Assembly: GCA_900314565.1 (NCBI GenBank)
Contig: OMVU01000056.1
Location: forward strand, 1 to 35,081
Direction: 5' to 3'
From: an uncultured Eubacteriales bacterium
Lineage (GTDB): Bacteria; Bacillota; Clostridia; Lachnospirales; Lachnospiraceae
Length of the DNA stretch: 35,081 nucleotides
Part shown: piece after piece, positions 1-35,081 of the stretch
Layout of the letters: every line of letters begins with the position of its first letter
How positions within the stretch are numbered: position 1 is the first letter of the stretch
The notes under the pieces: model-generated
Told to the model about the DNA's origin: nothing
Databases searched by the model: none
What the model saw: only the letters and a program-made list of their open reading frames with translations
Program-made: the position numbers and the translations under genes

Positions 1-33
1 TTTATCATCCACGAGGCAATCCCTGAAAAGTAA

Positions 34-55
34 AGCACCGGAAAGATCCGGTGCT
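34..55. terminator. Small perfect hairpin downstream of pckA
   Basis: Arms AGCACCGGA and TCCGGTGCT are perfectly complementary with a 4-nt loop. On the minus strand the hairpin is followed by a T-rich stretch, so it could be a second, back-up terminator for pckA or serve a gene left of the window. Confidence 0.6.
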
Positions 56-173
56 AATGTTACATATTTTTAGGGACATTTTCAAAAATGGTTGACAGCG
101 ATTTCACCTGAAACTTTCTTATGCATGCTTTTGTGAACTTTCCGATTGTGATGCGGATGCGGTCCGGTCACCG

Positions 174-205
174 GAAAAAAGGACCGGCGGAAAACCGCCG
201 GTCCT
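174..205 (-). terminator. Intrinsic terminator of pckA
   Basis: Arms GGACCGGCGG and CCGCCGGTCC pair perfectly around an AAAA loop. Read on the minus strand the hairpin is followed at once by six T residues, the classical intrinsic terminator layout, 26 nt after the pckA stop codon. Confidence 0.9.
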
Positions 206-230
206 TCGGGAATTCACTTCACGATCTGCT

Positions 231-1841
231 TTACAGCTGCGGGCCTGCTGCCACAAGTGCCTTGCCTGCCTCGTTGCCTTCGTACTTCTTGAAGTTCTTG
301 ATGAATCTGCCAGCCAGATCCTTTGCCTTCTCATCCCATTCCGCTGCGTCTGCATATGTGTCGCGCGGGTCAAGGATCGCCGGATCGACACCCGGGAGCT
401 CTGTCGGGACCTCAAAGTTGAAGAACGGGATCGTCTTTGTCGGAGCCTTCAGAACGTCTCCGTTCAGGATCGCGTCGATGATACCGCGTGTATCCTTGAT
501 GGAGATACGCTTGCCTGTTCCGTTCCAGCCTGTATTAACAAGGTAAGCCTTCGCTCCGCTCTTGTTCATGCGCTTTACGAGCTCCTGGCCGTACTTTGTC
601 GGATGCAGCTCAAGGAAAGCCTGTCCGAAGCATGCGGAGAAGGTCGGTGTCGGCTCTGTGATGCCGCGCTCTGTTCCTGCAAGCTTTGCTGTGAAGCCGC
701 TCAGGAAGTAGTACTGTGTCTGCTCCGGTGTGAGGATGGATACCGGCGGAAGTACGCCGAAAGCATCTGCGGAGAGGAAGATGACATTCTCTGCGGCCGG
801 GCCGGAGGATGTCGGATGTACATTCAGAACGATCTTCTCAATGTGCTCGATCGGGTAGGATACACGTGTATTCTCTGTCACGGACTTGTCGGCGAAGTCA
901 AGCTTGCCTTCTGCATCGCAGGTGACGTTCTCAAGAAGCGCGTTGCGCTTGATCGCGTTGTAGATATCCGGCTCAGATTCCTTGTCAAGGTTGATGACCT
1001 TCGCATAGCAGCCGCCCTCGAAGTTGAAGACGCCGTTGTCATCCCAGCCGTGCTCGTCGTCGCCGATGAGAAGTCTCTTCGGGTCTGTGGAGAGCGTTGT
1101 CTTGCCTGTTCCGGAAAGACCGAAGAAGATCGCCGTATTCTCGCCGTTCATATCCGTATTGGCGGAGCAGTGCATCGAAGCGATGCCCTGGAGCGGCAGA
1201 TAGTAGTTCATCATGGAGAACATGCCCTTCTTCATCTCGCCGCCGTACCATGTGTTCAGGATGACCTGCTCACGGCTCGTAACGTTGAAGAGGACTGCTG
1301 TCTCAGAGTTGAGGCCGAGTTCCTTGTAGTTGTCCACCTTTGCCTTGGAAGCTGTGTAGACAGTGAAATTCGGAACGAAATTCTCAAGCTCCTCTGCGGT
1401 CGGCTTGATGAACATATTCTCGACGAAGTGTGCCTGCCATGCGACTTCCATGATGAAGCGGACAGCCATTCTCGTATCCTTGTTCGCACCGCAGAATGCG
1501 TCAACGACATAAAGCTTCTTATTGGAGAGCTCCTTCACGGCGATCTCCTTGCAGGCAGCCCATGTCTCCTCTGTCGCGACATGGTTGTCATTCGGATATT
1601 CCGGTGTTGTCCACCAGACAGTATCCTTTGAATTCTCGTCCATAACGATGAATTTATCTTTGGGAGATCTTCCGGTATAAATACCGGTCATGACATTGAC
1701 TGCACCGAGCTCTGTGAGCTGGCCTTTGTCAAATCCCTCAAGGGACGGATCCATTTCATCTTTGAAAAGATCTTCATAAGACGGATTGTAGATAATTTCT
1801 GTTGTGCCGGTAATTCCATATTGTTTCAGATCTACTGCCAT
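231..1841 (-). CDS. pckA: Phosphoenolpyruvate carboxykinase (ATP)
   Basis: Cytosolic enzyme interconverting oxaloacetate + ATP and PEP + CO2 + ADP. In fermenting anaerobes it often runs in the CO2-fixing direction toward succinate or anaplerosis; which direction applies here is not visible. The 536-residue length is normal for the ATP-dependent family. Visible motifs are [12 protein letters not shown] (about residues 53-64), YGGEMKKG (199-206), the P-loop [10 protein letters not shown] (241-250) and the kinase-2/metal loop [11 protein letters not shown] (about 257-267). The start is preceded by AGAGG at good spacing. A promoter lies about 130 nt upstream and a strong terminator follows, so it appears monocistronic. 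Confidence 0.97.
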
Positions 1842-1969
1842 ATAAAACCTCTTTCTATATGTGTTTTGTCTGCTTTTCCATCCTGAAAATGGGAGACCAT
1901 CTGCAGGTCCCGGACGAATGATCCGGAAAATGAAAAGCGCAAAAAAATAACGCTCTTCATCAATCCATT

Positions 1970-1997
1970 ATTATACAGTATTCCAATATTAAATCAA
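1970..1997 (-). promoter_or_regulatory. Probable sigma-A promoter of pckA
   Basis: On the minus strand TTGATT (1992-1997) is followed after 16 nt by TATAAT (1970-1975), close to the housekeeping consensus. The transcript would have a leader of roughly 120 nt that includes a small GC hairpin near 1889-1911. Confidence 0.7.
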
Positions 1998-2012
1998 GAG
2001 AACATAAATGCA

Positions 2013-2030
2013 TTCACTTTTTTTTGTGAA
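2013..2030. promoter_or_regulatory. Inverted repeat upstream of the pckA promoter, possible operator
   Basis: TTCAC and GTGAA arms surround a T-rich centre, just upstream of the -35 box of pckA. A looser copy (TTCAC...GTGGAA) lies at 2069-2085. The position suits a regulator site; the regulator is unknown. Confidence 0.35.
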
Positions 2031-2099
2031 AATGTTTTGAGAATTTCCCGCCTTTGTCGGGCAATTTATTCACTTTTCAGTGGAAGAAAACCTCCTGCT

Positions 2100-2456
2100 T
2101 CAGAAAAGATCCTGTCTCTTTTTATATTCTCTCATCTCGAGCGCCGTCCCGATGAGGAACATTGTATTTGTAAGGAACGCAGTCATAAAAATCGGATCCC
2201 GCGTCATATAGATCGCCCAGGTCGCGATCAGGAGCACAATTCCGGAGCAGATCATGCTGACTTTCATTCTTCGATAATTCGCGTTCGTCATGGACGACCA
2301 GGAAAAGACCACAATGAACCCCATCGTTATGACATACCGCATCTCGAGGTTCTCCATGTTCAGCACAAAGCGCACAACGATCACAAGCAGGACCAGGACT
2401 GCGATCACCAGCGAATTAAGCAGCGCGGCGAGCTTCCAGAACTTGTCAAGTTTCAT
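2100..2456 (-). CDS. Small integral membrane protein, unknown function
   Basis: The 118-residue product is almost entirely hydrophobic, with about four membrane-spanning segments (roughly residues 12-32, 40-53, 66-84 and 90-106) separated by short charged loops and a basic C-terminal tail EMREYKKRQ. The start has a GGTGAAGAGA-type ribosome site. I recognise no family. It stands alone between pckA and a divergently transcribed pair, and no partner is suggested by context. Confidence 0.75.
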   Translation of the reverse strand: MKLDKFWKLAALLNSLVIAVLVLLVIVVRFVLNMENLEMRYVITMGFIVVFSWSSMTNANYRRMKVSMICSGIVLLIATWAIYMTRDPIFMTAFLTNTMFLIGTALEMREYKKRQDLF

Positions 2457-2657
2457 TTCTCTTCACCTCTGAATATCTTATTTATGCTCATAGTCTCTGT
2501 CACCATTCTCCGATTAGTCTACTTTTGTTTTATTTTGCTGTCAACTGTGAGACGGAAAAATGCTTCTCACTGTCGCGCTGCCTTACTGTGCGGATGTTCG
2601 CATAAACGTACCGCTGCGGGCGGGCCTGTATCAAACGGCATCGTGAAAGGATTTATC

Positions 2658-2687
2658 GTGACAATTATCCTTCCTGTGCGCTACAAT
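2658..2687 (+). promoter_or_regulatory. Probable promoter of the 2722-4144 gene pair
   Basis: GTGACA (2658-2663) and TACAAT (2682-2687) are separated by 18 nt and lie about 35 nt before a strong AGGAGGAG ribosome site and the ATG at 2722. The rest of the 265-nt gap from 2457 holds nothing else I can name. Confidence 0.5.
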
Positions 2688-2721
2688 AGACCGGTAAGCG
2701 TAAAGGCAGGAGGAGACCCAA

Positions 2722-3186
2722 ATGACTATTTCTGAACTGAACTGCGGCTGCGCATGCATTGCGATCTGTGATGCGGGCAACTTTATATTCTGGCTGAACA
2801 TCTCAGACCCTGCAGACCGGGCTTTTCTGAATCGCGCCGTATCAGGACCGGAATGTGCCAAAGACGGCCAGGAGCTGTTTGAGCTGTGCGGCAGATTCGG
2901 AATCCATATGGGCCTGATCGCCGGAAAGACGGACCTGCACGAAGTATCCGCGCGGTCGCAATGCGGGGGACCGCATTTTTTCACCTGCAGCTTCGACGGT
3001 ACGCCCCTTCTCATCGTAAAGTCGCAGGATCTCATGTTCTGGGTCGACCCGGTGAGCGAGGAAAATCTCCGGGGACTTTGCCTTCTCGGAAATAAATCCC
3101 CCGCATCGGATGCAGAACCGTTCCTTGCCCTGTGCCGGGAAATGAGCTTCCCCTGCGGTATCATCCGGGACAGCCGCGAACAGTAA
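2722..3186 (+). CDS. Hypothetical cytosolic protein
   Basis: A 154-residue soluble protein with several cysteines (including CGCAC near residues 8-12) and no membrane segment. Two halves look alike: FWLNISDPADRAFLNRA near residue 23 and FWVDPVSEENLRGLC near residue 107. This suggests an internal duplication of a small domain. It has an AGGAGGAG ribosome site and a promoter, and is followed after 16 nt by the YybS-like gene, so both are probably one transcript. I do not recognise the family. Two long antisense frames overlap it but lack a comparable ribosome site. Confidence 0.65.
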   Translation: MTISELNCGCACIAICDAGNFIFWLNISDPADRAFLNRAVSGPECAKDGQELFELCGRFGIHMGLIAGKTDLHEVSARSQCGGPHFFTCSFDGTPLLIVKSQDLMFWVDPVSEENLRGLCLLGNKSPASDAEPFLALCREMSFPCGIIRDSREQ

Positions 3187-3202
3187 AAAAAGGAAGTATA
3201 CT

Positions 3203-4144
3203 ATGAATCGTTCTAATAATTCCACACTCAAGATCACGACAGGGGCGATGATCATCGCGATTTTTGCCATGCTCCTCATCCTGAACCGGCAGACCGGGCT
3301 CTTCTTCGAGGAATTTTTCGTCTACCTGCTGCCCCTGCCGATGGCCATCTATACAGCGCTCTATGACTGGAAGTACGGCCTGATGGTGTTCATCGGAATG
3401 ACTGCATTTTCTTTCATTTTCGGCGGCTTCACGACGATCTTCTACGCGATCAGTTCTTCCCTGATCGGCCTGGTCTTCGGGACCATGGTCTGCCGGAAAG
3501 TCGACCCGACGAAGATGCTCATCCTTATCATGGTCTTCTCAGCGGTCTCGAACGTCATAAGCTCCGTCGCACTGGCCTCTCTGTTCGGCTACGATATCGA
3601 CATGAATCTGACGGAAATGAAGAGCATGCTGACGAAAACTCTCGATGCGAGCGGCTACGGCGCTCTGGGTGAGTTTTATACAATGGATCTGCTGAAGCAG
3701 CTCTTCGTATTCTCCATGGCGATCATGGGTCTCGTTCAGGGCTTCATCGTGTACAGACTCGGCCTTCTCATCATGAAGCGTCTGCACATCAGTGTCGGGC
3801 GGGCTGTCCCGCTCCTTGAGTTCTATCCGCCCTCCATCACGGGAATTATCGCCATGGCGGCCTTTCTCTCGGGAATCTACGGCATGACAAAGCAGAATAC
3901 GTCCCCCCTGTACGTGAATGTCGCACAGGGACTCTGGGTCCTCGGTTTCTTCTATCTCGCGTTTTTCGGCATTCTCTGTGCCGTTTTATTCATCAGGAAA
4001 TACATTACACAGAATAAGGCGCTCATCACGGTCCTGACGGTTTTCGCTTATCTTTTCTTCTCCCAGTACCTGCCCTTTTTCGGATTCGCCTACATCACGT
4101 TCGGTCTGCACGCACGGCTGCTTGCACCCCGGGTATCGCGATAA
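3203..4144 (+). CDS. YybS-like (DUF2232) multi-pass membrane protein
   Basis: The 313-residue protein has about eight hydrophobic segments. The pattern LPLPMAIYTALYDWKYGL near residue 38, and an N-terminal half resembling small-molecule transporter S-components, fit the YybS/DUF2232 family of Firmicutes. The function of that family is not established; a transport or membrane-organising role is possible. AAAGGAAG precedes the ATG. It lies 16 nt after an unknown soluble protein and ends 11 nt before a convergent phosphatase gene. Confidence 0.75.
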   Translation: MNRSNNSTLKITTGAMIIAIFAMLLILNRQTGLFFEEFFVYLLPLPMAIYTALYDWKYGLMVFIGMTAFSFIFGGFTTIFYAISSSLIGLVFGTMVCRKVDPTKMLILIMVFSAVSNVISSVALASLFGYDIDMNLTEMKSMLTKTLDASGYGALGEFYTMDLLKQLFVFSMAIMGLVQGFIVYRLGLLIMKRLHISVGRAVPLLEFYPPSITGIIAMAAFLSGIYGMTKQNTSPLYVNVAQGLWVLGFFYLAFFGILCAVLFIRKYITQNKALITVLTVFAYLFFSQYLPFFGFAYITFGLHARLLAPRVSR

Positions 4145-4155
4145 AATGCCGCCTG

Positions 4156-4734
4156 TCAGATCCTGTATATTTCGAGCGTCCTGTGTTTGCCGCCCACTGA
4201 CTCGAAGACCCTGATCTCGCAGTTATGCGGCTTCGGTCTCCACATGAGTCCGTTCTTCCTGTCAGCCATATATCCGCAGAGCGCCCGCATGATGCCTCCG
4301 TGGCAGGCGACGAGAACATTGTCGTACTCTTTCTTCTCCAGCTCTCTCAGGAACGAAGCGCTCCTTCTCCGGAGAGAGGCCGTCGTCTCGACCGTCTTCG
4401 GTGCCGGAAAAATCTCCGGCAGCGCCCAGTAGAGCGTCATGGCCGGTCCCAGCAGATAGTACTTGTGCAGTTCATACTTCCCGAAATCTGCCTCGATAAT
4501 GCGCGGATCGGTGATCACTTCTTCGATCTCCACACCGCCGATGATCGAGGCGGTCTGCTTCGCGCGGATGAGCGGGCTTGAATAGACCGCGTCGAACCGG
4601 ACGTCTCCGATGACCTCCCGTGCGCGCTCTGCCTGCTCGATTCCCCTGTCATTGAGCGGTTCGTCCGTCAGGCCCTGCATGAGCCTGCTGTGATTAAAAC
4701 GTGTCTGTCCGTGACGCGTGATCCAGATCTTCAT
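4156..4734 (-). CDS. Histidine phosphatase family protein (phosphoglycerate mutase-like)
   Basis: The N-terminal signature ITRHGQTRFN carries the catalytic RHG histidine. Later elements are SPLIRAKQTA, the acidic catalytic region near EADFGKYE, and CHGGIMRAL with the second histidine. The substrate (phosphosugar, alpha-ribazole phosphate or other small phosphate) cannot be told. I chose the ATG at 4734 because AAGGAGGAAAC sits directly before it and the RHG motif then begins at residue 6; a longer frame up to 4836 adds only unconserved basic residues. Length is 192 residues. Confidence 0.9.
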   Translation of the reverse strand: MKIWITRHGQTRFNHSRLMQGLTDEPLNDRGIEQAERAREVIGDVRFDAVYSSPLIRAKQTASIIGGVEIEEVITDPRIIEADFGKYELHKYYLLGPAMTLYWALPEIFPAPKTVETTASLRRRSASFLRELEKKEYDNVLVACHGGIMRALCGYMADRKNGLMWRPKPHNCEIRVFESVGGKHRTLEIYRI

Positions 4735-4877
4735 GTTTCCTCCTTCGCTTTGACGGCGTATTGAAGGGAGTACAAAACGCTTCCTCTTTACGCCCGACTC
4801 TCTTCCTATCTTAACAGTCTGACGGGTTTTGAACAAGGATGGAGGAATGCGGAAGGATCAGTTTTTTGCTGCACCGT

Positions 4878-5049
4878 CAGGCAATTGCGAAAGTCTGTGC
4901 TTCATGGAATTGCATGAACATTCAAACGGCTTCCGCGCCAAGAACTTCTAACATTCACTCAAGATGTGGAAAAGCGTTCTAAGGCTTGTGCAGATTGTTT
5001 GAATTGTTCATACAATTCCATTTCACACAGAGTTTCGCAAGCGCCTGAA
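4878..5049. repeat. Dispersed palindromic element, copy R1
   Basis: An imperfect inverted repeat of about 170 bp. Outer ends are CAGGCAATTGCGAAA and TTTCGCAAGCGCCTG; inner arms share GGAATTG.ATGAACA..CAAAC with its reverse complement. One arm matches the forward strand of copies R2 and R3, the other a diverged partner also present in R2. It fills most of the gap upstream of larB, so the larB leader may run through it. Confidence 0.8.
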
Positions 5050-5078
5050 TGCACTGAATGACGAAAGGAATTTTCAAT

Positions 5079-5828
5079 ATGGAACAAAAGGAACTTTATG
5101 ATCTTCTTCATAATGTAAAAACCGGCGAACTTTCCGTTGAGGACGCTGTCACAAAGATCCGGCTCATGCCTTTCGAGGATATCGGCTATGCCAAAATTGA
5201 CCACCACCGTGCTGTTCGACAGGGCGTCGGCGAAGTCATTTACGGGGCAGGGAAGACGCCGGAGCAGATCGAAGGGATTGCACGCTCCATGCAGAATCGG
5301 GGGCAGAAGACGATCCTGATCACCCGCCTTGACGAAGAGAAGGCTGGCCGTCTAAATCTCCCCGGCCTCCGCTACGAAGCGCTTCCGAAACTGGGACTTC
5401 TCGGCCCGCTCCCGGAACCGGACGGCATAGGAACGATCGTCGTCGCGACCGGAGGCACCAGCGATATTCCCGTCGCGGAGGAAGCCGCGCTGACCGCTGA
5501 AGTCCTCGGAAATAAAGTGACCCGCCTTTATGATGTCGGTGTTGCAGGCATTCACCGTCTGTTCGCCTGCCGGGAAGAAATCATGAGTGCGGAAGTCATC
5601 ATCGCGATCGCCGGGATGGAAGGCGCCCTCGCCTCCGTCATAGGCGGCCTTGCGGACTGTCCGGTGATCGCCGTCCCGACCAGCGTGGGGTACGGTGCTT
5701 CCTTCGGAGGGCTTTCCGCCCTTCTGTCCATGCTGAATTCCTGCGCAAGCGGAGTCAGCGTCGTCAATATCGACAACGGGTTCGGTGCCGGATATCTGGC
5801 GGGCATGATCAACCACAGGCGGATCTGA
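5079..5828 (+). CDS. larB: Nickel-pincer cofactor biosynthesis protein LarB
   Basis: LarB carboxylates and hydrolyses nicotinic acid adenine dinucleotide to the biscarboxylated mononucleotide used to build the nickel-pincer cofactor of lactate racemase-type enzymes. The N-terminal part (LHNVKTGELSVEDAV, then FEDIGYAKIDHHR, GEVIYGAGKTPEQ) and the C-terminal AIR-carboxylase-like domain (VVATGGTSDIPVAEEA, DVGVAGIHRL, GMEGALASVIGG, VPTSVGYGASFGG) are characteristic. I chose ATG 5079 because AAAGGAA precedes it and the family usually starts with a short helix here; GAATG at 5058 has no ribosome site. Length is 249 residues. No larA, larC or larE is in the window. Confidence 0.93.
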   Translation: MEQKELYDLLHNVKTGELSVEDAVTKIRLMPFEDIGYAKIDHHRAVRQGVGEVIYGAGKTPEQIEGIARSMQNRGQKTILITRLDEEKAGRLNLPGLRYEALPKLGLLGPLPEPDGIGTIVVATGGTSDIPVAEEAALTAEVLGNKVTRLYDVGVAGIHRLFACREEIMSAEVIIAIAGMEGALASVIGGLADCPVIAVPTSVGYGASFGGLSALLSMLNSCASGVSVVNIDNGFGAGYLAGMINHRRI

Positions 5829-5853
5829 CGCAGGTCTGTATCCCATTAAAAGT

Positions 5854-5910
5854 TTCACTCTGCGCATTCATCATAGATTTACAACACGGGAATTCTGCGT
5901 CAGAGATGAA
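5854..5910. repeat. Direct repeat left of the DUF362 gene
   Basis: The segment TTCAC...CATTCATC...CACGGGAA(T/C)TCTGC(G/A)TCAGAGAT also occurs at 7121-7175 on the other side of the DUF362 gene, with roughly three quarters of bases matching by eye. It has no coding content. Confidence 0.6.
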
Positions 5911-5926
5911 GGCTTTTGTATATATT

Positions 5927-5981
5927 AAGGCCGCTGGATATGGCAGACAGCATTTGAATGCAAGCCATATACAGCGGCCTT
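5927..5981. terminator. Bidirectional hairpin between larB and the DUF362 gene
   Basis: AAGGCCGCTG...ATGGC pairs with GCCAT...CAGCGGCCTT in a long stem with a small asymmetry. It lies between two convergent genes and probably ends both, although the T-tracts on either side are short. Confidence 0.7.
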
Positions 5982-6004
5982 CCGCTTTGATGAGACAGCC
6001 CGGG

Positions 6005-7051
6005 TCAGACGAGTCTCACCTTATTCCTTCCGGTAAACGTGTTGTACATATCCGGATTCCACTCCGGTCTCACATCACAGACTGCCTCGGCTGCTGTGAT
6101 CTCTTTGTCGTCGTTGTCGATATCGATCAGCGTATAGAGGTCATTTCCCATGCCGATCTCTTTCATATAGGACAGCTGCCGAAGTCCGTGCCTGGTCTCC
6201 ACGCGCTCGATCATCACTTTCCCCCCGCCGTCCGGCAGATTGTACAGAAGATCTACGCAGGCATTGTCGACCGCCAGAATATCATAGGAGGCGAGAATTC
6301 CGACATCCGGCGTCTCGACCGGGCTTGCAGCCGGACCCTCACAGTCGCAGGAGACGGACATGTTGCGCATGACATTGATGTAAGAGACATGCCCAGCAAA
6401 GTGATCGATCGTCGCTTTTGTGGACTCCGAAATCCTCTCCATGAGTTCTTCCTTTGCGATAGACCACATATCATCCGATCCGACCGCCGTGTGGATCTCC
6501 TTCTTACCGATCCGGCCGTCCGCACAGCCGATCCCGATGTTCTTGTTGGCTCCGCCGAAGCCTCCCATCGCATGTCCTTTAAAGTGCGTGAGAGCAAGCA
6601 GAGAATCATAATTCAGAAGGTTCTTTCCGACATGCATGCAGTCGAACCACTTTCCTCCTTCCACCGGAAGCTCAGCCACGCCGTCTTCATCCGTAATATC
6701 GACCGGGCAGAAGGTCCAGCCGTTGATTTCAAGCGTCTTTCTGTGCTCTTCCGTCGTGTAGCGTGTGCCTTCATAGTAGGTATTCGTCTCAACGATTGAA
6801 GCATCAGGAAGCTCTTCCATAAGCTTCTTTACCCACGGCCGGGGAATAATATTCGGCCCTTTGGCTTCGCCGGTATGGAGTTTGACGGCGATTTTTCCTT
6901 CCATGCCCTTCGCTACCCTGCCGTAAATCTTGAGCAGGCCTTCCGGAGAAAGGTCTCTTGTAAAATAGACCACCGATTTCTCCCCCGTCCTCTGCTCATA
7001 AGGAACGTACTTATTCCCGTCTTTTCCGGGAACCGCTTTTCTTTCGCCCAT
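6005..7051 (-). CDS. DUF362 domain protein
   Basis: The 348-residue soluble protein carries a DUF362-type core: VAVKLHTGE-like segment (IAVKLHTGEAKGPNIIPR, about residues 54-71), SIVETNTYYEGTRYTTEEH, LLALTHFKGHAMGGFGGANKNIG (around 152-174) and the late DILAVDNACVDLLYN. Many family members carry a C-terminal 4Fe-4S domain; I see none, only scattered cysteines such as SCDCEG. The family function is unsettled, with redox or metal-related roles proposed. AAAGGAGG precedes the ATG. It is flanked on both sides by copies of a short direct repeat, which may mark past insertion. Confidence 0.88.
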   Translation of the reverse strand: MGERKAVPGKDGNKYVPYEQRTGEKSVVYFTRDLSPEGLLKIYGRVAKGMEGKIAVKLHTGEAKGPNIIPRPWVKKLMEELPDASIVETNTYYEGTRYTTEEHRKTLEINGWTFCPVDITDEDGVAELPVEGGKWFDCMHVGKNLLNYDSLLALTHFKGHAMGGFGGANKNIGIGCADGRIGKKEIHTAVGSDDMWSIAKEELMERISESTKATIDHFAGHVSYINVMRNMSVSCDCEGPAASPVETPDVGILASYDILAVDNACVDLLYNLPDGGGKVMIERVETRHGLRQLSYMKEIGMGNDLYTLIDIDNDDKEITAAEAVCDVRPEWNPDMYNTFTGRNKVRLV

Positions 7052-7120
7052 AGCTTACCTCCTTTAGTATTTCCTTGAAGCTTCTTATTTAACAGGTCCC
7101 CATATCAGGCCCGAGAAAAA

Positions 7121-7178
7121 TTTCACCTGTGTATTCATCTGACGATTGAAATCACGGGAACTCTGCATCAGAGATTAA
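7121..7178. repeat. Direct repeat right of the DUF362 gene
   Basis: Second copy of the segment at 5854-5910, lying in the 135-nt gap between the small membrane peptide gene and the DUF362 gene. No other feature is seen in this gap. Confidence 0.6.
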
Positions 7179-7186
7179 CGCGGATC

Positions 7187-7303
7187 TCAATTCTTCCCGA
7201 CCCTCATATCCATCACATTGCCGATGAGCGACACGATGATCATGAGCACACACATGATTGTGACGGACGGCTTCATGACTGTATAGCACCGCATGGATTT
7301 CAT
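7187..7303 (-). CDS. Possible 38-residue membrane peptide
   Basis: A short frame starts 13 nt after the stop of the flavin reductase-rubredoxin gene, with AGAGGAAAG directly before its ATG, so it could be translated by coupling. The peptide has one hydrophobic stretch (SVTIMCVLMIIVSLIGNVM) and a basic end. I recognise no family. The case rests only on the ribosome site, spacing and hydrophobic pattern. Confidence 0.4.
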   Translation of the reverse strand: MKSMRCYTVMKPSVTIMCVLMIIVSLIGNVMDMRVGKN

Positions 7304-7316
7304 CTTTCCTCTTCGG

Positions 7317-7937
7317 TCAGTCAGCATAGACCGGCTCGAAATCCTCCGGGCCGTGCCCGCACAGCGGACAGAGGAAGTCCTCGGGAAGTACTGCGCCTTC
7401 ATAGACGTAACCGCAGATCCTGCACCGGAAACCTTTGATCGGTCTCTGTTCCTTTGTCTCCTTCTTCTTCGGCTTTACGTGGTCCTGATAATCCGCGTAA
7501 GTGAGCGGAGCCTCCTCGCTGAGGACTTTTGCATCCACGACCTCGGCGATGAACATCGTGTGCGTCCCGAGATCAAGGCTGTTCACGACCTTTCCGCTGA
7601 TGACTGCACAGGCCTGCCACGCGAGATACGGGATCCCGTTCACGTCCTCCGGAAGGCGAAGGTTCGCGAACTTGTCCACGTCTCTGCCGGACTGGAACCC
7701 GAAATGCTGAATCAGTTCAAATCCGGTCGTCTGATCCAGAAGCGTGAGGGCGAACACACCGCTCTCTTTAATGAGATCACAGGTATAGTTCGTGTTAATG
7801 ACGCAGATGGCGATACGGGTGGGACTGCCTGCGACCTGCATGCAGGTGTTGGTAATGCAGCCGTTGACTTTGCTGCCGACTTTGGTGGACAGCATGAAAA
7901 CGCCGTAGCTCAACTTATATAATGCTTTCTTATCCAT
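7317..7937 (-). CDS. Flavin reductase-rubredoxin fusion (high molecular weight rubredoxin type)
   Basis: Residues 1 to about 155 form an FMN-binding flavin reductase-like domain (ALYKLSYGVFMLSTKVG, then NGCITNTCMQVAGSPTRIAI and LGTHTMFIAEVVDA). A charged linker KPKKKETKEQ leads to a rubredoxin domain with iron ligands Cys172, Cys175, Cys190 and Cys193 (CRIC...CPLC). This architecture is known from anaerobes as Hrb, which passes electrons from NAD(P)H-linked donors to flavodiiron proteins that reduce O2 or NO. No flavodiiron gene is visible here. GAGGAGGAACCCC precedes the ATG. The protein is complete. Confidence 0.93.
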   Translation of the reverse strand: MDKKALYKLSYGVFMLSTKVGSKVNGCITNTCMQVAGSPTRIAICVINTNYTCDLIKESGVFALTLLDQTTGFELIQHFGFQSGRDVDKFANLRLPEDVNGIPYLAWQACAVISGKVVNSLDLGTHTMFIAEVVDAKVLSEEAPLTYADYQDHVKPKKKETKEQRPIKGFRCRICGYVYEGAVLPEDFLCPLCGHGPEDFEPVYAD

Positions 7938-8013
7938 GGGGTTCCTCCTCTCCGGGTACCATAAATATCAGATGCTGATTCCATACATCTTACCGCTTTC
8001 GCAGCCTCACTCG

Positions 8014-8210
8014 GTCTCCGGCTCCTTTCAATCGTAAGGCCATAATAAGGAATGGCGAAACCCTGTACGGAATGGATTTGTATGAAGTACAGTGTTTCGC
8101 AGGCACCTTTATCAGTCGGATGCTGATGCTTCACAAGGTCTCCGGCTCCTTTCAATCATAAGGCCATAATAAGGAATGGCGAAACCCTGTACGGAATGGA
8201 TTTGTATGAA
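8014..8210. repeat. Direct duplication of about 75 bp (8014-8088 and 8137-8210)
   Basis: Two near-identical blocks, each containing CTCCGGCTCCTTTCAATC, AAGGCCATAATAAGGAATGG and CGAAACCCTGTACGGAATGG, start 123 bp apart. The second runs on into dispersed element R2; the first jumps straight to the element's terminal GTACAGTGTTTCGCAGGCACC, so it looks like an internally deleted copy. The whole 589-nt gap 7938-8526 has no gene that I can support. Confidence 0.8.
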
Positions 8211-8414
8211 CAATTCAAACAATCTGCACAAGCCTTAGAACTTCTTCATGAACGAAAGATGTGGAATGAGCAAAAACCGTACTGTTTGAGCGAAGCGAGT
8301 TTACGATTTTTGCGAATGCTTTTCCACATCTTGAGTGAATGTTAGAAGTTCTTGGCGCGGAAGCCGTTTGAATGTTCATGCAAATTCCATGAAGTACAGT
8401 GTTTCGCAGGCACC
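8137..8414. repeat. Dispersed palindromic element, copy R2
   Basis: The fullest copy. One arm has GAACAATTCAAACAATCTGC followed by GAACTTCTTCATGAACGAAAGATGTGGAA in two blocks. The facing arm is the reverse complement of the left arm of R1 (TTCCACATCTTGAGTGAATG, then AGAAGTTCTTGGCGCGGAAG). The element ends in GTTTCGCAGGCACC. It lies between the hrb-like gene and the end of the dlt-like operon. Confidence 0.8.
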
Positions 8415-8482
8415 CGTTTCCCGCAGGCACCCGTTTCCCGCAGGCACCCGTTTCCCGCAGGCACCCGTTTCCCGCAGGCACC
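8415..8482. repeat. 17-bp tandem repeat, four perfect copies
   Basis: The unit CGTTTCCCGCAGGCACC is repeated exactly four times. It directly follows GTTTCGCAGGCACC, the end of element R2, so it looks like expansion of that terminus by slippage. There are no spacers, so it is not a CRISPR array. Confidence 0.95.
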
Positions 8483-8526
8483 TGTATCAGTCGGATACCG
8501 AAGCTTCACAAGCTCTCCGGCTTCTC

Positions 8527-9495
8527 TCAGAGCAGCTCCGCAAGGACCTGCGAAAAGCGCTCTGCCGTCTCCTCGTACATATGCCCGTCCCAGTCGGCGA
8601 AAAGGTCGGGGTCCGTCAGATCTTCATTTTCCGAAAGAAGCTGTCCCGACGTAAAATCCAGATAGCGAAAACCGTACTGTTCCGCAAGGGACTGCATCTC
8701 CTCCGACGCGGCCGCGTAACTGTCCGCGCACGCGCGGAGCGTCTCATCCGGGATCGGAGTCGTCACGACAACGAGATCAATCTTCATTCTCCCGCAGTAT
8801 TCCGCCAGCATCGCAAAAAACTTCCGCGCGTCCTTCTGCAGCATGGCCTCCGACCATTCGCGGGGCACGATCTGATCATTCCATTTTCCGGGATGGATCG
8901 CCATGAACCCGTCCTGCTCGAGCGTCTGCGTATCCGTATCAAATATTTCGATGCCGTAGTTCCGGTAGACGTCGCTTCTCTTGACTTCGAGGTTTTCCGG
9001 GATCAGGCTCCACTGCTCACGGTAAAAATACCAGGGTGCGCAGAACGTCCTGAAGTCCGCCTTCCACATTTTCGCAAAGAAGTACTGTATCTTCGTACCC
9101 GACATGCGCATCTCTCCGAATAATCCCGAGAATGTGCTGTCCACTTCCTGCGCGGTGATCCAGTAATTCGGATCGAACTCGTAAATGACTCTCCCCGGCA
9201 CATGACCGGCGGTCACGGCATCCTTCAGAAAGAAATAGCTGTCGACCGGGAACTCCTCCCCCTGTGCGGCATTGAACGCACTCCTTTTGGTCACATGGGA
9301 AACATACGCCGGATCGATATTCGTCGCCCCGTGGGAGGAACCGAGGATCAGGTCGTCAAAAGTCTCCGTCTCGATTGTGTGGAGCTTATATCTGGTAAAT
9401 GTGTACGGGATCAGCAGATAGCTGCATACCGTATTCACTCCCACAAGGATCGCAAGAAAAAGTATGGGTATCGCGACCCGTTTAAAAGTTCGCAT
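8527..9495 (-). CDS. DltD-like SGNH-fold protein of the dlt-like operon
   Basis: An N-terminal anchor helix (about residues 6-28) precedes an extracellular SGNH/GDSL-type domain. The nucleophile block is LILGSSHGATNIDP (Ser53/Ser54), the GxND-like region is around DPNYW, and the closing Asp/His block is DWDGHMYEE (Asp303, His305). DltD-type proteins act outside the membrane, moving the acyl group from the MBOAT partner to the polymer. The 322-residue length is shorter than typical Bacillus DltD, so it may be a divergent DltD or an AlgJ-like enzyme. It overlaps the MBOAT gene by 14 nt and is the last gene of the operon. Confidence 0.82.
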   Translation of the reverse strand: MRTFKRVAIPILFLAILVGVNTVCSYLLIPYTFTRYKLHTIETETFDDLILGSSHGATNIDPAYVSHVTKRSAFNAAQGEEFPVDSYFFLKDAVTAGHVPGRVIYEFDPNYWITAQEVDSTFSGLFGEMRMSGTKIQYFFAKMWKADFRTFCAPWYFYREQWSLIPENLEVKRSDVYRNYGIEIFDTDTQTLEQDGFMAIHPGKWNDQIVPREWSEAMLQKDARKFFAMLAEYCGRMKIDLVVVTTPIPDETLRACADSYAAASEEMQSLAEQYGFRYLDFTSGQLLSENEDLTDPDLFADWDGHMYEETAERFSQVLAELL

Positions 9496-10969
9496 AGATG
9501 AATCCTCCCTGCGAAAGCGGTTCGCTGCCGATCAGTACAAGTGAGAGAACGAGAAGGAGAAGGACCGCAAAGCGCACGGGAAGAGGCTTTCTGCAGAGAG
9601 CTTCTCCCACACTGACGCCTCTCTCCTCCATGACACTGTGAACGAAGAGGACCGCGCATCCGATGAGGATCGCGCAGAACGTGACTGTCTGGGACCCGGA
9701 CCAGCATGCGCCCGCATCGACCACGTTGATGCTGAAAGCAAAATGAAGAATGCTGTCCTTCATCATCATGAATGCCTGCCCCACACTGCCGGCACGGTCA
9801 AAGTACCAGCTGATATTCACGAGCACAAATGTGCGAAGGATCTGAAAGATGTAGAACCACCTGGTATCCTTCCCGATCCCCAGACGCTTCCTTGCTTCAC
9901 GATAGTTCTTCGCAAGAAGTCCCGAAATGCCGATGATCAGACCGTTGTAAAGACCGTAGACGATATTGTGCCATGCGGGTCCGTGCCAGACACCGACGAC
10001 CAGAAATACGATCACGTTTGCAACGCAGATCGGCATGGCGCGGCCGGTGCTTTTGCCCATGTGCGTTTTGCACCATTTTCCGAACCGGCCCATCCAGCGC
10101 GAAAGCGAGATCGGATAAAAGAGATAATCCTTCATCCACGTCCCGAGCGTGATGTGCCAGCGGTGCCAGAAATCCGTGATGGAGACCGCGAAATACGGCT
10201 GTCTGAAATTTTCATCGAGCGAGACCCCGAGCATCTCCGCGATGCCCAGGACGACATCGATCCCTCCGGAGAAATCCCCGTAGAGCTGGGCGCTGTACAT
10301 GAGGACGCCCAGGATGCCGTAGCCCCGCAGAGTCGCATAATTATCGAAAATCGTGTTGACATAAAGCGCTGCGTTGTCGGCGATGACGATCTTCTTGAAA
10401 AACCCCCAGGCGATCCTGTACAGCCCGCGCAGGATCCGCTCCATGTCGAACTCTTTTTCCGCGTAGAGAGAATCGGCCAGCCTGCCATAGCGCCCGATCG
10501 GACCCTGCAGGATCTGCGGGAAGAAGGAAAGAAAGAGGGCGAAACGGAACGGATTCCGCTCTGCGCGCACCCTCTTCCAGTGCACGTCAAGGAGATATCC
10601 TGTCGCCTGAAATGTGTAAAATGAAATACCCAAGGGGAGCAGGAGCCTCATTTCCCGGATCTCCGTGCCGAAAAGTCCGTTGAGGTTGCCGATCATGAAA
10701 TTCGTATATTTGACAGCTGCGAGCATGCCGAAATCGAGGAGAAGCGTGACGGGCACAGCAGCCTTCGATCCGCTCTCTGCCCACAGGCCGCCGAGATAGG
10801 TAATGGCTGTCGCGAAAAGAATAAAGAAAATATACTGCGGTCCCTGGGCGAGATAATATACATAAGAAAAAATCAGCAGCCAGACCCACTGAGCCCTTTT
10901 GGGGATCAGATAGTATCCGGCTGTACAGATCGCAGTGAAAGCTAAAAATTCTACTGATACAAATGACAT
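9482..10969 (-). CDS. MBOAT O-acyltransferase, DltB-like
   Basis: A membrane protein of 495 residues with about ten hydrophobic segments. Typical MBOAT blocks are GISFYTFQATGYLLD, SFFPQILQGPIGRY, the first histidine region DFWHRWHITLGTWMKDYLF and the catalytic region VGVWHGPAWHNIVYG. In the dlt pathway DltB takes the aminoacyl group from the carrier protein and passes it across the membrane. I chose ATG 10969 because AGAGGT precedes it and MSFVSVEFLAF is a normal first helix; the longer frame begins with GTG at 10990 without a ribosome site. It is flanked by the carrier gene and the DltD-like gene. Confidence 0.92.
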   Translation of the reverse strand: MSFVSVEFLAFTAICTAGYYLIPKRAQWVWLLIFSYVYYLAQGPQYIFFILFATAITYLGGLWAESGSKAAVPVTLLLDFGMLAAVKYTNFMIGNLNGLFGTEIREMRLLLPLGISFYTFQATGYLLDVHWKRVRAERNPFRFALFLSFFPQILQGPIGRYGRLADSLYAEKEFDMERILRGLYRIAWGFFKKIVIADNAALYVNTIFDNYATLRGYGILGVLMYSAQLYGDFSGGIDVVLGIAEMLGVSLDENFRQPYFAVSITDFWHRWHITLGTWMKDYLFYPISLSRWMGRFGKWCKTHMGKSTGRAMPICVANVIVFLVVGVWHGPAWHNIVYGLYNGLIIGISGLLAKNYREARKRLGIGKDTRWFYIFQILRTFVLVNISWYFDRAGSVGQAFMMMKDSILHFAFSINVVDAGACWSGSQTVTFCAILIGCAVLFVHSVMEERGVSVGEALCRKPLPVRFAVLLLLVLSLVLIGSEPLSQGGFIYANF

Positions 10970-11017
10970 AAGAACCTCTATGCAGCGCACATCCGCGCTG
11001 CATATACAGAATCAGGC

Positions 11018-11242
11018 TCAGCCCTGAAGGCGCTGCACCATGGCGTAAAGTGCCTTGGCGGAGTTAAAGTTCTCCGGAATGATCTCCGCCGGTGTGATGC
11101 GGATATCGAATGCGTCCTCAAGCTCGCTCACGATGGAGAGGATCGCGAAGGAATCCAGGATCCCGTCGTCGATCAGTGTCGTACAGGTCTCATAATCAGC
11201 ATCCGGCTGAATGTCTTCAAGGATCTCGATCAATTCATCCAT
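11018..11242 (-). CDS. Acyl/aminoacyl carrier protein, DltC-like
   Basis: The 74-residue acidic protein is a four-helix carrier. The phosphopantetheine site is Ser31 in DDGILDSFAIL, and the second half carries IRITPAEIIPENFNSAKAL, much like DltC. The carrier holds an aminoacyl thioester made by the adenylating enzyme of the same operon. Its start overlaps the end of the PLP-dependent decarboxylase gene by 8 nt, which implies coupled translation in equal amounts and suggests that the two proteins work on each other. Confidence 0.93.
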   Translation of the reverse strand: MDELIEILEDIQPDADYETCTTLIDDGILDSFAILSIVSELEDAFDIRITPAEIIPENFNSAKALYAMVQRLQG

Positions 11243-12452
11243 AATTAAAGTCCTCCGTAAAAATCTTCTTTCTGACTTCCTTTATTTCTCCGTCGCTGCG
11301 GAGATATACACGGGGCAGATCCCGGCTCAGGAAGAGGCTGATCCCCTCCGTGACCGAATATGCTCCGGTGTTGTCAAACACAAGTATATCACCCGGCACC
11401 GGGTTATGCAACGGAACCTCTTTGACAATTACGTCGCTGACCGTGCAGAGAGATCCGCAGACCGAATACTTCTCATCGGCATCCTCCAAAAGAGGAACCT
11501 CCCCGTCCTTCGACCGCATAAAAGGCAGCTTCATGGCCATCATCTGGCCGAAATAATTCACCTGATGGATCCCGCCGTCGCAGATCAGATAATTCACGTC
11601 CCGGTTCGTCTTTCTGTCCATGACCCGGGTGACATAGGATCCGCAACAGGCCGCGAAAAAGCGCCCCATCTCAAGGGAGATCCTTCCCTTAAACTGCATC
11701 CCGTCGAGAAGACCGTTGAGCGCTGCAAGGAGCGCGTCCTCATCGACCGGCTTTTCTTTCCGGAAATAATTGACCGGAAGCCCCGGACCGTACTCAAGCT
11801 CCTCCGCCAGGAAGCCGCATTCCTCCGCAAGCCGCAGAAGGAGCGCATCGAGCGAGGCGATCTCCTTCTCAATACTGCGGAGCTTTTTCTGCGTCCCCGA
11901 GTAAAGCTGGATCCCCGTAAAATGAAGGGCCGGATACTTCTCACGCTCCTTAATGACCCGGACGACATCCTCCTCGTCCATTCCGAACTGGTTTCCGGAG
12001 GTCACGCGGATGAGCACATCGATCGGGGCATTCTCCCCGAAGACCGCTGCCGCTGCCCGATCGAGGATTTCTATATGAAGCAAGGATTCCGCGGTATAGA
12101 CCGGACGGGCTCCCTCTGCTCCCGGTCCGGCATACTCCATGGTACGGCGGATATCCGCCTCCTCCTTGTTGACGCCGGAGATGACCATCTGGCGGGCAGG
12201 GATTCCCGCCTTCTCGCAGATCCGCTCCTCTCCCGGAGAACAGATCTCGAAAGCATCGACAAAATCAGAGACTGCACTCACGATGAACGGGTTGGCCTTC
12301 ATCGCATAGACGATGCGCTTTCCCGGGAGCTTTCTTCGCAGATACTCTGCGCGCTCTTTAAGAACATCTATATCAAAAATATAGGACGGGGTCTGAAGCT
12401 TCGCGTTCTCATTGCAGTTCCCGTACAGGGCCAGATACTCTTCTGTCTTCAT
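11235..12452 (-). CDS. Type III PLP-dependent amino acid decarboxylase (LysA/BtrK-like)
   Basis: Fold-type III (alanine racemase-like) decarboxylase of 405 residues. The PLP lysine is Lys52 in VYAMKANP, followed by FEICSPGEE (69-77), HFTGIQLYSGTQ (177-188), YGPGLPV (221-227, glycine loop), LEMGRFFAACCG (260-271), ICDGGIHQVNYFG (290-302), the catalytic Cys336 and Asp340 in GSLCTVSDV, and DNTGAYS (360-366). The family includes diaminopimelate decarboxylase and also BtrK, which decarboxylates glutamate bound to a carrier protein in butirosin synthesis. Its place beside an adenylation enzyme and overlapping a carrier gene favours the second kind of role; a plain LysA is less likely. Ribosome site GAGGAGA precedes the ATG. 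Confidence 0.85.
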   Translation of the reverse strand: MKTEEYLALYGNCNENAKLQTPSYIFDIDVLKERAEYLRRKLPGKRIVYAMKANPFIVSAVSDFVDAFEICSPGEERICEKAGIPARQMVISGVNKEEADIRRTMEYAGPGAEGARPVYTAESLLHIEILDRAAAAVFGENAPIDVLIRVTSGNQFGMDEEDVVRVIKEREKYPALHFTGIQLYSGTQKKLRSIEKEIASLDALLLRLAEECGFLAEELEYGPGLPVNYFRKEKPVDEDALLAALNGLLDGMQFKGRISLEMGRFFAACCGSYVTRVMDRKTNRDVNYLICDGGIHQVNYFGQMMAMKLPFMRSKDGEVPLLEDADEKYSVCGSLCTVSDVIVKEVPLHNPVPGDILVFDNTGAYSVTEGISLFLSRDLPRVYLRSDGEIKEVRKKIFTEDFNYG

Positions 12453-12487
12453 ATTTGACTGTCTCCTCGAAACAATACTGAAGTTTT

Positions 12488-12645
12488 AGGCGCTTGCGAA
12501 ACCCTGTGCGAAATGGAATTGTGTGAACAATTCAAACAATCTGCACAAGCCTTGGAACTTCTTCATGAACGAAAGATGTGGAATGAGCAAAAACCGTTCT
12601 GTATTTCCATGAAGAACAGTGTTTCGCAATTGCCTGATACTGAAG
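12488..12645. repeat. Dispersed palindromic element, copy R3 (inside the dlt-like operon)
   Basis: Begins AGGCGCTTGCGAAAC and ends GTTTCGCAATTGCCTGA, giving terminal inverted repeats. It carries the GAACAATTCAAACAATCTGC arm almost identical to R2, but most of the facing arm is deleted. It fills the 216-nt gap between the adenylating enzyme and the decarboxylase genes. Confidence 0.8.
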
Positions 12646-12668
12646 TTTGCTGCTGCGCCGGCAGACTT

Positions 12669-14174
12669 TTATCTTCTCCCGGCCGCTGCAGCAAGCGCTT
12701 TCCTGTCGATCTTTCCGTTCTTCGTGAGCGGCATCTCATCGACGTTCACAAAGCGGTTCGGGATCATATATTTGGGGATGCGCTCGGCGAGTTTCGCCGC
12801 GAGATCCTTCTTATCGATCCCGCCGATATAAAATGCGATGATCTTATTCTTCTCAAATATGCAGCACGCCCGCTCGACCTCTTCGACCGCGTCCAGCGCC
12901 CGGTCGATCTCGCCAAGCTCGATCCGGTGACCCATGTGCTTGATCTGGAAATCCTTCCTGGACGCAAAGCACAGAAGTCCGTTCTCATCATAGTGAGCCA
13001 GGTCGCCTGTCCGGTAGATCGGCTCGAGGTACTTTTTATTCAGCGGATTCTGCACGAAAGCCTTCGCTGTCTGCTCCGGATTATTGTAGTATCCGAGGGC
13101 AAGTGCCGTTCCCGACACACAGATCTCCCCGTCTGTACCCGGTTCCGTGACCAGGTGATCCTCGTCGTCGAGCAGGAACACTTTCTCATTGGGGAAGGGA
13201 ACGCCGCTCGGGATCGACTCCCCGCGCTCATACATACGGTCGATCACAAAGTATGTGCAGTTGCACGTGATCTCCGTCGGTCCGTAGAGGTTCACGAATT
13301 TCACGCCCGGCAGGGCTTTCTGCCACTCGGTCAGATGGCGGATCGGCATGACCTCGCCGGAAAAGAGCACCTTTTTTACGTCAGCAGGGACCTTGTAATC
13401 AAAACCGTGCAGCTGCGAGATGATGCACATGGCCGAGACTGCCCAGATCAGGGTCGTCACGTGCCGCTCCACAATAAAATCGAGGAGTGTCGTAGGAATC
13501 GAGAAATACCTCGTCGGAATGATCTGCATCGTAGCGCCCACGGCGATCGTCGAATAAATGTCCTTTACCGATACGTCAAAGTCGAACGGAGCCTGATTGC
13601 CGATCACGTCCTCCTCCGTGATGTCGAAGAGCTCCGTGAAGCAGTCAATGAAATCAATGACAGAGCGGTGGCCGACCAGGACTCCCTTCGGGACACCGGT
13701 CGAGCCTGATGTGAAATTACAGTAGAGCGGATCGATATCAAGGCTCTTACTGCGGATCGAGTCGAGAAGAACCGGATCCTCCTCCGTCTTCTCGATCTCG
13801 TCAAGGTAATAGACCGTCCCCTCGAATCCGAAAGCGGCAAGATCCTCGTCCCATGCGTGGGTCGTGATAATGAAATCCCGCTCCAGGGTCCCGAGGATAT
13901 CGAGAAGCCGCATTCTCGGCTGCTTCGTGTCGAGCAGCGTATAGAAGCACCCGGCGCAGACCGTGCCGAAAAATACCGCGATCGTATCCACGCTCTTCCC
14001 CATGAACACGGGGACCGGACTGCCCGGCTCCGCAATCTGCGCGATGGCCGTCCCGATCCGTCTCGCACGGGCGAGGAGCCCGGCGTACGTCACTTCATTT
14101 TCCGGATCTGCAAAGCTGATCTTATCCGGAAATCTCCGGGCGGATCTTTCGAGATATTCAAGTATGTTCTTCAT
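12669..14174 (-). CDS. Amino acid adenylating ligase, DltA-like
   Basis: ANL-superfamily enzyme of 501 residues that activates an amino acid with ATP and loads it on a carrier protein. Motifs are the P-loop NFTSGSTGVPKG (153-164), FDFDVSVKDIY with Asp200 expected to bind the substrate amino group, FSGEVMP (271-277), NLYGPTEITCNC (295-306), YRTGDLA and the C-terminal catalytic Lys488 in NGKIDRK. Overall it is closest to D-alanine:carrier ligase. Ser272 stands where, as I recall, Bacillus DltA has the D-Ala-selecting Cys269 (the Asp197-to-Cys269 spacing of 72 is the same here). The substrate may therefore not be D-Ala. AAAGGAGG precedes the ATG. First gene of the operon. Confidence 0.9.
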   Translation of the reverse strand: MKNILEYLERSARRFPDKISFADPENEVTYAGLLARARRIGTAIAQIAEPGSPVPVFMGKSVDTIAVFFGTVCAGCFYTLLDTKQPRMRLLDILGTLERDFIITTHAWDEDLAAFGFEGTVYYLDEIEKTEEDPVLLDSIRSKSLDIDPLYCNFTSGSTGVPKGVLVGHRSVIDFIDCFTELFDITEEDVIGNQAPFDFDVSVKDIYSTIAVGATMQIIPTRYFSIPTTLLDFIVERHVTTLIWAVSAMCIISQLHGFDYKVPADVKKVLFSGEVMPIRHLTEWQKALPGVKFVNLYGPTEITCNCTYFVIDRMYERGESIPSGVPFPNEKVFLLDDEDHLVTEPGTDGEICVSGTALALGYYNNPEQTAKAFVQNPLNKKYLEPIYRTGDLAHYDENGLLCFASRKDFQIKHMGHRIELGEIDRALDAVEEVERACCIFEKNKIIAFYIGGIDKKDLAAKLAERIPKYMIPNRFVNVDEMPLTKNGKIDRKALAAAAGRR

Positions 14175-14202
14175 AGGACCTCCTTTGTCCTTTTGCTGTC
14201 TG

Positions 14203-14236
14203 AAAAGGCCGCCTCATCAGGCAGCCTCCCTTTTGT
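14203..14236 (-). terminator. GC hairpin in the leader of the dlt-like operon
   Basis: On the minus strand GGGAGGCTGCCTGATGAGGC pairs internally (GGC.GCCT with AGGC.GCC) and is followed by CCTTTTCAG. It lies just before the ligase gene and could be a weak terminator or an attenuator in the leader. Confidence 0.4.
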
Positions 14237-14336
14237 CCTCTTAAGACATGTGCCGGCAATTCCCGGCGAAAAATGATTCTTCTATGTTATAATCTTCCTT
14301 TGTGTCTAAAATATGAACCGAACATCATCTTTTTAT

Positions 14337-14360
14337 TCAGGAACGCCGAGGCGTTCCTGA
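14337..14360. terminator. Perfect palindrome at the end of rex
   Basis: TCAGGAACGCC and GGCGTTCCTGA are perfect complements around a 2-nt centre, 9 nt after the rex stop codon. It would form a stable hairpin in the rex transcript, but neither side has a T-run, so termination is possible, not certain. Confidence 0.5.
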
Positions 14361-14368
14361 ATTTCACC

Positions 14369-15010
14369 TCACCGATTTATATGATGAGACAGCATAGCCA
14401 GCGAAGAGGCAAGATTTTCATTTTGCACGAGAACGCCATCCGGTACATTAAGCCTGAGCAGCGCAAAATTCCAGATCGCCTGGACACCGGCGCGCACCAG
14501 AACATCCGCGACCTTCTGCGCCTCCTCCATCGGGGTCGTGATAATACCGATCAGGATCCCGTTTTCCGCACAGTAACTCTCGAGTTCTTCAAAGGGCAGT
14601 ACCTTAATGCCGCTGATTGCAGTCCCGATCAGATCCTTGCTGGTATCGAAGGCAGCTGTGATGCTGAGACCGTACTGTTCAAACTCACTGTTGCCCAGAA
14701 GCGCGCGTCCGAGCGAGCCGGCCCCGACGATAACAGCATCCTTATGATCGTTATATCCCATATATTCTTTAATATCACGAATCAGTCCCTCGACCTGGAA
14801 GCCTGATTTCGGCTTTCCCTGTGTGGAGGAGACCGCGGCAATATCCTTCCGCACAAGCACATCGTTCAGCTTGAGCTCGTTGGCAATCGACGTCGCCGAG
14901 ATCGTCTGGATCCCGTCTTCCTCCGCTTTTTCCAGGCAGTGCAGATAATAGGGCATTCGCTGGAGTGCCTGAATGGTCAGATAGACTTCTTTTTCACTTG
15001 TCTTTTTCAT
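14369..15010 (-). CDS. rex: Redox-sensing transcriptional repressor Rex
   Basis: Rex binds DNA when NADH/NAD+ is low and releases it when NADH binds, controlling fermentation genes. The N-terminal winged helix includes YYLHCLEKAEEDG and ATSIANELKLNDVLVRKDIAAV (about residues 42-63). The Rossmann NAD-binding loop is VIVGAGSLGRALLG (about 93-106), followed by AAFDTSKDLIGT and the C-terminal NFALLRLNVP and swapped helix. The 213-residue length is normal. AGGAACACAG precedes the ATG. Likely targets in the window are the fermentation or redox genes, but I found no convincing Rex operator. Confidence 0.96.
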   Translation of the reverse strand: MKKTSEKEVYLTIQALQRMPYYLHCLEKAEEDGIQTISATSIANELKLNDVLVRKDIAAVSSTQGKPKSGFQVEGLIRDIKEYMGYNDHKDAVIVGAGSLGRALLGNSEFEQYGLSITAAFDTSKDLIGTAISGIKVLPFEELESYCAENGILIGIITTPMEEAQKVADVLVRAGVQAIWNFALLRLNVPDGVLVQNENLASSLAMLSHHINR

Positions 15011-15248
15011 TCTGTGTTCCTGCCTTTATTCTCATAATTTGGAACGCACGCGCCTTGATCAGACGTCAAACATGATAAGTATACCATAAAAGGCCATTCT
15101 GTTGAACAAAAAACTTCTTCCTGGGCTGTCAAGTCGAAGAGCCTGCGGCGGGAACCGCAAATACGATCCGTCCTCTGGACATTTCGCCCCTTACTTTGTT
15201 ATGATATTTCATAGATATCACAGAGCACAGAGGAAGAGGTAATCTTAT

Positions 15249-16742
15249 ATGGAACAAAAAAGACCGGTCGAACAGGGGACTTCCCGCCTCACCCGGGAGC
15301 AGAAAGCGGCCCGGAAGAAGGAGCGGCACCGCCGTATGATGGTCCGCACGATCACTACGCTGGTCATCTTTTTCATTCTGGCAGGCGCTGTCATCCTTGT
15401 GGGGACGAATATTCTGCGGAAGCGCCGCGCAAGGGCTGCAAAAAACGCTGAGCGGGAAGCTCAGATCGCAGTCGAGGAAGCAGCACTCGCAGCCCGCCGT
15501 GAAAAGATCCGGGAGGCGGATAAGCTTGCCCTGTCCTACGATTATGACGGAGCGATTGCGCTCCTGCAAAGTCTGGAAAACTATGACAGGGATTCGGACC
15601 TCGTCAACGCGATTGCAGGATACACCGCCACGAAATCCACGCTGGAAGCCAAGGACGTGACGAAGATCCCGCATATATTCTACCACTCGCTCATCGTCGA
15701 TCCGGGAAGAGCGTTCGACACGACGAAGTGGGATCCCGATACACTGGCCGGCGTCAATGCATGGATGACGACTGTCGATGAGTTCGACAAGATCACCCAG
15801 CAGATGTATGACAGAGGCTGGGTCCTTGTCCGCATGCGCGATCTGGTCACCCAGAAGACCGACGAGAACGGCAATGTCACCTTTGAGAAGAACAAAAGCC
15901 TTCTGCTCCCGCAGGATAAACAACCTTTCGTCCTCTCCATCGATGACTGGAGCTACTATCATTCCTATGACGGAAAAGGTTACGCCGACAAAGCGGTCGT
16001 CGACGAGAACGGGCAGATCAAGTGCCAGTACACGGACGCATCCGGAAACGTTTCGGTCGGAGACTATGATGTCGTGCCGAGACTCAATACATTTCTTGAG
16101 GCGCATCCGGACGGAGCTTATAAGGGTGCGCGCGGTCTGATCGCCATGACCGGCTACAACGGTGTCTTCGGTTACCGGACTGACGTAGCCTATCTGACAG
16201 GAGAGAGGCTGCAGGCAGATCAGAGAGCATTTCTCGAGTCTCACCCCGATTTCAACTGGGAAAAAGATGTCGCAGACGCGACAAAAGTCGCGGAAGCGGT
16301 CAAAGCGAGCGGCTGGGAGTTCGCCTGCCATACCTGGGGCCATCTGAGCGTGACCGGAAAACCCGTCGAGACGCTCGCGACGGATCAGGACAAATGGCAG
16401 AACACGGTCGCCAATATCACCGGTCCGACGGATACGATCATTTTCGCGCACGGAGCGGATATCGGCACCTGGCGCGATTACGACGAGGCGACGAACGATG
16501 TCTTCGCCTACTTTAAAAGCATGGGCTATAACTTCTACGCGAACGTTGACGCCTCGAGCGAATACTGGGTCCAGATCCGTCCCAATTACTGCCGTCAGGG
16601 CCGTATCGACTGCGACGGTCTGCAGATGTGGCGGTCGATCTCCGGACAGGCGAAGACCAATGTCTTCGAGAATCTCTTCGATGTAGGTTCTGTCTTCGAC
16701 GAGAGAAGACCTACACCGGTAAGCGCGACAGGAAAGTCCTGA
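15249..16742 (+). CDS. Membrane-anchored polysaccharide deacetylase-like protein
   Basis: A basic cytosolic tail (RKKERHRR) and one membrane helix (about residues 34-54) put the remaining 440 residues outside the cell. A coiled-coil stretch (about 58-92) and a short helical-repeat-like region (AALSYDYDGAIALLQ type, about 92-112) lead to a NodB-like domain. The metal-site motif 1 is SIDDW (230-234) instead of the usual TFDDG, and motif 2 is HTWGH (361-365). This fits a divergent carbohydrate esterase family 4 enzyme acting on cell-wall or surface glycans. GAGGAAGAGG precedes the ATG. A longer antisense frame over the same bases is an artefact of high GC. Confidence 0.85.
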   Translation: MEQKRPVEQGTSRLTREQKAARKKERHRRMMVRTITTLVIFFILAGAVILVGTNILRKRRARAAKNAEREAQIAVEEAALAARREKIREADKLALSYDYDGAIALLQSLENYDRDSDLVNAIAGYTATKSTLEAKDVTKIPHIFYHSLIVDPGRAFDTTKWDPDTLAGVNAWMTTVDEFDKITQQMYDRGWVLVRMRDLVTQKTDENGNVTFEKNKSLLLPQDKQPFVLSIDDWSYYHSYDGKGYADKAVVDENGQIKCQYTDASGNVSVGDYDVVPRLNTFLEAHPDGAYKGARGLIAMTGYNGVFGYRTDVAYLTGERLQADQRAFLESHPDFNWEKDVADATKVAEAVKASGWEFACHTWGHLSVTGKPVETLATDQDKWQNTVANITGPTDTIIFAHGADIGTWRDYDEATNDVFAYFKSMGYNFYANVDASSEYWVQIRPNYCRQGRIDCDGLQMWRSISGQAKTNVFENLFDVGSVFDERRPTPVSATGKS

Positions 16743-16860
16743 CCTGCGCCGGGGCGATCCGGATATGGGTCTCCCCGTCACGCTGATGCATGGAAGAAGG
16801 TGCTTCGCATCCTGCGCGGACGCGGCAGGAATGCGAGGTGTTCCCGGTCAGATGAACCAA

Positions 16861-16918
16861 AGACCGCCGTATATGGCTGTCATCCTCTTAAGGATCAGCC
16901 GCATACAGCGGTCTTTTT
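16861..16918. terminator. Bidirectional terminator between the deacetylase-like and LacI-type genes
   Basis: AGACCGC and GGCTG pair with CAGCC and GCGGTCT, capped by a second perfect stem ATCCT/AGGAT, followed by TTTTTAT on the plus strand. It lies between convergent genes and probably ends both. Confidence 0.88.
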
Positions 16919-16953
16919 ATTCGGCGCTTTCGTCCCGCGGGCGGGATCTGTAC

Positions 16954-17973
16954 TCAGCAGGAAATCTTTTTAACCGTATCGCGCTCGATGAGGCTTACCG
17001 GAAGCATCACTTCCTTCTCCCCTTCATATCTTTCCTCGATCATCTGCACCAGAATACTGCCGGCCAGAACGCCTTTCATTTCCATATCCTGACGGATCGT
17101 CGTGATCGCCGGTCTGTAGAACCGGCTCAGCATATTGTCATCAAAACCGATGATGGACAGGTCCTCCGGAATACTCTTTCCCAGGGCGCGGATCGCATTG
17201 GCGAGCTGTACCGCATAGAGGTCGGAGACGCAGAAGACCGCCGTATACTCTTCGCACCGCGGAGCAAGGTCCCTGAAACACTCTTCCGCGCTCTTTTCCG
17301 AAATCAGGAGCTGCAGGAAATCCTCATCATGAAAGGAAAGTTCTTCCTCTTCCAAAGCTCTTCTGAATCCTCTGAATCTCTCCCTGTCCACTCCGTGAAG
17401 GTTATCAGACAGAAAAGCGATCCTCCTGTGTCCGTTCTCAATAAGATGGCGGGCAGCAAGATACGCCCCTTCTTCATCCTGAAGGCCGATATTCACGACA
17501 TTTTCTCTCTCCGTCACATCAAAACAGTCGATCGAGACAATGGGCTTTTTATACCGCTCACCCACTTTTTTCCAGGTACTGCCCATAAGCCCGAAGAGAA
17601 CGACGCCGTCCGCGTTCCATGATGCGATCTGCTGAATAATTCCCCCGATTTCATCCGCTATATAGATCATCATAAAATATCCGTTTTCCCTGATCGTCCG
17701 CTCCAGCGAACTGACCAGCTCGGAAATAAAAGGATCCGTCAGCAGATTCGGGTACTTGTCAGGCCTGGCAAGCAGGGCTACGCCTATGATTTTTGATTTG
17801 TTCCTGGCCAGATTACTGGCGCTGATATTCGGGACATACTCATATTTAGTAAGGGCCTCCTGCACACGCTCGATCGTCGCTTTGGACACCTCTTTTGTCT
17901 TGCCGTGAATAACATTCGATACTGTTGTTGTGCTGAGATTGAGGATTTCCGCCAATTCCTTAATTGTGATCAT
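16954..17973 (-). CDS. LacI/GalR-family transcriptional regulator
   Basis: The N-terminal helix-turn-helix (TIKELAEILNLSTTTVSNVIHG, in two parts residues 3-14 and 15-24) and hinge (NISASNLARNKSKIIGVAL) are typical. The rest is a periplasmic-binding-protein-like sensor domain (FLSDNLHGVDRERFRGF, AVFCVSDLYAVQLANAI, IIGFDDNMLSRFYRPAITTI). Length is 339 residues. The effector is probably a sugar or a small metabolite. No sugar operon adjoins it, so targets lie elsewhere or are the gene itself. The upstream leader contains an unusual tandem repeat that copies the translation start region. Confidence 0.95.
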   Translation of the reverse strand: MITIKELAEILNLSTTTVSNVIHGKTKEVSKATIERVQEALTKYEYVPNISASNLARNKSKIIGVALLARPDKYPNLLTDPFISELVSSLERTIRENGYFMMIYIADEIGGIIQQIASWNADGVVLFGLMGSTWKKVGERYKKPIVSIDCFDVTERENVVNIGLQDEEGAYLAARHLIENGHRRIAFLSDNLHGVDRERFRGFRRALEEEELSFHDEDFLQLLISEKSAEECFRDLAPRCEEYTAVFCVSDLYAVQLANAIRALGKSIPEDLSIIGFDDNMLSRFYRPAITTIRQDMEMKGVLAGSILVQMIEERYEGEKEVMLPVSLIERDTVKKISC

Positions 17974-18148
17974 TCTCTGCCAGCCTCCTGCGCTGTTTTA
18001 CTGCAATCATTCTCTGCAAGCCCCAGGCAGACTTGCTGTAATCATTCCGTGTAAGTCTCAGACACTCCTGCTGTAATCATTCCGTTGTAAGCTTCAGGCA
18101 TTCCTGCTGCAGTCATTCCGTACAAGCCACAGACCCTCTTGCTCTCTT
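17971..18148. repeat. 35-37 bp imperfect tandem repeat in the LacI-type gene leader
   Basis: Five units beginning at 17971, 18008, 18043, 18078 and 18114 each start CATTC(T/C) and end near CTGCTGTAAT. The first unit contains the start codon of the regulator gene (CAT on this strand), so every unit carries a copy of an ATG in a similar context on the minus strand. Unit lengths are 37, 35, 35, 36 and about 35 bp. Confidence 0.9.
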
Positions 18149-18163
18149 CTGTCAGTTGATAAA

Positions 18164-18192
18164 ATGATACCATGTTTCCGGTCGAAATTGAA
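18164..18192 (-). promoter_or_regulatory. Possible promoter of the LacI-type gene
   Basis: On the minus strand TTCAAT (18187-18192) and TATCAT (18164-18169) are 17 nt apart. A transcript starting just below 18164 would contain almost the whole repeat array in its leader. Confidence 0.4.
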
Positions 18193-18294
18193 TCCTTTTC
18201 ACCAAGCCGAATTTTGCATGAAGTCTTCTTGCTTTGCCCCACGAATCATGATAGTATGTACCTTAGCGAAAAAATGAGTTCGGAGGATTTGAAC

Positions 18295-18879
18295 ATGAGT
18301 ACGCTCTGGAAAGTTTTATTGATCATTCTGGTCGTCCTTATTATCGCTCTGATCGTCCTGTATTTTGTCGGGCGCAGACTTGAGCGAAGACAGGCTGAAC
18401 AGCAGGTGCAGATCGAGGCGGCAAAGCAGAATGTCACCCTGCTAATCATTGACAAGAAACGGGTCCCGCTCAAAGATGCCGGTCTTCCGGACGCAGTCAT
18501 CGAAAGTACACCCAAGCTCCTCAGAAGAAGCAAGATGCCAATCGTCAAAGTCAAGTACGGTCCGAAGGTCATGAATATGGTCGCGGACGAAAAGATCTTT
18601 GATATGATCCCGCTCAAGAAGGAAGTCCGCGCGACCGTATCGGGCATCTACATCACGGATGTCAGAGGCCTGCATGGTTCCGTTGAAGTTCCGCAGACTA
18701 CAAAGAAAAAGGGTATCTTCTCCCGCCTCAGAGGAAAGGCTGTTGCAGAGAGAGATAAGCAGCTCGAGGCAGCAAAACAGGAGGTACAGGGTTCTTCGAA
18801 CGCTTCTTCCGGCGTCCAGAACGCCAAGGTAAAGAGCGCCACCAAGAAAAAATACAGACCGAAGAAAAAGAGAAAGTAA
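18295..18879 (+). CDS. Small membrane-anchored basic protein, unknown function
   Basis: A 194-residue protein with one N-terminal membrane helix (about residues 5-26, WKVLLIILVVLIIALIVLYF) and an RRLERRQ stop-transfer segment. Then comes a compact region with the pattern TLLIIDKKRVPLKDAGLP, KVKYGPKVMNMVADEKIFDMIPLKKEVRATVSGIY in parts, and a lysine-rich tail ending KKKYRPKKKRK. I recognise no named family. The start at 18295 follows GGAGGATTTGAAC; the longer frame to 18172 has no ribosome site. Transcribed divergently from the LacI-type gene. Confidence 0.75.
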   Translation: MSTLWKVLLIILVVLIIALIVLYFVGRRLERRQAEQQVQIEAAKQNVTLLIIDKKRVPLKDAGLPDAVIESTPKLLRRSKMPIVKVKYGPKVMNMVADEKIFDMIPLKKEVRATVSGIYITDVRGLHGSVEVPQTTKKKGIFSRLRGKAVAERDKQLEAAKQEVQGSSNASSGVQNAKVKSATKKKYRPKKKRK

Positions 18880-18904
18880 TATCGCAAAAAAAGGACATCC
18901 CCTT

Positions 18905-18953
18905 AGGGCAGTGTTCATAAAACAGTAGAGACTGAACAATGAGCACTGTCACT
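18905..18953. repeat. Imperfect inverted repeat
   Basis: GGCAGTGTTCAT and ATGAGCACTGTC are complementary at 10 of 12 positions around a 25-nt loop. It lies between the basic protein gene and its terminator. Role unknown. Confidence 0.4.
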
Positions 18954-18977
18954 AATGGATTGGCGAAAATGAAATAA

Positions 18978-19025
18978 AATACCGAGTACTATGGGATCAC
19001 ACCCCCACAGTACTCGGTATTTTTA
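18978..19025. terminator. Strong bidirectional terminator at the composition boundary
   Basis: AATACCGAGTACT and AGTACTCGGTATT are perfectly complementary, extended by TGGG/CCCA, with TTTTTAC after it on the plus strand and a T-rich run on the minus strand. It separates convergent genes and lies where base composition changes. Confidence 0.9.
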
Positions 19026-19092
19026 CTTATTGCCGTACCGGCAACTACCATCGAGAGAGTAAACTAAAATTTCGTATTGTAACGCCGCAGTA

Positions 19093-19566
19093 TCACTTTG
19101 GCAGCTTCCTTTTTCCGGTAATACTCTCAACTTCAAGAACATAAACCGCCGTTCTGGAGATTGCTGCCGGATTAAAATAAGCATTTTTCCCAGGATGATA
19201 TTGATCCATAAGTGCTCGCAGTGCCTGTTCCTTCTCTTTATCACTCAGAAAACGAATTGTGCCACTGCCAATGACACTTTCATAAGCCATGGTACAGTAA
19301 CCCTGCTCCTCAAAATACTGAAGCTGATGCTTTCCATCCATCTCAAAAGATGCGCGGTTATCCTTGCGAATAAGGTCCAGCTTCATTCCTTCTAATGCAC
19401 TGTGAAAGATCAGTGAAATCTTATCTTCATCAACTGATAATCCGAAATTCATCGGTACAATATAAGGGTAGCCCTCATTATTCAATGCCAGCCTGCAAAC
19501 ATCACATCTGCGCATGATCTCCAATAGTTCTTCACGATTAGATACTTCTCTGTTCTTTTGTCTCAT
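19093..19566 (-). CDS. Pyridoxamine 5'-phosphate oxidase-like (NimA-type) flavoprotein
   Basis: Split-barrel FMN-binding protein of 157 residues. The pattern EIMRRCDVCRLALNNEGYPYIVPMNFG, seen in pieces at residues 14-41, then LIFHSALEGMKLDLIRKDNRASFEMDG (52-78) and IGSGTIRFL is that of the Nim/5-nitroimidazole-reductase-like group. Many members are general flavin reductases, so drug resistance must not be assumed. Its start overlaps the stop of the cysteine-rich gene by 4 nt (ATGA), so the two are coupled. Confidence 0.88.
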   Translation of the reverse strand: MRQKNREVSNREELLEIMRRCDVCRLALNNEGYPYIVPMNFGLSVDEDKISLIFHSALEGMKLDLIRKDNRASFEMDGKHQLQYFEEQGYCTMAYESVIGSGTIRFLSDKEKEQALRALMDQYHPGKNAYFNPAAISRTAVYVLEVESITGKRKLPK

Positions 19567-19748
19567 TTATCCTTTTCCTTTCTAAATCCACGTGGATCTG
19601 CTTTCTCACAGCCTTCCGGCTTGCATATCTCGCAAGCTGTAAGTGGATACTTCCGCGAGGAATGATGTCGATTTATACACTCCTCACAGTTCATATATAA
19701 ATCACAATCAACATTCAGGCAAGGACAGTTTTGTGGATCATATAACAT
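19563..19748 (-). CDS. Cysteine-rich small protein
   Basis: The 61-residue product has eight cysteines (positions 8, 10, 15, 21, 24, 39, 42 and 47), including CEEC and CEIC pairs, which suggests a zinc or iron-sulfur site. The end is highly charged. CAGGAGGCCTGT precedes the ATG. It is coupled by a 4-nt overlap to the NimA-like gene and lies 12 nt after the broken hcp frame, suggesting one redox-related unit. I recognise no named family. Confidence 0.7.
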   Translation of the reverse strand: MLYDPQNCPCLNVDCDLYMNCEECINRHHSSRKYPLTACEICKPEGCEKADPRGFRKEKDK

Positions 19749-19760
19749 ACAGGCCTCCTG

Positions 19761-20024
19761 TCATCCGATAAACTTCGCCATGTCAGCTTCCGGTGTACTG
19801 ATAGGTGCAATGCCATAGTTTTCGACTAAGAACTTCAGGATATTCTCCGAAATAAACGCCGGAAGACTCGGTCCAAGGTGAATATTCTTAATACCGAGAT
19901 GCAAAAGCGTCAGCAGAATACATACGGCTTTCTGTTCATACCAGGAAAGCACGAAATGAAGCGGAAGGTCATTTACACCACATCCAAACGCTTCTGCCAG
20001 AGCTGCTGCAATGCACTCTGTTCT
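19761..20024 (-). pseudogene. hcp: Broken hydroxylamine reductase / hybrid-cluster protein, C-terminal remnant
   Basis: The open frame reads [22 protein letters not shown] and then [20 protein letters not shown] and [13 protein letters not shown], which is the C-terminal end of hybrid-cluster protein (a full gene is about 530-550 codons). Only about 87 codons remain and the frame is closed by TAA at 20025-20027. No earlier Hcp motif (the cysteine clusters) is found upstream. In strict anaerobes Hcp helps handle NO and hydroxylamine. The loss looks like a deletion that joined this end to unrelated DNA. Confidence 0.82.
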
Positions 20025-20027
20025 TTA

Positions 20028-20264
20028 TCCAAAGTTGCTATCTTTTCCATATCATCAGCTGATAACTTGTTGTTTTAGTGAGATACAGAAGGGAAAACAC
20101 AATGAATTCCTCAATCACCTTCTCTTTTATTGTAAATGGCTCTGCAAAAGGATGCAAATTTACAACAAAGTAAGGGCAAATTCCAGCAAGTATTGTTTTC
20201 CCAAAATCCAGACGGCGAAAACGACAACAAATCATCGTCATATGACCAGATTATTGTTCTTCCC
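20028..20264. other. Non-coding or decayed stretch between hcp remnant and AraC-type gene
   Basis: AT-rich DNA with one 67-codon frame on the minus strand (20038-20241) that lacks a ribosome site and recognisable motifs. It may be decayed coding sequence from the deletion that removed hcp. Confidence 0.5.
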
Positions 20265-21143
20265 TTACCTGCTTCGATACTTCAGTGGCGTCATCCCATA
20301 CCTAGCCTTGAATTCTCTGATGAAATATGACACGTTTGGGAAGCCATTGTCCTGCGCGATGTCCAGCACGCTGGCATCCCTTGTCCGCAGCATCTCCTCC
20401 GCTTTCGCCAGACGATAATTTTTCAGATAAGTGACAAAAGACATTCCCAGCGTCTGCTTGAAGAAACGCATGAAATGAGCCTCCGAGAAATCCACCTGTG
20501 CTGCCGCATCTGCCACGGTAATAACCTCCTGATAATGATCCTGCACGTAAACCAGCACCGGCTTCACCCGTTCCAGGGCATCTCTTCTGGCTGCCCTTTC
20601 GGTTCTCTCCGGATAAAGCTCCAGCAGTCTGCTGCACAAGAAAAAAAGAAGGTTTTTTACCATAAGAGGACTGTCTGTCTCCTCGCATTCCTTGAGGGGT
20701 GCATAAAGCAAAGAAAAGCCCGTATCCACCTCTTCCAGGAAGGTCGGCATCTGTATCATCCCATCCAGAAGCGGTGTCAGATACTGCTGATCAAATATGT
20801 CATTATCATGGGATTGCAGCAGCCTTGGATGAAAAATGATATTCTCGTACTCCATCCTCTCCTTCTCGTATTGGCATATGCCATGCAGCTGCCCGGGCAA
20901 AATGAACATTATAGCCGGTGCCGTCAGCACCCGCTTCTCAAAATCCACACTCACAATCCCCTTTCCTTCTTTAATTAATATGATCTCCATCTCCTCATGC
21001 CAGTGGGGCAGGACCTCTGAGAAGAGATCCGGAATAACACAGGAATAGATACTGAAAGGGTAGCTGTGCTCTCCGTGCGATTTGTTCTCTCTGTAGTTTT
21101 CGTAATTGGTTATGATTTTATCATTTTGCATTTTGTTCACCAT
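20265..21143 (-). CDS. AraC-family transcriptional regulator
   Basis: N-terminal cupin-like ligand domain (LPHWHEEMEIILIKEGKG around residue 45, then MFILPGQLHGI) and C-terminal double helix-turn-helix (VITVADAAAQVDFSEAHFMRFFK and SVLDIAQDNGFPNVSYFIREFK in parts, closing with GMTPLKYR). Total 292 residues. Divergent transcription from malQ, with a shared 280-bp upstream region, suggests control of the alpha-glucan genes, with a sugar as likely effector. That link is inference from position. Confidence 0.93.
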   Translation of the reverse strand: MVNKMQNDKIITNYENYRENKSHGEHSYPFSIYSCVIPDLFSEVLPHWHEEMEIILIKEGKGIVSVDFEKRVLTAPAIMFILPGQLHGICQYEKERMEYENIIFHPRLLQSHDNDIFDQQYLTPLLDGMIQMPTFLEEVDTGFSLLYAPLKECEETDSPLMVKNLLFFLCSRLLELYPERTERAARRDALERVKPVLVYVQDHYQEVITVADAAAQVDFSEAHFMRFFKQTLGMSFVTYLKNYRLAKAEEMLRTRDASVLDIAQDNGFPNVSYFIREFKARYGMTPLKYRSR

Positions 21144-21169
21144 GTGTGGGCGGGCCAGGGGGTCGGTTC

Positions 21170-21257
21170 CGGTGGCACCTTTTTCTTTATAATTTGTTTA
21201 TAAACTGGTCAATTTATTAATTTTTCATTAAAAAAGTGTGCCACCGGAACCGACCCT
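21170..21257. repeat. Inverted-repeat element with 18-bp perfect arms (MITE-like)
   Basis: GGGTCGGTTCCGGTGGCAC at the left and its exact complement GTGCCACCGGAACCGACCC reading inward at the right enclose about 50 bp of AT-rich DNA. It sits in the control region between araC-type and malQ genes. The same GGTTCCGGTGGCAC core seems familiar from repeats in clostridial genomes, which I cannot verify here. Confidence 0.8.
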
Positions 21258-21347
21258 CTGGCTCAAATCATGCTAGGATTGTGTGATTTTCTGAGGATAT
21301 CGTGCAAGATTGCAAGCCTCGTTTATGCTACTTTATTGTATGTAGTG

Positions 21348-21418
21348 AGGAGGGTTCGGGGAACGCCGGAGCACCGGTGGAACCCTCCTGTAACTTTTGA
21401 TTATCAAATCCAGGAGGG
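21348..21418 (+). promoter_or_regulatory. Candidate translational switch in the malQ leader
   Basis: AGGAGGGTTC (21348-21357) pairs with GAACCCTCCT (21380-21389). The second arm, CCCTCCTG (21383-21390), can pair equally with the malQ ribosome binding site CAGGAGGG (21411-21418). The pairings are mutually exclusive, the usual layout of an anti-anti-SD / anti-SD / SD switch. Confidence 0.5.
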
Positions 21419-21423
21419 AACCC

Positions 21424-22956
21424 ATGAACCGTAAAGCAGGCGTTTTAATGCCAATCTTCAGTCTGCCATCCAAGTATGGAATTGGATGTTTTGATCAGGC
21501 TGCCTATGATTTTGTTGACTATCTGACTGAGGCCGGCCAGACCTACTGGCAGATTCTGCCACTCAGTCCTACCAGCTTTGGCAAGTCCGACAACTCACCT
21601 TATCAGTCCTATTCAGCATTCGCAGGCAACCCATATTTCATCAGTCTGGATGTGCTGGTGGAGGAAGGTGTGCTGACGGCATCTGAGGTGGAAAACGGTG
21701 ATTTTGGCAAGCTTCCTGGCACCATTCATTATAAAAAATTAAACGACAATCGTTATGCTATCCTTCGCAAGGCTTACCAGAGAAGCCACGTAAATGAAGA
21801 TCCTGCTTATCAGGAGTTCTTAACCAACAATGGCTGGTGGTTAAATGACTATGCTCTTTTCATGGCGCTTCACGATTTCTTCGAGGGCAAGACCTGGATG
21901 GAATGGCCGGAGGATATCCGCATGCACTGGGATTTTGCTGTTGATTATTACAACCGCGAGCTCTACTTTGAAATCGAATTCCAGAAATACATGCAGTTCA
22001 AGTTCACGCAGCAGTGGACTAAGCTGAAGGCCTATGCCAACAGCCGCCATATCCAGATCATCGGTGACATCCCAATCTATGTATCTGTCAACAGTACCGA
22101 TGTATGGGCTCATCCGGAGCTTTTCCAGTTAGATGAGTATCATGTGCCAACAGCAACCGCCGGCTGCCCTCCTGATGCATTCGCTGCAGATGGACAGGTT
22201 TGGTGGAACACCCTTTACAACTGGGATTATCACAGAAGCACCGGCTACGAGTGGTGGTCTTCCCGTCTCTGGTATATGTTTCAGATGTATGATGTGGTTC
22301 GTATCGACCATTTCCGTGCATTTGACGAGTACTTCTCCGTACCTTACGGCAGCAATTCTGCAGCAGATGGTCACTGGGAAAAAGGACCTGGCATGGATTT
22401 CTTCCGCACCATCGAATGGCGTCTGGGCCGCAAGCAGGTTGTAGCGGAGGATCTTGGTCTCATGACCAACACTGTTCGCCAGCTGGTAAATGAAACCGGT
22501 TATCCAAATATGAAGGTTCTGCAGTTTGGCTTTGATAAGGGTGACATCGGATACGGCAATGACCATCTGCCACACAATTACGGCCACAATTGCGTCGTAT
22601 ACACCGGAACCCATGACAACGAGACCATCGTTGGCTGGTACCAGGGCTTAGACGAAGAGATGCACCACCTGGTTCGCAATTATCTGAACGACTTCTACAC
22701 TCCGGACGATAAGATCTACAAGAGCTTCGTAGCCATGGCACTCCGCTCAACCGCAGACACCTGTGTCATCCCAATCCAGGATTACCTGGGACTGGACAAC
22801 AAGGCCCGCAACAACGTACCAAGTACCGACAGCGGCAACTGGTGCTGGCGCGTCACCAAGTCCAAACTCACTGAAGAACTGAAGAAGGAGATCCTTGTCA
22901 ACACCCTTCAGTACGGTCGTCTCAACTGGGACAATTCCGAAATTCTGGAATTCTAG
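21424..22956 (+). CDS. malQ: 4-alpha-glucanotransferase (amylomaltase)
   Basis: GH77 enzyme that moves maltodextrin units between chains, releasing glucose; cytosolic. The N-terminus RKAGVLMPIFSLPSKYGIG and ILPLSPTSFGKSDNSPYQS are typical, as are VRIDHFRAFDEY (catalytic nucleophile Asp), VVAEDLG (acid/base Glu) and YTGTHDNETIVGWY (third Asp). ATG 21424 is chosen because CAGGAGGGAACCC precedes it and the protein then begins with the usual short lead; a longer frame from 21397 is possible. Length is 510 residues. It faces the AraC-type gene and pairs in function with the debranching and glucosidase genes on the other strand. Confidence 0.97.
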   Translation: MNRKAGVLMPIFSLPSKYGIGCFDQAAYDFVDYLTEAGQTYWQILPLSPTSFGKSDNSPYQSYSAFAGNPYFISLDVLVEEGVLTASEVENGDFGKLPGTIHYKKLNDNRYAILRKAYQRSHVNEDPAYQEFLTNNGWWLNDYALFMALHDFFEGKTWMEWPEDIRMHWDFAVDYYNRELYFEIEFQKYMQFKFTQQWTKLKAYANSRHIQIIGDIPIYVSVNSTDVWAHPELFQLDEYHVPTATAGCPPDAFAADGQVWWNTLYNWDYHRSTGYEWWSSRLWYMFQMYDVVRIDHFRAFDEYFSVPYGSNSAADGHWEKGPGMDFFRTIEWRLGRKQVVAEDLGLMTNTVRQLVNETGYPNMKVLQFGFDKGDIGYGNDHLPHNYGHNCVVYTGTHDNETIVGWYQGLDEEMHHLVRNYLNDFYTPDDKIYKSFVAMALRSTADTCVIPIQDYLGLDNKARNNVPSTDSGNWCWRVTKSKLTEELKKEILVNTLQYGRLNWDNSEILEF

Positions 22957-23018
22957 TACAGCGACAAAACAGCATATGACTTTTATTCATACCATGATTG
23001 GTGTTCTCCCCTTCCTAA

Positions 23019-23056
23019 ACAGGCAGGTATCCGAAAGGATTCCTGCCTGTTTTCTT
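23019..23056 (+). terminator. Terminator of malQ
   Basis: ACAGGCAGG pairs perfectly with CCTGCCTGT around a 14-nt loop and is followed by TTTTCTTT. It lies about 60 nt after the malQ stop. Confidence 0.88.
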
Positions 23057-23434
23057 TGCCAAAAAGCATTATCATTTTAGGGGAATCCCGGGGACAATTA
23101 CGGATCATTTTCTGCTTTTGCACATTTTCTAGGTATTATTAATCTCCGAAAATCCTGATGGCCGGGACGATTACGGATCATTTTCTTAGTGTTATCATAT
23201 CATCCGTAATAATTTGGATTCATTTACGGATGATAAATGAAAAACAGATTTATCCTGGGTAATCTACCAAGGGTTCACTTGTATATATTACGGTGATTCA
23301 GGAAAAATGATTATTTTCCTGGGTAATTCCAAGGGGTTCATTTGAGTACAACTACGCAGGAAAACAATTATTTCTTAGGGAGCTCCGTAATTCTGCTAAA
23401 ATAACTACGCAGTACAAATAGCATTTTGGTCATT
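23057..23434. repeat. Gene-free stretch with several short repeats
   Basis: No open frame of note. It holds two copies of GGGAC(A/G)ATTACGGATCATT (about 23091 and 23163), a perfect hairpin ATCATCCGTAA / TTACGGATGAT (23199-23209 and 23224-23234), two copies of CCTGGGTAAT...AGGGTTCA (near 23258 and 23318), and two ACTACGCAG sites. The hairpins may end the HAD gene transcript. Otherwise function is unknown. Confidence 0.6.
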
Positions 23435-24280
23435 TCACCGTAATCCATTCTCTTCCAACAGAATTTTCTTCACCATTTTCATGTCCGGTTCTGAAAGCTT
23501 GTAATCTGCCACAGGATCATCGCCTTTTGGGGAGGTTTCCGAATGCAGATAAAGGGTATGAAGGCCGACCTGACGTGCACCTGCGATATCACAGTTTCCA
23601 TCGTTTCCGATCATGATTGCATGTGCAGGATCAATGCCCTGCTCTTTCAGTAAGATATTGAAAAATCGAGGATCTGGTTTCTTGCAGTCGTAATCGGAGG
23701 AGATATAGATGCCGTTAAAGCAATCATCGATGCCCAGCTTTTGGAGTTCAGGTCCTGTGAATACCCGCTGGGCATTGGACAGAAGCCATACCCTTTTTCC
23801 GGCTGCCCGAATGGCAAGCAGCATTGCCCTGGCTTCTGGATAAAGACTTAGTTTTTCTATGGATAACTCACGAAAGTATCGCCCGAAATCCCAGATTAAC
23901 GGATCTGTTGGCTTTGATTCTTCAAACAGCTGTGCAAAGACTCTGGTCAGATCAATCTCAGGATCGTATTCTGATACCCGACTCAGATATCTGGCTTCTT
24001 CCTTCTCCGTCTTCTGACTCAATCCCTGTGCTTCTTCCTTCTCCGCTTTCTGACTCCGCCCCCAGGCTTCCTCTTCACGCTTCTGCCCCTCACGCTTCAT
24101 CCGCAGGATTTCTTCCTTTACCAGCTTCTCATATTCCAGCTTCAGCTGGGTCGAATCAAAAGTAAGTCCCTTTTTGTGATAATTGAGATAAAGGTTTTCC
24201 CAGAGTTCCGGTTTTTCTTCGTCTGTACGGATATCTACTAAGGTACCGTACAGGTCAAATATACAATCATCTATTCTCAT
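23435..24280 (-). CDS. HAD-superfamily hydrolase with repeat insertion
   Basis: Haloacid dehalogenase-like phosphatase, 281 residues. Motif I is FDLYGTLVD (nucleophile Asp and GT), motif II is LLSNAQ, motif III is CKKPDPRFF with the lysine, and motif IV is MIGNDGNCDIAGA. The cap region contains a charged in-frame tandem repeat of 12 residues, SQKAEKEEAQGL then SQKTEKEEARYL. It is the last gene of the minus-strand alpha-glucan run, 38 nt after the glucosidase. The substrate is unknown; a sugar phosphate such as beta-phosphoglucomutase-type intermediates would fit the context, but the fit is not proven. Confidence 0.9.
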   Translation of the reverse strand: MRIDDCIFDLYGTLVDIRTDEEKPELWENLYLNYHKKGLTFDSTQLKLEYEKLVKEEILRMKREGQKREEEAWGRSQKAEKEEAQGLSQKTEKEEARYLSRVSEYDPEIDLTRVFAQLFEESKPTDPLIWDFGRYFRELSIEKLSLYPEARAMLLAIRAAGKRVWLLSNAQRVFTGPELQKLGIDDCFNGIYISSDYDCKKPDPRFFNILLKEQGIDPAHAIMIGNDGNCDIAGARQVGLHTLYLHSETSPKGDDPVADYKLSEPDMKMVKKILLEENGLR

Positions 24281-24318
24281 CGTATTTTCCTAGCAAGCAT
24301 AATTTCTTACGCAAGCCA

Positions 24319-26007
24319 TTACTTTTTCCAATAATAGTACCGAACCTCATAAGGCTCCAGCATGACGCTATCTTTCGCAGCTTCGCTGTCTTCTTTATAT
24401 TCCCGCTTTCTGTAGTTGGACAGGATCAGTTCTCCTTCCAGGAAAGCACTCTGCTTCTGAATCTCCTCCGGGATTACGATGCCGGTCGCGCCGAAGTTGC
24501 CTGCTACCAGCAGCTGGCTGTTGCTGTCTTCTCGAATGTAGGCGAAGATCTGCTCGTCGTCCGGGCAGAGCAGGGTGAAGCTGCCGTCCCGGATGACCGG
24601 GAGCTGCTTTCGCAGGGCAATCAGCTTCTGATAGAAATAGAATACTGAGTTTTCGTCTGCCAGTGCTTTTTCTGCATTGATCTCGGTGTAGTTAGGGTTG
24701 ATGATGAACCATGGCTCTACGTCGGAGAAGCCGGCATAGGTTTCTCCGGACCACTGCATCATGGTGCGGGCATTGTCACGGCTTCTTGCATAGATGGATT
24801 CCATGATGTCGGCAGGGTTGTAGCCCTGGGCAAGGCGCTCTTTATATAAGTTGACGGTTTCGAGGTCTTCGTATTCTTCGATAGGAAGCTTCACATTGGT
24901 CATGCCAAGTTCTTCTCCCTGATAGATAAATGGAGTTCCCTGCATGCCGTGGAATAAAGCGCCTAGCAGCTTGGCAGATTCCAGGCGATATTCCTGATTG
25001 TTGCCCCAGCGGGATACGATACGCGGAAGATCATGATTATTCAGGAAAAGGCTGTTCCAGCCCTGGCCCTCCAGGCCGTTCTGCCAGTGTGCCATACATT
25101 TCTTTAAGGCAGGAAGTGACAGAGGTGCCAGGTCCCATTTATCCTTGCCCGGCTGCTGATCCAGACAGATATGCTGGAACTGGAACACCATGGAAAGCTC
25201 GCTGCAATCCGGTGCGCTGTAAAGCTTTGCCCGCTCCACGTCTGCACCCCAGGCTTCGCCTACGGTTGCCAGGTACTCTTCCTGGAATCCCTCTGCGGAA
25301 AGTTCCCGGAGGAATTCGTGGAGGCGAGGGCCATTGCCGGTGATGCCCAAATCCGGATTCTTGGCGATCTGGTCGATGACATCCAGGCGGAAGCCTTCGA
25401 TTCCCTTATTCACCCAGAAACGGATCATATCATACAATTCTCTTCTTACCGCAGGATTATCCCAGTTCAGATCCGGCTGCTGCACGGCAAACTGATGGAA
25501 GTAATACTGTCCCAGTTCCGGAACATAGGTCCAGGCAGGACCGCCGAAGGCAGCACGCATGTCATTTGGCAGCTGCTCCGGCGAACCATCCCTCCAGACA
25601 TAGTAGTCGTGGTATGGGTTAGACTTATCTTTTTTCGCCTCCAGGAACCAGCGGTGCTGGTCAGAGGTGTGGTTTAATACCAGGTCCAGAATGATGGAGA
25701 TGCCGCGCTTTTTGGCTTCGGCGATGAGTTGCTCCATGTCGGCCATGCTGCCAAACATGGAGTCGACCGCCTGATAATCCGAGATATCATAGCCGTTATC
25801 CACCTGGGGAGACTGCAGCATCGGGGACATCCAGATGCCGTCGATGCCCAGCTGGTCCAGATAGTCCAGACGGGAAATGATTCCCTGCAGGTCACCGATT
25901 CCATCGTGATTGGAGTCCTGGAAAGATTTGGGGTATACCTGATAAAAAACAGCGGATTTCCACCAGCCTTTCTTTGATTTATCCAGTTTGATGTGGTTTA
26001 CAGCCAT
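24319..26007 (-). CDS. malL: Alpha-glucosidase / oligo-1,6-glucosidase (GH13)
   Basis: Cytosolic GH13 enzyme of 562 residues, closest in pattern to the oligo-1,6-glucosidase subfamily. It shows KSAVFYQVYPKSFQDSNHDG, DLVLNHTSDQHRWF, the nucleophile in GFRLDVIDQIA, the acid/base in TVGEAWGAD and the transition-state Asp in NNHDLPRIVSRWG. The enzyme trims isomaltose- and maltose-type ends to glucose. Whether alpha-1,6 or alpha-1,4 linkages are preferred cannot be settled from the motifs alone. It starts 15 nt after the debranching enzyme gene with GGAGC as a ribosome site, so they share one transcript. Confidence 0.93.
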   Translation of the reverse strand: MAVNHIKLDKSKKGWWKSAVFYQVYPKSFQDSNHDGIGDLQGIISRLDYLDQLGIDGIWMSPMLQSPQVDNGYDISDYQAVDSMFGSMADMEQLIAEAKKRGISIILDLVLNHTSDQHRWFLEAKKDKSNPYHDYYVWRDGSPEQLPNDMRAAFGGPAWTYVPELGQYYFHQFAVQQPDLNWDNPAVRRELYDMIRFWVNKGIEGFRLDVIDQIAKNPDLGITGNGPRLHEFLRELSAEGFQEEYLATVGEAWGADVERAKLYSAPDCSELSMVFQFQHICLDQQPGKDKWDLAPLSLPALKKCMAHWQNGLEGQGWNSLFLNNHDLPRIVSRWGNNQEYRLESAKLLGALFHGMQGTPFIYQGEELGMTNVKLPIEEYEDLETVNLYKERLAQGYNPADIMESIYARSRDNARTMMQWSGETYAGFSDVEPWFIINPNYTEINAEKALADENSVFYFYQKLIALRKQLPVIRDGSFTLLCPDDEQIFAYIREDSNSQLLVAGNFGATGIVIPEEIQKQSAFLEGELILSNYRKREYKEDSEAAKDSVMLEPYEVRYYYWKK

Positions 26008-26022
26008 AATAATGCTCCTTAC

Positions 26023-28287
26023 TTATTTATATTTCACTTGCTCCGGCATATATCTCATTTGCTCCGGCATTGATCTCTCCTGCTCCAGCATTTCATATAC
26101 TGACAGGATTTCTCCCACGCTCCAGGCCTGGGCGAAGCAGCCCCTGGACGGGCCGGGTGTCAGTCCATCGTAAATCTCCGGCAGCTGTCCGATGCAGCCC
26201 TCCCGCAGCATTGGCTCGATTGCTGCCAGACGTTCCCTCACCCATTCCTTTGCCTCATCGGAAAAAGAATTGCTTTTCAGGTATGCCTTATAGAATGCCC
26301 CCAGCGGAAATACCCAGGTGGTACCCTGATGGTAAGCCAGGTCACGATCCTTCTGCGGTCCTCCGTAGGTCGGGTGGAACTGCGGGTCCTCCGGGTCTAG
26401 GGTTCTGAGTCCGCAAGGCGTATAAAGCTTGCGATACACGGTATTCACCACGCTGACCTCCTGCTCATGGGACAGCATGGTATATGGAAGGGTGATTGCC
26501 CAGATCTGGTTGCATCGGATCTGCTCGTCCGCCGAACTATTAGAAAGGGAGCATGTGGTCCTGAATGCGGTGATTGCCAGAGCCGATGAACCGGGCCGTT
26601 TTTCCAGTTCTTGCTGTTCATGCGTTTCCGAGATGACATCTCTTAAATAGCCGGATTCCTTGATCCAGAATTTTTCCAGGAAGGACTCCCGAACCCGGCT
26701 GGCAAGGGCCAGGTAATCCATTTCCTGATTGGAATCTAAGCCGGACAGAGGCTTATTCTCTTCCAAAAGGCCTGCAGGATCCGTCTTCCGGGGCTCCTCC
26801 CCGTCAGGCAGAATCCGGGCGATCTCCGCCATGATCCGCAGCGCGTTATACCAGTAGGCATTGATTTCCACCGGTTTTCCATGCCGCGGGGTCGGAAGGA
26901 TTCCCTCCACACAGACATCCATCCAGGTTACCTGGTCCAGTCCCTGGCCGGCGGCAATGAGGCCGTCCTCATCCATGTGGATTCCATGCAAAGATCCCTT
27001 GCGGTAGCCCTGGATGATGCGCTGCATGATCGGGTAAGCATAGGCCAGGAAGTCTCTTCTGTGCGTTCTCTGATAGTAGAGCCAGACGCTGTTGATCAGA
27101 AGCAGGGCTGCGTCGACGGTATTATAGCGTGGCGCCTCCCCTCCTTCCGGGAAGAGGTTTGGCACCAGACCGCCCTGTTCATATTCCAGGAAGGTTCGGA
27201 GGATGCTCTCCGCGGTGTCATACTGCCCATTGGCCAGCGTACAGCCCGGCAGGGAAATCATGGTGTCTCTGCCCCAGTCTGCGAAAAACGGATAGCCGGC
27301 TACAATGGTCTTGCCGCCCGTGGAATCGCGGCGGGTGATGTAGGCGTCTGCGCTGACTGCCAGCTGTCTGGCGACGGGATCCCTTAGAAAAATATTGCTT
27401 TCCAGTTTTTTCCTGTGCTCTTTGGCTTCTTCCTGAATCTGTGAAGCCAGAGCATGGATAGCTGCTTTATACTGACAGTCAAAATCATTCGTTTTTTCTT
27501 CAGGCTGCAGGACTTCGCGATCTGACAATATGACTGAGCAAGTGGCCTTCTCTCCCGCCGGACACTCTATCGTTATTTCCATACAGCGCATGAGGTATCC
27601 GTCTGCGGTTCTGCCATCCTCCAGATCATGGCGGTAAAAGACATGCTCCCAAGCAGGAGAAACCGGTGCCAGATTGGCATCGGTTCCGATAAATACATTA
27701 TAATCATTAAACTGGAGAATTGCATGATTGTTATTGGAATGCAGGTGGATTTTCTGGTCCTGCGCCTGCAGGGTCTGTCCTTTTGGGGCACAGAGAAAGG
27801 CGGGCTGCAAGGTGAGTCGTCCGTCTTCCTCCGCATGATTTGTGATTTCGTAGCGGACGAGCAGGGTGTTATGCTCCGGGCGCATGGTGATCTGGCGCTT
27901 GACGGTGATACCGCAGAGCTCGTAGAGCCATTTGGGCTGGTCCTCCCAGATAAAGGAGGTCAGATGGGTATAGCCATTCTCGGAGAGGATTATTTTTCCG
28001 GCAGAGTTTATAGAAATTTTATGGTGCCTGACCCCATAAATTTTCTCCTGGGTGGACAGGTCGAAAGTCTTGCTACCCAGCTGCAGTGTTTCCAGCATGC
28101 GCTGCACCAGGGTGTGGCGAACGGTTGGCGCCGTGGATGCGGAGATCAGGAGACCCTGATCGTTGCGAGTGGCGGAGTATGCCATGGACAGGGAGGAATA
28201 GCCGCCAAGACCGTTGGTCAGCAGGTAGCAGTTTTCCTGGGCCTGTTCTGCGGTTTTCATGTCCTGTTTGCCGTAAATAAATCGCAT
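26023..28287 (-). CDS. Glycogen debranching enzyme (amylo-alpha-1,6-glucosidase type, GH133)
   Basis: The 754-residue protein has the N-terminal glycogen-debranching domain (YLLTNGLGGYSSLSMAYSATR) and the C-terminal (alpha/alpha)6 domain with GYPFFADWGRDTMISLPG, EGGEAPRYNTVDAALL, and a late AYHQGTTWVFPLGAFYKAY-type block. It removes alpha-1,6-branch glucose from glycogen or starch stubs. The last residues form an in-frame heptapeptide repeat (MLEQERS, MPEQMRY, MPEQVKY) with a matching 21-bp DNA repeat. It sits between pullulanase and alpha-glucosidase genes. The upstream gap to the pullulanase gene consists of 12-bp repeats. Confidence 0.93.
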   Translation of the reverse strand: MRFIYGKQDMKTAEQAQENCYLLTNGLGGYSSLSMAYSATRNDQGLLISASTAPTVRHTLVQRMLETLQLGSKTFDLSTQEKIYGVRHHKISINSAGKIILSENGYTHLTSFIWEDQPKWLYELCGITVKRQITMRPEHNTLLVRYEITNHAEEDGRLTLQPAFLCAPKGQTLQAQDQKIHLHSNNNHAILQFNDYNVFIGTDANLAPVSPAWEHVFYRHDLEDGRTADGYLMRCMEITIECPAGEKATCSVILSDREVLQPEEKTNDFDCQYKAAIHALASQIQEEAKEHRKKLESNIFLRDPVARQLAVSADAYITRRDSTGGKTIVAGYPFFADWGRDTMISLPGCTLANGQYDTAESILRTFLEYEQGGLVPNLFPEGGEAPRYNTVDAALLLINSVWLYYQRTHRRDFLAYAYPIMQRIIQGYRKGSLHGIHMDEDGLIAAGQGLDQVTWMDVCVEGILPTPRHGKPVEINAYWYNALRIMAEIARILPDGEEPRKTDPAGLLEENKPLSGLDSNQEMDYLALASRVRESFLEKFWIKESGYLRDVISETHEQQELEKRPGSSALAITAFRTTCSLSNSSADEQIRCNQIWAITLPYTMLSHEQEVSVVNTVYRKLYTPCGLRTLDPEDPQFHPTYGGPQKDRDLAYHQGTTWVFPLGAFYKAYLKSNSFSDEAKEWVRERLAAIEPMLREGCIGQLPEIYDGLTPGPSRGCFAQAWSVGEILSVYEMLEQERSMPEQMRYMPEQVKYK
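26035..26100. repeat. 21-bp tandem repeat at the end of the debranching enzyme gene
   Basis: About three imperfect copies of a unit with TTGCTCC(G/A)GCAT encode the heptapeptides at the protein's C-terminus. The period is a multiple of three, so copy number changes would keep the frame. Confidence 0.8.
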
Positions 28288-28293
28288 GTGGTT

Positions 28294-28377
28294 GCCCTTA
28301 TAGTTGCCTTTCTAGTTGCTTTTCTGATTGCTTTTCTGATTGCTTTTCCAGTTGCTGTTCTGATTGCTTTTCCGGTA
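28294..28377. repeat. 12-bp tandem repeat between pullulanase and debranching genes
   Basis: About seven copies of a unit close to TTGCTTTTCTGA on the plus strand. They fill nearly all of the 93-nt gap and run up to the start of the debranching enzyme gene, including the place of its ribosome site (AAGGGCAACCAC before the ATG). Read on the minus strand the array is rich in GAAAAGCAA. Confidence 0.85.
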
Positions 28378-28380
28378 ATT

Positions 28381-30315
28381 TTAATTGCCAAAAATGTTCG
28401 CTGTCATTGGTTGGATGGTGCAGGTGGCTTTCTGACAGAGGTTCTTCTTCCAGAGGAAGCTGTCACTGCCGTTAGCCAGACATTGCCACTGCCCTTCCGG
28501 GAGGTCGATGGTCTGGGCCTTGTTGCTGAAGTTGTAGAGAAAAATTGCCTTTTTCCATGGACCGGTGGTGGTATGGTCTGCCAGTTCTACTGCCACGCAG
28601 TCATCCTTTGGCTGGTAGACGCGCTTAATGTGTCTGGCAGCATCGGAGGACTTATCACAGAGATATGGCATTTTTTTGCGAAGGGCGAAGAGGCCCTGAT
28701 AGTATTTCATTAATTCCTGGTTTTCCCAGATTCGGTTCCAGTCGATGCGGTTCACCTGGATAGAGGAGTCGAAGCTGTTCTTGATTCCTTCCTTGGTTCG
28801 GGCGGATTCTTCTCCGGACAGGATGAAGAGATTTCCCTGACATCCAATCAGCAGGGCGATGGCAAGGCGATTTGCTCGCATGGCTTCTGCATGGTTGCTT
28901 TCATAGGCCTTTTCCTCATCCATGGTGTTGATCAGTCGGTCCCAGAGGGTCCAGTCGTCATGGCAGGACAGGTAACCGATGGTCTGGGATGGGGCATTGA
29001 CGGAGTACTCTCCATTGATTCTGGCCCAGCCGCGAAGACATCTGGGGAAGGTTTTGGCATCGTAGCTGCCGCCATTGACCAGGCCTCTGGCATTTTCCTG
29101 CATGAGATTTCCTTTGACGCAGAAGGCGCCAATGCCGGGATGGAGTTTTTTCAGATTGGCTTTGTCTGCCAGGATGGTTCCCGGAACTGCTGCCGTGTCT
29201 GCTGCTCTCCATGGTTCTCCGTAGATCAGTTTCTCACCTTTACCAAATTCTTTGTCCAGTGCTTCCTGGATCTCGTTCATCAGTTTTACCGGCATGAGGC
29301 CCATGAGGTCAAAGCGGAAACCATCGAAGTGGTATTCCTTTGCCCAATAAAGCACGGAATCCAGGATGTACTTTGCGCACATGCTGCGCTCACTGGCGGT
29401 GTCGTTGCCGCAGCCGGAGCCGTTGGAAGGGCTTCCGTCTTCGTTGAAACGGTAGTAGTAGCCCGGCACGGTTCGATTCAGGAAGGAGTCCAGGCTATAG
29501 GTGTGATTGTATACCACGTCCATGATGACACGGAAGCCGTTCTGATGGAGGGTCATAATCAGCTGTTTTAATTCTTTGATACGGACTTCGCCGTGATATG
29601 GGTCGGAGGAATAAGAGCCTTCCGGTACGTTGTAGTTGACCGGATCATAACCCCAGTTGAACTGACTATCGGGGCCCTTTTCGTCTACGGAGCCGTAATC
29701 ATATACCGGCATCAGCTGTATGTGGGTGATGCCCAACTGTTTGAGATAGTCGAGACCGGTGGGATGGATGCCATCCCCGTTTAAAGTTGTGCCTGCCTGG
29801 CAGAGGCCTGCGTATTTGCCTCGTTTTTCGTCGCTGACGCCGGAGGCTTTGTCCCAGGTGAAATCCTTTACATGGACTTCATAGATGATATTTTCATTGG
29901 TGTAGGCAGGGGCTTTGTCGTCCGTAAATCCTTCCGGGTTGGTGTGAGACAGATTGATGACCATGCTGCGACGGCCGTTGACTCCGGCGGCTACTGCATA
30001 GGGGTCTGCGGTATTTCTGGTAACGCCATCAACGGTGATGTCGTAGGTGTAGTAAGTGCTTTCCAGGTTCTCGGTGGTTTCATAGGTCCAGACGCCATGG
30101 GGTCCTGGGGCCAGAGGGAACTGTCTGCGGGCAGTTCCATTGTCCTGAGCATCATCATCGCTGCCGCAGGGATACAGGTTCAGGACTACGGACTGGGCAG
30201 TTGGTGCCCATACACTAAATCGGGTTCCTTCCGGTGTGCAGAAGCAGCCCAGAGGGCCGCCGTAGTTATATTTTTCCCCGAATTCCGGTGAGTTAAAATA
30301 ATCGTTTTGTGTCAT
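28381..30315 (-). CDS. pulA: Type I pullulanase (GH13, CBM48-containing)
   Basis: Starch-debranching enzyme of about 644 residues with no signal peptide, so probably cytosolic. The N-terminal CBM48-like part (CTPEGTRFSVWAPTAQSV) is followed by YEVHVKDFTWDK, the signature region NWGYDPVNYNVPEGSY, MDVVYNHTY, the nucleophile in DGFRFDLMG, the acid/base in IYGEPWR and SCHDDWTLWDR with the third acidic residue. It cuts alpha-1,6 links in pullulan and limit dextrin. I prefer ATG 30315 (GAGAGAAACT ahead); a TTG at 30336 overlapping the TraX-like stop (TTGA) is a real alternative for coupled translation. Confidence 0.95.
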   Translation of the reverse strand: MTQNDYFNSPEFGEKYNYGGPLGCFCTPEGTRFSVWAPTAQSVVLNLYPCGSDDDAQDNGTARRQFPLAPGPHGVWTYETTENLESTYYTYDITVDGVTRNTADPYAVAAGVNGRRSMVINLSHTNPEGFTDDKAPAYTNENIIYEVHVKDFTWDKASGVSDEKRGKYAGLCQAGTTLNGDGIHPTGLDYLKQLGITHIQLMPVYDYGSVDEKGPDSQFNWGYDPVNYNVPEGSYSSDPYHGEVRIKELKQLIMTLHQNGFRVIMDVVYNHTYSLDSFLNRTVPGYYYRFNEDGSPSNGSGCGNDTASERSMCAKYILDSVLYWAKEYHFDGFRFDLMGLMPVKLMNEIQEALDKEFGKGEKLIYGEPWRAADTAAVPGTILADKANLKKLHPGIGAFCVKGNLMQENARGLVNGGSYDAKTFPRCLRGWARINGEYSVNAPSQTIGYLSCHDDWTLWDRLINTMDEEKAYESNHAEAMRANRLAIALLIGCQGNLFILSGEESARTKEGIKNSFDSSIQVNRIDWNRIWENQELMKYYQGLFALRKKMPYLCDKSSDAARHIKRVYQPKDDCVAVELADHTTTGPWKKAIFLYNFSNKAQTIDLPEGQWQCLANGSDSFLWKKNLCQKATCTIQPMTANIFGN

Positions 30316-30332
30316 AGTTTCTCTCGTTTCAA

Positions 30333-31142
30333 TCAAAATGTCATTACAAGACCTGCCAGGCCAACCATTACCAGCATGAATGGGTAGATCAGGTACTGGA
30401 TTGGACGGGCGAAGAAGCCTTTCTCTTCATTATAGAAGTGTGCGATCAGGAATCCGAAGGGAGAAAACATGTAGAGTGGATTCACTACGCAGCAGCAGAC
30501 TGCGACTGCGGCACCAAAACAAAGTCTGAGGGATAGGCGATTGCGGAGGGCCCAGAGGGCCATGACCAGCAGGAGCATGATCGGACCAAACTGTACGCGA
30601 AACAGCAGGGACCAGAGGATTGCGGCCGCAGCTACGGCCAGTTTGATCAGGAGCTTGCCCGCCTGCTTTCCTTCGTACTGGCGGAAGAGGTAAAGCATCA
30701 GAAGGCAAAGCACCATTGCCCATACCGGATTTCGTGAGGTCATGTCCAGCAATTTGCCGGAAAAGACGTAATTGTATGGGATTTCGCTGAGGATTGCAAC
30801 TCCAAGGACGCGAAGGATGTATTTCGGTACGTTGGAGCTTTTCTGGAAGCCATCGATGAGCAGGACTGCGAAGATTGGAGCAGCGCAGGATTCCAGGCCT
30901 TCAAATACCAGGGCTGCCGCTGCGGCCTGCATACCGCGGGCTGCCGCTGCGGCCTGCATACCGCCGGAGGCATTTAACACTTCCAGAAGCTGGTCAGAGT
31001 TGACGGCGCCCACACCCAGGAAACGGGTCTGAATGATTCCTCTGCCCATGGCACCCAGGGCCAGAAGCAGTAAGCCGATCAGGGTCATTACGTTGCGGTT
31101 TATGCCGAAATTCATTTTCTTGGTGTTCTTGTGGTCTCTCAT
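30333..31142 (-). CDS. TraX-family membrane protein
   Basis: A 269-residue protein with about seven membrane helices. The TraX block SEIPYNYVFSGK, then DMTSRNPVWAMVLCLLMLYL, and the end FFARPIQYLIYPFMLV are recognisable. F-plasmid TraX N-acetylates pilin; chromosomal clostridial relatives have no known role. An in-frame repeat of nine residues, GMQAAAAAR then GMQAAAAAL, follows a 27-bp DNA repeat at 30911-30964. It heads the minus-strand alpha-glucan run and its stop lies 17 nt before the pullulanase ATG. The ribosome site is weak. Confidence 0.83.
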   Translation of the reverse strand: MRDHKNTKKMNFGINRNVMTLIGLLLLALGAMGRGIIQTRFLGVGAVNSDQLLEVLNASGGMQAAAAARGMQAAAAALVFEGLESCAAPIFAVLLIDGFQKSSNVPKYILRVLGVAILSEIPYNYVFSGKLLDMTSRNPVWAMVLCLLMLYLFRQYEGKQAGKLLIKLAVAAAAILWSLLFRVQFGPIMLLLVMALWALRNRLSLRLCFGAAVAVCCCVVNPLYMFSPFGFLIAHFYNEEKGFFARPIQYLIYPFMLVMVGLAGLVMTF

Positions 31143-31179
31143 GGAAGTGTCCTATGATAATCATACAACCAAATTACAC

Positions 31180-31208
31180 TTGACTTATACATTAGCAAGA
31201 TTCATAAT
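31180..31208 (+). promoter_or_regulatory. Candidate promoter facing the mobile element
   Basis: TTGACT (31180-31185) and CATAAT (31203-31208) are 17 nt apart on the plus strand. It could drive the sigma-like gene with a leader of about 280 nt, or a small RNA. The rest of the 350-nt gap 31143-31492 is AT-rich and holds no gene I can support; an end of the mobile element may lie in it. Confidence 0.45.
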
Positions 31209-31492
31209 AATCACCATTTCAAAACCACTATGTGCTACAATGTTATTATATGCGATATGGCGAATAATATCAATCTGAACCGATTACTACTATACAGTCT
31301 AAGATAAGTTCTCATAAGAAGGATGCATAATCTGTCTGCATTTATAATGATTAGAATTATTGTAATCTGTGATAAAATAAAAAATATTTCAAAAAATATT
31401 GGAACAGATGGAACATTTGCTTCTGTTTCGTGCCATATATTAGTAGAGGAGGATTTTCTTCTCAGATTTATAAAGGACGGAGGTGAGATATA

Positions 31493-32404
31493 TTGAAATC
31501 TGACAGAACACAACGCGGGCCTAAGGGATTTATCCTGCTGGAACCCGGAAATATCATGCAGATCCTGCCAGAGGATAATAAGTCCTGGCTCACACTTTTT
31601 TACAGCCTGCCGGAAGAACTTGTTTCCAAAAGACCTGCTTATATGAATCTGCCGCGTTGTCCATTTGATGTGATCCGCAGTGATGATTATGCAGAACTTT
31701 TGAACACGGATGTATTTCTGGAACTGGTTTGGGACTGCTATGCGTGGAGTGCCTGGCAGTGCTTTGAAGTGCCGAACAAGGATGGTGATTACAGAGAAAT
31801 CCCCGGCAGCTTCAATTCCTATTCCGGAGATTTTCCATTATGGAGATTGTCCTATACGATTATTCCTTATATTAGGGAAAAGTTTGAGCATATCGGACTT
31901 TCCTTCCAGTCTCTTTTCAATATGCCAAGAGGCATGGAAGTTCCCTTCCTGACTTATCAGCAGTTCAGCAACCTTATCGGGTCCGTTGTTCCGATGATCG
32001 TAAAGGAACAGAACTGGCAGCCTATAATCGACACGATCTGGGCGACCCGTGATGAAACCGATTATGTTTTTCGCAACAGTCTTGTAAAAAAGGAATTTAT
32101 GCGAAAATGGTCGCATTCCCAAACCAGTGTCGGCGCGATGCTGTCTTTGGATCAGCTCATGGAGGATACTCCGGATTCCATTACTGCCGAGAGTGCTCCT
32201 TTCGAAGAAGAAATCATTGAGAGCCAGACCTTCGAAGCATTTGTCGCGACCCTTTCAGAACGTGACCAGCAGATACTTCAGTTTAAGTCTGAGGGGTTTA
32301 CCCTAAAAGAAATCGCTGCTAAAGTTGGCTATCAGAATCACAGCGCAGTCAGCAAACGGATCCATCACATTTCGGAAAAGTATTCCGAATACAGAAACCA
32401 ATAA
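31493..32404 (+). CDS. Sigma-region-4-like regulator of a mobile element
   Basis: A 303-residue protein. The last 70 residues form a sigma-70 region-4-like helix-turn-helix (LSERDQQILQFKSEGFTLKEIAAKVGYQNHSAVSKRI, given here only as a pattern spanning residues about 256-292). The first 230 residues show no domain I recognise but have many aromatic residues. Such proteins are common beside conjugation modules of clostridial integrative elements. The start is TTG at 31493, with GGAGGTGAG six nt ahead; the first in-frame ATG (residue 22) has no ribosome site. It probably controls the element's transfer genes. Confidence 0.8.
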   Translation: MKSDRTQRGPKGFILLEPGNIMQILPEDNKSWLTLFYSLPEELVSKRPAYMNLPRCPFDVIRSDDYAELLNTDVFLELVWDCYAWSAWQCFEVPNKDGDYREIPGSFNSYSGDFPLWRLSYTIIPYIREKFEHIGLSFQSLFNMPRGMEVPFLTYQQFSNLIGSVVPMIVKEQNWQPIIDTIWATRDETDYVFRNSLVKKEFMRKWSHSQTSVGAMLSLDQLMEDTPDSITAESAPFEEEIIESQTFEAFVATLSERDQQILQFKSEGFTLKEIAAKVGYQNHSAVSKRIHHISEKYSEYRNQ

Positions 32405-32491
32405 ATCATATCCCATCCAATCCTCTCAACCCGCAGTCATTGTCATCCGACAATGGCTGCTTTCTTTTGCGCATTTTTATGGAGGTACAAC

Positions 32492-32695
32492 ATGAAAAAC
32501 AACTTATTTGAAAATCTGCCGGACGTACTGGACGCAAAGCTTTTGGCTCAGGCTTTGTGCATTTCCAAGTCCGGTGCCTACGCACTGATGAGCCAGCCGG
32601 ACTTTCCAACCATGCAGATCGGCGGGCGCAAGCTCGTGATAAAACCGGATCTCATCGAATGGATGCAGTCCCATGTTAATCATGGCAGGAGGTGA
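32492..32695 (+). CDS. Excisionase-family / MerR-like DNA-binding protein
   Basis: The 67-residue protein has a winged helix-turn-helix: LDAKLLAQALCISKSGAYALM is the recognition region (residues 12-32), followed by FPTMQIGGRKLVIKPDLIEWM. Small proteins of this kind guide excision of integrative elements or act as regulators. The ATG at 32492 follows GGAGGTACAAC; a longer frame from 32453 lacks a ribosome site. It lies 87 nt after the sigma-like gene and 200 nt before mobC. Confidence 0.87.
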   Translation: MKNNLFENLPDVLDAKLLAQALCISKSGAYALMSQPDFPTMQIGGRKLVIKPDLIEWMQSHVNHGRR

Positions 32696-32730
32696 TATTT
32701 ACGTTATTGTCAGTCTCTCATTTGTTAAGA

Positions 32731-32815
32731 GCAAGTATCGACCATGGTACCAAATTTCGTATCACACTCATTTTTCCACGGTCAGATACTTGTTGGGGAG
32801 TGCCTTCCCCAAACC
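32731..32815. other. Candidate origin of transfer (oriT)
   Basis: An imperfect inverted repeat (GCAAGTATCGACCATGG at 32731-32747 against CCACGGTCAGATACTTGT at 32776-32793) is followed at once by a second small stem TTGGGGA / TTCCCCAA and then CCCTGCT. An inverted repeat next to a nick region just upstream of relaxosome genes is the usual oriT arrangement. No nic site is identified. Confidence 0.45.
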
Positions 32816-32824
32816 CTGCTGAAG

Positions 32825-32846
32825 TCGCCGGAAACGGCGATTTTTT
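32825..32846 (+). terminator. Intrinsic terminator upstream of mobC
   Basis: TCGCCG and CGGCGA pair around a GAAA loop, followed by six T residues. It would stop transcripts from the excisionase-like gene before mobC, so mobC needs its own promoter or read-through. Confidence 0.85.
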
Positions 32847-32852
32847 AATTTC

Positions 32853-32879
32853 TGCCAGACATGGCAGTTTCATTTTTTT
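32853..32879 (+). terminator. Second hairpin with T-run before mobC
   Basis: TGCCA and TGGCA pair around a 4-nt loop; after GTTTCA a run of seven T follows. Weaker than the hairpin just before it. Confidence 0.5.
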
Positions 32880-32896
32880 ATAGGAGGTGATGCCCT

Positions 32897-33295
32897 ATCG
32901 CGAAAAAATATAATGCCCCGCATCGTAATCGTCTCATCAAATCGATGCTGACCGACGAAGAATACGAAGCCTTTTCTGAACGCTGCAAGACCTATGGGAT
33001 GAGTCAGGCTGAAATGATCCGCCAGTCCATCACCGGTGTAACGATCCGTCCCATCATAAAGGTATCAGCATCCAGTGATGAGCTGCTTTCCTCTGTTGGC
33101 AGAATGACTTCGGAATACGGAAAGATCGGAAGCAACCTGAATCAGATTGCGAGGTTTTTGAATGAAACTCATACGCCTTACCCAAACCTTGCAGAGGAGG
33201 TTCGTACAGCAGTTTCGGATCTGGCGAAACTGAAATTTGAAGTCTTAAAGAAAGTAGGTGATGCAGTTGGCAACGATCAAACATATCAGCTCTAA
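32897..33295 (+). CDS. mobC: MobC-like relaxosome accessory protein
   Basis: A ribbon-helix-helix-like N-terminus (KYNAPHRNRLIKSMLTDEEY, then SERCKTYGMSQAEMIRQSI) and the MobC core (SSDELLSSVGRMTSEYGKIGSNLNQIARFLN) identify it. It helps the relaxase bind oriT. A normal family start (MAKKYN..) would be encoded from ATC at 32897, seven nt after AGGAGGTGA; the first ATG is 32945, inside the conserved region and without a ribosome site. So an unusual ATC start, or a changed start codon, is likely. Its 3' end overlaps the relaxase gene by 35 nt. Confidence 0.83.
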   Translation: MAKKYNAPHRNRLIKSMLTDEEYEAFSERCKTYGMSQAEMIRQSITGVTIRPIIKVSASSDELLSSVGRMTSEYGKIGSNLNQIARFLNETHTPYPNLAEEVRTAVSDLAKLKFEVLKKVGDAVGNDQTYQL

Positions 33296-34889
33296 AAATG
33301 CGAACTATGGTGCTGCCGAACTGTACCTTACTTTCCAGCATGATGAGTTTACCAATAAACCGCTTCTGGATGAGAAGGGCCGGATGCTCCCCCGTGATGA
33401 CTTTCGGATGGAGACCATCCTCTGCGGCGATGAAGATTTTGCAATTGCATGTATGCGGGCCAATCTCAGATACGGCAAAAACAACCAGAGGGGTGATGTG
33501 AAAAGTCACCACTATATCATCAGCTTTGATCCGAGAGATGGAACAGAAAATGGGCTGACAATGGATAAGGCCCAGCAGCTTGGCGCCGATTTCTGCCGGG
33601 AACATTTTCCCGGACACCAGGCTTTGGTCTGCACTCATCCGGATGGTCATAACCATAGCGGAAACATTCACGTTCACATCGTCATTAACAGTCTGCGCAT
33701 CAAAGATATTCCCTTCCTTCCCTATATGGACAGACCCTGTGATACACAGGCGGGGATGAAACATCGCTGCACTGCTTCAGCACTTCGCTATCTTCGAAGT
33801 GAAGTAATGGAGATGTGCCATCGGGAAAATCTGTATCAGATTGATCTCTTAAACGGCAGCAAGAACAGAATTACCGAACGGGAATATCATGCAAGGCGGC
33901 GCGGCCAGCAGGAACTGGATGAGCTGAATCAGCGAATCATTGCAGACGGACTTACGCCTAGGCGAACGAAGTTTGAAACTGACAAAGATATCCTTAGAGG
34001 AAATATTCGTGCCGCATTGCTTGCGGCCAAAAGCTTTGAAGAGTTTCAGGAGTTGCTTGAGGAACACGGCATTTCTGTTCGGGAGAGCCGTGGAAGATTC
34101 AGTTATCTGACCGCAGACCGGACAAAGCCAATCACAGCAAGAAAGCTTGGAGATGACTTTTCCAAGGAAGCTGTACTGGAGCAGATCAATAGAAATGCAG
34201 AGCAGGCACTTCATGAAAAATCGCCAGTTCCTTCTACTTCAAAAGCATCTCCTATAAAGTCAGCCCAGTCGCATAATTCTCCTTCCGGCCTCGATCGTAT
34301 CGTAGACATGAATTACGCCCATAGCAAAGGCGGCGGGTACGCACACTGGGCAACGCTTCATAATCTGAAAACAATGTCTGCAACCCTGATTGCATATCAG
34401 GAAGCAGGCTTTGAATCTCCGGAAGCAATGGACGCAGCTCTTGTGGAAGCGCATAATGCCGTGGCCGATGCAAGGAAGAAAGTGAAATCCTTTGAATCCG
34501 TTATTAAGGAGAAAAAGGAATTACGCAGACAGATACAGATCTATCGAAAGACTGCACCGCTTTATGAGGAATACAAGCAGATCAAACGTAAATCCAAACA
34601 TGAGGACTTCTATCATGCTCATGAGTCGGACTTTATCTTACGAGAGTCTGCAATCCGCTATTTCAAGAGTCACGATATCAAAAAACTTCCTGCTGCCAAA
34701 GCATTGACTGCCGAAATTGAAGAACTTATCTCGCAGGAAAACGAAGCTTATAACGAATACCATTCCGCACAGGATCATGAAAAAGAGCTTCGCACCATCA
34801 AACAGAATATTGACCAGATACTCAGTCGCGAGCAGCCTGAACAGACTCAACCTTCGAAGAAGAAACACCGTCATGATCCAGAACTATAA
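33261..34889 (+). CDS. MOBP-type relaxase / mobilization nuclease
   Basis: Relaxase that would nick oriT and lead the strand into the recipient. The catalytic tyrosine is probably in NYGAAELYLTF (residues about 15-25), motif II is SHHYIISFDPRD (82-93) and the metal-binding histidine motif is HPDGHNHSGNIHVHIVIN (about 126-143). The C-terminal third is helical and probably coiled coil (VADARKKVKSFESVIKEKK). Length is 542 residues. The ATG at 33261 has GTAGGTG ahead (GTG at 33258 is also in frame). It overlaps mobC. Confidence 0.95.
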   Translation: MQLATIKHISSKNANYGAAELYLTFQHDEFTNKPLLDEKGRMLPRDDFRMETILCGDEDFAIACMRANLRYGKNNQRGDVKSHHYIISFDPRDGTENGLTMDKAQQLGADFCREHFPGHQALVCTHPDGHNHSGNIHVHIVINSLRIKDIPFLPYMDRPCDTQAGMKHRCTASALRYLRSEVMEMCHRENLYQIDLLNGSKNRITEREYHARRRGQQELDELNQRIIADGLTPRRTKFETDKDILRGNIRAALLAAKSFEEFQELLEEHGISVRESRGRFSYLTADRTKPITARKLGDDFSKEAVLEQINRNAEQALHEKSPVPSTSKASPIKSAQSHNSPSGLDRIVDMNYAHSKGGGYAHWATLHNLKTMSATLIAYQEAGFESPEAMDAALVEAHNAVADARKKVKSFESVIKEKKELRRQIQIYRKTAPLYEEYKQIKRKSKHEDFYHAHESDFILRESAIRYFKSHDIKKLPAAKALTAEIEELISQENEAYNEYHSAQDHEKELRTIKQNIDQILSREQPEQTQPSKKKHRHDPEL

Positions 34890-35081
34890 TTCAGCACAAG
34901 ATCACCGGGACGGGAGCATTTGCCCCCGTTCTGGCAGTGCCTGGTATGCAGATAAAGGGATATCCCTTTTAACAACTATAAGTAACTAAAACTTCCCACA
35001 CCCAAAAGGTGTGTTGAACCTTGAAAACTCAATAATGTAGGCAATATAAAAGGCATAGATTCCGTGCCTCTGGTATAATTG
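34890..35081. other. Right edge: no gene supported
   Basis: A small hairpin CACACC/GGTGTG lies near 35000-35013, and TATAAT occurs at 35074-35079 on the plus strand, possibly a promoter for a gene beyond the window. Short frames here lack ribosome sites or motifs. Confidence 0.5.

Follow-up and report, generated by a model that had tools for sequence, protein, structure and literature searches.

Why would an operon that otherwise resembles dlt, the system (DltA, DltC, DltB, DltD) for teichoic acid D-alanylation, carry a PLP-dependent decarboxylase? The window, meaning the whole 35,081-nucleotide stretch that was analysed, has five co-directional genes on its minus strand between 8527 and 14174, encoding a ligase, a decarboxylase, a carrier, an MBOAT and an SGNH protein. 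A sequence-only reading of this DNA had described a five-gene Dlt-like operon with a decarboxylase, and this is confirmed: all five families were found there, on one shared strand.

12669..14174, minus strand: LIG, ligase of the DltA/NRPS A-domain type, 501 aa (over the TIGR01733 cut-off)
12485..12640, no strand given: dispersed repeat between ligase and decarboxylase (seen from its genome copies)
11235..12452, minus strand: DEC, fold-type III PLP decarboxylase on the BtrK / exosortase-A-associated side, 405 aa (Lys52, Cys336-Thr337)
11018..11242, minus strand: ACP, DltC-like carrier protein, 74 aa (PP-binding; Ser31 in LDSF)
about 9482..10969, minus strand: MBOAT, DltB-like membrane O-acyltransferase (PF03062; His279, His336)
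8527..9495, minus strand: DltD-like SGNH protein, 322 aa (structure match; Ser54, D301/H305)

The carrier and decarboxylase genes overlap by 8 nt and the SGNH and MBOAT genes by 14 nt. The MBOAT start is placed at an internal ATG; the ORF itself opens at GTG 10990. The operon proteins score above the Pfam cut-offs for AMP-binding, Orn_Arg_deC_N, Orn_DAP_Arg_deC, PP-binding and MBOAT. LIG, DEC, the carrier and the MBOAT all fall below the cut-offs of named equivalog families, which counts against the explanation preferred below. Like Dlt, the operon brings together a ligase, a carrier, an MBOAT and an SGNH/DltD-like protein, with the MBOAT histidines and the SGNH serine kept; unlike Dlt, it has a decarboxylase built in and a ligase that scores under the DltA cut-offs. 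An Rfam search of the window gave no matches.

We think, with a probability of roughly 0.6, that this is a reprogrammed Dlt pathway, in which an acidic amino acid is loaded, decarboxylated on the carrier and passed to a surface polymer. The acidic substrate, the side-chain loading, the order of the steps, the product and the acceptor are what we infer. LIG would adenylate an acidic amino acid, L-aspartate being the likeliest, and load it through its side-chain carboxylate onto the carrier phosphopantetheine. DEC would then strip the alpha-carboxylate from the carrier-bound acyl group, leaving beta-alanyl, or 4-aminobutyryl if the substrate were glutamate instead. Membrane passage of the acyl group would fall to the MBOAT. 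The membrane-anchored SGNH/DltD-like protein would then hand the group to a surface polymer such as a teichoic acid or other envelope polysaccharide, where it would probably form an ester and add positive charge. The sequence-only reading had proposed much the same; its Dlt-like make-up, BtrK-type decarboxylase and co-occurrence stand, and its loading mode needs refining. Such an enzyme cannot decarboxylate an amino acid whose alpha-carboxyl is taken up by the linkage to the carrier; what is loaded must therefore be a dicarboxylic amino acid, held by its far carboxylate. BtrI reportedly carries gamma-glutamate, a precedent for loading of this kind.

The enzyme classes, active-site residues, gene order, BtrK-type decarboxylase and fixed ligase code are all evident from the sequence. 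For DEC, the best match among PDB sequences was BtrK (1.3e-27), followed by SbnH (1e-22) and LysA (2.8e-19). In a tree that leaves out the partial sequence from G006, a 99/97 branch separates DEC from six LysA rows and places it on one side with BtrK, exosortase-associated and SbnH-type enzymes. Lys52, which binds PLP, and the catalytic Cys336 are present in 80/80 ORFs of the 80 related loci, and the residue after the cysteine is Thr in 76 and Ser in 4, where the LysA rows have Glu. This fits a substrate whose far end is acylated. Cys-Thr alone is no proof of a carrier-bound substrate, since the SbnH row, a long branch, groups with DEC in the tree and the SbnH substrate is a small citryl amino acid. 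A DGG motif is also found in all 80, with His (73) or Asn (7) next but one, and the motif is common to the BtrK, BtrK-like and exosortase-type rows. DEC scored 132.6 bits against TIGR01048 (LysA; cut-off 297.9) and 172.9 bits against TIGR03099, its best NCBIfam model (cut-off 478.45).

The BtrK-type assignment made earlier is thus borne out by the 99/97 branch and by Cys-Thr/Ser in 80/80. The structural comparison of BtrK and LysA that had been suggested went only part of the way: Foldseek ranked BtrK above LysA for the DEC model, but the TM-score was about 0.78 for both, so the two were not separated and the rank was rejected as proof. BtrK is DEC's nearest solved relative by sequence and by Foldseek rank. 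That DEC might be a plain LysA, which the sequence-only reading had named as fatal to its proposal, has sequence evidence against it in Cys-Thr/Ser in place of Cys-Glu, and DEC as the genome's lysine enzyme was rejected on finding a separate LysA gene.

LIG is an amino acid adenylation enzyme by TIGR01733 (319.9 bits, cut-off 317.4) and scores below the DltA cut-offs (PRK04813, 299.2 against 476; TIGR01734, 293.3 against 559.85). LgrA first seemed its nearest relative by a wide margin; this was rejected, since the E-value of 1e-106 was the sum of two domains (~1e-48 and 1e-55), and the single-domain matches were no better than DltA. The pocket code of LIG is DVKILSLCNK, and DVKxxS[LV]CNK was found in 76/76 decarboxylase-linked ligases of the 80 loci (leaving out L049, with a cut ligase, and L054, L081 and L108, which have no ligase ORF >400 bits). 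The equivalents of D235 and K517, of the amino-acid type, are kept along with Lys239 and Ser301 in the same 76/76 and in 19/19 ligases of the genus, the window included. The true DltA of one genome of the genus (G013; code DLMVLCTVCK) has Met and Cys at positions 239 and 301, where LIG has Lys and Ser, and the D-Ala pocket of DltA is not the one seen in LIG.

Lys239 suggests, from the pocket residues, an acidic substrate. It is read this way because an Asp/Glu-type racemase lies immediately upstream in 14/23 sister operons of Clostridia, whose ligase code is DAKCAGLGMK. Two loci cut at the ligase start (L182, L201) were dropped from an initial 25; two with the code DARCAVLGIK (L187, L195) were not counted as DAK, and no racemase was seen in either. 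The racemase scored above the Pfam cut-off in 6/6 tested. These operons share with ours a run of ligase, carrier and MBOAT, plus the SGNH protein where seen in larger loci, and have no decarboxylase. Lys239 thus occurs also in ligases without DEC, and hence is no mark of decarboxylation. If those ligases load through the alpha-carboxyl like DltA, LIG might do so too, which would leave DEC without a substrate. Also counted against the preferred reading is L145, which has the DVK code with no DEC within 17 kb.

The remaining three proteins are Dlt-like. The carrier scored 35.6 bits against the DltC model PRK05087 (cut-off 68) and 21.9 bits against Pfam PP-binding (cut-off 20.8), and its phosphopantetheine Ser31 is present in 75/75 ORFs of the 80 loci. 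The MBOAT scored 165.9 bits against the DltB model TIGR04091 (cut-off 375) and 46.7 bits against PF03062 (cut-off 27), and keeps His279 and His336 in 70/70 ORFs >400 bits, a count that leaves out the split pieces of L099. The SGNH protein had no Pfam or NCBIfam match at E 0.01. Its predicted structure (pLDDT 94.7) found DltD best in Foldseek (6pfx, E 1.2e-6, with a weak TM of 0.43-0.46) and has one N-terminal helix, residues 2-28. It keeps G52-x-S54 and D301/H305; across loci, Ser54 is found in 70/70, D301 in 67/70 and H305 in 69/70.

No description of this operon was found among PMC open papers, in line with the earlier statement that no such system was known; that statement had missed the closest enzymatic precedent, judged by enzyme make-up, which is VinN/VinL/VinO together with FlvN. 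In these systems, as described in PMC11284099, the carrier stands alone and receives its amino acid, beta-linked 3-methylaspartate or aspartate, from an adenylating enzyme and not from an ATP-grasp one; a PLP enzyme then decarboxylates the carrier-bound amino acid. The same paper reports that VinN accepts 3-methylaspartate and not 3-aminoisobutyrate, that VinO works on the VinL thioester and that FlvN takes Asp. The three components are thus shared with our operon, but there they feed polyketide synthases (vicenistatin, fluvirucin), whereas in the operon MBOAT and SGNH genes come after them.

Another related system is the exosortase-A trio of TIGR03098 ligase, TIGR03099 decarboxylase and carrier, which is the same trio as in the operon; in Sinorhizobium the decarboxylase lies between ligase and carrier. 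It differs in its ligase code, DASTATMRSK, and no MBOAT is among the annotated Sinorhizobium neighbours. AlmEFG, which puts glycine onto Vibrio lipid A, resembles the operon by description in using an adenylating enzyme and a carrier for surface aminoacylation, and is not known to include an MBOAT or a decarboxylase. In the BtrJ/BtrI/BtrK system of butirosin, loading is reportedly done by an ATP-grasp ligase, and the product goes to an aminoglycoside, unlike the surface polymer proposed here. One BtrK-like relative (L170) has genes for an ATP-grasp protein and a carrier after it. BtrK itself decarboxylates carrier-bound glutamate (PMC7857480).

Three other readings were weighed against decarboxylation on the carrier. 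DEC might act on free Asp or Glu and only supply LIG, which would load the resulting beta-alanine or GABA directly. By analogy, the sister-operon racemase would provide a D-amino acid to its ligase, and that enzyme, encoded at the ligase's side, very likely acts on a free amino acid. We nevertheless hold this to be unlikely: Lys239 is conserved and suggests loading of an acidic substrate, Cys-Thr/Ser and DGG-H place DEC among enzymes whose substrates are bound or acylated, and VinN refuses the decarboxylated amino acid (PMC11284099). Alternatively, the carrier might be loaded with meso-diaminopimelate through one carboxylate and DEC might remove the other, giving a lysyl-carrier and lysyl decoration. 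The pocket would suit this, with the alpha-amine at D235, satisfied in the usual way, and the far carboxylate at Lys239, and DEC's wider relatives include diaminopimelate decarboxylase. In LysA, the Glu after the catalytic Cys binds the far amine of the substrate. That Glu is replaced by Thr/Ser in 80/80 DEC sequences, and direct loading of lysine would be simpler, which makes this reading very improbable.

The acceptor could also be a small molecule or lipid on which the MBOAT and SGNH protein act. VinN/L/O and BtrI/J/K serve antibiotics (PMC11284099, PMC7857480), and the 413 ORFs that flank 65 of the loci include no recurrent acceptor gene, which also counts against the preferred explanation. 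Against a small-molecule or lipid acceptor, the operon has the DltB-like and DltD-like pair, cluster testing of the same flanking ORFs showed no recurrent family of PKS, NRPS or glycosyltransferase, and VanSR/WalK-like two-component genes adjoin 23/65 operons, which would suit an envelope response. A surface polymer is preferred, and a small-molecule or lipid acceptor seems quite unlikely.

The co-occurrence of the five families elsewhere, a check that had been proposed for this operon and whose failure the sequence-only reading would have taken as a refutation, turned out to be conserved. The order ligase-decarboxylase-carrier-MBOAT-SGNH was found in 65/80 loci, which are the closest 80 of 537 relatives and hence an uneven sample. 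A contig end truncates eight of the 15 exceptions (L046, L054, L057, L060, L070, L104, L114, L115), and in L099 the MBOAT is split across two frames. The order departs in L076, L081, L103, L107, L108 and L113; in L103 the MBOAT is upstream, and L107 and L113 have no MBOAT nearby, which counts against the preferred reading. The DEC family is present in 23/36 other genomes of the genus. Gut and rumen Clostridia have a conserved five-gene Dlt-like set with a decarboxylase; what it attaches is probably not D-alanine but another amine-bearing group, for example beta-alanine.

No DltA over cut-off was found anywhere in the window's genome, where LIG is the best DltA match. The genus has a single DltA of at least 480 bits (G013, 532 bits), in a genome without DEC; G021, by contrast, has the operon as well as a partial DltA-like match (362 bits). 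A sample of the class gave no firm sign that DEC and DltA exclude each other: the DEC family (>430 bits) was found in 9/291 genomes and DltA (at least 480 bits) in 12/291, with no overlap, but the overlap expected by chance is only 0.4 (at most five candidates scored per genome).

D-alanylation is the textbook mechanism for adjusting surface charge and cationic-peptide tolerance in Gram-positive bacteria. It is possible, though we would not wager on it, that Clostridia have a family of reprogrammed Dlt pathways, each with its own ligase code and tailoring enzyme, the DEC type making beta-alanyl or 4-aminobutyryl esters in place of D-alanylation and the racemase type attaching an acidic D-amino acid. 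If so, the surface charge of a gut bacterium would be set by which Dlt-like pathway is present, and with another amine ester the envelope chemistry, host recognition and peptide tolerance of gut and rumen Clostridia could not be read from dlt genes alone. The pathway would also offer a testable role for the long-unexplained ligase-decarboxylase-carrier trio in exosortase clusters.

The 216-nt gap between ligase and decarboxylase contains the dispersed repeat. Scoring 40 of 156 candidates placed it at no fewer than 39 further sites in the genome. Relatives of it lie in the window near 8004-8400 and, inverted, near 4877-5049.

Five ORFs on the minus strand, running from 14174 to 8527, make up a Dlt-like operon. 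They are given here with the upstream neighbor.

Features of the operon and its upstream side
Within 14174-8527, minus strand: ligase (LIG), 501 aa
Within 14174-8527, minus strand: decarboxylase (DEC), 405 aa
Within 14174-8527, minus strand: carrier, 74 aa
Within 14174-8527, minus strand: MBOAT, ~495 aa
Within 14174-8527, minus strand: SGNH-like protein, 322 aa
14369-15010, upstream of the operon: putative Rex-like gene, by reading of the ORF

The carrier and DEC genes overlap by 8 nt, and the SGNH and MBOAT genes by 14 nt. The draft genome that contains the operon runs to 4.2 Mb over 191 contigs; judged by DEC, its closest record is an assembly of a rumen Lachnospiraceae (L046, 95% identity). 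Judged by model scores, all parts of the operon are of known kinds and none belongs to a named equivalog family: cut-offs were passed for Pfam (AMP-binding, two type III decarboxylase domains, PP-binding, MBOAT) and, by LIG, for the amino acid adenylation domain (319.9 bits, cut-off 317.4), while named-family scores stayed below theirs. LIG scored 299.2 (cut-off 476) and 293.3 (559.85) with DltA models and 181.8 (592.35) with the exosortase ligase model. The top models were TIGR03099 for DEC (172.9, cut-off 478.45; LysA second with 132.6, cut-off 297.9), DltC for the carrier (35.6, cut-off 68) and, as sole match, DltB for the MBOAT (165.9, cut-off 375); the SGNH-like protein had no family match in the same scan.

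The sequence-only reading had joined these five families into one system, and their co-occurrence holds elsewhere. When contigs were scanned with the alignment of DEC, 537 relatives emerged and the best 80 were kept; these are the nearest ones, and several of them repeat genomes of the genus set. The order LIG-DEC-carrier-MBOAT-SGNH was found on one strand in 65 of these 80, the other 15 being cut at a contig end (8), carrying a split MBOAT (L099) or deviating in order (six). The best 80 span Lachnospiraceae, Oscillospiraceae and others, with record labels such as Streptococcus suis (L086), Acetobacterium wieringae (L089) and Massilimicrobiota (L103). The DEC family is present (1e-35 or better) in 23 of 36 other genomes of the genus, and with the window added all five genes were found in 13 of 24 loci (phmmer, 1e-4), counting one whose ligase is cut by the contig start (L024). 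Of the other genus loci, L037 has DEC only, and the rest either run into a contig end or carry a fifth gene that is too divergent for phmmer. Across the class, sampled evenly, DEC exceeded 430 bits in 9 of 291 genomes and reached 172-213 bits in 7 more. In Mediterraneibacter glycyrrhizinilyticus (L059, 14177-16862), a second MBOAT-SGNH pair lies downstream of the five genes.

DEC had been likened to BtrK, the carrier-bound glutamate decarboxylase of butirosin synthesis. Structural comparison upheld this in rank only: BtrK was the top Foldseek match of the DEC model (1.2e-30; pLDDT 86.7), but LysA, the diaminopimelate decarboxylase, came close behind with equal TM, so the predicted fold leaves the choice undecided. 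Among PDB sequences BtrK was best (1.3e-27), then SbnH, then LysA. It is the sequence tree that decides for the BtrK side: the 16 DEC rows form a single group (100/100), and a 99/97 branch splits six LysA rows, including the window genome's own, from DEC with BtrK, BtrK-like, exosortase-type, SbnH and three orphan rows. The program flagged SbnH and one LysA as long branches, and five rows for unusual composition.

In ODC and LysA, the residue following the catalytic Cys binds the far amine of the substrate. This residue is Glu in the LysA rows, Thr in the BtrK, SbnH, BtrK-like and exosortase rows, and Thr (76) or Ser (4) in DEC from the best 80 of 537 relatives. The loss of the far-amine-binding residue indicates that the substrate of DEC has no free far amine, for example by being acylated at its far end. 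PMC7857480 describes the Cys loop as a specificity element. Some relatives have known or likely carriers: the Sinorhizobium exosortase decarboxylase has a ligase on one side and a carrier on the other, and the BtrK-like enzyme of L170 has an ATP-grasp protein and a carrier after it. SbnH, however, is also Cys-Thr and has a small acylated substrate, so that this pair by itself does not prove a carrier-bound one.

A type III PLP decarboxylase requires a free alpha-amino-carboxylate, and so the amino acid would have to be held by its other carboxylate. We propose that LIG would load Asp by its beta- or Glu by its gamma-carboxylate onto the carrier, that DEC would decarboxylate it there to beta-alanyl or 4-aminobutyryl, and that MBOAT and SGNH would finally transfer the acyl group to a surface polymer. 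The pocket code, with positions numbered on GrsA, reads DVK[ITV][LMI]S[LV]CNK in 76/76 ligases of the best 80 loci (of 537 relatives), and likewise in 19/19 genus ligases, window included, a set overlapping the 76. D235 and K517 are marks of amino-acid-activating domains, and Lys239 occurs in Glu-activating domains. With Lys239 taking the alpha-carboxylate, Asp235 would be a better match for Asp loaded by beta than for Glu loaded by gamma, the amine of the latter sitting further off. We give a beta-alanyl product a probability of roughly 0.4, and consider 4-aminobutyryl about half as likely.

Lys239 is also present in ligases without DEC, and should the sister ligases be alpha-loading, LIG may load by the alpha-carboxyl as well. 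Twenty hand-picked stand-alone DltA-like ligases without a DEC match had the codes DAKCAGLGMK (10), SMLYxALDIK (2), DltA-type (2, one DLMVLCTVCK), DVK (2) and otherwise single codes. L143 has the DVK code in a locus cut at a contig end, with DEC on a different contig of the same genome; L145 (3074-8970) combines a DVK-code ligase with MBOAT, carrier and a further ORF of 401 aa, and has no DEC in its 17 kb. The sister operons with DAKCAGLGMK and no decarboxylase (L144, L149-L151, L155-L160; L175-L201 except L187, L195) carry an Asp/Glu-type racemase near 6/10 DAK ligases in a first sample and directly upstream in 14 of the 23 second-sample DAK ligases whose upstream side was present, the two samples having genomes in common. 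All 6 first-sample racemases exceeded the Pfam cut-off and 3/3 scanned that of TIGR00035, two passing the cysteate racemase model as well. In the 80 DEC loci, a query for this racemase gave only four matches, at ~33 bits and far from the ligase. The racemase beside the DAK ligases suggests that a Lys239 ligase takes an acidic amino acid, and the DAK operons are possibly an acidic D-amino acid decoration system. DEC could, in parallel with that racemase, merely prepare a free amino acid, set against the acylated far end that its Cys-Thr pair fits. In other Dlt-like operons, Ser replaces Asp at 235 in the SMLYxALDIK ligases of L147 and L148, whose substrate perhaps has no alpha-amine, and L146 (8695-9489) has a GNAT acetyltransferase between ligase (DSKDMCIVDK) and carrier.

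Decarboxylation on the carrier has precedents. According to PMC11284099, the vicenistatin enzyme VinN loads 3-methylaspartate onto VinL and VinO then decarboxylates the thioester, the fluvirucin counterpart FlvN takes Asp, and a conserved Asp of VinN/FlvN-type enzymes binds the beta-amine. The operon is a new form of the Dlt kind, within which it borrows the logic of VinN/VinO or BtrK. The claim that no system of this make-up had been described stood in the open PMC literature, where we found neither the operon nor teichoic acids bearing beta-alanyl or 4-aminobutyryl groups described.

Both MBOAT and SGNH retain their catalytic residues, and DltD is the nearest match of the SGNH model, so that the pathway would naturally end with transfer to a putative surface-polymer acceptor. 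Of the 65 operons, 23 have VanSR/WalK-like kinase and regulator genes no more than four ORFs away (e.g. L066, L086, L097), upstream on the same strand in 21 of these, many from near relatives in one genus, and are in keeping with an envelope response. None was seen beside the window operon, where the upstream neighbor is the Rex-like gene.

A dispersed intergenic repeat occurs in the window at 12485-12640 (between LIG and DEC), 8004-8400 and 4877-5049, and at no fewer than 39 further genomic places (40 of 156 candidates scored). Immediately downstream of the operon, at 8405-8489, lies a 17-nt tandem repeat, CGCAGGCACCCGTTTCC.
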